This document shows, piece after piece, positions 1 to 64,000 of a stretch of DNA of 64,000 bases. Position 1 is the stretch's first letter. The number at the start of each line of letters is the position of its first letter. The DNA lies in NCBI GenBank assembly GCA_017569305.1, contig CP069418.1, positions 1,736,001 to 1,800,000 of the forward strand, written 5' to 3'. Source of the stretch: Clostridiales bacterium FE2011 (lineage in GTDB: Bacteria; Bacillota; Clostridia; Christensenellales; Aristaeellaceae). A program made the translations under genes and the position numbers. The notes beneath the pieces were generated by a model. The model did no database searches. It saw only the letters and a list, made by a program, of their open reading frames with translations, and was not told the origin of the DNA.

Positions 1-51
1 GTCAAGGAAATCTACGTGAAGGGCAGAATTGTCAACATCGTAGTGAAATAA
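1..51 (+). CDS. leuS: C-terminal end of leucyl-tRNA synthetase (partial)
   Basis: Only the last 16 codons are inside the window, in frame to a TAA at 49-51. The encoded tail contains YVKGRIVNIVVK, which resembles the conserved C-terminal strand of bacterial LeuRS (general form V-x-G-R-hydrophobic-V-N-I-V). LeuRS charges tRNA-Leu in the cytosol. The 5' end lies outside the window, so the assignment rests on a short motif; a strong terminator follows directly, consistent with the end of a transcription unit. Confidence 0.55.
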   Translation, partial: VKEIYVKGRIVNIVVK

Positions 52-57
52 AAATGT

Positions 58-86
58 GCGGAAGCGATGCTTCCGCCATTTTTTTG
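58..86 (+). terminator. Rho-independent terminator after leuS
   Basis: An 8-bp perfect stem (GCGGAAGC / GCTTCCGC, 58-65 and 69-76) with a 3-nt loop is followed by a run of seven T. Confidence 0.9.
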
Positions 87-87
87 T

Positions 88-286
88 AATTCATAATTCA
101 CAATTCATAATTCATAATTATATTTACATTGGCAGATATGCCGGTTATCATCAGAAGCCTTGAATATCATTGTTTTTCTGCCGCCTGATCCGAAAGTATT
201 TGAAGACTGCCCTGTGTATGCCTTACGGATTGCTTTTGAGCTATCACAAAAAATTGTGAATTATGAATTATGAATTATGAATTTTT
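88..286. repeat. Inverted pair of heptanucleotide arrays around ~130 bp
   Basis: Positions 88-120 are tandem AATTCAT/AATTCAC units of 7 bp. Positions 252-286 are the reverse-complement type (AATTGTG, then AATTATG three times). The arms can base-pair and enclose 121-251, in which I see no gene, RNA or clear promoter. With the terminator this accounts for the 52-388 gap. Two similar pairs occur at 17834-18153 and 31476-31665. Confidence 0.85.
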
Positions 287-388
287 CAATTGACATCGTA
301 ACATATTCGTAATAGAATGATTCTGTATCATTAGATACCTCTGTGTCTGTTTAAGACCAATGAAGAAGAACGTTGAGGTGAACCATTC

Positions 389-3346
389 ATGACCGTGTAT
401 CGCCGCCGTCTCCTGTGCCTTGCGCTGGTGCTGAGTATGCTGCTCACGCTGATCCCTGCCGCAACAGGAAGCCGGAACTCTGCCTATGCGGAAGCGGATC
501 GCAAGGGAATCACGCTGGATAAGGTCAACATGCGCTATGGCGCAGGTTCCGACCAGAAGATTGCCTTTACTCTGCCGGCCAACCATGTCTGTACCATTCT
601 GGATACCAAAACGGTCCAGAATGTACTTTGGTACAAGGTGGAAACCATCGATCCTGCCCGGAAGAACAGCAATAAATACACGGGCTATATCCACGGGGAC
701 TTTTTCCGTGAGCTGACTGCCGAAGAGGTTGCACAATACAACACCACCGGCAATTCCGCCACCCCCACGCCTGTCCCCGTTGCCAACGGAGATACTCCTA
801 CCCCTACGCCGACGCCCGTTCCCGCCGCCGGAAACGTTGACCTGCCTGCCATTGCCGGATCCATCGGTTCCGTTACCGCAGGCGGCACCAACCTGCGTGA
901 AGGCCCCGGCACCGGCTATCACAGCATCACCCGCCTGGACCGCAACACCCAGGTGGAACTGCTGACCATCCCCTCCATCCGCGGAGGCGGCGCCAATACG
1001 TTCTATAAAGTCAAATACGGCAATGATGTCGGCTATATCATGAGCGACTTCATTTCCATTCTCAGCGGCGGCCCACAGAACGGGACTTCTGTTGTGGTCA
1101 CCCCGGTTCCGGCTTCCGCCGTTTCCGCCGCGACCCCGGCTCCCAACACCACCGCCTATACCCATGTGAAACTCACCCTGTCCAGCTGCCACCTGCGCGT
1201 CAGCCCGGACGGCGACTATGATCCGAATAATGACTGGACGGGAAAGGGAACCGTCCTGCTGCTGGCCGGCAATCCCGTTAAGAAGGGAAGCTACACCTGG
1301 TATCCGGTCTCCAAGGACGGCAAAACCTACTACGTCCGGAATGACTGTGTGCAGCCTTATACCGACAAGGACGGCACCGCGGTGACGCCCACTCCCGCGC
1401 CTGCCACCGCCACGCCGGTTCCTGCCACCGTGACCGCGACTCCCATCCCCAATGACACCCAGTACGGTATGGTGCAGCTGATTCTGACCAGCTGCCACCT
1501 GCGCACCAGCCCCGACGGCTCCTATGACGCGGCAAACGACTGGGAAGGCCGTGGCAGCGTACTGATGCTGACCGGCGATCCCGTAACCAAGGGAAAATAC
1601 AGCTGGTATCCCGTCCGCAAGGATGGCAAAACCTATTACGTACGGAGTGACTGCGTCCAGCCCCTTGCCAGCATCACCGCGACGCCCGCGGCTGTGACTG
1701 CCACCCCCGCACCGGATGCCGTAACGGCCACGCCGGCACCCAACGCCGCGACCGCCACACCGGTGCCCGCCAATGTGACCTATACCCACGTCCGTCTGAT
1801 CCTGACCAGCGCCCACCTGCGGAGCGCCCCGGACGGATCCTATGATTCAGATAACGACTGGGTCGGTCTGGGCAGCACCCTGCCCCTGGCCGGAAGCGCC
1901 GTAAAACAGGGCGGCTATAACTGGTACCCGGTCACCAAGGGCGGAAAGAAGTACTACGTCCGTGAGGACTGCGTACAGCCTTATGTTGACGGCAATGCCA
2001 GCACCCCCACCGCGGTTCCGGAACCCACCGCCACCATTAATCCCAACGGGATCGGCTGGGTGAAAACCACAAAGGGCGGCGTAAACCTCCGGGCCACCAT
2101 CGGCGGCACCACCATCAAGCAGCTGAAGAAAGGCGTTACCCTGCCTTACCTGCTGGAGCCGGTCCAGAAAAACGGCTACACCTGGTACTTCGTCCAGGAC
2201 GGCAATAACCGGGGCTATCTCCGCAGCGACGTTGTCACCGTTGTCAATGCCCCTGCAACCACGCCTACGCCGACTCCCGCCGCGGACGGTTCAACTCCCG
2301 GTCCCACAGCCGTGACGCCGACTGAAACGCCTGCTACCGGCTACCTGAAGACCAATTCCGGCGGCGTGAACCTGCGGAAGAAGGCCGGTTATACCGACAC
2401 CATCGGCCGGGTGGACAAGAACGTTGTCCTGCCTTACTACGGAGAACCGACCAAGGTGAAGGGCGTCAACTGGTACTATGTCAAGCACCCGACCCTGGGC
2501 TACGGATACCTGCACGGAACCTATATCAACCTGTGCAATGCGGACGGTTCCGCTCTCGCGACGCCGACTCCCGCCCCCACCAACACCCCGGCGCCCGGCA
2601 CAACCGCCGCGCCCGCCAATAACAACCAGACCGAAGCCAGCTATAACACCCTGAAGACCGGTTCCACCGGCGACGCCGTGAAGAACCTGGTAACCGAACT
2701 GAAGAACCAGGGATATTACACCGGCTCTGTCACCAGCAAGTACACCACCGCGGTTGCAGACGCCGTCAAGGCCTTCCAGAAGGCCAAGGGCCTGACCGTG
2801 GACGGTATTGCCGGCGCTGCCACCCAGCACAAGCTCTTCAACACCGTGCCGGTAGGCTACGCAAACCTCGAAAACCTGACCATGACCCTGTACCCGGCTG
2901 AAAAGATCGACTGGTACACCGGCGGCATCAATGAGCTGTGGGCCACAGGCAGCAACTACAAGGTTTATGACGTGAAGACCGGTATCGTCTGGTGGGCGCA
3001 CCGCTGGTCCGGCGGATCCCACGTTGACGCGGAACCGCTGACCGCCGCCGATACCGCACGGCTGTGCAGGTGCTACGGCGTATCCAACAGCCAGCAGATC
3101 GCGGACAAGAACCTGTATCAGCGCCGCCCGCTGCTGGTCACCATCGGCTCCAGAACCTTCGCCTGCTCGCTGTATGGCGTACCGCATAACTATCCGGAAG
3201 GCGACACCATCAGCGACAACGACTTCAAGGGCCAGCTGTGTATCCACTTTACCAACAGTAAGACCCACAGCAGTAAAAAGGTGGACAGCGGTCACGAGCA
3301 GGCCATCCAGTATGCCTGGGAGCATGCTCCGAACGGACACAAGTAA
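389..3346 (+). CDS. Secreted multi-SH3, peptidoglycan-binding protein
   Basis: A 985-residue exported protein. Residues 1-35 form a signal peptide (Arg-rich start, hydrophobic core, AYAEA end). It contains about seven bacterial SH3-type modules separated by Pro/Thr-rich linkers of the TPTPxP kind: two near residues 38-230, three near-identical long ones starting about 257, 358 and 465 (each with HLR-x-PDG, WYPV and YYVR), and two more before 740. A PG_binding_1-like domain (about 752-820, LKTGSTGDAVKNL) follows, then a C-terminal domain of about 160 residues with conserved-looking GVPHNYPEG, CIHF and DSGHEQAI motifs that I cannot assign. It probably acts at the cell wall, either as an amidase/hydrolase-like enzyme or as a binder. 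The start is supported by GAGGTG eight bases upstream. A heptad array and a terminator follow. Confidence 0.88.
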   Translation: MTVYRRRLLCLALVLSMLLTLIPAATGSRNSAYAEADRKGITLDKVNMRYGAGSDQKIAFTLPANHVCTILDTKTVQNVLWYKVETIDPARKNSNKYTGYIHGDFFRELTAEEVAQYNTTGNSATPTPVPVANGDTPTPTPTPVPAAGNVDLPAIAGSIGSVTAGGTNLREGPGTGYHSITRLDRNTQVELLTIPSIRGGGANTFYKVKYGNDVGYIMSDFISILSGGPQNGTSVVVTPVPASAVSAATPAPNTTAYTHVKLTLSSCHLRVSPDGDYDPNNDWTGKGTVLLLAGNPVKKGSYTWYPVSKDGKTYYVRNDCVQPYTDKDGTAVTPTPAPATATPVPATVTATPIPNDTQYGMVQLILTSCHLRTSPDGSYDAANDWEGRGSVLMLTGDPVTKGKYSWYPVRKDGKTYYVRSDCVQPLASITATPAAVTATPAPDAVTATPAPNAATATPVPANVTYTHVRLILTSAHLRSAPDGSYDSDNDWVGLGSTLPLAGSAVKQGGYNWYPVTKGGKKYYVREDCVQPYVDGNASTPTAVPEPTATINPNGIGWVKTTKGGVNLRATIGGTTIKQLKKGVTLPYLLEPVQKNGYTWYFVQDGNNRGYLRSDVVTVVNAPATTPTPTPAADGSTPGPTAVTPTETPATGYLKTNSGGVNLRKKAGYTDTIGRVDKNVVLPYYGEPTKVKGVNWYYVKHPTLGYGYLHGTYINLCNADGSALATPTPAPTNTPAPGTTAAPANNNQTEASYNTLKTGSTGDAVKNLVTELKNQGYYTGSVTSKYTTAVADAVKAFQKAKGLTVDGIAGAATQHKLFNTVPVGYANLENLTMTLYPAEKIDWYTGGINELWATGSNYKVYDVKTGIVWWAHRWSGGSHVDAEPLTAADTARLCRCYGVSNSQQIADKNLYQRRPLLVTIGSRTFACSLYGVPHNYPEGDTISDNDFKGQLCIHFTNSKTHSSKKVDSGHEQAIQYAWEHAPNGHK

Positions 3347-3348
3347 TT

Positions 3349-3383
3349 AATTCAGAATTATGAATTCAGAATTCAGAATTAAT
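3349..3383. repeat. Heptanucleotide array (AATTCAG type)
   Basis: Five tandem 7-bp units (AATTCAG, AATTATG, AATTCAG, AATTCAG, AATTAAT) begin three bases after the stop codon of the SH3 protein. It belongs to the same family as the arrays at 88, 17834, 18122 and 31476 but has no inverted partner nearby. Confidence 0.8.
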
Positions 3384-3397
3384 GGTTAGCTTTATAC

Positions 3398-3430
3398 AAA
3401 AGGACAGGCCTTATATGGCCTGTCCTTTTG
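3398..3430 (+). terminator. Terminator between SH3 protein and radA
   Basis: A 13-bp perfect stem (AAAAGGACAGGCC 3398-3410 / 3417-3429) with a 6-nt loop. A and T tracts on both sides mean it could work in both directions. A TATAAT at 3434-3439 just beyond may be the -10 box of radA, but no convincing -35 is seen. Confidence 0.9.
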
Positions 3431-3466
3431 TGATATAATGCTGGTATTGTTAAGTGAGGTGAGATC

Positions 3467-4837
3467 GTGGCTAAGGTCAAGAGCACATATGCGTGTACCG
3501 CGTGCGGCTATGAAAGCCCCCGCTGGGTCGGACGCTGCCCCGGCTGCGGCGCCTGGAACACCCTGGAGGAAAGCCTTCAGGCCGTTCCGGAAAAGGCTGC
3601 CGGAAAAATCGCCGCAAACCAGCGGCCCGGCACCGGCGCAAAGCCCATGTCTCTGAAGGACATTCCGGAGGATACTTCCGTCCGGACGGGAACCGGCATC
3701 AGTGAGCTGGACAGGGTTCTGGGCGGCGGAATCGTTGAGGGCGGCCTGATCCTCATCGGCGGTGATCCCGGCATCGGCAAAAGCACCCTGCTCCTGCAGG
3801 TTTGCGACCATCTGGCAAAAAGCGGGAAGCGTACGCTGTATGTCAGCGGCGAGGAATCCGCCCGGCAGATCAAACTGCGCGCTGCCCGGCTGGGGATCGA
3901 AAGCGATCTGTATGTGCTGGCAGAAAACGCCCTGGACGCCATCGAGGAAAAGATCCGGGAGCTGCAGCCTGACACGGCGGTCATCGACAGTATCCAGACC
4001 ATGTACCGGCCGGAAATGGCCAGTGCCCCCGGCAGCGTCAGCCAGATCCGGGAATGCACCAGCCTGATCATGCGCCTGTGCAAGGAAACCGGAACCAGCG
4101 TGTTCCTGGTCGGCCACGTGACCAAGGACGGCGCCATCGCCGGACCCCGGATGCTGGAACACATGGTGGATGTGGTATTATACTTTGAAGGCGACCGGCA
4201 GCAGGATTACCGGCTGCTCCGGGCGGTCAAGAACCGCTTCGGCTCCGTGAATGAGCTGGGCGTGTTCCGGATGACCGGCCAGGGAATGCAGGTTGTGGAA
4301 AACCCCAGCGAGGAGCTGCTGAGCCTTCGGGCCAAGGGCGCCAGCGGAAGCACCGTCTTCTGTGGCATGGAAGGCAGCCGTCCGCTGCTGTGCGACGTCC
4401 AGGCCCTGACCAGTCCCACCTTCTACGGTACGCCCCGCCGCGCGGTAAACGGCGCGGACAGCGGCCGTGTCGCGATGCTCCTGGCTGTGCTGGAAAAGCG
4501 CGCCAACCAGCGGACCTATAATCAGGATGTATATATCAATGTGGCCGGCGGCCTGGAACTGAGCGAACCGGCAGCAGACCTGGCCCTGTGCGTGGCCGTT
4601 GCCTCCAGCCTGAAGGATAAGCCGGTCGGCCCTGAAATCGCCGTGATGGGCGAGGTTGGCCTGGCCGGGGAGGTTCGCACCATTCCCCAGTGTGACCGCC
4701 GGATTGCCGAGTGTGCCCGCCTGGGCTTCACCACCATCGTTGTTCCGCGGTCCAACGCCCGCCGGATCAATCTTCCTGAAAACGTCAAGGTCGTGGGAGT
4801 GGATACCGTCGCCCAGGCGATGAGCGTAATCTTCTGA
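3467..4837 (+). CDS. radA: DNA repair protein RadA
   Basis: A 456-residue RadA/Sms, the normal length. It is a RecA-like, DnaB-like ATPase that promotes branch migration in recombinational repair. The N-terminal zinc finger (CTACG ... CPGCG, residues about 10-31), Walker A GGDPGIGKST (about 100), the RadA-specific KNRFGS (about 257) and a C-terminal Lon-like domain (about 300-456) are all present. The start is GTG, supported by GAGGTGAG just upstream. In many Firmicutes radA is followed by disA and a yacL-type gene; here the YacL-like gene follows after 128 bp and disA is absent from the interval. Confidence 0.97.
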   Translation: MAKVKSTYACTACGYESPRWVGRCPGCGAWNTLEESLQAVPEKAAGKIAANQRPGTGAKPMSLKDIPEDTSVRTGTGISELDRVLGGGIVEGGLILIGGDPGIGKSTLLLQVCDHLAKSGKRTLYVSGEESARQIKLRAARLGIESDLYVLAENALDAIEEKIRELQPDTAVIDSIQTMYRPEMASAPGSVSQIRECTSLIMRLCKETGTSVFLVGHVTKDGAIAGPRMLEHMVDVVLYFEGDRQQDYRLLRAVKNRFGSVNELGVFRMTGQGMQVVENPSEELLSLRAKGASGSTVFCGMEGSRPLLCDVQALTSPTFYGTPRRAVNGADSGRVAMLLAVLEKRANQRTYNQDVYINVAGGLELSEPAADLALCVAVASSLKDKPVGPEIAVMGEVGLAGEVRTIPQCDRRIAECARLGFTTIVVPRSNARRINLPENVKVVGVDTVAQAMSVIF

Positions 4838-4864
4838 TGTCTGAAAGACATCAGAAGGAAGTAT

Positions 4865-4892
4865 GAGGTAGGAGGTAGGAAGTAGGAGGTAT
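4865..4892. repeat. Second heptanucleotide array (GAGGTAG type)
   Basis: Four 7-bp units in a row: GAGGTAG, GAGGTAG, GAAGTAG, GAGGTAT. It is purine-rich on the plus strand and different in sequence from the AATTCAN family. A small hairpin (GATGTCT-GAA-AGACATC) overlaps the radA stop just before it. Confidence 0.8.
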
Positions 4893-4925
4893 TATTCACC
4901 CGATCTTCCGCTATCGTATATATCA

Positions 4926-4944
4926 TTCTGAATTATGAATTAAT
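4926..4944. repeat. Short heptanucleotide array (AATTATG type)
   Basis: Two to three units of the AATTCAN family in the reverse orientation (TTCTG-AATTATG-AATTAAT), 20 bp upstream of the YacL-like start codon. Confidence 0.6.
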
Positions 4945-4965
4945 ACATACACTGTGAGGTAATCT

Positions 4966-6060
4966 ATGCGATCTAAAGGTATGGAAAAACTACTGCGGGT
5001 ACTGCTGGTGCTGCTGGGCATCGGCGTGGGACTTGCCGCGGCACAGCTCGGCCTGGCCCTCTTCCGGCTGAGCCATCAGAATGCGGATATCCCCGCCTGG
5101 GTTCCCGTGGCCTCCTATACGGGCATGGGCGTGCTGGGCGGCCTGATTCTCCTGCTGCTGTGTCCCCGGATTATCCGCCGGGTGAGCACCCTTTCCATGG
5201 AGATGCAGAAGGAATTTGACAAGATGCCCGCCAACCAGCTGCTGAGCGCCATTATCGGCCTGATCCTCGGCCTGATTGTGGCAGCGCTCCTGCGGCAGAT
5301 GCTGTCCTTCTTCGGAAACGGCGTGGCCGGCGCGGCCCTGACCGCCATCCTGTACCTGACCCTCGGCGCCCTGGGCTACAACATGGGGAAACGGCGCAGC
5401 CGGGAATTCATCACCATGATCACCCGCCTGTCCGGCGCCCGGGAAAAGAGCAAAATCCGGAAGCACGGCTATGCTTCCCGGAAGTACGTGGATACCAGCG
5501 CAATCATTGACGGCCGGATCCTGGAAATTGCAAAAACCGGTTTTATAGAAGGGGAGTTTATCATTCCCCAGTTTGTGGTGGATGAGATTCAGCACGTAGC
5601 CGATTCCTCGGATGATACCCGTCGGGAACGGGGCAAGCGGGGACTGGAAATCCTGCGGGAGATGCGGGACAGCCTGAAACAGCTTGTGATCGATCCGGCG
5701 GATATTGAGGAACTGCAGGATGTGGACGTGAAGCTGCTCCGGCAGGCCCGGGACTGCGGCGGAACGGTCATCACCGTAGACTATAACCTGCAGAAGGCCG
5801 CCGCAGTCAGCGGCGTAAAGAGCCTGAACGTGAATGAGCTGGCGGATGCCCTTCGTCCCGCGGTTGTCCAGGGAATGGAGCTCCGGGTTCACATTTCCCG
5901 GGAAGGCAAGGAAGCCGGCCAGGGCGTTGCCTATCTGGAAGACGGCACCATGATTGTCATTGAAAACGGCAAAGCCCTCATCGGGGAAGACGCAGACATC
6001 GTCGTTACCAGCGTCCTCCAGACCTCCGCCGGCCGTATGATCTTCGCCCGTCTGAAATAA
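4966..6060 (+). CDS. Membrane-anchored PIN and TRAM domain protein (YacL-like)
   Basis: A 364-residue protein similar in architecture to Bacillus YacL. The N-terminal third has about four hydrophobic segments (residues about 7-27, 43-64, 88-110, 115-135). A PIN nuclease domain follows with acidic residues placed as expected (VDTSAIIDGRI at about 177, VVDEIQ at about 202, ITVDYN near 267). A C-terminal TRAM-like RNA-binding segment covers about 300-364. Members are thought to be membrane-tethered RNases, but their substrates are not well defined. The ribosome site GTGAGGTAA precedes the ATG. Position after radA matches the usual Firmicutes order except that disA is missing. Confidence 0.9.
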   Translation: MRSKGMEKLLRVLLVLLGIGVGLAAAQLGLALFRLSHQNADIPAWVPVASYTGMGVLGGLILLLLCPRIIRRVSTLSMEMQKEFDKMPANQLLSAIIGLILGLIVAALLRQMLSFFGNGVAGAALTAILYLTLGALGYNMGKRRSREFITMITRLSGAREKSKIRKHGYASRKYVDTSAIIDGRILEIAKTGFIEGEFIIPQFVVDEIQHVADSSDDTRRERGKRGLEILREMRDSLKQLVIDPADIEELQDVDVKLLRQARDCGGTVITVDYNLQKAAAVSGVKSLNVNELADALRPAVVQGMELRVHISREGKEAGQGVAYLEDGTMIVIENGKALIGEDADIVVTSVLQTSAGRMIFARLK

Positions 6061-6077
6061 TCTTCTGTAAAAACTCA

Positions 6078-6105
6078 GGGAGTGTGCATCAGCACACTCC
6101 CTTTT
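6078..6105 (+). terminator. Terminator after the PIN-TRAM gene
   Basis: A 10-bp perfect stem (GGGAGTGTGC / GCACACTCCC) with loop ATCA, then TTTTA. Confidence 0.9.
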
Positions 6106-6119
6106 ATAGTACTTTTCAT

Positions 6120-6223
6120 ATTCGCCGTAAGGCGGATATTTCACATTGAGCCGCTGGCGGCTCAATACTTCACAAATCAGCGAAGCTGATTTATTTCATG
6201 TTTGCCGAAGGCAAACATTTCAT
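6120..6223. repeat. Array of four hairpins with 7-nt spacers
   Basis: Four different inverted repeats (6120-6138, 6145-6166, 6174-6192, 6200-6216) are separated by a conserved 7-nt spacer of form A(T/C)TTCA(C/T). The stems differ in sequence yet each is self-complementary, so the structure is kept rather than the sequence. No coding potential is seen. It lies between convergent genes. Confidence 0.8.
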
Positions 6224-6252
6224 TTACCTGCTAACCGCAATCAGCCTGCCTT

Positions 6253-8076
6253 TTACTTCAGGATGTCGCTGGTCACTTCGTCTTCGTACTGTCTTGTATA
6301 CAGCCGGTAGTACGGTCCCTTTGCCGCCATCAGTTCCTTATGGTTTCCCTGCTCCACAATCTTGCCGTCCTTCACCACCAGGATCAGATCGGCGTTCTTG
6401 ACAGTGGACAGCCGGTGGGCAATTACCAGGGAGGTCCGGCCCTTGATCACTTCGTCGATTGCGGACTGGATCTTCTGCTCGGTCAGGGTATCCACGGAAG
6501 CCGTGGCTTCATCCAGCACCAGGATCCGGGGATCGGCCAGGATCGCACGGGCAAAGGAGATCAGCTGTTTCTCACCGGTGGAGAGCAGATCGCCGCCCTC
6601 ACCCACGTCTGTATCGATGCCCTTGTCCATCTTGGCAACCACCTGATCGGCGGAGACCAGCTTCAGGGCCCGGTCAATCTCTTCCTCTGTGGCATTGGGA
6701 TTGCCATACAGCAGGTTTTCCCGGATTGTTCCGGAGAACAGGTGCGGCGTCTGCAGCACATAGCCGATGGCGCTGTGAAGCCAGAGCTGGCTCCGGTCCC
6801 GGGCGTCCTTTCCGTCAATCAGCACCCGGCCCTCTGTGGGCTCAAAGAAGCGGCAGACCAGGTTCACCAGGGTGCTCTTGCCCGCGCCGGTTTCGCCCAC
6901 AATGGCGATATTGCTGCCGAAGGGGATCTTCAGGCTGAAGTGTTCCAGGACATTCTCGTCTCCGTCCGGATAACGGAAGGTCACGTCTTCAAACTCGATA
7001 TCCCCGCGGATGGGTTCCCAGTTTTCCTTCTTCGGATTGAAGGAATCGCCATACTTTTCAATGACTTCCGGTGTATCAGTCACGTCGGACTTCGTACCCA
7101 GCAGCCTTGTCAGCCGCTCAATGTTCACCTGGGTGGTGATCACGTCCGAGATCGCGTCCACGATCCAGCGGACAGGTTCCATCATGCCCTGGGCATAGGT
7201 CATGAACATGGAGAAGGTACCGACCTCGGAAGCAGCAATGAAGCCGCCCTGCCACAGCACGATGGACAGCGCCATCGAGGAGGCGAGGTGCATGGTCACG
7301 GCAAAGGCGCCGCGCAGGCGGGCCGCCCGGACCGAGGTGCTGCGGTATTCCTCCGTGTCAGCCACGAAATCCTTCTCCATCCGTTCCTCAATCGTCAGGG
7401 TTTTGATGGTCTTCGCGCCGGTGATTGCCTCGTTGAAGTCTCCGGTGATCCGGGAGTTCAGTTCCCGGATATGCCGGTTGGCATGGATCAGCTTCTTCTG
7501 GAACAGGGAGTAGAGAATCACGATCAGGGGCAGGATGGTAATGACCATCAGGGCCAGCCGGGTATTCACCGCAAGCATGACCGCCACCGCGCCGATCAGG
7601 TAGCTCGTATGCCAGACACAATCCATAAAGGTCCAGGAGACCAGGCCGCCGATGCGGGAAGTATCCGACATCACGCGGGAATGGATCCAGCCGACGCTGT
7701 TCTGGTTGAAATAGGAGAAGGACAGCGTCTGAAGATGGTTGAACGCGGCTGCCCGCAGGTCCCGGTTGACGGAAACCTCAGTCGTCATGGCGCCCTTACA
7801 GGCAATAAAGGTCGCGCTGGATGCAAAAACAATGCAGAATATGTAGATCGCAATGAACAGTGGAAGGGTATCCAGCGTCCCCTTGGCAATGAAATGGTCC
7901 AGGGCGTAACGCTGGAACAGGGGCACGGCAATATCCATACCGGTTCCGATCAGGCCGCAGATCAGCATTGCCAGCAGCGTTTTCTTATACTTTTTCACAT
8001 AGGGAAGGATCCGCGGAACGCCGAAAAAGGGCAGGGACACCGCATCCTTCCTGATGCTTTCGGTGGCTTGCGTCAT
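6253..8076 (-). CDS. ABC exporter half-transporter, subunit B (canonical Walker B)
   Basis: A 607-residue fusion of a six-helix membrane domain (about 1-330) and an ATPase domain (about 365-600). Walker A GETGAGKST, Walker B ILVLDEATASVD with the catalytic Glu, and H-loop IAHRLST are intact. The signature reads LSTGEKQ rather than LSGGQ. It overlaps the upstream subunit by 4 bp (ATGA), so the two are translationally coupled and almost certainly form a heterodimer of the BmrCD/TM287-288 kind. Such pumps export drugs, lipids or peptides; the substrate cannot be told from sequence. Confidence 0.93.
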   Translation of the reverse strand: MTQATESIRKDAVSLPFFGVPRILPYVKKYKKTLLAMLICGLIGTGMDIAVPLFQRYALDHFIAKGTLDTLPLFIAIYIFCIVFASSATFIACKGAMTTEVSVNRDLRAAAFNHLQTLSFSYFNQNSVGWIHSRVMSDTSRIGGLVSWTFMDCVWHTSYLIGAVAVMLAVNTRLALMVITILPLIVILYSLFQKKLIHANRHIRELNSRITGDFNEAITGAKTIKTLTIEERMEKDFVADTEEYRSTSVRAARLRGAFAVTMHLASSMALSIVLWQGGFIAASEVGTFSMFMTYAQGMMEPVRWIVDAISDVITTQVNIERLTRLLGTKSDVTDTPEVIEKYGDSFNPKKENWEPIRGDIEFEDVTFRYPDGDENVLEHFSLKIPFGSNIAIVGETGAGKSTLVNLVCRFFEPTEGRVLIDGKDARDRSQLWLHSAIGYVLQTPHLFSGTIRENLLYGNPNATEEEIDRALKLVSADQVVAKMDKGIDTDVGEGGDLLSTGEKQLISFARAILADPRILVLDEATASVDTLTEQKIQSAIDEVIKGRTSLVIAHRLSTVKNADLILVVKDGKIVEQGNHKELMAAKGPYYRLYTRQYEDEVTSDILK

Positions 8077-9938
8077 ACCGCATTCACCTCCTTCTTTTCA
8101 GTTGTTTCCGTATCGGACGACAGTCCCTGAATCTCCATGATCCGGCGGTACAGGCCGTCCTGTTTGCTCAGCTCCGCAGGCGTTCCCAGCTGGCTGACCC
8201 TGCCGTGATCCAGCACCAGCACCTGATCCGCCTTGGAAAGGGTTGTGATCCGGTGGGAGATCAGGATAATGGTCGCCGAGCCGAAGCGCTTCTCCAGCGC
8301 GCTGCGGATCTTCGCGTCGGTTTCCGTGTCCACCGCGGACAGGGAGTCGTCAAAAATCATGATAGGGGTAGGCCGGGTCAGCATCCGGGCAATCGCCGCC
8401 CGCTGCTTCTGACCGCCGGACAGGGTCACGCCCCGCTCACCCACAAAGGTGTCATAGCCCTTGGTAAAGGCCTGGACCGTTTCCTCCAGGCAGGCTGCCC
8501 GCACCGCGGCGGCCAGCTCCTCGTCCCCGAGATCCCGGACGGCAATACCCAGGTTATCCCGCAGGGTACGGGAAAACAGATAGGGCTCCTGCAGCACGAT
8601 GCCGATGTTGCCGCGCAGGTGTTCCAGCGCGATCTTCGAGATATCCGTGCCGCCGATGGTGATTCTGCCGCAGTCCCCGGGCAGGGGATACAGCCGGTCC
8701 AGCAGGTACATCAGGGTGCTCTTGCCTGAACCGGTGCCGCCGAGAATACCCAGCGTGGTACCGGAGGGAATGGTCAGGCTCACGTCATGGAGCATTTCCT
8801 TGCTTCCCTCATAGGCGAAGGTCACATGATCGAAGCAGATGTCTCCGTCCATGGGCGGCTTCAGCGCGCCTTCCGGATCCTTCTCTTCTTCCGCATCCAT
8901 GATATAGCCGATACGGTCGATCCCCACGCCGGCCTTGGACATTTCGCTGATCATCCGGCCCAGCTGGCGCACAGGCCAGACCAGCATTCCGTTGTAGCTG
9001 ATAAAGGCAATATATTCGCCGCTGGTGATATTTCCCTTCAGGCAGAAGAGCACACCGAAGACAACCACCAGCATAATCTGGAGGCCGGAGAGGACGTCCG
9101 ATGAGGACCAGAAGAAGCTCATCAGCCGGCCCAGGTGCACCCACAGGGAGGTGTAGTATTCATTATGCTTTTCAAACCGGTCCCGTTCATACCGTTCCCG
9201 GCCGAAGGCACGAACCACCCGGACGCCGGTCAGATTTTCCTGCGCCATGGCGGAAAGCTTGCCCTCATTCTCGTCACAGTCTTCAAATCCCTTACGGAAC
9301 TTCCTGTGGAAAAAGAGGGAATATCCGATTACCACCGGCAGGGGAATCATGGCGATGAGCGCCATCTTTCCGTTCATGGAGAACATGAAGCTCAGACTCA
9401 GCACCAGCAGGATGCCGATCCGGATCAGGTTCGTCATCTGCTCCGAGATAAAGTTCCGGGTGGTTTCAATGTCGCTGGTACACCGCTGGATCACATCCCC
9501 GGTGTGATTGCTCATATGCCACTGGAAGGGGAGCCGCTCAATATGGCTGAAAAGCGTATCCCGCATGGTTTTGACCAGCCGCTCGCTGGCCTTGGCGTTG
9601 GATACACGGAATTCATACCGTGCCGCCGCGCAGACCGCGGCCACGGCCAGCACCGCCATCGCCATGATCCACATCCGCTGGCGGAGCGCTTCCGTACCGC
9701 CCAGGGATGCCAGCAGGCTCTGCACCGGCTGCGCCAGGTCTTCCGTCCCTTTGCCGCCGATGACGTTATCAATGGTAATCTTGATGATCTGCGGGATGAT
9801 CATTTCCGTAAACGCGGAAACCGCCGCACAGATCATACACAGGATGAATAATGCCTTGCTTCCCTTTAAAAACCGCCAGATCAGTTTACCCCGGCCCTTC
9901 CGGGGCTGAATATGATCCTGCGTCTGTATCTTATCCAT
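8073..9938 (-). CDS. ABC exporter half-transporter, subunit A (degenerate Walker B)
   Basis: A 621-residue partner of the downstream gene and the first gene of the pair. Membrane domain about 30-340; ATPase domain about 360-600 with Walker A GGTGSGKST, a canonical signature LSGGQKQR, Walker B IMIFDDSLSAVD and H-loop ISHRIT. The residue after the Walker B Asp is Asp instead of Glu, the usual mark of the degenerate site in heterodimeric exporters. It complements the partner's degenerate signature, giving one active and one weak ATP site. The start has AAGGAGA about 10 bases upstream. Confidence 0.93.
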   Translation of the reverse strand: MDKIQTQDHIQPRKGRGKLIWRFLKGSKALFILCMICAAVSAFTEMIIPQIIKITIDNVIGGKGTEDLAQPVQSLLASLGGTEALRQRMWIMAMAVLAVAAVCAAARYEFRVSNAKASERLVKTMRDTLFSHIERLPFQWHMSNHTGDVIQRCTSDIETTRNFISEQMTNLIRIGILLVLSLSFMFSMNGKMALIAMIPLPVVIGYSLFFHRKFRKGFEDCDENEGKLSAMAQENLTGVRVVRAFGRERYERDRFEKHNEYYTSLWVHLGRLMSFFWSSSDVLSGLQIMLVVVFGVLFCLKGNITSGEYIAFISYNGMLVWPVRQLGRMISEMSKAGVGIDRIGYIMDAEEEKDPEGALKPPMDGDICFDHVTFAYEGSKEMLHDVSLTIPSGTTLGILGGTGSGKSTLMYLLDRLYPLPGDCGRITIGGTDISKIALEHLRGNIGIVLQEPYLFSRTLRDNLGIAVRDLGDEELAAAVRAACLEETVQAFTKGYDTFVGERGVTLSGGQKQRAAIARMLTRPTPIMIFDDSLSAVDTETDAKIRSALEKRFGSATIILISHRITTLSKADQVLVLDHGRVSQLGTPAELSKQDGLYRRIMEIQGLSSDTETTEKKEVNAV

Positions 9939-9999
9939 ATAAAAAATGTCTCCTTACAGTCAGTAATCGTGGTATCCGTTTCTCTGACCCGAAGAAGGC

Positions 10000-10036
10000 A
10001 AAAAAACTGCCCGCTGTCGGTTCTCCGACAGCGGGC
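10000..10036 (-). terminator. Terminator of gap
   Basis: On the minus strand a 12-bp perfect GC-rich stem (10009-10020 / 10025-10036, loop of 4) is followed by a run of seven T (10000-10006). Confidence 0.92.
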
Positions 10037-10134
10037 ATGATTTTCGCAACTACTGTATCTCGCAGATCCCTTCATTCATACCGGATAACCTGATGTCATC
10101 CTGAATGATAGGCAGGATCCTTGAACTGAATGAA

Positions 10135-11166
10135 TTATTTCAGTTCAGCGAAGTACTTGATGGTGCGGACCATCTGGCTGGTGTAGCTGTTCTCATTGTC
10201 GTACCAGGAAACGACCTGCACCTGATAGGTGTCTTCGTCGATCTGGTTAACCATGGTCTGGTTGGCATCGAACAGGGAGCCATAGGTCATGCCGATGATA
10301 TCGGAGGAAACGAGTTTCTCGGTGGTGTAGCCGAAGGATTCGGAGCTCTGAGCCTTCATGGCTGCGTTGATAGCTTCCTTGGTCACGTCCTTGCCCTTCA
10401 CGACGGCCACGAGGATCGTGGTGGAGCCGGTGGGGACGGGCACGCGCTGGGCAGAGCCGATCAGCTTGCCGTTCAGCTCGGGGATAACCAGGCCGATGGC
10501 CTTGGCAGCACCGGTGCTGTTGGGAACGATGTTGGCGGCGCCGGCACGGGCACGCTGCACGTCACCCTTGCGCTGCGGACCGTCCAGGATCATCTGGTCG
10601 CCGGTGTAGGCGTGAACGGTGGTCATGATACCAGCCTGGATCGGGAAAGCATCATTCAGAGCCTTGGTCATGGGAGCCAGGCAGTTGGTGGTGCAGCTGG
10701 CAGCGGAGATGACCGTGTCTTCGGGCTTCAGGGTCTTGTGGTTAACGTTGTAAACGATGGTGGGCAGGTCGTTACCAGCGGGAGCGGAGATAACAACCTT
10801 CTTGGCGCCGGCTTCGATATGAGCGGAAGCCTTTTCCTTGGAGGTGTAGAAGCCGGTGCACTCCAGCACGACGTCTACGCCCAGCTCGCCCCAGGGGCAC
10901 TCTTTGGCATCCTTGATAGCGTAGATGATGATCTCTTTGCCATCAACGATGATAGAATTTTCAGTCGCTTCGACGGTGTGCTTGTTCTCACCGATGCGGC
11001 CGCAGTAGCTGCCCTGAGCGGTATCGTACTTCAGCAGGTGAGCCAGCATTGCGGGGCTGGTCAGGTCGTTGATCGCAACGACATCATAACCAGGAGCGCC
11101 GAACATCTGACGGAACGCAAGACGGCCGATACGACCGAAGCCATTAATCGCAACTTTAACTGCCAT
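10135..11166 (-). CDS. gap: Glyceraldehyde-3-phosphate dehydrogenase
   Basis: A 343-residue type I GAPDH that oxidises glyceraldehyde-3-phosphate to 1,3-bisphosphoglycerate with NAD in glycolysis. The Rossmann start NGFGRIGR (residues about 8-15), the active-site motif [12 protein letters not shown] and the HAYTGDQ motif are present. The ATG at 11166 is chosen because AGAGGAGGG lies just upstream and it begins with [11 protein letters not shown]; an upstream in-frame ATG would add 29 residues unlike the family. It is a single-gene unit with its own promoter and terminator. Codon use is strongly biased, as expected for a highly expressed gene. Confidence 0.97.
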
Positions 11167-11221
11167 GGAAAAACCCTCCTCTAAGTTAGTCGCTTTATGC
11201 AATATATTAGGTCCGCATGGT

Positions 11222-11250
11222 ATTGTACCTGTTTTTCCCTTGTTTTGCAA
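11222..11250 (-). promoter_or_regulatory. Sigma-A-type promoter of gap
   Basis: On the minus strand TTGCAA (11245-11250), a 17-bp spacer and TACAAT (11222-11227), about 56 bp upstream of the gap start codon. Confidence 0.75.
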
Positions 11251-11361
11251 CATGTTTTTTCGTTTTCTGTTTGTTTTGGCAGCGCTTTCAGCACAGATTT
11301 TACAATCGTTTCGGGCATTTGTGAAAAATGGGCGGGAAACGTTGAAAAAACCTCAAATTTC

Positions 11362-11390
11362 TTGACTTACAGCCCCTGGAATGATATCCT
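11362..11390 (+). promoter_or_regulatory. Promoter of the isomerase-family gene
   Basis: TTGACT (11362-11367), 17 bp, TATCCT (11385-11390), about 63 bp upstream of the chosen start codon. Confidence 0.6.
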
Positions 11391-11452
11391 TTAAGCTACG
11401 GTAAGTCCGTACATATTTATTTATGGATAGTTTATGGAGGAGGTCTGTACCC

Positions 11453-12940
11453 ATGATGGAAAACATCCCCGTCATCAAGCTGGGACTCGTCGCCGTCAGC
11501 CGCGACTGTTTCCCCATCGCGCTGAGCGAAAAGCGCCGTGCCGCCATCGCTGAAAAGTGCGGCCAGAAGAAACTGGATTTCGTTGAAATCAAAACCACCG
11601 TTGAGAATGAAAAAGACATGCTCAAGGCTGTGGAAGAACTCAACGCCGCCGGCTGCAACGCTGCCTGCGTGTTCCTGGGCAACTTCGGCCCTGAAACCCC
11701 TGAAACCCTGATCGCCCGTTACTTCGACGGTCCCGTGATGTTCGTGGCTGCTGCTGAAGGCGACGGAGACATGATCAATGGCCGCGGCGACGCATACTGC
11801 GGTATGCTGAACTGCTCCTACAACCTGGGTATGCGCCACCTGAAGGGCTATATCCCGGAATACCCCGTGGGCACCGCCGGAGAACTGGCCGACAAGATCG
11901 CCGAGTTCATCCCGATCGCCCGCGTGATCGTCGGACTGAAGAATCTGAAGATCATCACCTTCGGACCCCGTCCCCAGGACTTCTTCGCCTGCAACGCTCC
12001 CATCAAGGGACTGTATGAGCTGGGCATCGAAATCGAAGAGAACAGCGAACTGGACCTGCTGGTCAGCTACAAAGAGCACGCCGGTGACAAGCGCATTCCC
12101 GCCGTCTGCGAAGACATGGCCAAGGAAATGGGCGAAGGCAAATACTATAGCGATATGCTCGAGCGCATGGCTCAGTTTGAACTGACCCTGCTCGACTGGG
12201 CGGAAGCCCACAAGGGCGCCCGGAAGTATGTGGCCTTTGCTGACAAGTGCTGGCCCGCCTTCCCGTCCCAGTTCGGCTTCGAGCCCTGCTACGTCAACAG
12301 CCGTCTGGCTTCCCGCGGCATCCCGGTCTCCTGCGAAGTGGACATCTACGGCTGCCTGAGCGAGTACATCGGTGCCTGCCTGACCGGCGACGCCGTGACC
12401 CTGCTGGACATCAACAACAGCGTTCCGGAATACATCTACGACAAAGACATCAAGGGCAAGTTCGACTACGAACTGCATGACACCTTCATGGGCTTCCACT
12501 GCGGCAACACCCCCAGCTGCAAGATGTGCGACAGCCGCGCTATCAAGTATCAGCTGATCCAGCATCGTCTGCTGGAGCCCGAAGGAAGCGAACCGGACTT
12601 CACCCGCGGCACGCTGGAAGGCGACATCGCCGCCGGCCCCATCACCTTCTATCGCCTGCAGTGCGACAGCGAAGGCGAAGTTCGTGCCTACCTAGCTGAA
12701 GGCGAAGTGCTGCCCGTAGCTACCCAGTCCTTCGGCGGCATCGGTATCTTTGCCATCAAGGAAATGGGCCGCTTCTACCGCCACGTGCTGGTGCAGAAGC
12801 GCTATCCGCATCACGGCGCTGTTGCGTTCGCTCACTGCGGAAAGCTCCTGTTCGAAGTGTTCAAGTACCTGGGCGTGAAGGACATCGCCTGGAACCAGCC
12901 CAAGAATCTGCCCTATCCCACCGAGAATCCCTGGGCATAA
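11453..12940 (+). CDS. L-fucose/L-arabinose isomerase family protein
   Basis: A 495-residue protein of the FucI/AraA fold family, which interconverts aldose and ketose sugars using a divalent metal. N-terminal and middle regions (SEKRRAAI, GNFGPETPE, ITFGPRPQDF) and the C-terminal GFHCGNTPSCKMC, SFGGIGI and RHVLVQKRYPHHGA segments fit this superfamily. The CxxxxxCxxC cluster near residue 360 is unusual for classical isomerases and might bind metal or be structural. The ATG at 11453 follows GGAGGAGG. The gene stands alone with promoter and terminator; no sugar-pathway partners are nearby, so the substrate is open. Strong codon bias suggests high expression. Confidence 0.8.
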   Translation: MMENIPVIKLGLVAVSRDCFPIALSEKRRAAIAEKCGQKKLDFVEIKTTVENEKDMLKAVEELNAAGCNAACVFLGNFGPETPETLIARYFDGPVMFVAAAEGDGDMINGRGDAYCGMLNCSYNLGMRHLKGYIPEYPVGTAGELADKIAEFIPIARVIVGLKNLKIITFGPRPQDFFACNAPIKGLYELGIEIEENSELDLLVSYKEHAGDKRIPAVCEDMAKEMGEGKYYSDMLERMAQFELTLLDWAEAHKGARKYVAFADKCWPAFPSQFGFEPCYVNSRLASRGIPVSCEVDIYGCLSEYIGACLTGDAVTLLDINNSVPEYIYDKDIKGKFDYELHDTFMGFHCGNTPSCKMCDSRAIKYQLIQHRLLEPEGSEPDFTRGTLEGDIAAGPITFYRLQCDSEGEVRAYLAEGEVLPVATQSFGGIGIFAIKEMGRFYRHVLVQKRYPHHGAVAFAHCGKLLFEVFKYLGVKDIAWNQPKNLPYPTENPWA

Positions 12941-12957
12941 TTCTCAAAAGCCTTTCT

Positions 12958-12990
12958 GAGGGCCGCCGTCAGGCGGTCCTCTTCTTTTTT
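12958..12990 (+). terminator. Terminator after the isomerase gene
   Basis: A 10-bp stem (12958-12967 / 12972-12981) with loop GTCA, then TTCTTTTTT. Confidence 0.9.
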
Positions 12991-13268
12991 GCATATGATC
13001 CCTATTTCTGTATCAGATCTTCCCGGATTTTCCATTCCAGTGGGGATTGAGTATCAATTTTAGCTAATTTGGAGACAAAATTATGTCTCTTCGTGGAGAT
13101 AACAGGGGCAGAATTTGACAATAGTGGGAAACGGTGTTAAACTCATGCTCAGCTAGGTTCGCTGCCTATTGTCCTCAGGCGGCTTTTAGATAGATGATTT
13201 GTCTTACACACCCTTTAGCCGGAAAGACGAAGGATGCTATTTGCAATGCCGTGGAGGTGCGCGTCTGC
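12991..13268. other. Intergenic stretch with no gene recognised
   Basis: This AT-rich segment holds no ORF with a ribosome site and no RNA gene that I recognise. A TTGACA at 13116 could be a -35 box for the downstream gene, but the expected -10 position has no good match. Confidence 0.4.
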
Positions 13269-14189
13269 GTGGAGCACAATCTGTTAATTACCCATTATTA
13301 CCACAGCGGTTTTTCCGTCGCGAGTGAACGGACGCTTGTGGTCTTTGACTATTGGCGCGGAGAGAACGGTGAACTGAAGCCAGACAGGCAGATCACCACC
13401 GAACAGCTCAGGCAGTATGAGAACGTATTTGTATTCATCAGCCATGAGCATGTTGATCACCTGGATCCGATCGTTTTCACCTGGAGTGAAGCCGGAAACG
13501 TGACCTATATTGTCTCCTCAGATATGCCCGTGGGCACCCGCGGCAAGCGGATGGCACCGGGGGACACCCTGAAGCTGTCTGAGGAGCTTACTGTAACCGC
13601 TTTTGATTCCACAGACCTTGGCGTCAGTTTTCTGACGGAGTTCTGCGGTATCCGGATCTTCCACGCGGGGGACCTGAATTTCTGGCACTGGCGGGAAGAA
13701 TCCACCATGCAGGAGATCGAAGAAGCGGACGCTGAGTTCCGCAAGGCCGTCAAACCGCTTGAACAGCAGAAGATCGACGTGGCCTTCTTCCCGGTTGATC
13801 CCCGGCAGGGTGCCATGTTTGAGGCCGGTGCAAACTATTTCATCCTCAGCGCCAAGCCCCGGATCCTGATCCCGATGCATTATTTCCGTCGCGCGGACAC
13901 CGCCCTGGATTATGCCCGTACAGCCAGCTGCAGGACAACAGAAGTCATCGCCCTTCCCGGATACGGAGACAGGCTCCGGATCCAGGCGGATGAAGATCAT
14001 TACCTGAACGTCTCCTTCCCCTCGGATGAAAACGCCGGAGAAACGGATGAGAACGCCCCGGCAGACGGCTCGGAACTGCCCCTTGATGAAGGAGATACCA
14101 TGCTGTCGGAAGACGATCCTTTCCTGGAGAGCGATCTTCCCCTTGCATCCCTTGCGGAAGAGGATGATCAGGACCCTGAAGCCGAATGA
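13269..14189 (+). CDS. Metallo-beta-lactamase-fold hydrolase
   Basis: A 306-residue protein with the HEHVDHLDP motif (HxHxDH, residues about 58-66), a later HAGDLNFWHW (metal-binding His and Asp) and IPMHYF near residue 202, typical of MBL-fold enzymes of the UlaG/YtnP-like soluble type. The last 50 residues are highly acidic and look disordered. The GTG at 13269 is preferred because GGAGG lies 11 bases upstream and the protein then begins close to the fold (LLITHYYHSGF); an ATG at 13194 without a ribosome site would add 25 residues. The substrate is unknown. A terminator overlaps the DnaA-box region downstream. Confidence 0.82.
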   Translation: MEHNLLITHYYHSGFSVASERTLVVFDYWRGENGELKPDRQITTEQLRQYENVFVFISHEHVDHLDPIVFTWSEAGNVTYIVSSDMPVGTRGKRMAPGDTLKLSEELTVTAFDSTDLGVSFLTEFCGIRIFHAGDLNFWHWREESTMQEIEEADAEFRKAVKPLEQQKIDVAFFPVDPRQGAMFEAGANYFILSAKPRILIPMHYFRRADTALDYARTASCRTTEVIALPGYGDRLRIQADEDHYLNVSFPSDENAGETDENAPADGSELPLDEGDTMLSEDDPFLESDLPLASLAEEDDQDPEAE

Positions 14190-14208
14190 TTTTACAGCTT
14201 TGAGCTTG

Positions 14209-14415
14209 TTTTCCACAAGTTATCCACAGTTTTCCCAAGCCTGTTCATTAATAACACCGATCCATGAAAGTGTTGATTTTCCTCACTTTTCCGGATCGGT
14301 GTTTTTTGATGTCCAATGATATAAGGCTTTGCAGGTTGTGGATAACCTGTGTAAATTGTGTATAAGGATCCGGGAGTCGTTTCCAGATCTTTACAGCCTG
14401 TAAGCTTTATCCACA
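14209..14415. other. DnaA-box cluster, candidate origin element
   Basis: Perfect TTATCCACA boxes lie at 14220-14228 (plus), 14337-14345 (minus) and 14407-14415 (plus, inside the 3' end of addA). There is also a TTATACACA at 14357-14365 (minus) and a one-mismatch box at 14209-14217. A further perfect box lies at 15152-15160 inside addA. Chance would give about one perfect 9-mer per 130 kb of double strand. Two parS sites are 3.5 kb away. This fits an oriC region or a DnaA-titration site. dnaA itself is not seen in the window. Confidence 0.6.
14253..14307 (+). terminator. Terminator after the MBL-fold gene
   Basis: An 11-bp perfect stem (AACACCGATCC 14253-14263 / 14293-14303) with a long 29-nt loop, then six T. 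It sits within the DnaA-box cluster. Confidence 0.75.
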
Positions 14416-17400
14416 GACAGGGCATAAAGCCAGCTCTCCCGGACCGGTTTACCGGTCAGTTCCCGCAGTGCGACAGCATACCACTCAAGCTGGGGACGAT
14501 ACTCCTCCATAAACTCTTCTTCATTTTCGATATGGTCCGTTTTGTAGTCCAGCAGGATCCATCCGTCGCCTTCCCGGAAGGCACAGTCGATCATTCCCTG
14601 CACAATCATACCTCGTTCCTGCACATACAGGTTGAAATCCCATTCCCTGTGGACTTCCGGACTGGCCAGCATCCGTTTCCCGATTTCGGAAGCAAAAAAC
14701 CTGCTGATAATTTCCGGACGGATCCACGCCGCTTCTTCCGGTGTAAATACCTGTTCACTGACCAGCCTGTCCCTTACAGCGATCAGCTGTTCAGCATCCG
14801 TTCCGCCCTCCTGCCTCATGGCATCCAGGTTCACAAGGGACAGGAAACGGTGGATTACCGTACCCCTGGCCGCGCCTCCCGCTTCCTTTACAGGATCCAT
14901 AAACGATGGCCTGCTGCCCGTCTCATACTTCCGGAGCATCCGCTCCACATAATCCGGCGTCCGCTTCTCTTCCGGCGTCTGTTCCTCATCCTCCAGGAAG
15001 ATACGGTTACGTGCATTCCGGAGCAATGCTGTGACGGAGTATTTTTTCAACCGGTTTTCGTCTTCCGGAAGCAAATTTTGATCAGAATCATTCTTCCACA
15101 GTTCATCCACAGGCGGTGCAGAAAGTAAGGTTTCAACCCATGATTTCAGGTTGTGGATAACTTCAGGTCTTTCCACAGTTTTCTGTTGAATACTATCAAA
15201 AATCCTTATTTTATAAGGCTTTGAAGCCTGTGCAAAGCTTGTGGATTTCTTGTCGTCATCCATCAGTGCAGGCATAATCAGATCCAGGTAATCTGAGGCA
15301 GCCAGCGTTCTGTGGTCCCCGGGAAGCATGTACCAGATCGGCCGGTCAGTATCCGTTCCGACCAGGAACAATTTTTCCTGTGCCCGGGTGATTGCCACAT
15401 AGAGAAGACAAATTTTTTCCGCTTTCACGTCATGGTCTTTTTTCCATGTGAAGATTTCATCGGCAGCCGTTTTCCGGCACAGGCGCCACTCCGGAACCTT
15501 GTAGCGCAGGCACAGGCCCAGCTCCTCGTCCAGCTGGACGCGTTCTCCGGCTCTGCCCTTCAGGCCCTTATCCAGCCCCAGGCAGAACACAACCGGAAAC
15601 TGCAGGCCTTTTGATTTATGCATAGTCATAATCCGGACCAGGTCATCGTCATTCCCCAAAGCCGAAGCGGCCTGCATTTCACCGCCGGACGCCTGCTCAG
15701 ACAGGAAGTTCAGGAAATCCCTCAAGCTGTATATGCCATGATCCGCTGCCTGCTCCGCCTGAAGACAGAGGCTTCTGAGGTTCTTTTTGGCAGCATTTCC
15801 GTGATCCGACGCTCCGTAAATTGCGCACAGGAGCGTATCCTCCAGCAGATACCAGAGAAAATCTGAAAGCTGTGTCCGCGGTGCCAGGAAACGCCAGCCC
15901 TCCAGCTTTTCCTTTACCTCCCGGCATTTCATTCCCAGCGGGCTCTTTTCTTCCGACATCATCTCAAAGGCCTGCCAGAACGGCTTCTTTTTGCCGGTAT
16001 ACTTCAGGCGGATATGACTCAGTTCTTCTTCCGTAAAGTCAAAGGGCGGATTCACCAGAGCGGTCAGCAGGGGAAGATCCAGATGGGGATTATCCACCAA
16101 CATCAGCAGGTTGCGGAAAACGATTACTTCCTGCTGTTCAAAGAAGCCGCCTTTTCCATCAAAGAAGACAGGAATGCCCCGTTCCTTCAGCAGATCCGTC
16201 AGTTTCGGTCCGTCGGTGCTGACCTCCGGCATCAGGATCATCATATCCTTATATCTGTACTTCTTTTCCTCAGTCATTTGCCGGATCTGTTCCGCCGTAT
16301 GATTCGCGACAGCTTCCAGTCGTGTCTGCTCCTCGCCCACATTCAGCAGATCCACCATCACGGGTACATGACCTTCACAGTCAGTGCGGCCGGCCCGCAG
16401 CTCATCCGACGGCGCATATTCAAGGTCCGCAGCCTCTTTCCGCATGACGTCCCGGAAAATGATATTGGCTGTTTCCAGGACTTCCGGACGGGAACGGAAG
16501 TTTTCCTGCAGGAAAATACACTCTCCCGCGTCCGGTCCCTGATCCGTAATCCGGGAAAGAAACAGCTTCGGATTGGCCTGGCGGAATCGATAGATGCTCT
16601 GCTTTACATCCCCGACCATAAACAGGGTATTTTTTTCTCCGGCCAGCGCCTGGATCAAAGCATCCTGGACAGAGGAAACGTCCTGGCATTCATCCACAAA
16701 TATCCGCTGATAACGGCTCCGGACCGATTCCCTGACTGTTTCGTCCTGAAGAATTGCCAGGGCTTTATGTTCCAGATCGGTAAAATCCAGCACACAGGCT
16801 CGGGCTTTATTCTTTTCATAGGCCAGATGGGTTTCTTCCGTAATTCTCGCAAGGCCTCGCAGGGAATTTCGGATTTCCGTAAACTCCCTTGTGATTTTCT
16901 CATGATCCGGCAGAATCCAGGTTTGCAGTTCGCTGCAGATATCCTTCAGCTGTTTCCGGTAATTCTGGTACCGTTCTTTCCAGTCAATCTCCCGGTCATT
17001 CAGGTTTCTCAGAACCGGAGCTTTGCAGAAACCTTTTTCCAGTTCGTCACGGCTGATATCTTCTCCGTCTCTCCAGCGGCAAAGCGTCTCCACCCGTTTC
17101 TGATCCTCAATAAAGACAGGACGGTAAGCTTCCTGTTTTTCATATTCATCAAACATATCCGCCTGCTGCCTCAGGATAATCTGAAGCCGCAGGATTTTTT
17201 CATTGACCATCCGGGATACCGTCCGGAACCAGGGATGATCCCGGTCCACATACAGCGGAACGTCCTCAGCCTTCGTTTTCAGCCAGCCGAAGGGATCAGG
17301 AAGACTCATAATAAAGCCCCAGACCGTTGTGACAATTGTCCTGGCTTCTCCCGGTTCATACTGCCGGATGAAGGACAGGTAATCTGCATCTTCTTCATCC

Positions 17401-17816
17401 CTCAGTTTGTTGCATGCCTGGCGGAAAGCATCCGCGAACAACTGTTCCCGCTGGGCGCCGGTACTGATCTGGAAGAAAGGATCCACTCCGACAATCTGGA
17501 ACTCCTGCCGGATCAGATGCTGGCAGAAGGCATGGATCGTGCAGATTTCCATGGCAGACGCTTTTTCCGCAGCTGAAGCTATGATCGGATCCTTTCTTTC
17601 CGCCAGCAGCCGTTTCCGGATCTTTTCCTTCATTTCCGCGGCAGCAGCGTTGGTAAAGGTAATCACCAGAAAAGAAAAAGGGTCTGCTCCTTCCCGGATC
17701 AGCCTCACAATTCTTTCAATCATGACAGCAGTTTTACCGCTGCCGGCCGCAGCGGAACAGATCAGCTTCTGCGAAGAGGAACTGATCACCCTTTGCTGGT
17801 CTTCTGTCCACATCAT
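14391..17816 (-). CDS. addA: ATP-dependent helicase/nuclease subunit A
   Basis: A 1141-residue AddA, slightly shorter than Bacillus AddA. It is the UvrD-type helicase and nuclease subunit that processes double-strand breaks to load RecA. Walker A SAAAGSGKTAVMIERI (about 20-35), DECQDVS (about 370), QENFRS, the MTMHKSKGLQFPVVF motif (about 725) and the C-terminal nuclease core LLDYKTDHI (about 1090) are visible. AddB normally lies immediately upstream; here the upstream neighbour is the parS region and then recF-dnaN, so addB must be elsewhere. The 3' end carries perfect DnaA boxes. Confidence 0.95.
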   Translation of the reverse strand: MMWTEDQQRVISSSSQKLICSAAAGSGKTAVMIERIVRLIREGADPFSFLVITFTNAAAAEMKEKIRKRLLAERKDPIIASAAEKASAMEICTIHAFCQHLIRQEFQIVGVDPFFQISTGAQREQLFADAFRQACNKLRDEEDADYLSFIRQYEPGEARTIVTTVWGFIMSLPDPFGWLKTKAEDVPLYVDRDHPWFRTVSRMVNEKILRLQIILRQQADMFDEYEKQEAYRPVFIEDQKRVETLCRWRDGEDISRDELEKGFCKAPVLRNLNDREIDWKERYQNYRKQLKDICSELQTWILPDHEKITREFTEIRNSLRGLARITEETHLAYEKNKARACVLDFTDLEHKALAILQDETVRESVRSRYQRIFVDECQDVSSVQDALIQALAGEKNTLFMVGDVKQSIYRFRQANPKLFLSRITDQGPDAGECIFLQENFRSRPEVLETANIIFRDVMRKEAADLEYAPSDELRAGRTDCEGHVPVMVDLLNVGEEQTRLEAVANHTAEQIRQMTEEKKYRYKDMMILMPEVSTDGPKLTDLLKERGIPVFFDGKGGFFEQQEVIVFRNLLMLVDNPHLDLPLLTALVNPPFDFTEEELSHIRLKYTGKKKPFWQAFEMMSEEKSPLGMKCREVKEKLEGWRFLAPRTQLSDFLWYLLEDTLLCAIYGASDHGNAAKKNLRSLCLQAEQAADHGIYSLRDFLNFLSEQASGGEMQAASALGNDDDLVRIMTMHKSKGLQFPVVFCLGLDKGLKGRAGERVQLDEELGLCLRYKVPEWRLCRKTAADEIFTWKKDHDVKAEKICLLYVAITRAQEKLFLVGTDTDRPIWYMLPGDHRTLAASDYLDLIMPALMDDDKKSTSFAQASKPYKIRIFDSIQQKTVERPEVIHNLKSWVETLLSAPPVDELWKNDSDQNLLPEDENRLKKYSVTALLRNARNRIFLEDEEQTPEEKRTPDYVERMLRKYETGSRPSFMDPVKEAGGAARGTVIHRFLSLVNLDAMRQEGGTDAEQLIAVRDRLVSEQVFTPEEAAWIRPEIISRFFASEIGKRMLASPEVHREWDFNLYVQERGMIVQGMIDCAFREGDGWILLDYKTDHIENEEEFMEEYRPQLEWYAVALRELTGKPVRESWLYALSVDKAYRL

Positions 17817-17939
17817 AAAATCTCCGATTTTATAATTCAGAATTCAGAATTAAGAATTCAGAATTATATATACTGTGTCCTCATGACATTGGTTTCATCT
17901 GTTCCCTGCAACCTTTATTATTAAACCAGTTTACCTTAT

Positions 17940-17955
17940 TGTTTCACGTGAAACA
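17940..17955. promoter_or_regulatory. parS site 1
   Basis: Perfect match to the 16-bp bacterial parS palindrome TGTTTCACGTGAAACA, the ParB (Spo0J) binding site used for chromosome segregation. parS sites concentrate near the origin in Firmicutes. parA/parB are not in the window. Confidence 0.93.
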
Positions 17956-18057
17956 ATATCATCTATAACCTACTTTTACCTAAATCTGTTGTGTAGCCAA
18001 TTGTCGAGTTTTATAACATCCTGGTTATATCCTTATAGATCAATGATTCATGCTGAA

Positions 18058-18073
18058 TGTTTCACGTGAAACA
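18058..18073. promoter_or_regulatory. parS site 2
   Basis: A second perfect copy of TGTTTCACGTGAAACA, 118 bp from the first (start to start), in the same intergenic region. Confidence 0.93.
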
Positions 18074-18119
18074 TTCAGCTGTATATATACAAACCATAAT
18101 ATATAAGTATCGTAAACAT

Positions 18120-19259
18120 TTAATTCTGAATTCTGAATTCTGAATTCTGAATTTCTTCTACCTTTGCCTCGCCTGCGTCAGCTGAAACCATCCACATCTT
18201 ATCCACTTTTTCACAGTCCACGTCATCCCGGTCAGCACAGGTGATAAAAGTCTGGAAGGAGCTGATTTCACCGATCAGGCAGGCCCGGCGTTTCCGGTCC
18301 AGTTCGCTCATCACGTCATCCAGGAGGAGTACCGGCTCTTCGCCGCTCTGATCCCTCAGGATCTGCATCTGGGATAATTTCATGCTTAGAGCGGCTGTCC
18401 GGATCTGTCCCTGGCTGGCAAACTGTTTCATCTGGTTCTTATTCAGCGTCAGGATCAGGTCATCCCTGTGTGGACCGACAGAAGTAAATCCCATCCGGAT
18501 ATCGTCCTCCCTGTTTTCCCTGAAGAGGCGGCAGAGGACTTCCTCTATTTCTGTTTCTTCCTTTACAGAGGAATGATATGCCAGACGGAAAATCTCATCT
18601 GTATCCGAAACCCGCTGATATGTTTCCCGTGCGCATTCAGATAAGAGCGAAACGATTCTCCTCCTTTCACGGATAATCACCGCTGCAGGAGCAGCCATTG
18701 TTTCCTCAAAAGCTGAAAGCATGGAAGTATCAGCATAGGAGTTTGCCCGCAGGTTCCGGATCAGGGCATTCCGCTGATCCATGCAGGTCCGGTATTGCTG
18801 GAGGGCAATGAAATATCCCCTGTTGATCTGGCTGATCATCATATCCAGGTACCGTCTCCGCAGGGACGGTCCTTCCTTGATCAATCCGAGATCTTCAGGT
18901 GAAAAGATGACGCAGCGCAGGCAGCCCATCATATCGGAAAACTTCGCAATCTTTTTTCCGTCCAGCAGGATGGACTTTTTCTGTGTTTCATCAGGATGAA
19001 AGCGTACGGCGATTTCACGCTGGCCTAATGAATTGCGGATGGAGACAGAAGAAAGAGCAAACGCTTCACCGTTTTTGACCGCGTTGGCATCATTTGAAAT
19101 CCGGTGAGAACGGCCCAGTGAGCAATAGTGAATCGCTTCCAGCAGATTCGTCTTGCCGGATCCGTTCCTTCCGAAATACAGATTGACGCCGGGATGGGGG
19201 TGAAGTGTCAGCTCGCTGTAATTTCTGAAGTTTTTCAGTTTCAGTTCTTCTATCAGCAT
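18120..19259 (-). CDS. recF: DNA replication and repair protein RecF
   Basis: About 379 residues of the SMC-like RecF ATPase, which helps load RecA at gaps. Walker A GRNGSGKTNLLEAI (about 30-43), the signature region QGQIRTAALSMKL and Walker B PVLLLDDVMSELD are intact. I place the start at ATG 19259 (MLIEELKLKNFRNY), which matches RecF N termini; an ATG eight codons upstream is possible and neither has a strong ribosome site. The last ten or so residues (EIQNSEFRIQN) are encoded by the heptanucleotide array, so the repeat has become the C-terminal tail. The gene lies 67 bp downstream of dnaN. Confidence 0.95.
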   Translation of the reverse strand: MLIEELKLKNFRNYSELTLHPHPGVNLYFGRNGSGKTNLLEAIHYCSLGRSHRISNDANAVKNGEAFALSSVSIRNSLGQREIAVRFHPDETQKKSILLDGKKIAKFSDMMGCLRCVIFSPEDLGLIKEGPSLRRRYLDMMISQINRGYFIALQQYRTCMDQRNALIRNLRANSYADTSMLSAFEETMAAPAAVIIRERRRIVSLLSECARETYQRVSDTDEIFRLAYHSSVKEETEIEEVLCRLFRENREDDIRMGFTSVGPHRDDLILTLNKNQMKQFASQGQIRTAALSMKLSQMQILRDQSGEEPVLLLDDVMSELDRKRRACLIGEISSFQTFITCADRDDVDCEKVDKMWMVSADAGEAKVEEIQNSEFRIQN

Positions 19260-19326
19260 CTTTTTTAAAACAGAAAACGGCATGATCCGGAATCCGGACA
19301 GCCGTTTTCAGATGATATCCTTTATC

Positions 19327-20442
19327 TTACTGGAAAACACGTACCGGCAGAATCAGGTAGAGATAGTCATTGCCCTTCTGAGGAACAACCACACAGGGGC
19401 TGACGCTGGAATTGAATTTCATGCACAGCTCCTCATCCGGAACATTCCTGATCACATCCGTAATGTATCTTGCATTGAAAGCAATATCAATGGGTTCACC
19501 GTTCAGGGAAGCTTCCATTTCTTCTTCCACATCACCCAGTTCAGCATTGGAAGAAATTTTCAGGACGTCATCACGGAAGCTCATCTTGATCAGGTTATTT
19601 TTTCCTTCACGGGCCATCAGGCTTGCGCGTTCAATAGCGTCCTGGACGTTGCTCTTGTTTGCCAGCGCTTCCGTCTTGAAATCAGAAGGCAGAATGCGGC
19701 GGTAATCAATATATTCACCGGCCAGCAGAACACTGGACAGGCGGATATTGCCAAAGGTGCACTGCATTCTTCCCTTATCCACCAGCAGCGTGCAGAACGC
19801 ATCATCATCCGGAAGAATCTTGGTCAGTTCATTCAGTACCTTACCGGGAATGACGGCGCTGACCACGTCAACGCCTGCCGGCAGTTCAAAGGGCTGGAAC
19901 AGCTTATACATTGCCAGCCGGAATCCATCCAGCGCAACCAGCCGGGCTTCACTGCGGTTCACTTCCAGCAGGCTGCCGGTCAGGATCTGTCGGCTTTCAT
20001 CTGTGGCAATAGCGAAAACCACATGGGAAATCATATCCTTAAACTTGTTCTGCTGGATTTTTACGGCAGAACCGGTTTTCATCGGATTAATTTCCGGATA
20101 TTCAGCCGGATTCATCACAGCCAGGGAGCTGCGGTTCTTCATGCAGCGAATGGTAGCTGAACGATGATCCTGCTCCGTGATTGTCACGGTACCGGAAGGC
20201 ATCTTACGGATCATTTCCGTAAAAATCCTGCCGGGCAGCACCGTCTGGCCTTCTTCCTGCACGGAAGCGGCATTGGTGTATTCAATGGTCAGCGACCCGT
20301 CGGAACAGGTCATCATAACACGGTTCTCTTCAGCTGAGATCAGCACACCTTCCAGGATTTGTTTTGCCGGACGGGGGGACAGTGCTCTGGTGACAATGTT
20401 GAGTCCTTCAAGCAGGTCCTGAGAGTTCATGGATAGGATCAT
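19327..20442 (-). CDS. dnaN: DNA polymerase III beta subunit (sliding clamp)
   Basis: A 371-residue beta clamp of normal length. It encircles DNA and tethers polymerase. Recognisable segments are LEGLNIVTRALSPRPAKQILEGVLI at the N terminus, VALDGFRLAMYK in the middle and the C-terminal YLYLILPVRVF clamp end. It forms the dnaN-recF pair usual for origin regions, but dnaA is not upstream; pgsA and rimO are. The start ATG has AGAGGTTG upstream; a second ATG four codons later is also possible. Confidence 0.96.
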   Translation of the reverse strand: MILSMNSQDLLEGLNIVTRALSPRPAKQILEGVLISAEENRVMMTCSDGSLTIEYTNAASVQEEGQTVLPGRIFTEMIRKMPSGTVTITEQDHRSATIRCMKNRSSLAVMNPAEYPEINPMKTGSAVKIQQNKFKDMISHVVFAIATDESRQILTGSLLEVNRSEARLVALDGFRLAMYKLFQPFELPAGVDVVSAVIPGKVLNELTKILPDDDAFCTLLVDKGRMQCTFGNIRLSSVLLAGEYIDYRRILPSDFKTEALANKSNVQDAIERASLMAREGKNNLIKMSFRDDVLKISSNAELGDVEEEMEASLNGEPIDIAFNARYITDVIRNVPDEELCMKFNSSVSPCVVVPQKGNDYLYLILPVRVFQ

Positions 20443-20791
20443 TTCGGTTCAACCTCTTTCGTCTGAAAACGCGGAATGCTCTTAATTATATAAGAACAAG
20501 TCGTTGTAGTAATAGAACATGTGAAAACTGTGGAGAACACGGCAAAAGAATGAAATAATTCATTTGCTGCGGTGGAAAAAATGTGAATATGCATACCGGT
20601 TATCAACAGGATTCCTGTTATATTTCCATATCAGCTCATGCAAATCCTTCTTTTTGGGAAGGATCAGGAAAGAGCGGAAAGGGATAACCGGATCCGGTGA
20701 ATGAAAACGGAGTGGAAACCGGTTCAGTAATCCACAGTTTTCAGTGAATTCACCGGGTTGGGGAAAAGCGGATGTGGAAACCGGGAAGCCT
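20443..20791. promoter_or_regulatory. dnaN upstream region with near-match DnaA boxes
   Basis: This stretch without a gene contains three boxes one mismatch from TTATCCACA: 20529-20537 (minus), 20600-20608 (plus, TTATCAACA) and 20728-20736 (plus, TAATCCACA), plus weaker ones. The likely role is DnaA control of dnaN-recF or part of the origin. Confidence 0.5.
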
Positions 20792-21325
20792 TTATTTTTC
20801 AGACAAAACAGAGGCGTTCCTCACAAAATAATCCACAGCGGAACCCAGGGTAAGCAGCACGACAATGCCGGCTAAAACCGCCAGCGGCCAGCATTCATAA
20901 ACGGAAAGATTCAGGATCAGCATGGCGCTGATCAGGATCATCTGGCAGGCGGTTTTCCACTTGCCAAGCGGTCCGGCGGCGATCACGTTTCCTTTGGTGA
21001 CGGCAACCATCCGCAGTCCGTCCACTGCCAGTTCCCGGCAGAGAATGATGATCACGATCCAGGCAGGCATCATCTTCAGGTAAACCAGCATAATCAGGGT
21101 GGTCAGGACAAGAAGTTTATCTGCCACGGGATCAATGAATTTACCGAAATCCGTCACAAGGTTCCGTTTCCGGGCAATTTTTCCATCCAGGAAATCTGTC
21201 AGGCAGCCGATAATGAACAGCACCGCTGCAATGATCCGGCAGGTATCAGACGGAAAATGAAGCAGCGTTACAATGGCGGGAATACAGAGTACCCGGGCAA
21301 CGCTCAGTTTATTCGGAAGGTTCAA
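20792..21325 (-). CDS. pgsA: CDP-diacylglycerol--glycerol-3-phosphate 3-phosphatidyltransferase
   Basis: A 177-residue membrane enzyme that makes phosphatidylglycerol phosphate from CDP-diacylglycerol and glycerol-3-phosphate. The CDP-alcohol phosphatidyltransferase signature D-G-x2-A-R-x8-G-x3-D-x3-D is present (TDFLDGKIARKRNLVTDFGKF followed by DPVADK, residues about 42-70). Four to five membrane segments are apparent. It overlaps rimO by 4 bp, the standard Firmicutes rimO-pgsA arrangement. Confidence 0.95.
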   Translation of the reverse strand: MNLPNKLSVARVLCIPAIVTLLHFPSDTCRIIAAVLFIIGCLTDFLDGKIARKRNLVTDFGKFIDPVADKLLVLTTLIMLVYLKMMPAWIVIIILCRELAVDGLRMVAVTKGNVIAAGPLGKWKTACQMILISAMLILNLSVYECWPLAVLAGIVVLLTLGSAVDYFVRNASVLSEK

Positions 21326-22638
21326 AGCATTTTACCTCTCAAGTCATATTCTTCAGCGGAGAGGATCCTGACGGGAATGAACTGTCCGGGCTGGGGACGG
21401 GCTTCTCCGCAGGAAACATAAATTTCTCCGTCTGTTTCGGGAGCTTCACGGCAGCTGCGGCCCAGGACATTGCCCCGGCCGTCCGTATCGGTCACCAGCA
21501 CCTGTTCCACAGAACCGACCCTGGCCAGGTTGCGCTTCAGGGATATCTTCTGTTGCAGGGTCATCAGGCGGTCCAGCCGCTCCTGCTTGATTTCTTCAGG
21601 AATCTGGTCAGGCATTTTCGCGGCGGGGGTTCCTTCTTCCGGTGAATAAGCGAAAGCGCCCAGCCGGTCAAATTCAGTTTCTTCCACAAAGTCCAGCAGT
21701 TCACGGAACTGGTCTTCCGTTTCACCGGGGAATCCGACAATCAGGGAAGTTCTCAGCGTCAGGTTTCTTTCCCGGGCGCCGCGGACGCAGCGGAGGATAT
21801 CCTCCCGTGTTCCCCGGCGGTGCATGCGGTGAAGCAGGTCAGCATTGATATGCTGCACCGGAATATCCAGGTAGGGACAGACGTTGTCTGTTTCCGCCAG
21901 AACGTCCAGCAGGGCGTCGTTTGTTTCATCCGGATAGCAGTAAAGCACCCGGAGCCAGTCCACCCCGTCAATGGCGGCAGCTTTTCGCATCAGGTCGGGA
22001 AGAGTGGTATGGGGATGGTTTTCCGTTCCGTAACGGGTGGTATCCTGGGCCACCAGGATGTGCTCCCGGACGCCGGAATCTGCCAGGGAGGTGATTTCCC
22101 GGAGAATCGCCTTTTCATCCCGGCTGCGGTAAGGTCCGCGGATCATCGGAATGGCGCAGAAGGTGCAGCGGTTGGAGCAGCCTTCACCGATCCGGATGTA
22201 AGCGGAATATCCCGGTGTGGTCAGGACCCGGTCATGCTCATAATAACTGAAGTCGTCATTGCAAAGGCAGGGACGTTCAGCACCAAGCGCCTTTTCAATG
22301 GCAGCCGGAAGCTCCGCGTACTGATTGACACCCAGCAGTACGTCAATTTCCGGAATGTCCTTCAGCAGGTCCCCGGAATAACGCTGGCTGAGACAGCCGG
22401 TTACAACCAGGACCTTGCAGCGGCCGGTTGTTTTATATTCCGCCATATCCAGGATGGTATTGACGGATTCTTCCTTGGCAGGGTCAATGAACCCGCAGGT
22501 GTTCACCAGCAGGATATCCGCTTCCGCCGGATCACTTGTGATCACAAAGCCCTTATCCTTCAGCAAACCGAGCGCTGTTTCCGTGTCAACCCGGTTCTTG
22601 TTGCAGCCGAGGGAAATCGCTCCGACAGAATAGGCCAT
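21322..22638 (-). CDS. rimO: Ribosomal protein S12 methylthiotransferase
   Basis: A 438-residue radical-SAM methylthiotransferase that modifies an Asp of ribosomal protein S12. An N-terminal MTTase domain carries conserved Cys (SLGCNKNRVDTE, NTCGFIDPAKEES, GCLSQRY), a radical-SAM CxxxCxxC motif follows (GEGCSNRCTFCAIP, about 150), and a C-terminal TRAM domain ends the protein. The ATG at 22638 follows GAGGAAGG; upstream in-frame starts would add unrelated residues. It is divergent from polA across about 145 bp. Confidence 0.95.
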   Translation of the reverse strand: MAYSVGAISLGCNKNRVDTETALGLLKDKGFVITSDPAEADILLVNTCGFIDPAKEESVNTILDMAEYKTTGRCKVLVVTGCLSQRYSGDLLKDIPEIDVLLGVNQYAELPAAIEKALGAERPCLCNDDFSYYEHDRVLTTPGYSAYIRIGEGCSNRCTFCAIPMIRGPYRSRDEKAILREITSLADSGVREHILVAQDTTRYGTENHPHTTLPDLMRKAAAIDGVDWLRVLYCYPDETNDALLDVLAETDNVCPYLDIPVQHINADLLHRMHRRGTREDILRCVRGARERNLTLRTSLIVGFPGETEDQFRELLDFVEETEFDRLGAFAYSPEEGTPAAKMPDQIPEEIKQERLDRLMTLQQKISLKRNLARVGSVEQVLVTDTDGRGNVLGRSCREAPETDGEIYVSCGEARPQPGQFIPVRILSAEEYDLRGKML

Positions 22639-22715
22639 GAAACGCCCTTCCTCTCTCATAAACATGGATGTATACAGATGAAAGTATACCATGTTTCAGG
22701 CGGTTTGAAAAGGAA

Positions 22716-22745
22716 TGGACAGGAAAGCGCGGGATCAACTATAAT
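22716..22745 (+). promoter_or_regulatory. Promoter of polA
   Basis: TGGACA (22716-22721), 18 bp, TATAAT (22740-22745). The -10 box overlaps an in-frame ATG at 22744, which excludes that ATG as the start and supports the TTG at 22783. Confidence 0.7.
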
Positions 22746-22782
22746 GAAGAAACTGAATGAGGATATGAAGGGAGGAACCTTC

Positions 22783-25347
22783 TTGAAGGATATCTTTCTG
22801 CTGGTGGACGGAAACAGCCTGATGCACCGTGCTTTCCATGCTCTTCCGGTCATGGACGCGGACGGGATTTATACCAATGCGGTGTACGGCTTTTTAAGCA
22901 TGCTGCTCAAGGTGATCAAAGAGGAAAACGTGCAGTACCTGGCGGTTTGCTTTGATGAACACGGCCCGACCTTCCGTCATACAGTGTATGCGGATTACAA
23001 AGCCGGACGGAAGGAGACGCCTCCGGAACTGCGGCAGCAGTTCGGCACCATCCTGTCCCTGCTGGATGATATGGGAATCCGCCGTTTCTCCCTGCAGGGC
23101 TGGGAGGCGGATGACTTGCTGGGAACGCTGAGCCTGAAAGGTGCTGCGGCCGGCGCGACGCCCCTGCTGCTGACCGGTGACCGGGACGCCCTGCAGCTGG
23201 TGGGCGGCGGAACGGAGCTGATGTTCACCCGCAAGGGCATTTCAGAAACCATCCGTTTTACTCCCTCAAAAGTATATGAAGAATACGGTTTTACCCCGGA
23301 ACAGGTGACGGACTGGAAAGGCCTGGCGGGGGACTCCAGCGACAATATTCCCGGTGTGCCGGGCGTCGGCGACAAGACCGCGGTAAAACTGCTGCAGGAA
23401 TACGGCACCCTGGAAAAGGTGCTGGAAAACGCGGATAAGGTGAAGGGCAAGCTGGGTGAAAAGCTGGCGGCTTATGCGGACCAGGCCCGCTTCAGCAAGG
23501 AGCTGGCAACAATCCGCCGGGACGCGCCGGTGGAATTCACCCTCAGCTCCTGTGTCCTGCCGGATCTGAGAAAAGGCATTCCGGCATTGGCGAAGCTGAA
23601 GCTGAACAGCATCATCAAACGGCTGGACAGTGAGGGAAAAGGCGGGGAAACCGAAGAGAAGAAAGGTCCGGAAGCATTGGCTTTTGAACCGGCGGTCTCC
23701 CTTGAGTCCGTATCCGGTATTGCCGCCTGGCTGGATGAGACAAAGGCAGCGGGACCGCTGTGCGTATATGTATCGGAAATGGCGGTTTCTCTGGCCCGGG
23801 AGGGCGGTAAACGCGCGGAAATCAGCCTCGGCGGCGACCTGCTGAATCCCGGGATGGATCCGGCGGAAGTGCTGGGCGTGCTGGCAGGGGAGCTGAAAAA
23901 GGGAGAAGCAATCGTTCATGACGGCAAGACGCTGCTGCACCTGCTGGACCGCTGCGGCCTGGAAGGGCCGGAAAGCTTCGGTTGGGATACGATGCTGGCG
24001 GCTTACCTGCTGAATCCGCAGGAAAAAAGCTACCGGCTGGGCGCCCTGTGTCCCGATCTGCCGGAGGACGCGGGTACGCTTTGTTCCCTGGCGGTATGGC
24101 AGAAAAACCGGGTGGAAGAAGACGGCATGACACGGCTGATGAAGGAAATCGAGCAGCCGCTGAGCTTCGTGCTGTTCCGGATGGAACAGGCAGGATTTAC
24201 CGTCAACACGGAATTCCTGCGGGATCTGGGAAACAAGTATACGGCGGAGATTGACGAAAAGCGGGAGCAGGTGATCGCGGCCGCGGGTCATCCCTTTAAC
24301 CTGAACAGCACCCAGCAGCTTGGCGAGGTGCTGTTTGAGGAGATGAATCTCCCCCATGGAAAGAAAACTTCCAAGGGATATTCCACCTCGGTGGAGGTGC
24401 TGGAAGGCCTGCGCTTTGACGCGCCGGAGATTATTGAGCCGCTGCTGCGCTACCGCCAGCTGACCAAGCTGAACAGTACCTATGTGGAAGGACTCCTGCG
24501 GCTGGTGGACGGAAAGGGCCGGGTGCATTCCACCTTTGACCAGACAGCCACCGCCACGGGAAGGATTTCCTCTTCGGAACCGAACCTCCAGAATATTCCC
24601 GTCCGGACGGAGGAAGGAAAGGAAATCCGGGAAGCGTTCCTGCCCCGGGAAGGCTGGGTGCTGCTGGACGCGGACTACAGCCAGATCGAACTGCGGCTGA
24701 TGGCCCATTTCTCCGGGGATCCGGCGCTGATTGACGCCTTCCGCAAGGGAGAGGATATTCACGCGCGGACAGCCAGCGAAATCTTTGACGTTCCGCCGGA
24801 ATGGGTGACGCCGGAGCTGCGCAGCCGGGCAAAAGCGGTGAACTTCGGCCTGATCTACGGCATCAGCGGTTTCGGCCTGAGCCGGAATACCGGTGTCAGC
24901 CGCAAAGAGGCCGCGGCATTTATTGAAAAATACTTCCAGACTTATCCGGGTGTGAAGCGCTTCATGGATCGTACGGCGTCGGAAGGAGCCGACCGGGGCT
25001 ATGCGGAGACGCTGATGGGCCGGCGCCGTTATCTGCCGGAACTGCGTTCTCCCAAGGCGCCGATCCGGGAGTTCGGAAAGCGGGCGGCCATGAATACGCC
25101 GGTCCAGGGAACGGCTGCGGATATCATCAAGCTGGCCATGGTCCGGATTGACCGGGCGCTGCGGGAAGCGGGGCTGAAAAGCCGGCTGATCCTCCAGGTA
25201 CACGACGAACTGCTGCTGGAGTGCCCGCCGGAGGAGGCGAAACAGGCGGCGGCACTGCTGCGGGAAGCCATGGAGGACGCCATTGAACTGCAGGTTCCGC
25301 TGGTGGCGGAGGTGCACGAAGGCGAGAACTGGGCTTGCGCAAAATAA
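22783..25347 (+). CDS. polA: DNA polymerase I
   Basis: An 854-residue family A polymerase for gap filling and Okazaki-fragment processing. The N-terminal 5' nuclease domain (DGNSLMHRAFHALP at about 9; GLAGDSSDNIPGVPGVGDKTA at about 185) is followed by a degenerate 3'-5' exonuclease domain (about 300-460) lacking the DxE motif. The polymerase domain has motif A DADYSQIELRLMAHFSGD, motif B RAKAVNFGLIYGISGFG and motif C QVHDELLLE. Proofreading is therefore probably absent, as in Bacillus PolA. The start is TTG with GGGAGGA six bases upstream. Confidence 0.96.
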   Translation: MKDIFLLVDGNSLMHRAFHALPVMDADGIYTNAVYGFLSMLLKVIKEENVQYLAVCFDEHGPTFRHTVYADYKAGRKETPPELRQQFGTILSLLDDMGIRRFSLQGWEADDLLGTLSLKGAAAGATPLLLTGDRDALQLVGGGTELMFTRKGISETIRFTPSKVYEEYGFTPEQVTDWKGLAGDSSDNIPGVPGVGDKTAVKLLQEYGTLEKVLENADKVKGKLGEKLAAYADQARFSKELATIRRDAPVEFTLSSCVLPDLRKGIPALAKLKLNSIIKRLDSEGKGGETEEKKGPEALAFEPAVSLESVSGIAAWLDETKAAGPLCVYVSEMAVSLAREGGKRAEISLGGDLLNPGMDPAEVLGVLAGELKKGEAIVHDGKTLLHLLDRCGLEGPESFGWDTMLAAYLLNPQEKSYRLGALCPDLPEDAGTLCSLAVWQKNRVEEDGMTRLMKEIEQPLSFVLFRMEQAGFTVNTEFLRDLGNKYTAEIDEKREQVIAAAGHPFNLNSTQQLGEVLFEEMNLPHGKKTSKGYSTSVEVLEGLRFDAPEIIEPLLRYRQLTKLNSTYVEGLLRLVDGKGRVHSTFDQTATATGRISSSEPNLQNIPVRTEEGKEIREAFLPREGWVLLDADYSQIELRLMAHFSGDPALIDAFRKGEDIHARTASEIFDVPPEWVTPELRSRAKAVNFGLIYGISGFGLSRNTGVSRKEAAAFIEKYFQTYPGVKRFMDRTASEGADRGYAETLMGRRRYLPELRSPKAPIREFGKRAAMNTPVQGTAADIIKLAMVRIDRALREAGLKSRLILQVHDELLLECPPEEAKQAAALLREAMEDAIELQVPLVAEVHEGENWACAK

Positions 25348-25366
25348 GCTGAAACCGTTGAAGTAA

Positions 25367-25395
25367 TTGACATATTCGGATAAAGATGATACATT
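25367..25395 (+). promoter_or_regulatory. Promoter of the FakA-C-like gene
   Basis: TTGACA (25367-25372), 17 bp, TACATT (25390-25395), about 50 bp before the start codon. Confidence 0.75.
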
Positions 25396-25445
25396 GTGTT
25401 CCGTTCCCGTGAGAGACCGGAGAGTGAGGAAGGAGACGCAGGAAA

Positions 25446-25697
25446 ATGCTTGAGTTTAAATTCGATACCCAGCTTCTGATCGAGGGAAAAGACCTGGATG
25501 AGGACGCAATTAACGATTACTTCACCACCCATTTCAAGGGTGACTGCCTGCTGGCTGTGGGCGATGATGAACTGATCAAGATTCACTACCATACCAATGA
25601 GCCCTGGCAGGTGCTGGAATACTGTGCCAGCCTCGGTGAAATCTACGACATCGTTGTGGAGAACATGGAACGGCAGGAGCAGGGCCTGAAGGGCTGA
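25446..25697 (+). CDS. Stand-alone FakA/YloV C-terminal-like small protein
   Basis: An 83-residue acidic protein. The segment GDCLLAVGDDELIKIHYHTNEPWQVLEYCASLG and the ending IYDIVVENMERQ resemble the C-terminal domain of FakA (YloV), the fatty-acid kinase related to dihydroxyacetone kinase. No kinase domain is attached, so it is a single-domain paralogue, perhaps a binding or regulatory partner. GGAGACG precedes the ATG. It is a monocistronic unit with a strong promoter and terminator. Confidence 0.75.
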   Translation: MLEFKFDTQLLIEGKDLDEDAINDYFTTHFKGDCLLAVGDDELIKIHYHTNEPWQVLEYCASLGEIYDIVVENMERQEQGLKG

Positions 25698-25716
25698 GCA
25701 TTTTGATTGATAAAGT

Positions 25717-25754
25717 ACGGCGGAGAATGTAAAAAGCATTTTCCGCCGTTTTTG
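25717..25754 (+). terminator. Terminator after the FakA-C-like gene
   Basis: A 13-bp stem with one wobble pair (25717-25729 / 25737-25749, loop TAAAAAG), then five T. Confidence 0.9.
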
Positions 25755-25786
25755 TATGCAGTTATTGTCTTTCTTCTGCACTTTGA

Positions 25787-25815
25787 TTGTTTTTTGGCGC
25801 TTTGATGGTTATACT
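25787..25815 (+). promoter_or_regulatory. Possible livJ promoter
   Basis: TTGTTT (25787-25792), 17 bp, TATACT (25810-25815). The -35 is weak. Confidence 0.45.
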
Positions 25816-25864
25816 GAAATAACTTAAGACAAGGGTGTCAACCACATAACAAGGAGGAAGTATC

Positions 25865-27028
25865 ATGAAGAAACTTATTGCTTTGGTTTTGGCAGTTATG
25901 CTGCTGGTTCCCGCTTTTGCGATGGCTGACAACGTCATCCGCATCGGCGTTTTTGAGCCCTCTACCGGCGACAACGGTGCCGGCGGTAAGCAGGAGATTC
26001 TTGGTATTGAATATGCCAACAGCCTGGCGCCCACTGTGACCATCGGCGGTGAAGAGTACACCGTGGAACTGGTGATCGAAGACAACCAGTCCCTGACCGA
26101 CAAGGCCATCTCCGCTGCCCAGTCCCTGGTCAGCAAGGATGTGTCCGTGGTCCTGGGTTCCTACGGCTCCGGCGTCTCCATGGCCGGCGGCGACGTGTTC
26201 GCTGAAGCGGGCGTTCCCGCCATCGGCGTCAGCTGCACCAACCCCAACGTAACCCTGCTGTGCGACTACTACTGGCGCATCTGCTTCCTGGATCCCTTCC
26301 AGGGCACCGTCATGGCGAACTTCGCCAAGGAACTGGGCGCCACCAAGGCGTACGTGCTGACCATGCTGGGTGAAGACTACGGCGTGGGCCTGGGCAAGTA
26401 CTTTGTGGAAGCCTTCAAGGGCCTGGGCGGTGAAGTGGTTGAAGAAAACTTCACCGAAGGCACCAGCGACTTTGCGGCTTACATCAACAACGCTGTTTCC
26501 AACGGCTGCGACGTGGTGTTCGCTCCCTGCGCGACCACTTATGCGGCCCTGATCATCGACCAGGCTGCGGCCCAGGGCATCAGCTTCCCGCTGCTGGCCG
26601 GCGATACCTGGGAAAACAGCGCCATCCTGAACGCTGCCAAGGGCAAGGACATCAAGGTCTACTGCTCCACCTTCTTTGATGAGAACGACGACGCGGCTGC
26701 GGCTGCTGAGTTTGTTACCGGCTTCAAGGCCTGGCTGAATGCCGACAGCGGCAAGATGACCAACAACGGCGGCAATGATATCGTTGCTGCGGTTTCCGCC
26801 CTGGGCTTCGATGCTTACAATGTTGCGCTGGCCGCCATCAAGGCTGCTGACAGCGCTGATGCCGCGGCGATCGTTGAAGCGCTGCCCGGCGTGACCTATG
26901 AAGGCGTGACCGGCGCCATCGCGTTCGACGATGTCGGCGACGCGAAGAAGGACATGGCTTACATCAAGTTCGCCAATCCCGAAACCGGTGCTTTCGATTT
27001 CGTCAAGACCCAGAAGGTCGGTGAATAA
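25865..27028 (+). CDS. livJ: Branched-chain amino acid ABC transporter, substrate-binding protein
   Basis: A 387-residue periplasmic-binding type I protein (Peripla_BP_6 family). Residues 1-22 form a signal peptide ending AFAMA with a signal-peptidase-I type site; there is no lipobox cysteine, which is unusual for a Gram-positive binding protein. Fold motifs include IRIGVFEPSTGDNGAGGKQEI, VLGSYGSGVSMA and FAPCATTYAALI. The ribosome site AGGAGG precedes the ATG. It heads a livJHMGF operon. The ligand could be branched-chain amino acids, other amino acids or a small amide. Confidence 0.92.
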   Translation: MKKLIALVLAVMLLVPAFAMADNVIRIGVFEPSTGDNGAGGKQEILGIEYANSLAPTVTIGGEEYTVELVIEDNQSLTDKAISAAQSLVSKDVSVVLGSYGSGVSMAGGDVFAEAGVPAIGVSCTNPNVTLLCDYYWRICFLDPFQGTVMANFAKELGATKAYVLTMLGEDYGVGLGKYFVEAFKGLGGEVVEENFTEGTSDFAAYINNAVSNGCDVVFAPCATTYAALIIDQAAAQGISFPLLAGDTWENSAILNAAKGKDIKVYCSTFFDENDDAAAAAEFVTGFKAWLNADSGKMTNNGGNDIVAAVSALGFDAYNVALAAIKAADSADAAAIVEALPGVTYEGVTGAIAFDDVGDAKKDMAYIKFANPETGAFDFVKTQKVGE

Positions 27029-27042
27029 GGTTCTGAAATCCA

Positions 27043-27080
27043 GGAGGCTGCCGCAACGGGCGGCAGCCTCCCTTTCTGTT
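27043..27080 (+). terminator. Hairpin between livJ and livH
   Basis: An 11-bp perfect stem (GGAGGCTGCCG 27043-27053 / 27061-27071) with a weak T-rich tail. It probably causes partial termination or stabilises the livJ message, so that binding protein is made in excess over the permeases. Confidence 0.75.
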
Positions 27081-27107
27081 TAATTCCCTCACGAAAGGGT
27101 TGAACTT

Positions 27108-27986
27108 ATGTTTGACACGCTGCTTCCTTATCTGCTGGCGGGTGTGTCCGTCGGCGGACAGTACGCGCTGATTGCCGTAGGCTATACGCTGGTTTACGGT
27201 ATCCTGCGCCTGATCAACTTTGCGCACGGCGATATTTTCACAGCGGCCGGGTTCTTTATGGTTTACCTGGTTGCTTCCGTGCCCCTTCCCCTGGCTATTC
27301 CGCTGGTGATTATCCTGACGGTTGTGCTGGGCTTTGTGGTGGAGCGCGTGGCGTATAAGCCGCTGCGTTCCGCGCCTCGGATGTCCATCATGATTTCCGC
27401 CATCGGCGTCAGCTATCTGCTGCAGAACCTGATGTGGTATGTCACAGGCGGCCTGGCAAAACAGTATCCGGTGCTTCCGGGTCTGTCCCAGACGATCCAG
27501 ATCGGTTCCGCCACCACAAAGCTGGTGACCATCGTTACTCCCATCCTGACCATCGCGCTGGTGGTCGCGCTGGTGATGCTGATCAATCATACAAAGATCG
27601 GTATGGCCATGCGGGCGGTGTCGGTGGACTTTGAAACCAGCCAGCTGATGGGCATCAAAATCAACAACGTCATTTCCGTGACCTTTATCATCGGTTCCGC
27701 CATGGCGGCCATCGGTTCCCTGCTGTATTTCACCAACTACACGGCGGTTACGCCCACGGTCGGCGCTATGCCCGGCCTGAAGGCTTTTGTGGCGGCGGTG
27801 TTCGGCGGCATCGGATCGATCCCCGGCGCGATGATCGGCGCGTTGATTATCGGTATCTGTGAAAATCTGATCAAGGCAGCCGGCTGGACGGCATTCTCGG
27901 ATGCGTTCACGTTCGCGCTGCTGATTGTGGTTCTGCTGTTCCGGCCCACCGGCCTGTTTGGCGAAAAAACCACAGACAAGGTGTGA
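27108..27986 (+). CDS. livH: Branched-chain amino acid ABC transporter permease LivH
   Basis: A 292-residue integral membrane protein with about eight hydrophobic segments. Family motifs are YGILRLINFAHGDIFTAAGF near the N terminus and KAFVAAVFGGIGSIPGAMIGA near the C terminus. It forms the transmembrane channel with LivM. It ends five bases before the livM start region. Confidence 0.95.
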   Translation: MFDTLLPYLLAGVSVGGQYALIAVGYTLVYGILRLINFAHGDIFTAAGFFMVYLVASVPLPLAIPLVIILTVVLGFVVERVAYKPLRSAPRMSIMISAIGVSYLLQNLMWYVTGGLAKQYPVLPGLSQTIQIGSATTKLVTIVTPILTIALVVALVMLINHTKIGMAMRAVSVDFETSQLMGIKINNVISVTFIIGSAMAAIGSLLYFTNYTAVTPTVGAMPGLKAFVAAVFGGIGSIPGAMIGALIIGICENLIKAAGWTAFSDAFTFALLIVVLLFRPTGLFGEKTTDKV

Positions 27987-27996
27987 GGTGATGAAC

Positions 27997-29067
27997 ATGA
28001 AAAAAGGAAACAAAAGGCTCATCATTTCCCTGGTCTTTGTGGCTTTGCTGTATGCGGCCGGCTGCCTGATTGAGCACACGGCGGGGACCAAGTCCATGGT
28101 CGTCACAGTACTGCAGAAGGGCGCGGTTTACGCCCTGATCGCGGTTTCCATGAACCTGCTCAACGGCTTTACCGGACTGTTTTCCCTGGGCCAGGCCGGC
28201 TTCATGCTGGTCGGTGCTTATTCCTACGCGATCCTGACCATCCCCATGGCCAAGCGCGCCGCGGTCTATCAGTACTATAACGGCGGCTGGGTGCAGTTCA
28301 CCATCGGTGTGATTCCCGCCCTGCTGGTAGCCGGTATTGTGGCCGCGCTGTTCGCGGCGCTGATCGGTATGCCCGTGCTGCGGCTGAAGGGCGACTACCT
28401 GGCGATCGCAACCCTGGGATTTGCGGAGATTATCCGTGCCATTGTCCAGTGGGATACCATCGGACCGCTGACCAACGGTTCCAACCTGCTGAAGACTTAC
28501 CCGACGCTGAAGAACATCATGCCGGGAAATACCGTATTGTTCACCTTTATTGTGGTGGGCGTCTGTATCGGGCTGATTCTGCTGCTGATCAATTCAACCT
28601 ACGGCCGGGCTTTCAAGGCCATCCGGGATGATGAAGTCGCGGCGGAAGCCATGGGTATCAACCTGTTCCACCATAAACAGATGGCCTTTGTCATCAGCAG
28701 CTTCTTCGCCGGCATCGGCGGCGCGCTGCTGGCCATGTACCAGGGCTCCCTGCAGGCGAACAGCTTCAAGAGCTCCATGACCTATGAAATCCTGCTGATC
28801 GTTGTCATCGGCGGCATGGGTTCCGTTTCCGGCAGCATTATGGCCTCCTTCCTGTTCATTGCCTGCAGTGAATGGTGGCTCCGCTTCCTGGACGCGGAGA
28901 CCGTGCTGGGGAACTTCAAGGTTCCGCTGCTGGCGCCTGGTTTCCGGATGGTGGTATTCTCCGTGGTCATCATGGTTGTGGTGCTGTTCTTCCGTAAGGG
29001 TATCATGGGCGACCGGGAACTCTGGGAGCTTGGCTCCCGCCGGGGCGCGAAAGGAGGCAGGAAGTAA
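27997..29067 (+). CDS. livM: Branched-chain amino acid ABC transporter permease LivM
   Basis: A 356-residue membrane permease. The motifs NLLNGFTGLFSLGQAGFM, AIATLGFAEIIR and VIGGMGSVSGSIMASF are typical of LivM. The ATG at 27997 is preferred over one at 27991 because GAGGTG ends right before the latter, leaving no spacing. It is coupled to livG by a 2-bp gap. Confidence 0.94.
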   Translation: MKKGNKRLIISLVFVALLYAAGCLIEHTAGTKSMVVTVLQKGAVYALIAVSMNLLNGFTGLFSLGQAGFMLVGAYSYAILTIPMAKRAAVYQYYNGGWVQFTIGVIPALLVAGIVAALFAALIGMPVLRLKGDYLAIATLGFAEIIRAIVQWDTIGPLTNGSNLLKTYPTLKNIMPGNTVLFTFIVVGVCIGLILLLINSTYGRAFKAIRDDEVAAEAMGINLFHHKQMAFVISSFFAGIGGALLAMYQGSLQANSFKSSMTYEILLIVVIGGMGSVSGSIMASFLFIACSEWWLRFLDAETVLGNFKVPLLAPGFRMVVFSVVIMVVVLFFRKGIMGDRELWELGSRRGAKGGRK

Positions 29068-29069
29068 TC

Positions 29070-29930
29070 ATGAGTGAAGTGAAAACGAATGTGCCTGTTC
29101 TCCGCCTGGAAAACATTACCATGCAGTTCGGCGGCGTGGTTGCCATCAACAACCTGTCGCTGGAGGTCAACCAGGGCGAAATCGTCGCGCTGATCGGCCC
29201 GAACGGCGCGGGTAAAACCACCGCGTTCAACTGTGTCACCGGTGTGTACGAACCGACAAACGGCATTGTGGACTTCCACGGGAAGCCCATTGTGGTGAAC
29301 CATCCCCAGGGCAAGATGGTCAAGCAGTACGGCGGAATCAACGGCGACCTGTACAAGGACCGGAAGCCCGTTGTCCATACACCGGACAAGATCACCCATA
29401 TGGGTATTGCCCGGACCTTCCAGAATATCCGCCTGTTCAAGAGCCAGACAGCCTTTGAGAACGTGCTGATCGGCACACACTTGCGGCGGAGCAGCAACTT
29501 CCTGACGGCTACATTCCGCCTGAATATGAAGGAAGAAAAGGCCATGCGGGAAAAGGCCATGAACCTGCTGGAGATTGTGGGCCTGGCGGACGTGGCAAAC
29601 GAACTGGCCACCTCCCTGCCTTACGGCAAGCAGCGCCGGCTGGAGATTGCCCGCGCCCTGGCCACGGATCCGACCCTGCTGCTGCTGGATGAACCGGCGG
29701 CCGGTATGAACCCGCAGGAAACGGACGAGCTGGGCGAGTTCATTGTGGACATCAAGAACCAGTTCAACCTGACGGTCTTCATGATCGAGCACCACATGAA
29801 CCTGGTCATGGATATTTCTGACCGGATCTATGTGCTGGACTTCGGCAAGCAGATTGCTGAGGGTACCCCGGAGGAAATCCAGAAAAACCCGGTCGTGATT
29901 GCGGCCTATCTGGGGGTGGATGAAGAATGA
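29070..29930 (+). CDS. livG: Branched-chain amino acid ABC transporter ATP-binding protein LivG
   Basis: A 286-residue ATPase. Walker A GPNGAGKTT (about 41-49), Q-loop, signature LPYGKQRRLEIARAL, Walker B LLLLDEPAAGMNP and H-loop MIEHHMN are all intact. An insertion with VKQYGGINGDLYKDRKP after the first strand pair makes it about 30 residues longer than Escherichia LivG. It overlaps livF by 4 bp. Confidence 0.95.
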   Translation: MSEVKTNVPVLRLENITMQFGGVVAINNLSLEVNQGEIVALIGPNGAGKTTAFNCVTGVYEPTNGIVDFHGKPIVVNHPQGKMVKQYGGINGDLYKDRKPVVHTPDKITHMGIARTFQNIRLFKSQTAFENVLIGTHLRRSSNFLTATFRLNMKEEKAMREKAMNLLEIVGLADVANELATSLPYGKQRRLEIARALATDPTLLLLDEPAAGMNPQETDELGEFIVDIKNQFNLTVFMIEHHMNLVMDISDRIYVLDFGKQIAEGTPEEIQKNPVVIAAYLGVDEE

Positions 29931-30649
29931 GCCTGCTGAAAGTGACAGACCTGGTGGTTTCCTACGGCGGTATTGAAGCGCTGAAGGGGATCTCCTTTGA
30001 GGTGGAACAGGGACAGATTGTGACCCTGATCGGTGCCAACGGCGCCGGAAAGAGCACAACCCTCCGGACCATTTCCGGCCTGGTACCGCCCAAGGACGGC
30101 CGGATCTATTTTGAAGGCCGGGATATTACGGACCTGAACACCCAGAAGATCGTGGAAACCGGTATTGCCATGGTGCCGGAAGGCCGGCGGGTATTCGCCA
30201 ACCTGACGGTGCTGGAGAACCTCCGGATCGGCGCCTACCTGCGGAAGGACAAGGAAGCCATCGAAGAGGACATCAACTACGTTTACGACCTCTTCCCCCG
30301 GCTGAAGGAACGCTCCTGGCAGCTGGCGGGCACGCTCTCCGGCGGCGAGCAGCAGATGCTGGCTGTGGGCCGCGCGGTGATGACCCGGCCGAAGCTGATC
30401 ATGATGGATGAGCCCAGCCTGGGCCTGGCGCCCCTTGTGGTCAAGGATATCTTCAAGATTATCGAAACCCTGAAGGGTACCGGCATGACGGTGCTGCTGA
30501 TTGAGCAGAACGCCAATGCCGCCCTCCATGCCTGCGATTATGCTTACGTCATGGAGACGGGACGGATCACCACCAGCGGCACCGGCGAGGAGCTGCTGGC
30601 CAGCGAGGCGATCCAGGAAGCCTATCTGGGCAAAACAAGCAAAAGCTGA
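29927..30649 (+). CDS. livF: Branched-chain amino acid ABC transporter ATP-binding protein LivF
   Basis: A 240-residue ATPase, the partner of LivG. Walker A GANGAGKST, signature LSGGEQQMLAVGRA, Walker B LIMMDEPSLGLAP and the C-terminal IQEAYLGK are characteristic of LivF. It is the last gene of the operon. Confidence 0.96.
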   Translation: MSLLKVTDLVVSYGGIEALKGISFEVEQGQIVTLIGANGAGKSTTLRTISGLVPPKDGRIYFEGRDITDLNTQKIVETGIAMVPEGRRVFANLTVLENLRIGAYLRKDKEAIEEDINYVYDLFPRLKERSWQLAGTLSGGEQQMLAVGRAVMTRPKLIMMDEPSLGLAPLVVKDIFKIIETLKGTGMTVLLIEQNANAALHACDYAYVMETGRITTSGTGEELLASEAIQEAYLGKTSKS

Positions 30650-30655
30650 CAAACA

Positions 30656-30687
30656 GGGCGGTTCCCATGGGAGCCGCCCTTGCTTTT
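30656..30687 (+). terminator. Terminator of the liv operon
   Basis: GGGCGG-TTCCC paired with GGGA-GCCGCCC (30656-30679), then TTGCTTTTT. Confidence 0.88.
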
Positions 30688-30708
30688 TGCCTGCCCGGCG
30701 GCTATACT
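30680..30708 (+). promoter_or_regulatory. Promoter of the XRE-S24 regulator
   Basis: TTGCTT (30680-30685), 17 bp, TATACT (30703-30708). The -35 overlaps the T-tract of the liv terminator. Confidence 0.55.
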
Positions 30709-30742
30709 GTGAGCACTGACTTTTGACGGGAGAGATGAGGGT

Positions 30743-31471
30743 ATGAGCAGACTGGGAGACCTGATCCGGACCGAGCGGATCCGGCAGAAACTGACGCCGA
30801 AGCAGGTGGCGAAAAAGTGTGGTGTCAGCGAGAGCTATCTCATGGCCGTGGAAGCCGGTACGCGGATCATTGCGGATGACCAGGCACGGCGGATCCTGAA
30901 GAGCATCGGCCTGAAACAGCAGAATGAAGCGGAATTTACGCTGGATGATATTGCCGCCACCGTGGACCTGGCCCAGGTACAGCCCCGGATGGCCGCGGCG
31001 GTGCAGGCGAAAAAGCCTGTGAAGAAAGAAGCGGAGCTGGCGGCTTCCACAGAGGATGAAGGCGTGGCCGGCAGCGTCTGGCTGGACGCGCTGCAGAGCG
31101 TGCTCAAGCGGGTGCCGGTGATGAACGCGGTGATGAAGCCGGTCAGCTATCAGCTGGTTCCGGTGGAAAACGGCCGGATCGAGGGCGCGAATCCGGATAA
31201 GGTGTTCTTCTACCTGGCTCCGGACGACAGCATGCGCGGCTTCCGGATCCACAAGGGCGATATTGTGCTGACGGTACCGGCAAACAGTCCGGTGGACGGC
31301 GCAATCATGCTGATGAACTACAATGAGCACCGCTACCTGCGCAAGATCAAGCTCCTGGACGACCGGAACGTGCTTCTCCAGTCCTATGACCGGCAGTATG
31401 AGGCGGAAACTGTGCCGATCAATGAGATTGGGTTCATTGCGCGCTGTGTAAAAGTGACGTTTGAGTTGTAA
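30743..31471 (+). CDS. XRE-family regulator with S24/LexA-like C-terminal domain
   Basis: A 242-residue protein with an N-terminal helix-turn-helix (residues about 6-55, KLTPKQVAKKCGVSESYLMAVE). A variable linker follows, then a C-terminal domain with DDSMRGFRIHKGDIVL (S24 nucleophile region Ser-Met) and NEHRYLRKIKLL where the catalytic Lys would lie. Such proteins are repressors, some self-cleaving during DNA damage and others only using the fold to dimerise. No phage genes are next to it. GAGAGATGAGG precedes the ATG. Confidence 0.8.
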   Translation: MSRLGDLIRTERIRQKLTPKQVAKKCGVSESYLMAVEAGTRIIADDQARRILKSIGLKQQNEAEFTLDDIAATVDLAQVQPRMAAAVQAKKPVKKEAELAASTEDEGVAGSVWLDALQSVLKRVPVMNAVMKPVSYQLVPVENGRIEGANPDKVFFYLAPDDSMRGFRIHKGDIVLTVPANSPVDGAIMLMNYNEHRYLRKIKLLDDRNVLLQSYDRQYEAETVPINEIGFIARCVKVTFEL

Positions 31472-31475
31472 AATG

Positions 31476-31665
31476 AATTCACAATTCATAATTCATAATT
31501 ACGATATACTGGATCACATATGATACCCGGATATCAGGGATTGTTCAGATTGTATTATCCTTAACGAAGTGAAGGATCTCCCGGCAGAAACCACTGCAGC
31601 GGGAGATCCTTTTGTAGTTTACACTTTATAATAATTATGAATTGTGAATTGTGAATTATGAATTG
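31476..31665. repeat. Inverted pair of heptanucleotide arrays around a terminator
   Basis: The left array 31476-31501 (AATTCAC, AATTCAT, AATTCAT) and the right array 31633-31665 (AATTATG, AATTGTG, AATTGTG, AATTATG) are reverse complements. They enclose 31502-31632, which holds a strong hairpin (31572-31611). Nothing else is seen in the 31472-31687 gap. Confidence 0.85.
31572..31614. terminator. Bidirectional terminator between convergent genes
   Basis: A 12-bp stem (AAGGATCTCCCG 31572-31583 / 31600-31611), T-rich on the plus side, between the regulator (plus) and the DUF1015 gene (minus). Confidence 0.8.
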
Positions 31666-31687
31666 AAAATATAATTCCTATTCAGGA

Positions 31688-32944
31688 TTATATTTTCTTC
31701 GCTTCCATATAGAACCGCTTTTCGTCCGCTTCGCCCATGGAGAAGGTCTTCCGGGGCAGGACGCCCAGCTTTTCCACATCTTTGAAGAAGCTGTGCTTGT
31801 CGATATCCGGCAGCAGGAAACCGACGGTCTCCGGCTTTGCGGCCAGGGCGCGCAGGGAACCTTCGCCGTGGATGAAGTCAATCCCCGCTTCCGGGTGCCG
31901 GGACAGGAAGCTGTCCAGGAACTTCTGGATGGTTTCGCAGGGAATTGCGCCTTCAGGGTTCAGCACCGCGACGGTTTCCTCGCCGTCCGCGGAGACGACG
32001 GTGAACCGGTGGTCGGAACCTTCCGCGGCCAGGCTCATGCCCTTTGCTTCGGCATAGGCTTTCCAGTCAGCCATGACGGCGGCCCGGGTGGTGCCGGTGA
32101 CGATCCGGTAGATGGGCTCAAAGAGGAGCGCTTCATCATGGATGTTGACGATTTCGCACAGGGCATACCGGGCAGGATGGTTTTCGCGTTCCGCTTCGCT
32201 CAGGCCTTCCCGGATCTCGTTCCAGTAGGCCTTGGCGGTGGCGAGGCTGTGGTTGCCGTCGCCCACGGCCAGCAGCAGGGGATTTTCTCCCTTGGTGTCC
32301 ATCAGGGCGTTCAGGCTCTGATCCACCTGCGCCAGGGCTTCGGCGCTGTCCACGGCCCAGCCGGCCAGGTGGCCGCCGTTCATCATCAGGTCGAAGTCAT
32401 AAACTTTCCGCAGGGAGGCCTTGGCTGCCTGCAGGGGCTCCAGCACCGTGCGGTCCGGATCGTCGATCAGGATCATGATATGGGTCAGTTCCACAGGCGC
32501 GCCCCGGCGGATCTTCAGCCGCGGAGGCAGACGGTCGGTGATGGTCTGCTCAGTCGGGCGGATCAGCGGCAGGGAACCCTTTTCAAAGGAATACTGCTCC
32601 AGGTCCACGGCGCAGACAAGGCCCAGCCGGGTGCCGGAGGCAATGGTCCGCTCGCACAGGATAAAGCCGGGGTTCACAGCAGGGGTCAGGAGACCCTGGG
32701 CCAGGTAGTCCGCCATGGTACGGTGGATCTGCGGGATCAGGGACTCGCTGTTTTTCAGGTTGTATTCCGGCAGGATCAGCCGGATGGCGGAAGGCGCGTC
32801 ACCGGCAACGGCAAAGGCCTTTTCCCAGTATTCCGGTTCGGAGGTGTACTGGTCGCAGGCTATGCAGGCCCAGGTTTCCGGCTTTACGCCGGCGGCCGGG
32901 AGAAGGATCTGCGCGGGACGGATTCCGATTCGTTCAAAAGACAT
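31688..32944 (-). CDS. DUF1015 family protein
   Basis: A 418-residue cytosolic protein. Segments CDQYTSEPEYWEKA (about 30), DGNHSLATAKAYW (about 230) and the C-terminal FLLPDIDKHSFFKDVEKLG match the DUF1015 family, often annotated as SpoOJ/ParA/ParB/repB-like although no such function is shown. Biochemical role unknown; DGNH resembles a metal or phosphate-binding turn. The ATG follows AAAGGAAG. It lies downstream of the flavoprotein with its own leader. Confidence 0.85.
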   Translation of the reverse strand: MSFERIGIRPAQILLPAAGVKPETWACIACDQYTSEPEYWEKAFAVAGDAPSAIRLILPEYNLKNSESLIPQIHRTMADYLAQGLLTPAVNPGFILCERTIASGTRLGLVCAVDLEQYSFEKGSLPLIRPTEQTITDRLPPRLKIRRGAPVELTHIMILIDDPDRTVLEPLQAAKASLRKVYDFDLMMNGGHLAGWAVDSAEALAQVDQSLNALMDTKGENPLLLAVGDGNHSLATAKAYWNEIREGLSEAERENHPARYALCEIVNIHDEALLFEPIYRIVTGTTRAAVMADWKAYAEAKGMSLAAEGSDHRFTVVSADGEETVAVLNPEGAIPCETIQKFLDSFLSRHPEAGIDFIHGEGSLRALAAKPETVGFLLPDIDKHSFFKDVEKLGVLPRKTFSMGEADEKRFYMEAKKI

Positions 32945-33035
32945 GGTCTTCTTCCTTTCAGGTCAGAATGTTATCAGACAGTCCGTATTATACTGTAACG
33001 CATTATATCACAGATGCTTTTACTTTGTTCTCAAT

Positions 33036-33064
33036 TAAAAATGCGGCTGCCGGTTGGCAGCCGC
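33036..33064 (-). terminator. Terminator of the flavoprotein gene
   Basis: On the minus strand GCGGCTGCC-AACC-GGCAGCCGC (33043-33064), then A-TTTTT. Confidence 0.92.
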
Positions 33065-33083
33065 AAGGCTTTTTCTCTGAATA

Positions 33084-34964
33084 TTACTGGATGGAATCCG
33101 CGGCTTCCTGGCCGGCGATACGGCCGAAGACCACGAAGTCAGCCACAGCGTTGCCGCCCAGGCGGTTTCCGCCGTGGACACCGCCGGTGACTTCACCCGC
33201 GGCAAAGAGGCCGGGGATGATCTGTCCTTCGGTGTTCAGTACATGGGTCTGGGAATCAATCTTCAGACCGCCCATTGTGTGATGGATGCCGGCAGTCACC
33301 TTAACCGCATAGAAGGGAGCGGTGTCCAGGGGCTGGGCGAAACTGGTCCGGCCAAAGTCGGGATCGTTCTTTTCAGCCACATAGCCGTTCCACTTTTCCA
33401 TGGTTGCGGCGAAGGCGTCGGCGGGAATGCCGAGTTCTCCGGCCAGGGCTTCATAGGTGTCGCCCTGCAGCATCAGGCCGCGGTTGATGTAGCCCTGGAT
33501 AACGGAGGAAGCGTCCACCATCTTCTGGTCCACAACCAGCCAGCTGAAGGAGTCGGGCTGGGCGATTTCAGCGGCGGACACCACGTCACGGGTGCCGACT
33601 TCATCGATGAAGCGTTCACCGTTGGCATTGACCAGGATCGCGCCGTCGCCCCGCAGGCCTTCAGTGATCAGGGAAGCGGTATCGGCCTGCACGGTGGGGT
33701 GAATCTGGATCTGCTCCATATCCACGGTGGCAGCGCCGATTTCAGTGGCCATCAGGATGCCCTGGCCCTGAATACCGGCGGCATTGGTGGTCATGAAGCC
33801 GGCCAGGTCAGGCTTGTACTGCACAACCATGTCCAGGTTGGCGCCGAAACCGCCGGTGGCCAGGATAACGGCCTTCGCGTTCACGGTCACCTTGTTTCCG
33901 GATTTACCCTGGGCTTCAACGCCGACAACAGCGCCGGCTTCGTTGGTCAGCAGCTTGGTGGCGGTTACGTCAGTCAGCAGCGCCAGGTTGTCGCGGCCCT
34001 GGCAGGCAGCCTCCAGCAGCGGCACGGTATAGGCGCCGACGGAAACAACCTTGCCTTCGTCATTGACGGGGCGGTGAATGCGCTTGACGGAAGCGCCGCC
34101 GAAGGCAGCCACGTTGTTCAGGTGGATGCCGATGGAATCCAGATAATCAATGGCGGCAGCGCTGTTATTGACCAGCGTGTTCACCAGCTCCGGATCGTTC
34201 AGGCCCTTGCCGCCGATCAGGGTATCGAGGGCAAAGAGCTCGGTGGAGTCGAAGTAGCCTTCGGGATTGGCCTGCCAGGCTTCCCACTGTTCCTTGACGG
34301 TGGCGGCCAGGGCGGTGATCGCCTCGTTGTCCGCATAGGCTTCCGCGGACTTCAGGGTCTTCTCGATACCGGCAGCTTCGTCAAAGGTGTTCACATCCTG
34401 ATAGGCGGTCTTGGCAGCGTTCATACCGCCGGTGGATTTGACGGAGTTGCCGCCCACAGCGGGCTGGCTTTCCAGCACGAGCACGCTCTTTCCGGCGTCA
34501 GAAACCGTCAGGGCGGCGGTCATGCCGGCGCCGCCGGCACCGATGATCACGACGTCCGTGTCGATGGTCGCGTCAACGGATTCCTCGCCGGCCATCTCAC
34601 GCATATAGTCATCGGGGTTTACGCCCGCGTTTTCCAGCGCTGCGCGCATGGCGGCAATGACGGCTTCACGGGTGATTCCGGCGAAGGTGGCGCCGGTATA
34701 GGTGTCCACGATGCCGTTGTACTCCACAAAAGCCAGGGGCCATTCGTTGATGATTTTGGAACCGATGCCTTCGGTTTCACCGGCGCCGGTGATCTGTACA
34801 TCCTTAATGTCGGCACCGTCCAGGGTAACGGTAACGGTGATGTCTCCGCCGAAGCCCTGAACCGTAGCGGTTCCGGTGGTTTCGGTGGTGGTTTCAGCCA
34901 TGACAGACGCGCAGCTCAAAACCATGGCCAGCGCGGTCAGCAGGGCCAGCAGTCTTTTCTTCAT
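33084..34964 (-). CDS. Secreted FMN-binding, FAD-dependent fumarate-reductase-type oxidoreductase
   Basis: A 626-residue exported flavoprotein. The signal peptide covers about 1-24. An FMN_bind domain (about 35-110) contains DTYTGAT, where Thr is the usual site of covalent FMN attachment by ApbE. A FAD_binding_2 domain (about 130-620) has VVIIGAGGAGMTAAL, GGNSVKSTGGMN, GLRGDGAILVNANGERF and GIHHTMGGL active-site motifs. It is related to flavocytochrome c fumarate reductase and urocanate reductase, so it probably reduces an unsaturated organic acid outside the membrane using flavin-carried electrons. The ATG at 34964 has AAGGAGGA seven bases upstream. The exact acceptor is unknown and no ApbE is in the window. 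Confidence 0.9.
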   Translation of the reverse strand: MKKRLLALLTALAMVLSCASVMAETTTETTGTATVQGFGGDITVTVTLDGADIKDVQITGAGETEGIGSKIINEWPLAFVEYNGIVDTYTGATFAGITREAVIAAMRAALENAGVNPDDYMREMAGEESVDATIDTDVVIIGAGGAGMTAALTVSDAGKSVLVLESQPAVGGNSVKSTGGMNAAKTAYQDVNTFDEAAGIEKTLKSAEAYADNEAITALAATVKEQWEAWQANPEGYFDSTELFALDTLIGGKGLNDPELVNTLVNNSAAAIDYLDSIGIHLNNVAAFGGASVKRIHRPVNDEGKVVSVGAYTVPLLEAACQGRDNLALLTDVTATKLLTNEAGAVVGVEAQGKSGNKVTVNAKAVILATGGFGANLDMVVQYKPDLAGFMTTNAAGIQGQGILMATEIGAATVDMEQIQIHPTVQADTASLITEGLRGDGAILVNANGERFIDEVGTRDVVSAAEIAQPDSFSWLVVDQKMVDASSVIQGYINRGLMLQGDTYEALAGELGIPADAFAATMEKWNGYVAEKNDPDFGRTSFAQPLDTAPFYAVKVTAGIHHTMGGLKIDSQTHVLNTEGQIIPGLFAAGEVTGGVHGGNRLGGNAVADFVVFGRIAGQEAADSIQ

Positions 34965-35018
34965 GAAATTTTCCTCCTTGTCCTCAGACAATTCTCATAT
35001 AGTTGCTACCATAAATGA

Positions 35019-35047
35019 ATTATACAACTCTAACTGTTGAGGGTCAA
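35019..35047 (-). promoter_or_regulatory. Promoter of the flavoprotein gene
   Basis: On the minus strand TTGACC (35042-35047), 17 bp, TATAAT (35019-35024). Confidence 0.8.
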
Positions 35048-35066
35048 GAATACTACAGGTGATTTG

Positions 35067-35297
35067 TCAGTCGCAGGTATAGCCCGGCTTCACATACAGT
35101 TCCTGGCCGGCGGTCGTGATTTTCTGGTCCCAGACCTGGGCTTTCCAGTCTTCCTGGGGCACTTCACGGATGGTTACGGAAACGCTGGAAAGGTTACATC
35201 CCAGGGCGGCCGCGACGTCTTCCGCGATCTTTTCCGCGCACTTCTGCTTGACTTCCTCTGTTCTTCCGGGATAGCAGTTGATTTCAACATGGGGCAT
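35067..35297 (-). CDS. 4-oxalocrotonate tautomerase-like protein
   Basis: A 76-residue tautomerase-superfamily protein. After removal of Met, Pro-1 (MPHVEI) would be the catalytic base. The motifs GRTEEVKQKCAEKIAEDV and SSVSVTIREVP fit the 4-OT fold. It may interconvert enol and keto acids, possibly linked to the neighbouring flavoprotein that acts on unsaturated acids, though that is only inference. AAAGGAGGAAG lies seven bases upstream. Confidence 0.85.
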   Translation of the reverse strand: MPHVEINCYPGRTEEVKQKCAEKIAEDVAAALGCNLSSVSVTIREVPQEDWKAQVWDQKITTAGQELYVKPGYTCD

Positions 35298-35326
35298 GGG
35301 CAGCTTCCTCCTTTGAATGGATGGTT

Positions 35327-35908
35327 TTATTGCGGGATAGTCTTTTCCACATGGTTCAGCTCTTTGATGCCGAGCAGTTTTTCCCCTTCGAAAGTCAGTT
35401 CCGTGATATACGGCATCCAGCTGACAATCCGGAGGAAATCCTGCAGGCCGAAGCTGCGGTTATAGTAATTCAGGATGGTGCTGAGGGCTGTTCCGTGGGT
35501 ACCGATGACGACAGTTTGTCCGGCATATTCCCGAAGCACGTCCCGCAGGGCTTCCATATTCCGTTCCTGTACGGAACCGAGACACTCGCCGTTTGCTTCC
35601 GCCCAGGAGAAATCCGCCCACCGTCTGGCCAGGGAGTCGGAGCTGAAGTCTCCGCATTCCCGTTCCCGGAACCGTTCGTCCGTCCGGATATCCATGTGCC
35701 GCAGTTCCGCCGTGGGACGGATGGTATCCATGCTTCGCTTATAGGGACTGCTCAGGAAGGCGTCGATTTTCCGGTCGCGGAGGGTTTCTGCCACGATCTT
35801 CCGGTCTTCCAGACCCGCGTCTGAAAGGGGCCGGTTCCGGTCGTCGCTGCCGTACACGGATTGGGCATGGCGGACGAAGATGACGGTGGTGCGGGTTTCG
35901 GAATTCAT
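35327..35908 (-). CDS. Histidine phosphatase family protein
   Basis: A 193-residue phosphoglycerate-mutase-like phosphatase. The catalytic RHAQS motif is at residues about 10-14 and the second His motif GTHGTALS near 135. The ATG at 35908 is preferred since the upstream in-frame ATG (35956) lies inside the preceding gene and would add 16 unrelated residues. Members dephosphorylate small metabolites; the substrate here is unknown. It is co-directional and near-overlapping with the DUF3267 gene. Confidence 0.9.
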   Translation of the reverse strand: MNSETRTTVIFVRHAQSVYGSDDRNRPLSDAGLEDRKIVAETLRDRKIDAFLSSPYKRSMDTIRPTAELRHMDIRTDERFRERECGDFSSDSLARRWADFSWAEANGECLGSVQERNMEALRDVLREYAGQTVVIGTHGTALSTILNYYNRSFGLQDFLRIVSWMPYITELTFEGEKLLGIKELNHVEKTIPQ

Positions 35909-35916
35909 AATGCGGA

Positions 35917-36456
35917 TCAGCTCCGTTTCATACCGGTTTTGTAGTATCCCCTGCAAAACACGGAATCATTCGGTTTGAGCAGGATCAGCGGAGAATTGAT
36001 GATATCGGAGGACGCGATAATCGCGTTGCTCCAGGCAATATACAGGAGCCAGGGCCGGCAGGTTCCTGTGTTCAGCAGCAGGAGAGCTGCCGGAACGACG
36101 GTCAGCATAAGGAGGGGCAGGGTCATATAAAGCCAGAACCGGCCTTTGGACATTTTCGCATTGGTATTCATCCAGAAGAAGAGTCCGGAATGGCTCAGGT
36201 AAATATCCCCGATCCGGTAAATCACCAGGATGTGCAGCAGTTCATGCACCAGGAAAACCAGCACAAAAACCGGAATCCGGAGCAAATAGGGAACCCCTTT
36301 CATTCCGCCGGTGACGAAAAACAGAACAGTCAGCAGGGCCATCAGTCCGTAGGCGAAAAACATATAGTGTTTCCTGAACCAGTCGTTCCGGATGAAAGGC
36401 CGGTACTCATTGTAATCAATGTCAGCCTGGGGCGGAGTCTTAACCCAGTATATCAT
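35917..36456 (-). CDS. DUF3267 membrane metalloprotease-like protein
   Basis: A 179-residue membrane protein with four to five hydrophobic segments and HELLH (residues about 90-94), the HExxH zinc signature of the DUF3267 putative peptidase family. AAAAGGAGGTTTG precedes the ATG. Function unknown; it may be an intramembrane or membrane-associated protease. It is part of a minus-strand run with the Nudix and histidine phosphatase genes. Confidence 0.85.
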   Translation of the reverse strand: MIYWVKTPPQADIDYNEYRPFIRNDWFRKHYMFFAYGLMALLTVLFFVTGGMKGVPYLLRIPVFVLVFLVHELLHILVIYRIGDIYLSHSGLFFWMNTNAKMSKGRFWLYMTLPLLMLTVVPAALLLLNTGTCRPWLLYIAWSNAIIASSDIINSPLILLKPNDSVFCRGYYKTGMKRS

Positions 36457-36486
36457 ATGGCAAACCTCCTTTTCAGGGAAAATCAG

Positions 36487-37032
36487 TCAGCTCCGGTAAA
36501 ACTCGAGAGCGAACAGGATAGCCAGCATGGAAACGCCGCAATGGGTTTCGTTTTTCCGCAGCATTTCCCGTACCTGTTCCACAGGCATCCAGACCTTTGA
36601 GGCGACCTCATCCGTATCCCGGATGCTGCCTTCCGTATCCACCCGGGCGGCAAACACATGGCAGAGGCAGTCTGACATGCCGTTGGCCGGATTCTGGGAG
36701 CAGAGGAAGGTCAGGTCCTTCAGGGTACAGCCGGTTTCTTCCATGGCTTCCCGGCGGGCCGCGTCTTCCTTGCTTTCACCGTCTTCGATCTTTCCGGCGG
36801 GGATTTCCCATTCCAGCCGGCCGACAGTATATCTTTTTTCCCGGATCATCAGGATCTCATCTTTCTCATTGAAGATCACGATGCTGACAGCCTCTTTGGG
36901 ATAATGGACCTGGTGGTATTTTTCGATAATATACCCGCTGGGCAGCCTCACCTTATCCGCATAAAGGCAGACGTAGTCGCTTTCGTAAATGACATTCCGT
37001 TCCAGCCGTTCCGGGAGTGTATTCTGATCCAT
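36487..37032 (-). CDS. Nudix hydrolase (ADP-ribose pyrophosphatase type)
   Basis: A 181-residue enzyme. The Nudix box reads G-x5-E-x7-REAMEETG (residues about 80-102), preceded by GRLEWEIPAGKI typical of ADP-ribose pyrophosphatases. It cleaves nucleoside diphosphate derivatives such as ADP-ribose. The start has ACGGAGAAACC upstream. Its position between a PTS-like permease and DUF3267 gives no pathway hint. Confidence 0.9.
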   Translation of the reverse strand: MDQNTLPERLERNVIYESDYVCLYADKVRLPSGYIIEKYHQVHYPKEAVSIVIFNEKDEILMIREKRYTVGRLEWEIPAGKIEDGESKEDAARREAMEETGCTLKDLTFLCSQNPANGMSDCLCHVFAARVDTEGSIRDTDEVASKVWMPVEQVREMLRKNETHCGVSMLAILFALEFYRS

Positions 37033-37060
37033 AGGTTTCTCCGTTTCAGTTTCAGGATAA

Positions 37061-38140
37061 TCAGATCTTCAGGTCCCCGTCCTTGACCCAGCCGGCTTTC
37101 CGGACAAAGAAGTGAATGATCAGGGAGAGTACAGCGGGAAGCACCAGGCAGATGAGGACCAGGCCGAGCCAGTCCATTCCGGTGATGGCTTCCTTTGTGC
37201 CGGCGGCAATATCATTGAGCCAGCCGGTATAGACGCCCAGGGGACCCACCAGGCCGCAGGTGCCCATGCCGGAAGAGATGGGAGCGCCGTTCATTTCCAT
37301 CCGGAAGACGCAGGTGGCGATGGGACCGGTGATGGCGGAGGCCAGGGTAGGCGCGATCCAGATCCGGGGATTCTTCACGATGTTGCCCATCTGGAGCATG
37401 GAGGTGCCGAGACCCTGGGAAACCAGGCCGCCGACTTTGTTTTCTTTAAAGGAGATGACCGCGAAGCCGATCATCTGCGCGCAGCAGCCGGCAACCGCCG
37501 CGCCGCCGGCCAGACCGGTCAGCAGCAGCGCCGCGCAGATGGCCGCGGAAGAAATGGGAAGCGTCAGGGCGACGCCCACGATTACGGAAACCAGGATACC
37601 CATCAGGAAGGGCTGCAGTTCGGTCGCCCACTTAATAACGTTGCCGATGGACATGGCAGCTTGACCGAGGGCAGGCGCAATCAGCCAGGACAGGAGCACG
37701 CCGACAGCAATGGTCACAAGGGGAGTCACCAGGATATCGATTTTGGTTTCCTTGGAGACGGCCTTGCCGAATTCAGCGGCGATGATGGCGATAAAGAGGA
37801 CAGCCAGCGGTCCGCCGGCGCCGCCAAGCGTGTCAGCTGCAAAACCGACGGTTGTCATGGAGAAAAGCACCAGCGGAGGGCACTGCAGCGCGTAGCCGAT
37901 GGCGATGGCCATAGCGGCTCCGCTCATGGCCTGGGGCAGGCTGGCAATCGTGTAGGTTTTTATACCGATCGTCGCTACAGGCTGATTCAGGAAATCAATA
38001 TGCAGCTGCTGGGCAAAAGTATTAATGATCGTACCGATCAGCAGGGAGCAGAACAGACCCTGTGCCATGGCGCCCAGGGCGTCAATGCCGTAGCGCTTCA
38101 GTGAGATGACGATGTTTTTCCTCTTCAGAAAGGCTTTCAT
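37061..38140 (-). CDS. PTS EIIC-type membrane permease (PTS_EIIC_2 family)
   Basis: A 359-residue membrane protein with about nine to ten hydrophobic segments rich in Gly and Ala. Segments such as TTVGFAADTLGGAGGPLAV, GCCAQMIGFAVISFKENK and NGAPISSGMGTCGLVGPLG resemble the PTS_EIIC_2 (PF13303) family. No EIIA, EIIB or HPr domain is fused or adjacent, so it may be a phosphotransfer-independent transporter. The ATG is preceded by GGAGGAAG. A small hairpin lies in the 127-bp leader. Confidence 0.82.
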   Translation of the reverse strand: MKAFLKRKNIVISLKRYGIDALGAMAQGLFCSLLIGTIINTFAQQLHIDFLNQPVATIGIKTYTIASLPQAMSGAAMAIAIGYALQCPPLVLFSMTTVGFAADTLGGAGGPLAVLFIAIIAAEFGKAVSKETKIDILVTPLVTIAVGVLLSWLIAPALGQAAMSIGNVIKWATELQPFLMGILVSVIVGVALTLPISSAAICAALLLTGLAGGAAVAGCCAQMIGFAVISFKENKVGGLVSQGLGTSMLQMGNIVKNPRIWIAPTLASAITGPIATCVFRMEMNGAPISSGMGTCGLVGPLGVYTGWLNDIAAGTKEAITGMDWLGLVLICLVLPAVLSLIIHFFVRKAGWVKDGDLKI

Positions 38141-38267
38141 TCTTCTTCCTCCGTGGCACGATGCGTGCCGTAAACAATATTACAAGGGAAGATTATAATG
38201 ATCTTCCCTCATAATATCCAGAGTATTTATCCGGTTGTTACTATAAATACACAGGAAATGCCGTGTT

Positions 38268-39149
38268 TTATTTCACCGCGGTAATGACGGCATTGGCAAA
38301 CCAGTCCCCGTGATAGGGGATCAGGTCCGCTTCCTCGCCTTCCGCGATGCCTTCATAGCTGAAAGTGTCGGAAGCGGTTGAGAAGTACTTGCGATGCAGC
38401 GCCAGGACGTCTTCCTGCACCAGGTTCCGGGCGAAGGCTTTTTGATTCATCGTTTCCAGTATTTTTTCAATTTCCCGGAAACCAGGGGTTTCCGGGTTCA
38501 TATAGGCGGTGGCATGAACCAGGGCCGCACCTTTTTTCAGGATGCGGGCGGCTTCAGCGATCCCGGATTCAAACAGGGAACCCATGTTCAGGAAACCGCT
38601 GAAAGAGCATGCCATGTCCAGGCTGTCCGGTTTGAAGGGAAGGTTTGTGGCGTCGCAGGCGATATAGCTGACCTTCAGGTGCCGGGCTTTTTCCGCGAAT
38701 TTCAGCCGGTCATACATCAGTACTGTAAAGCTGAGGTCCGCTGAAATGATATGCACATCGCTGCCGGCGTTTTCAATCATCCTTGAAAGCAGCATCCCCC
38801 GGCCGGAGGCGATATCCAGAAGGAAACCCTGCTTCAGCTTTGCTGTTTCCGCAGCGGTGTCTTTCAGGAATTTATGCAGGATGTTCCGCTGGTTTTCCGT
38901 TTTCTTTTCCTCCAGCGCCCGGTCCAGTTCTTCATAGCTCATCTCCTGGTAGTAGTCGCTCCAGGTATTGCCGTCCTCCTGCTCGGCGGAACCCATGTTG
39001 AGGACGCCCTTGTGGATGGGATACCGGTGGCCTGATTCACATTCAATCCAGCCTTCGGTGATCTCCTCATTTTCCATCTCCGAGGGGAAACAGGTGAAAT
39101 TCTTTTTGCAGCAGGGGCAGGACAGAAGCGGGACGATTTCTTTGAACAT
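38268..39149 (-). CDS. SAM-dependent methyltransferase with Trm112-like zinc motif
   Basis: A 293-residue protein. The N terminus has CPCCKKNF and a later CESGHRYPIHKGVLNM, a Trm112/RlmA-like zinc-binding element. The methyltransferase core has motif I LLDIASGRG (about 110) and further Rossmann motifs (SADLSF, ACDATNLPFKPDSLD). The target may be rRNA, tRNA or a small molecule; RlmA-like arrangement suggests RNA but this is inference. Confidence 0.85.
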   Translation of the reverse strand: MFKEIVPLLSCPCCKKNFTCFPSEMENEEITEGWIECESGHRYPIHKGVLNMGSAEQEDGNTWSDYYQEMSYEELDRALEEKKTENQRNILHKFLKDTAAETAKLKQGFLLDIASGRGMLLSRMIENAGSDVHIISADLSFTVLMYDRLKFAEKARHLKVSYIACDATNLPFKPDSLDMACSFSGFLNMGSLFESGIAEAARILKKGAALVHATAYMNPETPGFREIEKILETMNQKAFARNLVQEDVLALHRKYFSTASDTFSYEGIAEGEEADLIPYHGDWFANAVITAVK

Positions 39150-39166
39150 CGATACTTTTTCCTTTC

Positions 39167-39961
39167 TTACATTTTTGCTGCTGCCAGGATCATATCCGGC
39201 AGGATTTTCAGGCGGCCGATATCATATCTGCGCTGCTCTTCCTCCGTGCGGCCTACCAGGGCGGCGCCGGTGGCGGAGTTGTCGGATACAACCAGCAGCG
39301 CCACGCTGTCAATCTCCAGCAGGTCGGCCATCAGGTAGAAGGAGGCGGTTTCCATCTCAATCAGGTCCGTATCAAAGGCGCGGATCTCATCCAGGTGATA
39401 GTATTCCAGCGCGATGGAAGCGGTGCAGAATACGGAGGCCTTTTTGATTTCATATCCCTTCGTCCGGCCTTCTTCGATCACCCGGTCAATAAACTGCATA
39501 TCCGGTTCCACCCGCTCAAAAGGCACATAATCCCGGAGGGATTCCTTCAGGTAGGTGTGCGCGTTACCTCCGGCAATCGAGAAGGAGGGCGTGCACACAT
39601 CTCCCACCTCGATGTGGGCCTTCAGCGCGCCCACCGCGCCGATGAAGATCATCTTCCGGAACTTCAGCTCCGCGCAGACCGCAATGTGGTCAATCAGGTT
39701 GGAATCGGAGGAGGCGATTTTGATCCAGGCGATTTTCAGGCCGTCCTTTTCCACCAGGTATCCGGCAATATAGGAACCTTCCTTCAGGGTGGTCACGGTG
39801 CAGTACTCGTCCATCTTCAGTTTCCAGGGCGTGAAACTGGGCGCGACCACCAGCGCGTCATATTCGACACTGCTGTCCAGGCCAAAGGCAAGCATTGCCA
39901 TCTGATCGGAGTTATAGCGGTGCATATGGTCCAGGATCCGGGTCATTTTCTCTTTCATCAC
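39167..39961 (-). CDS. Nucleoside phosphorylase family protein
   Basis: A 264-residue PNP/UDP phosphorylase-superfamily enzyme. The motifs IGAVGALKAHIEVGDVCTP (about 100), DLIEMETASFYLMA (about 200) and VVSDNSATG fit phosphorolysis of a nucleoside or 5'-modified nucleoside. It lies 17 bp upstream of the methyltransferase and is probably co-transcribed. The substrate cannot be told; purine nucleosides and MTA/SAH-like substrates are possible. Two adjacent starts (39961 and 39958) are possible. Confidence 0.85.
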   Translation of the reverse strand: MMKEKMTRILDHMHRYNSDQMAMLAFGLDSSVEYDALVVAPSFTPWKLKMDEYCTVTTLKEGSYIAGYLVEKDGLKIAWIKIASSDSNLIDHIAVCAELKFRKMIFIGAVGALKAHIEVGDVCTPSFSIAGGNAHTYLKESLRDYVPFERVEPDMQFIDRVIEEGRTKGYEIKKASVFCTASIALEYYHLDEIRAFDTDLIEMETASFYLMADLLEIDSVALLVVSDNSATGAALVGRTEEEQRRYDIGRLKILPDMILAAAKM

Positions 39962-40065
39962 TGTGTCCGCCTTTGTTTCAGATGTGTGGATATTGAGAGA
40001 AAGTATAAAAGTTGTTCATGGATATGTCAATTACGGGGAGAAGATTTATGCAAAAGGCCGGGTGT

Positions 40066-40968
40066 TTACTCGGCCATGATGAACTGATCCAGGGCCTTGC
40101 TGATTTCCGCGGCATATCCCCGCATGGTATGCCCGCCGTCAGGAATCGGGAGGAAGGTGCAGTCCGGAATGCGGCGGCTCCACTGCTCCGCGGCCTCAAA
40201 GGAAGCCAGTTTGTCATCCTTTGCATGGATGATCAGCACAGGAACCCGGGCTTTTTCCAGGTTATAATCCTCAAAGTGCCCGGCTTTTGCGCCGTTGACA
40301 ACACGGGAATCGAACAGGATTCCCTCTTTCCGGTCTGCGATGGGCAGGATCGTCCGGACGGTATCCCCGTCCATTCCCATCAGCGGCTCAAACAGCGGAC
40401 TGAACAGCCACATGCAGAAATCGTTGCATACGATGGCCGGCGGGCCGCTGATGCCGGACTTCTTTTCAGAAGCCTCTTCATTGGGATAACCGGAACAGTA
40501 GAGGATCAGACCTTTGCACCGCTCAGGATGGGCAAGGGCCATCCGGATGGCGACGGTGCCGCCGGCGCTGGTTCCGAGCATGTAGGCTTTTTCGATCCCG
40601 AGCGCGTCCAGCAGCTCCACATAGGCTTCCACCTGCAGGTCGACAGAGGCGTTTTCCGGGAGATCGCTTCCCGGATAGCCGAACCGGGAGGGCGCGATGA
40701 CCCTGCAGGAATCCGTTTTGTCCTTCAGCACGTCAAAACCCTGGTCATATCCGCCGCAGATGCCGTGGCAGACCAGGACCGGCGCGCCGGTGCCTTCATC
40801 GATATAGCTGATTTTTCCCTGGGTGGACTGAAAGGTCTTTGCTTTTTCCTGATAGACGGCAAACCGTGCTTTCGCTGTATTGATCACCGACAGGTAATTC
40901 AGCCCGAGGATATCAATCAGGCCGATCACTGCGATGAGAATCACAATCCATTTTTTTCTTCTTTTCAT
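40066..40968 (-). CDS. Membrane-anchored alpha/beta hydrolase
   Basis: A 300-residue hydrolase with an N-terminal membrane anchor (residues 7-26, VILIAVIGLIDILGL). The catalytic triad is visible: Ser in GTSAGG (about 133), Asp in HAKDDKLA and His in DGGHTMRG near the C terminus; the oxyanion HG is in VCHGICGG. Esterase, lipase or related activity is likely; the true substrate is unknown. It is oriented with the neighbouring minus-strand genes. Confidence 0.9.
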   Translation of the reverse strand: MKRRKKWIVILIAVIGLIDILGLNYLSVINTAKARFAVYQEKAKTFQSTQGKISYIDEGTGAPVLVCHGICGGYDQGFDVLKDKTDSCRVIAPSRFGYPGSDLPENASVDLQVEAYVELLDALGIEKAYMLGTSAGGTVAIRMALAHPERCKGLILYCSGYPNEEASEKKSGISGPPAIVCNDFCMWLFSPLFEPLMGMDGDTVRTILPIADRKEGILFDSRVVNGAKAGHFEDYNLEKARVPVLIIHAKDDKLASFEAAEQWSRRIPDCTFLPIPDGGHTMRGYAAEISKALDQFIMAE

Positions 40969-41015
40969 CTGCTGAAACTCCTGTTATTCTCCGGTTTCGG
41001 TACAGAGCAGAAAGA

Positions 41016-41051
41016 CCGGCCGGGATCCCCATTCTAGTGATCCGCGGCCGG
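41016..41051 (-). terminator. GC-rich hairpin after the phosphodiesterase-family gene
   Basis: CCGGCC-(G)GGATC paired with GATCC-(GC)GGCCGG around an 11-nt loop, with only a weak T-rich tail on the minus strand. Confidence 0.55.
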
Positions 41052-41119
41052 CCGAGTCAATGGATTTAATGAGATTCCAACGCAATTCCAAAGGAAGCTG
41101 CGGCTAATGAAAAATCACA

Positions 41120-42247
41120 TTAAGAATTCCTTTTATTCCCATTACAGTCAAAGAGGATCAGCGGCACAAGCACCTCGTCTTCCGTGACGCTGCCGTGCAT
41201 GGATTTCCAGTTCGGTCTCGGGGTCTGATCCTTGATGCAGATGGACAGGGTATCCGTGGCAATGGCTATATAATTGCCCAGCATGTCTTTAAACAGTTCC
41301 CGGGGTGCCGCGGTGCCGAACAGCTGCCGCTCAATCACTTCCTCCTTTGTCAGCAGCAGGAACTTTTCCCCGAACAGCCGGTTGAACTCCTTTTCAAAAA
41401 AGGCCTTCTTTTCTTCTTTGACAAAGAAATTGATCACCCGGGGCTCCAGGGAGGGGGTGCGGACCAGGCAGTCCATCAGTTCGGGATAGTCCGGCAGGGC
41501 GGCCAGATCCGTATCAATATGCCCGTGATCCGCCGTGACGATGATCAGGGTATCCTCCAGTTCACCGGCGAGCTCCTGCACGGCATTCTCCATGCTGACC
41601 AGGGCTTCATGTACCGGGGCAGACTTGCAGCCGTTGTCATGCAGCAGTCCGTCCGGCTCGTCCCAGTAGGCAAAGACGTATTTCCGGTCCGGTTCATCGC
41701 AGAGGGCTTTAATCCGGCGGCAGAACTCCTCAATGTTTCCGGGCGCGGGATCGTCATAGGGCGTCAGCCGGTACGCTTTGGTTCCGGCGTTGTTCAGCTT
41801 GTCCAGGACGTTCTCATAGGGTGTGAAGGTCAGGGGAACATTGAAGTCAGCCGCCGGTTTGTCTGTTCCCTGAATCAGGCTGAAAAAGACCGTCACGTTC
41901 TGGTCAATCTGGGGATAGTAGCAGTCCCAGCCGAGCCAGCAGTGCTCACAGGGCTGCAGTCCGGACTGGACAGAGGTGGTGGCCGCAACCGTAGTGGACA
42001 GGAAGACGGACTGATAGATGCCCGCCAGGTGGGACCTGAAGGGGCCGTCTGCTTTCAGGTGATGTTCCAGGATATGTTTTCCCATGCCGTCCAGCAGCAG
42101 GACGACGATGTTCCGGTAATCCCTGTCCAGGTATTTGTCCAGCAGGGGAAGCGTATCCCCCGCGGTGGGGGCGCCGAACTTCTTCAGGATGGAATTGGGT
42201 AGGTTGGCGGTACAGTTCTTGTAGTCTGGCCAGATCAGTTTTTTCAT
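41120..42247 (-). CDS. Alkaline-phosphatase-superfamily phosphodiesterase
   Basis: A 375-residue type I phosphodiesterase/nucleotide pyrophosphatase-like enzyme. Metal and nucleophile motifs are visible: LLLDGMG (first Asp, about 53), STTVAATTS with the Thr nucleophile (about 84-92), YWDEPDGLLHDNG and VTADHGHID (Asp-His, about 235), and a C-terminal MHGSV His. There is no signal peptide, so it is cytosolic. It lies 12 bp downstream of the unknown gene and is probably co-transcribed with it, placing it under the same attenuator candidate. Confidence 0.88.
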   Translation of the reverse strand: MKKLIWPDYKNCTANLPNSILKKFGAPTAGDTLPLLDKYLDRDYRNIVVLLLDGMGKHILEHHLKADGPFRSHLAGIYQSVFLSTTVAATTSVQSGLQPCEHCWLGWDCYYPQIDQNVTVFFSLIQGTDKPAADFNVPLTFTPYENVLDKLNNAGTKAYRLTPYDDPAPGNIEEFCRRIKALCDEPDRKYVFAYWDEPDGLLHDNGCKSAPVHEALVSMENAVQELAGELEDTLIIVTADHGHIDTDLAALPDYPELMDCLVRTPSLEPRVINFFVKEEKKAFFEKEFNRLFGEKFLLLTKEEVIERQLFGTAAPRELFKDMLGNYIAIATDTLSICIKDQTPRPNWKSMHGSVTEDEVLVPLILFDCNGNKRNS

Positions 42248-42259
42248 AACTTTATCCCC

Positions 42260-42664
42260 TTATATCTTTCGTGTCTGTATCGGTATGTCGTTCCGCGGGT
42301 TTTTGACCGCGATCTGGAAAGTATCCTCATAAATGATTTCTCCCGGAATATCGGTGCATTCCGAAAGATAAAGCTGAACCCCGTATTTGACAGCCATGTT
42401 CCGGTAGAAGGTCATTTCTTCCCAGATCCGGTTGCCATCCGGCGTATCTTTAAACCAGGTGATGGCTCCGTCCGGGTTGCCCTGATCATAGAAGGGCGGA
42501 ACGGGCAGGACGTCCTCAAAATACCGGCGGTTATTCCAGTATTCCTCCGTTTCTGCTTCTGATAATACACCCGCATCCACCAGTTTGCCTACAGTGGTGA
42601 AAATTCCCCTCGGCTGCTTTGTCAGCCAGGCCTGATCCGCAGTGTGCACCCGGTAATACCTCAT
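42260..42664 (-). CDS. Protein of unknown function
   Basis: A 134-residue soluble protein that I do not recognise. It is rich in aromatic residues (MRYYRVH, WFKDTPDG, WEEMTFY). The ATG at 42664 is chosen because AAGGAGGATG sits about eight bases upstream; an ATG within that ribosome site is too close. It is directly preceded by a small Tyr/His-rich ORF and a terminator that could regulate it, and directly followed by the phosphodiesterase gene. Confidence 0.75.
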   Translation of the reverse strand: MRYYRVHTADQAWLTKQPRGIFTTVGKLVDAGVLSEAETEEYWNNRRYFEDVLPVPPFYDQGNPDGAITWFKDTPDGNRIWEEMTFYRNMAVKYGVQLYLSECTDIPGEIIYEDTFQIAVKNPRNDIPIQTRKI

Positions 42665-42686
42665 GACGGTCATCCTCCTTATCATA

Positions 42687-42719
42687 TAAAAAACCGCTTA
42701 TCCGGCAAAGATAAGCGGT
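42687..42719 (-). terminator. Terminator/attenuator upstream of the unknown gene
   Basis: On the minus strand ACCGCTTATC-(TTTGCCG)-GATAAGCGGT then TTTTTT. Its loop and right arm contain GCCGGATA (42699-42706), complementary to a segment inside the upstream small ORF, so an alternative antiterminator pairing is possible. Confidence 0.85.
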
Positions 42720-42749
42720 CAGTTTATACGGAAATGTTCCTGAAGCCTG

Positions 42750-42857
42750 CTATGCTCTTCCTGCCGGATATGAATATACGAAAAAATCATCATACAGATA
42801 ATCCGCATGATCAGTATGATGCAGCGTATAAGAATATCCGGCGGTATTCCGGCTCAT
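42750..42857 (-). CDS. Small 35-residue ORF, candidate leader peptide
   Basis: ATG to TAG on the minus strand, 35 residues, with AAAGGAG eight bases upstream. The peptide holds six Tyr, three His and five Asp (core GYSYTLHHTDHADYLYDD). Codons 6-8 (GCCGGATAT, 42834-42842) and the later ATATCCGGC (42763-42771) are perfect 9-base complements, and the latter can also pair with GCCGGATA in the downstream terminator. This is the geometry of a transcription attenuator controlled by translation of the leader. It may alternatively be a genuine small protein. Confidence 0.65.
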   Translation of the reverse strand: MSRNTAGYSYTLHHTDHADYLYDDFFVYSYPAGRA

Positions 42858-42888
42858 GTGCAGGCTCCTTTCGGTTGATATTGTGGAG

Positions 42889-42917
42889 ATTATATGACGG
42901 CGCAGCACGTCTGTCAA
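42889..42917 (-). promoter_or_regulatory. Perfect consensus sigma-A promoter
   Basis: On the minus strand TTGACA (42912-42917), exactly 17 bp, TATAAT (42889-42894). The predicted start lies about 25 nt before the 35-residue ORF. It is the only fully consensus promoter I noticed in the window. Confidence 0.92.
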
Positions 42918-42951
42918 CTAAAGCTTTAAATTATTAAAGATAAAAGCATAC

Positions 42952-42984
42952 AAAAAGCCCGGCAGGCTGTAAAAGCCGCCGGGC
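42952..42984 (-). terminator. Terminator of pfp
   Basis: On the minus strand GCCCGGCGG paired with CCTGCCGGGC around a 9-nt loop (one bulged T), followed by five T. Confidence 0.9.
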
Positions 42985-43001
42985 AGTGTCTGTCAGATCA
43001 A

Positions 43002-44666
43002 TCAGGCCTGACCCTTTTCCAGGGCAAGGGTTCTGGTGGTGAGGTCGCAGACTTCAGTGGGTCCGAAGTACTGGATCGCGCCGGGATAGGTGAAGGAGGT
43101 TTTCACAGCCCACTCATCCCTGTGCGCGGCAAAGAACTTGAAGGGAGCGCCGTCCAGCTCAACCAGGGCCTTGCGGATAACGGGCTTGTCCTCGCCGTTT
43201 CTTCTCTCCATGTTCATCATCTTGGTGATGGGCATACCGCCGGCCACCCACTCTTCAGCAGGCTTGGAGATGTTGGAAACCTTGGACAGGTATCCGGTGT
43301 AGCCGTACTGGATCAGCATGAAGGCGTTGTAGCCCAGGGAGTAGCAGTAGTCTGCGTCGAAGTTGGAGGGGAAAGCGCATCTTCCTTCGTAACCGAAGAA
43401 GTGATGCTGCGCGCCGAACTTGCCCTTGTAGGTGCCGGCGGCCTTTCTCTTGGCCAGCTCGTTCTTCACCATTTCGGAGAAGAGCTTTTCGGACTCGATC
43501 AGGGAAACCTGCACGTTGCCGTGGGGGTCTCTTTCGAGGAACAGCTGCTGCTGCACGAACTGGGGCAGGATTTTGAACACGGCGAAGGATTCAGCGGACA
43601 GACCCTTCTTGATGAAGGCGTACTTGGCGTCCCAGTCGGGAAGCGCGTTGAACTCTTCGGTCTTGCTGCCGGCCAGCAGTTCGTTGATTTCAGCGATCAG
43701 CTTGGAGAACTCGGGAACGAATTCCACGATACCTTCGGGGATGATGGCCACGCCGAAGTTTTCACCGTTATTGCCGCGCTTTTCGACGGAATCAGCGATG
43801 TAGTTGGCGATGGCGGCCAGGGACATCTTCTTCGCGGCGACTTCTTCACCGATCAGGCAGATGTTGGGCTGGGTTTCCAGCGCGCACTCCAGGGCAACAT
43901 GGGAAGCGGAGCGGCCCATGACCTTGATGAAGTGCCAGTATTTCTTGGCGGAGTTGGCGTCTCTTTCGATGTTGCCGATCAGCTCAGAATAGGTCTTGGT
44001 AGCGGTGTCGAAACCGAAGGAAGCTTCGATATCTTCGTTCTTCAGGTCGCCGTCGATGGTCTTGGGGCAGCCGATGACCTGGACGCCGGTGTTGTGGGCA
44101 GCCATGTACTCAGCCAGCACAGCAGCGTTGGTGTTGGAGTCGTCGCCGCCGATGATCACGATAGCGGTCAGGCCGTGCTTTTTGGCCACTTCGGTCACAA
44201 CCTTGAACTGCTCTTCCGTTTCCAGCTTGGTACGGCCGGAACCGATGATGTCGAAACCGCCGGTGTTGCGGTAGGCATTGATGTACTCGTCGGTGAACTC
44301 GATGTAATCGTCATCGATCAGGCCGGAAGGACCGCCCTTGAAGCCGAGGAGCACGTTGTTCTTGTCGGTGGCTTTGATCGCGTCATACAGACCGCAGATG
44401 ACGTTGTGTCCGCCGGGGGCCTGGCCGCCGGAAAGGATCACACCCACAACCTGCTTCTTGGCCGCGGAGGTGTTGCTGCCCTTGATGAAGGTGATCTCTT
44501 CCTTGCCGTAGGTGTTGGGGAAAAGAGCCTTGATCTTGGCCTGGTCCGCTACGCTCTCGGTAGGAGCGCCGACCTTGACGCTGATCTCAGAGATGCCGCC
44601 ACGAAGCATTCCGGGAAGCTTGGGGCTGTACTGATATCTTGCTTTCTGAAGGGGTGAAAGATTCAT
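43002..44666 (-). CDS. pfp: Diphosphate--fructose-6-phosphate 1-phosphotransferase
   Basis: A 554-residue long-type PPi-dependent phosphofructokinase. It interconverts fructose-6-phosphate and fructose-1,6-bisphosphate with pyrophosphate in place of ATP. Motifs are [11 protein letters not shown] (about 78), GGDDSNTNA with the Asp that marks PPi use (about 175), PKTIDGDL (about 202) and [10 protein letters not shown] (about 250). GGAGAAGC precedes the ATG. An extended -10 (TGTTATAAT, about 44731-44739 on the minus strand) is a likely promoter. The strong codon bias fits a major glycolytic enzyme. Confidence 0.95.
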
Positions 44667-44801
44667 TTTGCTTCTCCTTTAACAATAATATTAAATGGAT
44701 GAAATGCTTATGGCGCATTCCCAATAAAGGATTATAACACGTTTCGTCAAGAGGGGTTTGTTTTTTTTCATTATATGTGGAAAGAATGGTTTCTGTGCGC
44801 T

Positions 44802-46142
44802 TTATTTTGTGAAACTGCAGACCGTCTCCACGCCGGAAGTCCAGCAGAACATGTCCACAGGCTGGACCTTGCGGACCAGGTAGCCTTCATCCCGCAGCAG
44901 GCCTGCGTCACGGGCGAGGGTGGCCGGATTACAGGATACGTAGACAATCCGCTCCGGTGCCGCCTGGGCCATGGCACTGATCACGGCGGGATCCAGGCCT
45001 TTGCGGGGTGGATCCACACAGATGACGTCCGGGCGCAGTCCGTCGTTCACCATCCGGGGCAGCAGCTCCTCGGCCTTGCCGGCGCGGAAGGAGACGTTGC
45101 TGATACCGTTGAGCACGGCATTCCGCTTCGCGTTTTCCACCGCGGGTTCCACGATTTCAATGCCGACGGCTTCCCGGCAGTGACGGGCCATGGTCAGGGT
45201 GATGGTGCCAGCTCCGCAGTAGACGTCGCAAAGCAGGTCGGTGGGCTTCAGTTCCGCAAAGTCCACCGCCGTCTGGTACAGTTTTTCCGTCTGGACCGGA
45301 TTGACCTGGAAGAAGGAAGCCGGGGACAGTTCGAACTCCAGGTCGAAGAGCCGGCCGGTGAAGGTTTCCCTTCCATATATATGATGAAACTTCTCGGACA
45401 GAATGACGTTGGTGGCAGTCCGGTTCTCATTCAGCCAGAGGCTGACGGTTCCCAGCGGTACCAGCGTGTCGATCAGTTCCTGCTGATGGGGCAGGCTTCC
45501 GCCGTTGGCGACGACGGTCACCATGCTTTCCCCTTTCCGGTTGACCCGGATCACCAGATGCCGGATCAGTCCCCGCCGGGTTTCCTCGTGGTAGGGTTCC
45601 ACATGGAAGGTTTTCATCCAGCTGAGGAAGGCGGCGGCCAGCTCGTTGGCGGGCGGCATGGCGTTGGGGCAGGTTTCGGCAGGGATCACTGCGTGACTCC
45701 GGGGTGCGTAAAAGCCGAGGACAGGGTTGTCCGCCGTTCCGCCGGCGGGCAGGGAGGTTTTATTCCGGTAGCCGCAGGGAGAATCCATTCCCAGGATCGG
45801 CAGGACTTCTGTTTCAATGCCGGCGATGCGCCGGAAACAGTCTTCCACCTGCTGCCGCTTGGCGGCCAGGGTGGCTTCATAACTCATATGACGGCCGGTG
45901 CATCCGCCGCACCGGGGATAGGAAGCACAGCCCGGATCCCGTCGGTCGGGAGAGACCGGATCCGGCCTGGATTCCATCCGGCCGAAGGCGTAGCGTTTTT
46001 CTGCCTTGACGATTTTGATATCGGCGCTCTCGCCGGGCAGCAGTCCGGGAACGAATACAGGCATGCCTTCATGAATACAGATGCCCTCCAGATCCGCGCC
46101 GAGACGGTCTGCGGTCATGGGGAAGCACTCGTTCTTTTTCAT
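44802..46142 (-). CDS. 23S rRNA (uracil-C5)-methyltransferase, RumA/TrmA family
   Basis: A 446-residue RNA m5U methyltransferase. An N-terminal TRAM-like domain is followed by a Cys cluster (GCASYPRCGGCTGRH, about 72-86) likely to hold a 4Fe-4S cluster. The SAM-binding core has FFQVNP, DVYCGAGTITL (about 290) and CVDPPRKGL (about 360), and the catalytic YVSCNPATLARD (about 390). It resembles RlmD/RlmCD. The Q/D and C/E catalytic residues are present. It sits just upstream of the rRNA operon but on the opposite strand. Confidence 0.92.
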   Translation of the reverse strand: MKKNECFPMTADRLGADLEGICIHEGMPVFVPGLLPGESADIKIVKAEKRYAFGRMESRPDPVSPDRRDPGCASYPRCGGCTGRHMSYEATLAAKRQQVEDCFRRIAGIETEVLPILGMDSPCGYRNKTSLPAGGTADNPVLGFYAPRSHAVIPAETCPNAMPPANELAAAFLSWMKTFHVEPYHEETRRGLIRHLVIRVNRKGESMVTVVANGGSLPHQQELIDTLVPLGTVSLWLNENRTATNVILSEKFHHIYGRETFTGRLFDLEFELSPASFFQVNPVQTEKLYQTAVDFAELKPTDLLCDVYCGAGTITLTMARHCREAVGIEIVEPAVENAKRNAVLNGISNVSFRAGKAEELLPRMVNDGLRPDVICVDPPRKGLDPAVISAMAQAAPERIVYVSCNPATLARDAGLLRDEGYLVRKVQPVDMFCWTSGVETVCSFTK

Positions 46143-46307
46143 CCCGTTCAGTTCCTTTCATCCTGTTTCTTCCTATTTTAACAGGGCACTCCTGAATTGT
46201 CCACCAAATATAGAAGGGGCTGCCGGACGTTCACCACAAGATATGGAAATGCCCGAAACCCCTTGAAATATCTTGATTTTTGGCCTAAAAAAATTTTTGA
46301 AAATCGC

Positions 46308-46336
46308 TTGACAAAGGGTATACCCTCTGGTATGAT
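46308..46336 (+). promoter_or_regulatory. rRNA operon promoter
   Basis: TTGACA (46308-46313), 17 bp, TATGAT (46331-46336), preceded by an A/T tract (46287-46299) typical of an UP element. It lies about 137 bp upstream of the 16S start. The remainder of 46143-46472 is leader with antitermination-like sequence and no gene. Confidence 0.9.
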
Positions 46337-46472
46337 AGTCAAGCTCGCCCGAGCGAAAGCGAGGGAATGAAGCGAAGCGAACCTTGAAAACGATACAGAG
46401 ATAATAACGCGCAATAAGGAAAAAGACAGCGAAGATTCCAAAGAGTTTAGCATCGAAAGATGTTTAAGGATT

Positions 46473-51200
<4,728 letters not shown>

Positions 51201-51433
51201 TTCATGATTGGTCCAGAGACCAATTAAGGTAACAGAAAAACTAACAGGTCAGATAATTCCTGAATATTGTAGCTGTGCAGTTGTCAGGATGCGTAAAGCG
51301 TCCGTGGGCCCCGGAAGAGGAAGAAAAGGACGATGGAAGGGGCCAAACCGTTCCGATAAAGGGACGATGAAATCGCTGGTAAGGAAGACCTAAGGGACAG
51401 AATGAAAAGCGATTTCCTAAATAGCTCACCATT

Positions 51434-51549
51434 TCCGGTGGCAATGACGAAGAGGTTCCACCTGTTCCCATACCGAACACAGAAGTTAAGCTCTTCAGTG
51501 CCGATGGTACTTGACTGGTAACGGTCCGGGAGAGTAGGTCGCCGCCGGA
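51434..51549 (+). rRNA. rrf: 5S ribosomal RNA
   Basis: About 116 nt. Terminal helix TCCGGTGGC / GCCGCCGGA, with the conserved CCCATACCGAACACAGAAGTTAAG core. Confidence 0.95.
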
Positions 51550-51557
51550 TTCCATAT

Positions 51558-51632
<75 letters not shown>

Positions 51633-51635
51633 AAG

Positions 51636-51663
51636 AAACCTGATCGATTGATCAGGTTTTTTT
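51636..51663 (+). terminator. Terminator of the rRNA-tRNA operon
   Basis: AAACCTGATC-(GATT)-GATCAGG then seven T. Confidence 0.92.
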
Positions 51664-51734
51664 GTATCCCCAGGAAATCGTAACAAAAGTTACGATTTGG
51701 CGTACTTCGTCCGCCAGGGCTCTTTCTCGCCCTA

Positions 51735-52107
51735 TCCGCAATCTCAGTCGACGCAGCAGGCATTGCTGTCGCTTCAACCTGCTGCTTGCTTCGATTGACT
51801 CACTCAGGGCGCTTCCTGCTTCGCAGGATAGTCCACTGGACTACCGCTTCCTTCGTTCCCCGCAACCACAATCGTCGCAGACGGCCTCGCGAGGACGCTT
51901 CAGCCCTCTGCTCGTTTCGAATGACTCGCTCAGGTCGCTTTTGCCTTCGGCAAATGACCCACTGGGTCACCACTTCTCTCTCCGCAATCTCAGTCGGCGC
52001 AGCGGGCATCACTGGCGTTTCAACCCGCTGCTTGCTTCGATTGACTCACTCAGGGCTCTTCCTGCTTCGCAGGATAGCCCACTGGGCTACCGCTTCCTTC
52101 GTTCCCC
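51735..52107. repeat. Three tandem ~120-127 bp structured repeats
   Basis: Units at 51735-51861, 51862-51980 and 51981-52107. Units 1 and 3 are near-identical (both 127 bp); unit 2 (119 bp) has diverged. Each carries small hairpins, such as CCTGCTTCGCAGG and TAGTCCACTGGACTA or equivalents with compensating changes. Open frames run through on both strands, but none has a convincing start, and codon patterns reflect the repeat. Together with the flanks this fills the 51633-52239 gap. Confidence 0.8.
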
Positions 52108-52145
52108 CCTGGGGAGCCCAAAAGGCCTGATCAAAAGATCAGGCT
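52108..52145 (+). repeat. Duplicated tRNA-Asn tail and terminator stem
   Basis: CCTGGGGAGCC at 52108-52118 copies the last bases of tRNA-Asn (51621-51631). It is followed by CCTGATC-AAAA-GATCAGG, a copy of the operon terminator stem but without its T-run. Two copies of the same short module therefore flank the tandem repeats. Confidence 0.75.
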
Positions 52146-52239
52146 CTGATCTACTTTTATGCCAAATAGTAGTGTATAATATAGGAAACTATCCGGATAA
52201 CACAGGATCATAAGATATAAAAAAGGCAGGGAATAAGTC

Positions 52240-53673
52240 GTGAGGAAAGCGGCGAAACAGATCTTATGGTGTATCGCAGGGCTGATTGTGCTCTGCGTCG
52301 TGCTTCGTTTTGCCTTCTTTAACGATTTTTCCATATACAGCTATATCCCATCCAGTAAACAGGACGAAATCAAGGTAACGGTGGAAAAACCGGAAGTGAT
52401 ACAGGCAGGAGAAACTGTATGCGGAGAGGGATTTATCCGGACGCCTGTATACCCGGGGGAAACGGGGACGACGGTTCTGGATGTTACTGTTGGAGAGAGT
52501 AAAGAGAATTCCATGCATATCCTGAGGGTGGGGCATTTTCATACGGTATATGACAAAAACAATGATAACTTTACCGGTGATACGGCGCTCATGATCGGAG
52601 TAACGCTGTTATGGCTCTTTGTCAGCGCGATCATGCTCTGGCATTTCTTCCAGGCGAAGGGGACGGCCTTTTACGATTACAGCACCATATATTATGCAGG
52701 CTTTTCCCTGTTTGCCCTGGTAACCGGACTGACAATAATGGTTAATACCATTTCCCATGCAGTTCATCCGGAAAGGTATAATATGATGACGGTTTACTCG
52801 AGTATCAGCGGGGCCAGCGCCTGGTTCATGAAGCTGACGGCTCCTGTGATGATTGTGTTTGCCATTATACTGGCGGTAAGCAATATTGTGCTTATGCGGC
52901 ATGAGGGCCGGCAGCCGGGGAACGCGCTCGGACTGCTGGTGAGTATCGTCATTATCCTGGGAGAGGCTTTGGAACTGTACTTTATGATGCGGTTTTCCAG
53001 CGGATCTGAATGGGAAATCAGGCTGGAAAGAACCCTGGAGAACACCTATGCCACGCTCTTTATCTATTGTCAGTGTATGCTGACGGGCGCTGTGATCTGC
53101 GGGATCAAGGCGGCGAAACACACTCCGGACCTGGACAAGGATTTCATTATCATCCATGGATGCTGGTTCCGGAAGGACGGAACGCTTCCGCCGCTGCTGC
53201 GGGACCGGGCGGACAAAGCGCTTTCCTTCTGGAAGAAGCAGAAGGAGGCAACCGGAAAGGAAGCGGTTTTTGTTCCGTCCGGCGGACAGGGAAAGGATGA
53301 AACTATGCCGGAAGGGGAAGCGATCCGGCGGTACCTGCAGTCACAGGAGGTACCGGATGATTTGATCCTGACAGAGACAAAATCCAGAAATACCCTTGAG
53401 AATATGAGCTTTTCCGGAGAAATGATCCGGGAGAAGAACCCGGAAGGGAAAGTGCTTTTTGCGACAAGCAGCTATCATGTTTTCCGCAGCGGGATCCTGG
53501 CGAAACGCGCAGGACTGACGGCAGAGGGAATCGGCAGCAGGACGAGATGGTGGTTCTGGCCCAATGCGTTTATCCGGGAAACCGCAGGCTTGCTGCACAA
53601 AAGATGGAAACAAGAGCTCCTGTTCCTCGTTATGCTGCTTATTTTCTTCGGGCTGTTGTCCATGGTTCTCTGA
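52240..53673 (+). CDS. Membrane protein with C-terminal YdcF/DUF218 domain
   Basis: A 477-residue protein with about seven hydrophobic segments: one at 8-27, several between about 115 and 290, and one at the C terminus. A YdcF-like domain (about 300-450) has IIIHGCWFRKDGTLPP, SGGQGKDETMPEGEAIRRYL and ETKSRNTLEN, typical of the DUF218 family (SanA/ElyC-like, linked to envelope biogenesis in some bacteria). The N-terminal 110 residues include a likely extracellular region. The start is GTG with AGGGA upstream; a TATAAT lies at 52175-52180. Confidence 0.85.
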   Translation: MRKAAKQILWCIAGLIVLCVVLRFAFFNDFSIYSYIPSSKQDEIKVTVEKPEVIQAGETVCGEGFIRTPVYPGETGTTVLDVTVGESKENSMHILRVGHFHTVYDKNNDNFTGDTALMIGVTLLWLFVSAIMLWHFFQAKGTAFYDYSTIYYAGFSLFALVTGLTIMVNTISHAVHPERYNMMTVYSSISGASAWFMKLTAPVMIVFAIILAVSNIVLMRHEGRQPGNALGLLVSIVIILGEALELYFMMRFSSGSEWEIRLERTLENTYATLFIYCQCMLTGAVICGIKAAKHTPDLDKDFIIIHGCWFRKDGTLPPLLRDRADKALSFWKKQKEATGKEAVFVPSGGQGKDETMPEGEAIRRYLQSQEVPDDLILTETKSRNTLENMSFSGEMIREKNPEGKVLFATSSYHVFRSGILAKRAGLTAEGIGSRTRWWFWPNAFIRETAGLLHKRWKQELLFLVMLLIFFGLLSMVL

Positions 53674-53755
53674 TCCGGGTAAGGCGTTGTTTTCTGAAGG
53701 TTCATGAAGTATAATAGCCCAAAACAGTCAAATTAAATAAACGGAGGCGGGAGAT

Positions 53756-54787
53756 ATGCAGCGCCGAATCATAACACCCGGTCCGCTTCATGATGAAAAG
53801 GGTCATCTGATCGAAACCGGATATGCCACAGAGCTCATCAAGACCTATGACAGAACCCGGATCTGCACGGGCAGGTCTAGGATCAAGGAATGGGATTACT
53901 ATGCGATCTGTTCAGACCGGTTCTGCCTGGCGCTGACCATTGATCATAACGGCTATATGACCATGGACAGTATCTCCCTGCTGGATTTTGAACGGAAAAG
54001 CCAGATTACGAAATCCGCAATGAACCTGCCCTTGTTTGCTCCGCGGAAACTTCCGTCCAGCAGCAAAAACGGCAGCATCAGTGTGACCGGGAAGGGATAT
54101 ATGATCTCCTTTGAAAATGATGGGATCAGCCGCCGGCTGATCGGGTTTATGAACAGGTTCAGCGGAGAAAACACCATTGTTTTTGATGTGATGCTGACGG
54201 ATGAACCGAAGGAATCCATGGTGATTGTGACGCCCTACAAGGATCATCCGGAAGCCTTCTACTATAACCAGAAAATCAACTGTATGCGTGTGGAAGGAAC
54301 CATAACGCTGGGTGGCCGGGAATACCGGTGTGATCCGGCGGATACCTTTGCTGTACTGGACTGGGGCCGGGGCGTATGGACTTATGACAATACCTGGTAC
54401 TGGGGATCAGCTTCGGGCCTGGTGGACGGTGTTCCCTTCGGATTCAATATCGGCTATGGTTTCGGGGATACGTCCGCAGCCAGTGAGAACGTCCTGGTTT
54501 ATGACGGGAAAATTCACAAACTGGAGCAGGTAACATTCGAAATTCCGGAAAAGGACGGGAAGGAAGATTATCTGTCCCCGTGGAATTTTACGAGCAGCGA
54601 CGGACGGTTTGAGATGAAGTTTGAACCGATCATGGACCGCTGTGCGAAAACAGATCTGCTGATTATCTGCTCAGACCAGCATCAGGTGTTTGGCCGGTTT
54701 TCCGGTTCGGTAGTCCTGGATGACGGCCGGAAACTGCAGATTGATCACCTGACCGGATTCGCGGAGAAGGTCAGGAATAAATGGTAA
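53756..54787 (+). CDS. DUF2804 family protein
   Basis: A 343-residue soluble protein. The segments LDWGRGVWTYDNTWYWGSASG (about 200) and GFNIGYGFGDTSAASEN are characteristic of DUF2804, a lipocalin-like/CrtC-related fold of unknown function. The ATG follows GGAGGCGGGAG. It is followed after 22 bp by the HD-domain gene, suggesting an operon. Confidence 0.87.
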   Translation: MQRRIITPGPLHDEKGHLIETGYATELIKTYDRTRICTGRSRIKEWDYYAICSDRFCLALTIDHNGYMTMDSISLLDFERKSQITKSAMNLPLFAPRKLPSSSKNGSISVTGKGYMISFENDGISRRLIGFMNRFSGENTIVFDVMLTDEPKESMVIVTPYKDHPEAFYYNQKINCMRVEGTITLGGREYRCDPADTFAVLDWGRGVWTYDNTWYWGSASGLVDGVPFGFNIGYGFGDTSAASENVLVYDGKIHKLEQVTFEIPEKDGKEDYLSPWNFTSSDGRFEMKFEPIMDRCAKTDLLIICSDQHQVFGRFSGSVVLDDGRKLQIDHLTGFAEKVRNKW

Positions 54788-54809
54788 GGATTTGAAGGAG
54801 GATCCCCCA

Positions 54810-55379
54810 ATGCTGAGCCTGGAGAGAGCAACGGAACTGAACGCAACCATGGTGTCGGATGAGCACTTGATCATTCACGCGAAGAATGTCTGCTATGCCA
54901 TGGGGGCAATGGCGGATTATTTCGGGGAGAACCGGGAACACTGGCAGGCAGTCGGAATGCTGCATGACTATGACTATGAGAAGTATCCGGAGGAGCACCT
55001 GCAGCATACGCAGGAGCCGCTGCTGGCAGCGGGGGTGCCGGAGGAGGACGTACGGGCGATCATGAGCCACGGCTGGGGGATCTGCACGGACGTGAAGCCG
55101 GAAAGCAATATGGAAAAGAGCCTCTTTACGGTGGATGAGCTGACGGGGATCATCCAGGCCTGCGCCCGGATGCGTCCGAAAGGCATCCGGGACCTGGAGA
55201 TCAAAAGCTTCATGAAGAAGTATAAAGATAAGAAGTTCGCGGCCAAATGCGACCGGGAGTTGATCCAGAAGGGCTGCGACCTGCTGGGGATGGAAGTCCG
55301 GGAAGTGGCGGAAATCTGTATTGAAGGCATGCGGCCCCACGCGGAGGAGATCGGCCTGGAAGGAATCGGAGAGGAATAA
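54810..55379 (+). CDS. HD-domain hydrolase
   Basis: A 189-residue HD phosphohydrolase-like protein. His and HD residues appear in DEHLIIHAKNV (about 24), VGMLHDYDYEKYPEEH (about 52) and MSHGWGICTD. The family cleaves phosphate bonds of nucleotides or related compounds. The ATG at 54810 has AAGGAGGAT upstream. Its end marks the border of the higher-GC chromosomal block; a terminator follows. Confidence 0.88.
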   Translation: MLSLERATELNATMVSDEHLIIHAKNVCYAMGAMADYFGENREHWQAVGMLHDYDYEKYPEEHLQHTQEPLLAAGVPEEDVRAIMSHGWGICTDVKPESNMEKSLFTVDELTGIIQACARMRPKGIRDLEIKSFMKKYKDKKFAAKCDRELIQKGCDLLGMEVREVAEICIEGMRPHAEEIGLEGIGEE

Positions 55380-55393
55380 ACACACGCATAGGG

Positions 55394-55425
55394 ACCGCTG
55401 TCCGAATTCGGACAGCGGTTTTTTT
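55394..55425 (+). terminator. Terminator after the HD-domain gene
   Basis: An 11-bp perfect stem ACCGCTGTCCG / CGGACAGCGGT with loop AATT, then seven T. Confidence 0.93.
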
Positions 55426-55529
55426 GTCACCTGCTGTTATAGTCACAGGAATCCTGACTTTGCTTTTTCTACAGTTTTGTTGATGAATCGCTTTCCAATT
55501 ATGCAGTTAATCTGACCAGATTTGCAGAT

Positions 55530-55560
55530 TTGGTTATATTGTGTGTGTGTGTGTGTTATA
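55530..55560 (+). promoter_or_regulatory. Possible promoter with (TG)7 in the spacer
   Basis: TTGGTT (55530-55535) and TATACT (55555-55560) are 19 bp apart. Most of the spacer is a seven-unit TG repeat (55540-55553). Loss of one unit would give the optimal 17 bp. The -35 is weak, so this is a candidate only. The rest of the 55380-56287 gap is AT-rich with no intact gene found. Confidence 0.35.
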
Positions 55561-55650
55561 CTTTGTGCAATGTTGGCGGCAAAATTATATCCGCTTGACC
55601 CTGGAATCTTGGGAATTGGTTATGAGCTTAAATAGAAAGAGGTGAAAAAG

Positions 55651-55815
55651 ATGGTTAATAAAGTTTTTTAGAGGATATTTAGCACTCGGAATGATTTTTC
55701 ATTTCTTACAGTCGTTGCTCACATTTTGTTTACTGATACTCCTGATATTGTTGCTACATCTCTTATGATATATAAATCCCGGATGAACGCTTTTTATTGT
55801 ATGCAACAGCCCTGA
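55651..55815 (+). pseudogene. Small ORF interrupted by an early TAG
   Basis: ATG at 55651 has AGAGGTG eight bases upstream, but codon 7 is TAG (55669-55671). The same frame then stays open to TGA at 55813, 54 codons in all. No lanthipeptide-like leader is visible and I do not recognise the product. It may be a broken small gene at the edge of the lanthipeptide island. Confidence 0.4.
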
Positions 55816-56287
55816 GTACTGTTGTCTGAACTTTTTGTCAGATAGGACTTTTCTTTTTGTCATTTTATGTTTGTATTTCTGATTTCATTTTGTGTGGTGG
55901 GCTAACTCTTGGCAGCAATTATTACATGCGCAATCTGATGTCTCCATGCTGACTGGGGGATGTTCTGCTTCTTTGGAATGGTTTGAGTGCTAATAACGGA
56001 CTTGACGAACATATATAGGCAGCGGGTACAGATTCCATTTATACGAAACATGCTTTCATAATGAAGTTGCAGTTTTATATCATCTGCTTTTTTGAAACCG
56101 GAGTTTTGCATTCATGTCGCAGAAGTCAGCAGGCGATTGAACTCTTCCCAAATAGCTACGGGTTAAAACTGATATTATGGCAGAGAGGGATTGTGCATTT
56201 GGTACCGTGCTCCTTTCCGATTTGCTGTGATATAGATTTGTACGCTTAAAGTACACATATTAAATTATTAAAGGAGGAAAAGACACA

Positions 56288-56536
56288 ATGAACAAAAAGA
56301 GGAGCTTTGTAGTTGGAGATCTCATGCAGGAAATTCAGGAACAGGATCTTATGGTGCCTGTTGGTGGCGCAGTGGACGGTGGTGGCAATAGAGTACAGTC
56401 CGTCTTAACTGTCATTTCTGCAATTACGGCAATTACAGGCCTTACCGCATGGTCAAATGATAAGGCGACCAGAAAGTTCAAGTGCGGAGAAGTTCTTACG
56501 TTGTCTGCTGAGTGTAATGGCGGCACAGCGTGCTAA
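56288..56536 (+). CDS. Class II lanthipeptide precursor
   Basis: An 82-residue precursor with AAAGGAGG 12 bases upstream. Residues 1-27 form a leader with the charged, amphipathic pattern of class II leaders (FVVGDLMQEIQEQDL) and a Gly-Gly cleavage site (VPVGG, 26-27). The 55-residue core contains eleven Ser/Thr and three Cys (66, 76, 82). Its C-terminal TLSAEC (71-76) matches the TxS/TxEC ring motif of lacticin-481/mersacidin-type, lipid-II-binding lantibiotics. The N-terminal half of the core has a hydrophobic Thr/Ile-rich stretch (38-54) and GGG near its start. Up to three lanthionine rings are possible. The long core is unusual; most related cores are 20-40 residues. Confidence 0.88.
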   Translation: MNKKRSFVVGDLMQEIQEQDLMVPVGGAVDGGGNRVQSVLTVISAITAITGLTAWSNDKATRKFKCGEVLTLSAECNGGTAC

Positions 56537-56545
56537 TTAGGTAAT

Positions 56546-56589
56546 TTGCGGCGGTGGGCATTGCGGATAGGCAATTCTCATCGCCGCAA
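56546..56589 (+). terminator. Hairpin between the precursor and lanM
   Basis: An 11-bp stem with one wobble (TTGCGGCGGTG 56546-56556 / CATCGCCGCAA 56579-56589), with no T-run. It probably lowers read-through or stabilises the precursor message, giving more precursor than enzyme, as is common in lanthipeptide operons. Confidence 0.65.
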
Positions 56590-56666
56590 TATCTACCGAG
56601 TGTAATAACGGGGGAGTCTGTTGATCAAAACTGATCTCCTTGTACTGGAATGGTGAGGAGAACGCA

Positions 56667-56690
56667 ATGATTGGATTAACAAGCATTTAG
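56667..56690 (+). other. Seven-codon mini-ORF before lanM
   Basis: GAGGAGAAC then ATG (MIGLTSI, stop TAG). It could be a leader peptide or a decayed precursor gene. The rest of the 56537-56927 gap holds a 14-bp palindrome and otherwise no feature I can name. Confidence 0.3.
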
Positions 56691-56692
56691 CA

Positions 56693-56706
56693 GGTGTTTA
56701 AACACC
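56693..56706. promoter_or_regulatory. 14-bp perfect palindrome
   Basis: GGTGTTTAAACACC lies right after the mini-ORF and about 220 bp before lanM. It could be an operator. Confidence 0.3.
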
Positions 56707-56927
56707 CCTTAGTATATAGATTCAAGGTATCGCATATTTGTAGTTGAAAAGGTGAAACCAACACAGATTATTATATGCTTGAATTTCGAAAATAATCTAC
56801 GACGCGCCTTACCGTGCGTCATAGTATATGTTCTTTCAAGCTCATTTTACAAGAAAGGCCGCCGCTTGTCTGCATATTTTTCATTCTGTTTGTACCAAGC
56901 GTAAAGCGGCTGGGATGGTTGATTGTT

Positions 56928-59900
56928 ATGAAACTTCTGGTTCCTCGGCAGAGTCAGCAGACGGACGCTGGCTTCGATTTTCAGGACAGTCTATCTTTCT
57001 GGGATGGTCTCTTCCCAGAGATAAAGGAGCGGACAGCCCTACTAAACAGTTTGAAGTCCCTTGGGGAACAGCTCGATGAGTCTGCTCTGCGGCGTTTATT
57101 CGATAGTCAGAAGCAGATTTCGTTTGATTTCTTTGAACAGGAATTCAATGACACATATGTTGCTAGTATCCAGCAGGGGCTTGAAGCGGTGAACGAAGAT
57201 ATTTTGGGGTGGATGAACTATTTTAAACCGCTCCTCGTCTCGTGTATGGAGCCATTGTTCAACCGAATCCATCATTGTTCGGTTGTTTTGGAGCCAAGAG
57301 CTCTGTTTTGTCGTTCGGTGAGTGCACTTGCCAGAATTCTCTTCCAGATGGCATTTCGCGTACTTATTGCTGAAACCAATGCGAGCCGGGATGAAGGTCT
57401 GCTGAAGGGTGCTGATACCGTTGCGAGAGCAACATATTACAAAGAGGTGCTCTTGCAGGATGTATCATATTTGAAGGCTGTCTATTCCAGATACCAGGTC
57501 TTGACTGATATGATGCTGAAGAAGACCGGGCTGATCTGTGAATATATTGAATCCATTATAACAGATTACGAAACGAATCATGAAGCCATCGGGCGGGAAC
57601 TGAACGGCGGATCTACCTTCGGGAAACTTGTCCATATCAGGCTCGGAGAAGGTGACACCCACAACCAGGGGAAAAGCGTTGCAATCATTGAGTTCGAACA
57701 AGGGATCCTGGTCTATAAGCCAAGGACTCTTCAACTCGAACAGCGCTACAATACTTTCATTGAGCACCTGAATGCAGCGCACATCCCAGGGTTTTTAGAC
57801 ATCAAAACAATCCGTCTGAAAAACACCGGAGAGACTGGCTGGTGCGAGTTTGTAAGGCAGAAACCCTGCAAAGAAGAAGCCGAAGTCAGGGATTATTACA
57901 CGCGGATTGGTGAACTGCTTGCGATCTTCTATCTCTTCAGCGCCTCTGACTTCCATGCGGAGAATATTATCGCATGCGGTGCATATCCGCTGGTCATTGA
58001 CATGGAGACACTTTTCTCTGCTGATCTGTTTGATCAGAAAACAATAGAGAAGTCTGTGTTCAGTTATATTGGTAGCCTCCTGACCTATTCTGTTAAGGCC
58101 TCTGCCATCCTGCCGACAATGATCCGAAATCGAAAGACGAATAAGCAGGTAGATCTTTCTGGCTTGTCCATGGACGAGGAACAAGAATCCCCCTACAAGT
58201 CCTTTTGTATCATGGATGCAGACAAGGATACGATTCATATTGTTGCAAAAAACCTTGCTATAGGTGGACATAACAACAGTGTAAAATTGCATAATCGGAG
58301 TATGGAATCTCAAAAATATCTCGGGGAGATGCTCCGCGGCTTCGAAATCACCTACGAGTATTTTGTAAATAATCGGGAGTCTGTATTGGCGTACATTGAG
58401 GAGCACTTCAGCGGGCTGATGTTCCGCGTCTTGCTCAGAGGTACAGTGACATACGGCCAGATGCTTTCAACGATGTATCATCCCGACCTTGTGCAGTCTT
58501 TTTTGGACAGGGAAATCTACCTGAACCGGTTGTTTTTGAACGCTGATGAGAAGCATATCGCTCTGGTTCTGGCCGAAATTGAGGATATGAAGAGAGACGA
58601 TGTTCCTATGTTCATGGCGTCCACAGACGAGCGGAGCCTCTACACCTGTGCAGGCCAGGCACTGGAAGGTATTGTACAAAATTCAGCGCTGGAGATGCTC
58701 CGAAGTAAACTTGAACGAATGGGTGCGGCAGATCTTTGCTTTCAGAGGCGCGTGATTATCTACAGCTATGCAGACCTGTACAGAAATGATGTTTATATTA
58801 CAGGCTATCGCTATCATGAAGCCGAAGAAGCGCAAGAGCCGGACGGAGAGTCACAGATCCATGTGCTGGTGGAACAGGTCGCGAAATATTGCGATGCAAA
58901 CAGTATTAGTCTTACGGTGAACGGTCAGACCGAGCGTTCATGGATCGGATATCTTGAGGTGGAGGATCAGTTTCGAACGATTACTCCCATCGGGATTAAT
59001 CTTTACGATGGCAATGCTGGGATGGTGCTTTTCTATGCCGCGCTATACAAGTATACGCAGAAGCGGTGCTATTTGGAAACTATGCGGGAAGTGCTCCGAC
59101 CGATTGAACAGTATTTTGAGAAAAATAGCATCGGCAAGGAAACACAAAATGGTTTATACAATGGATGTAGCGGCGCGGTCTATCTCTACGCTGTCATATC
59201 GGATTTGCTCCATGAGGAATCTTACAGAGCGCATGCTGACAGATTACTGCGGGAGATGGCGAGTAGTAGAGTGCTCTCTCAGAAGAACGATGTGATGATA
59301 GGAAATGCGGGAGCGATTCTTGTTGCTGCCCGCTTGTCGGAGCCCGGAGACGCGATCATTGATCCGTATCTGCATACACTTGCGCAGAAGATCATAGAAG
59401 CGGCAGATGTGTATCCTACAGGTTGTTTTATAGGAAAGGAAGGTTACACTGGCTATGCGCACGGCACAGCAGGTATTTCCCATGCCTTGTACAAGGTTTA
59501 CAAGCGGACAGGGGATGAGCACATCCTTTTGGCTGTGGAAAAAATGCTTGCTTATGAGCGTGGACAATACGTTACAGAAGCAGGTAATTTCCGCAGGAGC
59601 CTTACTGACAAACGCTGTGATTGCAAGTGGTGTCATGGAATGTCGGGCATTCTGCTCAACCGCCTTTCGCTCAAGGAGGATGGATATTCAGATAGCCTCC
59701 TCGACAGTGAGATTGAGATTGGCATTCGGACGCTGAAGCAAGTGGGCTTTGGCGCGGATTACTGCCTTTGCCATGGCGACATCGGCAATCTCATGATCTT
59801 GCAACAAGCGGCAGTGCTTTTGCAGGATGGAGCTCTACAGCAACAAGTCAGACGGAACACAGAGCGTCTCGCCACACAATTGATAGAACGGCTGAAAGGC

Positions 59901-60020
59901 AGTCCGGATTTTCTGGAAAATGCTGGCTTTGGTCTGATGACAGGGCTTGCCGGAATCGGATACGGCTTAATTGCATTAGAGGACAGAAACGCTCGAATCC
60001 CCAATATTCTTGCAGTTTAG
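56928..60020 (+). CDS. lanM: Class II lanthipeptide synthetase LanM
   Basis: About 1030 residues, the usual LanM size. The enzyme phosphorylates and dehydrates Ser/Thr of the precursor, then adds Cys thiols to form lanthionine rings. The N-terminal dehydratase (DUF4135, about 100-650) shows a kinase-like core: Lys264 in VYKPRT, D341-F-H343-AEN and D358-M-E360. The C-terminal LanC-like cyclase (about 700-1025) has GYAHGTAGISHAL and the zinc ligands Cys902 (WCHG), Cys948 and His949 (CHGD). The ATG at 56928 is chosen; a GTG at 56814 would add 38 residues unlike LanM, but neither has a strong ribosome site. Confidence 0.95.
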   Translation: MKLLVPRQSQQTDAGFDFQDSLSFWDGLFPEIKERTALLNSLKSLGEQLDESALRRLFDSQKQISFDFFEQEFNDTYVASIQQGLEAVNEDILGWMNYFKPLLVSCMEPLFNRIHHCSVVLEPRALFCRSVSALARILFQMAFRVLIAETNASRDEGLLKGADTVARATYYKEVLLQDVSYLKAVYSRYQVLTDMMLKKTGLICEYIESIITDYETNHEAIGRELNGGSTFGKLVHIRLGEGDTHNQGKSVAIIEFEQGILVYKPRTLQLEQRYNTFIEHLNAAHIPGFLDIKTIRLKNTGETGWCEFVRQKPCKEEAEVRDYYTRIGELLAIFYLFSASDFHAENIIACGAYPLVIDMETLFSADLFDQKTIEKSVFSYIGSLLTYSVKASAILPTMIRNRKTNKQVDLSGLSMDEEQESPYKSFCIMDADKDTIHIVAKNLAIGGHNNSVKLHNRSMESQKYLGEMLRGFEITYEYFVNNRESVLAYIEEHFSGLMFRVLLRGTVTYGQMLSTMYHPDLVQSFLDREIYLNRLFLNADEKHIALVLAEIEDMKRDDVPMFMASTDERSLYTCAGQALEGIVQNSALEMLRSKLERMGAADLCFQRRVIIYSYADLYRNDVYITGYRYHEAEEAQEPDGESQIHVLVEQVAKYCDANSISLTVNGQTERSWIGYLEVEDQFRTITPIGINLYDGNAGMVLFYAALYKYTQKRCYLETMREVLRPIEQYFEKNSIGKETQNGLYNGCSGAVYLYAVISDLLHEESYRAHADRLLREMASSRVLSQKNDVMIGNAGAILVAARLSEPGDAIIDPYLHTLAQKIIEAADVYPTGCFIGKEGYTGYAHGTAGISHALYKVYKRTGDEHILLAVEKMLAYERGQYVTEAGNFRRSLTDKRCDCKWCHGMSGILLNRLSLKEDGYSDSLLDSEIEIGIRTLKQVGFGADYCLCHGDIGNLMILQQAAVLLQDGALQQQVRRNTERLATQLIERLKGSPDFLENAGFGLMTGLAGIGYGLIALEDRNARIPNILAV

Positions 60021-60180
60021 TAAGGCGAAACACAGAAATGAACATCCCGATCATGAGGGTAATACGTGTTACCATCATCTATACATACTGAATAAAAACA
60101 ATCATAGCATCAAGGAAAGCCGTCATGATCGCAGATTTGAGTTGTACGGGGTTGTCTTGCGTTCACAGAGAGGAGGAGGA

Positions 60181-60942
60181 TTGAGTACGACATACAAAAT
60201 TGTGACGATAAATGGGAGCCCAAGAGGGGCAAAATCAAGCACTGGAGCCTTTCTCAAAGCTGTTGTCAGCGGGCTTCGGAAGAGGATCGACATCGAAACG
60301 TATGAGCTTGATTTAAGCAAGTACAAGGTGAGCTTCTGCAGAGGTTGCTCGAACTGCTTTGAAACTGGGAAATGCCCGCTGGATCTGCAGGACGATATGC
60401 CCGAACTCAAAAAGATGATTCTGATGGCAGACGTTTTGCTGATCGGCACGCCCATATACGCAGGGAATATCACGGCGCAGATGAAACTTTTGCTGGATAG
60501 AATGTCTTACTGGATGCATCTGATGTGCCTCTGTGGAAAGCCGACGGCCCTTCTCACATCCTCTTGTGGGAATGGAGCAAACTTCGTGAAGACCTATCTG
60601 TCTTCGGCGGTGAAGTTTATGGGGGGACGAGAGGTCTCCTTCCAGAATTATCTTGTCTTCACAGAGAATGATGTGCAGGAGGTGGAGAATGTACAGAGAA
60701 CCGAAGAAATGGTCGCAGACATTATTGGAGCCCTAAATGATCCGACGCACATTGGTGAGCGTGAGCGGAAGGATCTTGATTATATCTTTCATTCCATGCA
60801 GAAAAACATGAAGCTTTATGAGGAAGAGCCCAACTTTGAATACCGGTTCTGGAAACACAATGGATTCTTTGAATTTGAGAGTTACATGGATGTAATTATG
60901 AATTCTGAACGAATTATTTCGGACTTTGGAGGCACACTATAA
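60181..60942 (+). CDS. Flavodoxin-like NAD(P)H-dependent oxidoreductase
   Basis: A 253-residue flavodoxin-fold protein. An FMN phosphate-binding loop is present (INGSPRGAKSST, residues about 10-21). A Cys cluster (CRGCSNCFETGKC, about 50-62) is typical of NADPH-dependent FMN reductase/iron-sulfur flavoprotein families. The motif LLIGTPIYAGNITAQMK follows. The start is TTG with AGGAGGAGGA directly upstream. Being inside the lanthipeptide operon and overlapping the next ABC gene, it may tailor the peptide (for example reduce dehydro residues) or serve redox needs. It does not resemble the known LanJ dehydrogenases, so this role is inference. Confidence 0.82.
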   Translation: MSTTYKIVTINGSPRGAKSSTGAFLKAVVSGLRKRIDIETYELDLSKYKVSFCRGCSNCFETGKCPLDLQDDMPELKKMILMADVLLIGTPIYAGNITAQMKLLLDRMSYWMHLMCLCGKPTALLTSSCGNGANFVKTYLSSAVKFMGGREVSFQNYLVFTENDVQEVENVQRTEEMVADIIGALNDPTHIGERERKDLDYIFHSMQKNMKLYEEEPNFEYRFWKHNGFFEFESYMDVIMNSERIISDFGGTL

Positions 60943-61847
60943 TGCATAATGGGATTTGCGTGACTGACTTGTATAAAAAATATGGAAACAACACGGTTCT
61001 GAATAACATCAATATGACCCTGATGCCGGGGGAAATTGTCGGTCTTGTAGGGACAAACGGCGCAGGCAAGAGTACCTTGCTGTCTATTCTCTGCGGATTG
61101 AAAAGGAACTATACGGGAAACGTGGAAATCGATGGCGTAAATATTCGTTCAATGCGAAGAAAGAAGAATATCGGCTGTTTGATAGAGAATCCCGGTCTGT
61201 ATCCGGCACTTACAGGCATGGAGAATATCAAGTATTTTACCTCATTCACGGATACAGTCACCACAGATGAGATAAAAGCATTGGTCGGGGCATTGGAGCT
61301 GGGGGATTTTATTAACAAGAAGGTGAAAAAATACTCTCTTGGTATGAAGCAACGGCTCGGAATCGCTATTGCACTGCTTGGGAGTCCCAAGTACCTGCTG
61401 CTCGACGAGCCCATGCGTGGCGTAGACCCTGAAGTCATACCTGCGTTAAGGAAATATCTGGTCTCCCGCGCGCGCGAGGCAGGCACAGGCATCATGATTT
61501 CCAGCCATATCTTAGGGGAAATCGAGTCCATGTGCGACAGGGTGATAGTTCTGCAGGCGGGGCGGATCATAGAATCCATTGATCTGAAGGAAGACGCGGG
61601 CAGCGCAGAGGAAGATTATATCATCTCGTCGAGTGAGACTGTGCAGATAGAAGCATTCCTGCGTGAGAAGGGCTATTCGGTGCGGCGTACAGAGAATAAG
61701 TTGATGGTTAGAACCAGGGATACCGAAGTGAACGAGCTGATCAAATTGCTTGTAGCAAACGGTCTGAACCTGACGGGAATCGCACCCTACAGAGAGAACC
61801 TGGAAGAACGTTTCATCAAGGCAATCAAACAGGAGGAAGATCAGTGA
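60942..61847 (+). CDS. ABC transporter ATP-binding protein (LanF-like immunity)
   Basis: A 301-residue ATPase. Walker A GTNGAGKST (about 36-44), signature YSLGMKQRLGIAIAL, Walker B YLLLDEPMRGVDP and H-loop ISSHILGEIE are intact. It fits the LanF/BcrA-type ATPase that works with two small permeases to remove lantibiotics from the membrane. Its ATG overlaps the flavoprotein stop by one base, and it overlaps the next gene by 4 bp, so translation is coupled. Confidence 0.92.
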   Translation: MHNGICVTDLYKKYGNNTVLNNINMTLMPGEIVGLVGTNGAGKSTLLSILCGLKRNYTGNVEIDGVNIRSMRRKKNIGCLIENPGLYPALTGMENIKYFTSFTDTVTTDEIKALVGALELGDFINKKVKKYSLGMKQRLGIAIALLGSPKYLLLDEPMRGVDPEVIPALRKYLVSRAREAGTGIMISSHILGEIESMCDRVIVLQAGRIIESIDLKEDAGSAEEDYIISSSETVQIEAFLREKGYSVRRTENKLMVRTRDTEVNELIKLLVANGLNLTGIAPYRENLEERFIKAIKQEEDQ

Positions 61848-62569
61848 AAACAGTTTTATATGATCTGAAGCGCAACTATAAAGCAATAGGAATCTTCTGT
61901 CTGTTTTCATTTGTGGTGATTGCCCAGTTTTGGCGGAGAGATTTGAGATCCTATTCAGTTGCTGTCTTGAACTATTACTTTTTCTGGACTTCTTTTATTG
62001 GCATGATGGTCGTGATAACCAACTTGCATATGGAGGATTTCCGTAGCGGTGCCATCAAGGAACTGTATGTGTTCATAGAGAGCGGATGGAAGCTTATTGC
62101 CAGACGGCTGCTCAGTGTGATTTGTGTGGCCGGCATATTCTATTTGCCTGCACTTATCAACCAGACGATCGGTATTCAGAAGCTGAAAAAAGTCGATCCG
62201 AGCCTGGTCGAGGGAACTTATGCGTTGAATTTGCTGGTGATCTATATGGGCGCAGCAGTTTTCCTGTCTGCTTATGTGATGTTGATCGCATACAGCGTAC
62301 GTTCGTATAAAAAGGCGTACTTTATTGCGGTGCTGCCCCCGCTTGTCCTTAACTATCTACTGCCCTTTATTATCACACAGGGACAACTGGACGAGAACGG
62401 ACCGCTGGGTATGGTGAGCAAGATACTGAAAAAAACCCCGAACGGGATTATCACGGTATGGTCTCAAACTCAGATGGTTTCTTGGGAGGATGGGGTTTTG
62501 CTGCTTGTCTATATTGCAGGTTTGTATGCAGTTGCTTATGTCTTTTATCGGAATCGAGACTGTATATAG
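61844..62569 (+). CDS. ABC transporter permease (LanE/LanG-like)
   Basis: A 241-residue membrane protein with about six hydrophobic segments, GTG start. It lacks conserved sequence motifs, as is usual for this group. Position after a LanF-like ATPase and size match LanE/LanG immunity permeases (ABC-2 type). The region from about 57 to 85 (HMEDFRSGAIKELY) resembles the cytoplasmic coupling loop of this family. Confidence 0.82.
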   Translation: MKTVLYDLKRNYKAIGIFCLFSFVVIAQFWRRDLRSYSVAVLNYYFFWTSFIGMMVVITNLHMEDFRSGAIKELYVFIESGWKLIARRLLSVICVAGIFYLPALINQTIGIQKLKKVDPSLVEGTYALNLLVIYMGAAVFLSAYVMLIAYSVRSYKKAYFIAVLPPLVLNYLLPFIITQGQLDENGPLGMVSKILKKTPNGIITVWSQTQMVSWEDGVLLLVYIAGLYAVAYVFYRNRDCI

Positions 62570-62617
62570 CGAAGTTGTGGCGATGTAATTCGGATTAATG
62601 GAGTGATTTGGAGTAAA

Positions 62618-63325
62618 ATGTATCAGTATATTAAAAATGAATGTAACAGAATAATTAAATGGAAGTCGTGGCTACTGGTTGCGGCGATCTGTCTGTTCGT
62701 AATGGTATTAGTACGTGCTTGTGATGCCGGAGCAGCAGTCTTCGTTTATTCGATCCTGGCAAATCTTGGATATGTTTTCGTGATCGGCATCTGTGTATGT
62801 GTGGCGACCGATGACTTTGAGAATGGCACATATATTCAGGCTTTTACCGGGAAATACAGTGTGCCGCACATTATCGGCGCAAAACTCATTGCAGCGGCAG
62901 TCGAGGCACTGGTCATTGCAGCGTTGAGCTGCATCCTGTCGTTCATAGCGACATACGGGCAGATAGAAGGCGTACAGCTGGAAGAGATGTTACGTTTGTT
63001 TGGTATGACAATGCTCACCTACTTGGTCGGAGCGATGCTTTTGGCATCTGTTGCTGTTTTGATGGGTAGTTTTATAAAGAATCAGGGTATTTGCGTAGTT
63101 TTGATGTTTTCCCTCTTTTTAGGGGTGTTCGCAGAAATTATTGGCTTGGTAAAATCTCACTTCAATATCAACACGGTTGCAGGTTATCTGCTTACTCAGT
63201 TTGCGCTTTTGCCGGAAATGATGCTCAATGGAGCGGCTTCTTTTCAACAGATAGGCTTCTGTATGGGAGCTGCCATGCTTAATTATGTAATTATATGCTG
63301 CACAAGAAGATGGTGGTTAGGATAA
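62618..63325 (+). CDS. ABC transporter permease (second LanE/LanG-like)
   Basis: A 235-residue membrane protein with about six hydrophobic segments and DDFENGTYIQAFTGK, similar in type to the coupling loop of the previous permease. Together they would form the LanEG heterodimer. The ATG at 62618 (with TTGGAG upstream) is preferred to a GTG at 62603. Confidence 0.82.
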   Translation: MYQYIKNECNRIIKWKSWLLVAAICLFVMVLVRACDAGAAVFVYSILANLGYVFVIGICVCVATDDFENGTYIQAFTGKYSVPHIIGAKLIAAAVEALVIAALSCILSFIATYGQIEGVQLEEMLRLFGMTMLTYLVGAMLLASVAVLMGSFIKNQGICVVLMFSLFLGVFAEIIGLVKSHFNINTVAGYLLTQFALLPEMMLNGAASFQQIGFCMGAAMLNYVIICCTRRWWLG

Positions 63326-63332
63326 GGTTGCT

Positions 63333-64000
63333 ATGAGGAAACGAGTAACATTTATCGAACAAATCAGCACTACTGAGTGCGGTATCACCTGTGTTGCAAT
63401 GCTTCTGAGGTATTACAAAAGCTATGTGAGCTTGCAACAGCTCCGGGATTTGCTGGACACAGGAAGAGACGGCACTTCAATTGGTCAACTGGTGGCGCTG
63501 TGTAAGAAGCTGAATCTGCTTGCTAAGCCGGAAAAGATTGATTTTTCTCAGATTGAGAGAAATCAGGCACCTTTTATTGCTCTTTGCTACAACAGTCATT
63601 TTCTTGTCGTAGAGAAGATCACCAAGAAATATGTATATATTGTAGACCCAGCTTCCGGAGCAGAGTATGTTTCTCACGATGAATTCAAAGAAATATACTC
63701 AGGATATATCATATGTATTGCACCGGACAGAAATTTTGTTCCGCAAAAAAGAGACATCCATCTGTTTTCCGAATACATTCAGGTATTTAAGGAAAAGAAG
63801 GGATTATTCGCAGCGATATTTGTCATATCGATTGTTATATACGCGTTTTCATTGGCGGTTCCTATCTTGATGAAATATGCGATTGACAGCATCAATATAA
63901 AAACAGAATCTGTGGAACAACCCTTAATCATGCTGATCATATTTGTCGGACTTGCCTCATTGCTTGGGTATATTCAAAGCAATTGCTTAATCAGCTACAG
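63333..64000 (+). CDS. lanT: LanT-type peptidase-containing ABC transporter (partial)
   Basis: The 5' 222 codons are in the window; the gene runs off the right edge. An N-terminal C39 peptidase domain (1-135) has the oxyanion Gln10, catalytic Cys16 (TTECGITCVAML), His89 (NSHFLVVEK) and Asp105 (VDPASG), the residues that cut after Gly-Gly leaders. Two membrane segments of an exporter domain follow (about 152-175 and 195-218). It removes the precursor leader and exports the peptide. The ATP-binding domain is outside the window. Confidence 0.92.
   Translation, partial: MRKRVTFIEQISTTECGITCVAMLLRYYKSYVSLQQLRDLLDTGRDGTSIGQLVALCKKLNLLAKPEKIDFSQIERNQAPFIALCYNSHFLVVEKITKKYVYIVDPASGAEYVSHDEFKEIYSGYIICIAPDRNFVPQKRDIHLFSEYIQVFKEKKGLFAAIFVISIVIYAFSLAVPILMKYAIDSINIKTESVEQPLIMLIIFVGLASLLGYIQSNCLISY

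Follow-up and report, generated by a model that had tools for sequence, protein, structure and literature searches.

Does the right-hand end of a 64,000-nt stretch of the genome of Clostridiales bacterium FE2011 (hereafter the window) carry a complete lanthipeptide cluster of foreign origin, and what kind of peptide would such a cluster make? The initial annotation had placed a class II lanthipeptide island at 55380-64000, and all the genes that it named are present there. Judging from its sequence, the island holds the full gene set for synthesis and export of a modified antimicrobial peptide and for self-protection against it, and would be a further member of a familiar type of cluster.

Extent, composition and insertion site of the island

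The island spans 10,533 bp between two convergent host genes. Comparison with relatives puts its right edge at ~65912 (window coordinates), and beyond the window edge the genome continues with an intact lanT followed by a rubrerythrin gene. Two non-coding or repeated features lie at or near its ends:

55394..55426, + strand: intrinsic terminator of the preceding host gene (encoding an HD-domain-like protein) and left island edge; perfect 26-nt palindrome followed by a T run
63327..63368, + strand: 42-nt sequence around the lanT start; exact second copy 2470 bp downstream, at 65797-65838

The terminator that had been described ahead of the block is real (fold -27.8 kcal/mol, z -5.45); a simple terminator scan omits this hairpin, probably owing to its form, and a hairpin-like sequence is also found at the empty site of relatives. 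The second 42-nt copy is located just inside the right island edge. The block is also AT-rich relative to the preceding genes, as had been noted: its GC content is 43.7% for a window mean of 53.8%, and GC3 ranges from 0.42 to 0.58 in the seven island genes and from 0.63 to 0.77 in six flanking genes. At 39.5% GC, lanT exceeds the other island genes in AT content, so the island may be a mosaic.

Acquisition, until now suggested by composition, is well supported by the comparison of genomes. In four sister species both flanking host genes are directly adjacent and the island is absent, and a genome of another species (G035) possesses a near-identical island at the same place, including both 42-nt copies, whose only differences from ours over the full length are two substitutions, a 3-base unit and two inserted bases. 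On the strength of this empty site and of the near-unchanged copy in one other species, the island looks recently acquired and mobile. Family scans, in which full-length lanT was covered by motif only, detected no mobile-element gene among the seven island genes. As to the concern that an identical cluster might already have been characterised in relatives, a near-identical one exists in G035, and no characterisation of it was found in the open-access literature.

The precursor and its synthetase

The first part of the island encodes the peptide and the enzyme expected to modify it:

56270..56278, + strand: lanA ribosome-binding site, AAAGGAGGA, read from the sequence
56288..56536, + strand: lanA, 82-aa precursor; NF000539 (plantaricin C family), 37.8 bits, cut-off 29
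56538..56595, + strand: strong lanA-lanM intercistronic hairpin; RNA fold of 56537-56660
56928..60020, + strand: lanM, class II lanthionine synthetase, 1030 aa; DUF4135, LANC_like; TIGR03897 743.9 bits, cut-off 304

LanA has the layout of a class II precursor, with a double-Gly leader (VGG) and a 55-aa core that is furnished with Ser or Thr at positions 38, 41, 44, 47, 50, 53, 56, 61, 71, 73 and 80 and with Cys at 66, 76 and 82. Residues 38-56 form a hydrophobic, Cys-free stretch in which every third residue is Ser or Thr, and a mersacidin-like TLSAEC tail follows. In all four sequences compared (LanA and its relatives P0002-P0004), positions 44, 47, 50, 53 and 56 are Ser or Thr, and the tail reads TxSAEC. 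The profile score above the cut-off and the TxS/TxEC ring motif place LanA in the plantaricin C/mersacidin type, the ring itself being predicted. For mersacidin, E17 is important in the binding of lipid II (passages of PMC8183687). The period-3 run of the LanA core is reached by 3 of 20,000 shuffles, a figure that is optimistic because the stretch was spotted before being tested; the runs of five in P0002-P0004 are reached by 24, 120 and 310 of 20,000 shuffles. No second precursor was seen by eye among open reading frames of at least 40 aa in 55430-56288 or 56537-56928. The same inspection of 55430-56270, upstream of lanA, gave no convincing gene, and the only RNA element matched upstream of lanA was a sub-threshold ylbH, near the terminator.

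LanM is bifunctional in its domain content (DUF4135 dehydratase and LanC-like cyclase) and displays the motifs DFHAEN, WCHG and LCHG; its start agrees with the length of P0005, 1030 aa. The fold between lanA and lanM has a z of -4.80, with none of 200 shuffles equally stable, and as no T run follows the hairpin it is possible that it serves as an attenuator or transcript stabiliser. A silent or relict cluster, with intact genes and no expression, is unlikely: family scans saw no regulator gene among the seven island genes, which would suit silence, but both carriers of the near-identical islands have an uninterrupted lanM frame, lanA has a good ribosome site and is followed by a stable hairpin, and the precursor is present on 147 database contigs, as two member sequences.

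Transport and self-protection genes

60942..61847, + strand: lanF-like ABC ATPase, putative self-protection transporter; best NCBIfam match TIGR03740
61844..62569, + strand: permease 1, LanE/G-like by position, 241 aa; open reading frame with a homologue in L056
62603..63325, + strand: permease 2, LanE/G-like by position, 240 aa; open reading frame with a homologue in L056
63333..64000, + strand: lanT, C39-peptidase ABC exporter, first 222 codons in the window; Peptidase_C39 121.5 bits

That lanT might prove decayed beyond the edge, a possibility raised beforehand, is excluded. The gene is complete (712 aa, 63333-65471 in window coordinates; full gene in L003), and its product, an intact C39-peptidase ABC exporter, retains the C39 Cys/His/Asp residues, the Walker motifs and LSGGQ. 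The LanF-like ATPase scores 195.8 bits against TIGR03740 (lantibiotic protection ABC ATPase; cut-off 309.75), and neither permease matches a family at E up to 0.01 in the profile scans; the putative immunity role therefore rests on position and on the TIGR03740 match.

The flavoprotein, a probable LanJB-type reductase

~60181..60942, + strand: lanJB-type FMN-dependent reductase by sequence, ~253 aa; PF03358 (FMN_red), presumed TTG start

According to passages of PMC7268733, FMN reductases that make D-residues (LanJB) rank with the most frequent tailoring enzymes of class II. The survey from the profile of our flavoprotein, run once with a single peptide pattern, covered 21 loci. A lanthipeptide Ser/Thr dehydratase domain (Pfam) occurs in 18 of them, being of LanM type in 16 and of LanB type in L071 and L068; two of the others are cut by contig ends (L067, which shows the LanC half, and L074), and L056 has the LanC half of LanM only. 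In a class-level sample, LanM was found within 1.5 kb of the flavoprotein in all six other genomes with matches of at least 139 bits and in none of the six at 96-119 bits. By this measure the idea of a generic FMN reductase family is ruled out above ~139 bits and accepted below 120. Given that 18 of the 21 loci show a dehydratase domain and that the lactocin S cluster encodes a homologue just after lanM, the flavoprotein is, as far as sequence can tell, a LanJB-type reductase; the comparison with lactocin S was made by sequence, and that with CrnJ and BsjJB by description only.

Four Cys residues of the flavoprotein (C53, C56, C59 and C65) form a CX2CX2CX5C motif, which fits the compact Isf motif, CX2CX2CX5-7C, given in passages of PMC3164229, where iron-sulfur flavoproteins are a family of redox-active proteins. 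All four are present in 28 of 30 aligned rows, our own included (the P0020 and L056 rows being the same protein), and P0024 and L073 are devoid of the motif. The structure model (pLDDT 89.5) has as its best PDB matches 2oys and 1sqs, both SP1951 of Streptococcus pneumoniae, which among the matches listed is the nearest solved structure in sequence (E 1.3e-28) as well as in fold (TM 0.76-0.77 on the query); no Isf structure is among the 50 of 1594 fold matches listed. SP1951, whose gene presumably lies in a lanthipeptide locus, does not have the four-Cys motif. The motif is equally missing from the lactocin S reductase, and the first Cys from the P. megaterium homologue; the iron-sulfur part is therefore not shared by the whole family.

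An ordinary lanthipeptide of the mersacidin/plantaricin C type, with a flavoprotein that supplies reduced flavin or keeps precursor thiols reduced and does not act on Dha/Dhb, seems improbable. FMN_red is a broad family, the entry title of SP1951 names no function, the next structures among the matches listed are flavin reductases and azoreductases, and the Cys motif resembles that of redox-active iron-sulfur flavoproteins (passages of PMC3164229), all of which would accommodate such a role; yet close relatives of the flavoprotein sit next to lanthipeptide dehydratases, class I as well as class II, and the homologue from lactocin S is in keeping with a D-Ala-containing product.

The idea that the period-3 Ser/Thr pattern is a rule for all LanJB precursors is not supported: none of six other cores had a period-3 run longer than three residues, and spacing-4 runs of 4, 4 and 6 were found in three of these six. 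Consistent with the LanJB reading, precursor-like open reading frames with no Cys in their last 45 residues were encountered in L057 (6/7), L062 (1/1) and L063 (1/1), where the cyclase domain is absent from L062 and weak in L057 (51.7 bits) and L063 (55.7 bits). On the other side, a LanC-like match is likewise missing from L058 and L076, which show no link to Cys-free precursors; the candidate precursor in L076 has two Cys.

Comparison with known systems

The lactocin S (las) cluster on Latilactobacillus sakei plasmid pL13-1 (L077) is likewise of class II and encodes, directly after lanM, a homologous flavodoxin-family reductase (E 4e-39 against the flavoprotein profile), which we take to be LasJ. 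Unlike the island, it encodes an S8/S53 peptidase, its ABC transporter gene carries no C39 domain annotation, and its LasA core lacks a TxSAEC tail. According to passages of PMC5808125, the lactocin S product contains three D-Ala encoded as Ser. The tested LanJB systems, carnolysin (CrnJ) and bicereucin (BsjJB), resemble the island in that their lanthipeptide clusters include a reductase that is flavin-dependent and belongs to the FMN reductase family (passages of PMC7268733, PMC10373908, PMC11519912 and PMC5808125).

LanA shares with plantaricin C/mersacidin-type lantibiotics the NF000539 profile and the TLSAEC ring with its Glu, and differs from them by the long Cys-free period-3 segment ahead of the ring; family scans found no LanD among the island genes. 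Two precursors of similar layout, a hydrophobic Ser/Thr segment followed by ...KCGGV..T..ECLC or ...NCGGV..T..ECLC, are encoded in Hathewaya massiliensis (L064) together with LanM, LanJB and a LanT-like transporter. Unlike LanA, they have extra Cys in their N-terminal part, and with ~235 bp from lanJB to the transporter this locus has no room for the lanF-permease block of the island.

Proposed product

We put at about 0.8 the probability that this class II lanthipeptide island is complete, was apparently acquired recently and specifies a single lantibiotic with N-terminal D-residues and a lipid II-binding tail. LanM would dehydrate Ser and Thr of LanA and use the three C-terminal Cys for thioether rings: T61-C66 and a T71-C76 ring like that of mersacidin are likely, and C82 would pair with S73 or T80. 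The flavoprotein, probably assisted by an iron-sulfur centre, would hydrogenate Dha/Dhb between S38 and S56 to D-Ala/D-Abu, and the LanA product probably contains mirror-image (D-) amino acids. LanT would cleave after the double-Gly and export the peptide, while the LanF-like ATPase and the two permeases would protect the producer. The product may act on Gram-positive competitors, with the TLSAEC ring binding lipid II and the hydrophobic N-terminal segment in the membrane. If this is true, a compact, recently moving cluster would join lipid II binding and a D-amino-acid membrane segment in a single peptide, and the period-3 pattern would make the product mass and the positions of the D-residues predictable.

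Carnolysin is a two-component system and bicereucin, from the title of its paper, is said to be one. TLSAEC-type tails are typical of alpha peptides, and precursors of alpha and beta type are encoded in L066 and L067, two related LanJB loci. With a second C39-domain ABC gene in our genome (G000:C1:3272629-3273228, E 3.2e-15), LanA could belong to a two-component lantibiotic, its partner peptide being encoded elsewhere in the genome, but this seems unlikely: the island has one lanA-like open reading frame and one lanM, a LanM search of the genome gave one match, and LanA already joins the hydrophobic segment and the tail. In a bolder and doubtful version of the single-lantibiotic reading, the product might be a one-molecule merger of two-component halves, in which a D-L-L repeat (up to seven D-Ala/D-Abu, S38 to S56), its D-residues made by an iron-sulfur LanJB, precedes a mersacidin-like lipid II-binding tail. 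A search of the open-access literature aimed at a repeat of this kind found no paper, which is weak evidence of absence.

Gene order

The start and stop codons of the flavoprotein gene and lanF (TAATG) and of lanF and permease 1 (GTGA) overlap, in line with the translational coupling proposed initially. The putative immunity ABC genes do lie between lanM and lanT; the emphasis on this order as unusual is weakened, and as a novelty it is set aside, since L056 presents lanM, flavoprotein, lanF, two permeases and lanT in the same succession, although its lanM is a partial open frame comprising the LanC half only. The identity of the flavoprotein and the precursor, left aside in the initial annotation, are more informative than the order of the genes.

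Gene content and boundaries of the island

The region under study (G000:C1:1736001-1800000, in a 3.56 Mb single-contig genome) carries what we consider a real, intact class II lanthipeptide island that appears to have been recently mobile; the cluster type itself is already known. All the genes named in the initial annotation were found, from 56288 onwards and all on the + strand, in the order lanA, lanM, FMN_red flavoprotein, ABC ATPase, two membrane proteins and C39 exporter. The main features are as follows (window coordinates, which run past the edge at 64000):

55380-65912: island, 10,533 bp, 43.7% GC
63333-65471, + strand: lanT, intact, 712 aa, from the adjoining own-genome stretch
about 65916-66476, opposite strand: rubrerythrin gene (PF02915), after lanT

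A decay of lanT beyond the edge had been envisaged; the gene is complete, and its protein possesses the C39, Walker and signature motifs. The AT-richness noted earlier also holds; host DNA past the rubrerythrin gene has 54-65% GC per kilobase. In our view, the gene order is less interesting than the period-3 precursor and the putative LanJB reductase with its iron-sulfur motif.

The flavoprotein, lanF and first permease genes are tied by overlapping TAATG and GTGA junctions. A hairpin 3' of lanA folds strongly (z -4.80) without a T run, and could dampen read-through or protect the lanA message. An identical 42-nt direct repeat (63327-63368 and 65797-65838; 8327-8368 and 10797-10838 of L003, an own-genome stretch that reaches past the edge) covers the lanT start region, its second copy lying immediately within the right-hand edge of the island; present in both carrier species, the pair may be the remnant of a second gene copy since lost, or a mark left by the insertion event. 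A complete rRNA operon (16S, 23S, 5S) with one tRNA occupies 46473-51629, some 4 kb ahead of the island. A distant second C39-domain ABC gene of the same genome (G000:C1:3272629-3273228, L002; 729-aa open frame) shares 23% identity with the first 222 residues of lanT.

Probable acquisition and distribution

The proposed acquisition of the island is well supported by four sister species lacking it at the same junction and by a near-identical copy in a further species, G035. In the former (G001, G008, G005 and G002; loci L028, L029, L031 and L033), the HD-domain-like gene and the rubrerythrin gene that flank the island adjoin, separated only by a short hairpin-like stretch. A search of 45 genomes of the genus detected the HD-like gene in 32, and 30 loci were retrieved, two of them from island carriers; none of the remaining 28 matched the island, and in 24 of these the junction shared by the four species was not seen within the 1.5 kb examined. 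In G012, the rubrerythrin gene flanks the HD-like gene on its opposite side.

G035 carries the island at the same site, and from 55367 to 66134 the two copies differ by two substitutions, one missing 3-base unit and two inserted bases, whereas the neighbouring 500-base bins contain 39 and 30 mismatched columns. Because the wider flanks are patchy in identity (80.8-99.8% per 500-base bin from 40 to 87 kb, with the top values in the rRNA genes), independent arrival in each of these close species and exchange between them through homologous recombination are equally possible explanations. When 200 relatives were searched for LanM, 9 genomes matched, own genome counted, with G035 alone being close (100%) and the others reaching 24-43% over parts.

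The flavoprotein as a putative LanJB reductase

A profile built from eight relatives of the flavoprotein was used in one scan of one-genome-per-species contigs with one peptide pattern, and the 39 stretches retrieved yielded 21 confirmed loci. By Pfam, 16 of these have a LanM-type dehydratase domain, and two carry class I genes, LanB plus LanC, beside the LanJB-type reductase: L071 (4500-12819, Enterococcus ratti) and L068 (2873-10093, Tissierella pigra). A lanthipeptide Ser/Thr dehydratase is visible in 18 of the 21. In L074 the contig breaks off within the reductase gene; in L067 a contig end truncates the synthetase, of which the LanC half is left; and in L056 LanM is represented by its LanC half alone, preceded by another gene. 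The LanM-reductase gap is below 100 bp in 13 of the 18 loci with LanM or part of it, about 0.5 kb in L072, and 1.3-5.9 kb in L063, L066, L067 and L069 (the last on the other strand).

In a separate sample of the class, 13 of 391 genomes matched the flavoprotein, own included: LanM lay within 1.5 kb in all six other genomes scoring at least 139 bits and in none of the six at 96-119 bits. In a sample of 396 genomes of the order, matches were confined to the own genome, G035 and G120, the last being one of the weak scorers without LanM. On plasmids, the reductase adjoined LanM in all three regions examined among 27 matching records (lactocin S, P. sordellii and P. megaterium). The lactocin S reductase matches the family profile (E 4e-39), and in lactocin S three residues encoded as Ser are D-Ala (PMC5808125). 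LanJB proteins are presented in three papers as flavin-dependent or FMN-reductase-family enzymes producing D-Ala/D-Abu (PMC7268733, PMC10373908, PMC11519912). Given these descriptions, the dehydratase neighbours, the lactocin S homologue and the D-Ala of lactocin S, the flavoprotein is assigned as a probable LanJB-type reductase.

The flavoprotein was modelled with confidence (mean pLDDT 89.5), and its fold lies nearest to SP1951 of S. pneumoniae. Four cysteines are spaced CX2CX2CX5C, a motif given for iron-sulfur flavoproteins (PMC3164229) and shared by 28 of 30 aligned rows. Unlike the window flavoprotein, SP1951 and the lactocin S reductase lack it, and in the P. megaterium reductase it is incomplete. 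The portion of the open-access literature covered makes no mention of it in LanJB.

The LanA precursor

Everything said of the lanthipeptide product is prediction. A search requiring shared 5-residue words found only three LanA relatives among 5.8 billion proteins, plus two looser ones in L064 (5323-6095, Hathewaya massiliensis), a locus with two precursors in a layout like that of lanA. The core following the double-Gly is 55 residues long and contains 11 Ser/Thr; its three Cys all fall within the last 17 residues. Seven Ser/Thr (38, 41, 44, 47, 50, 53 and 56) are spaced exactly three apart; among 20,000 shuffled versions of this core, 3 reach such a run. Positions 44-56, five of the seven, are Ser or Thr in all four sequences, with Thr-to-Ser swaps in P0004, one of the relatives; positions 38 and 41 are not conserved. 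As no Cys is nearby, the residues at 38-56 would, if dehydrated, be natural LanJB substrates. The tail TLSAEC resembles a mersacidin-like ring, whose connectivity we take to be as in mersacidin. The Glu of mersacidin drives lipid II binding (PMC8183687).

Period-3 spacing as a general rule for LanJB precursors is unsupported, other such precursors having spacing 4 or none. The Priestia megaterium plasmid precursor (L079, 7589-7774), which adjoins LanJB and LanM, has six core Ser/Thr at exact spacing 4.

Loci with Cys-free precursors

Three other LanM and LanJB loci, L057, L062 and L063, encode precursor-like ORFs whose final 45 residues contain no Cys (L060 also has two ORFs without Cys, left out as doubtful). 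In all three, a LanC-like domain is either absent or weakly matched, and therefore reduction, not ring closure, remains. L057 (4826-9884, Anoxynatronum buryatiense) combines LanM and LanJB with seven precursor-like ORFs bearing long double-Gly leaders, six of them Cys-free over the final 45 residues and each of the seven ending in Trp; it is a candidate for linear D-amino-acid peptides. In L062 (7859-10768), a Cys-free precursor-like ORF lies upstream of a gene for a 708-aa LanM-like protein, with a dehydratase domain and no LanC-like match, which directly precedes LanJB, possibly forming a dehydratase-plus-reductase pair without ring closure.
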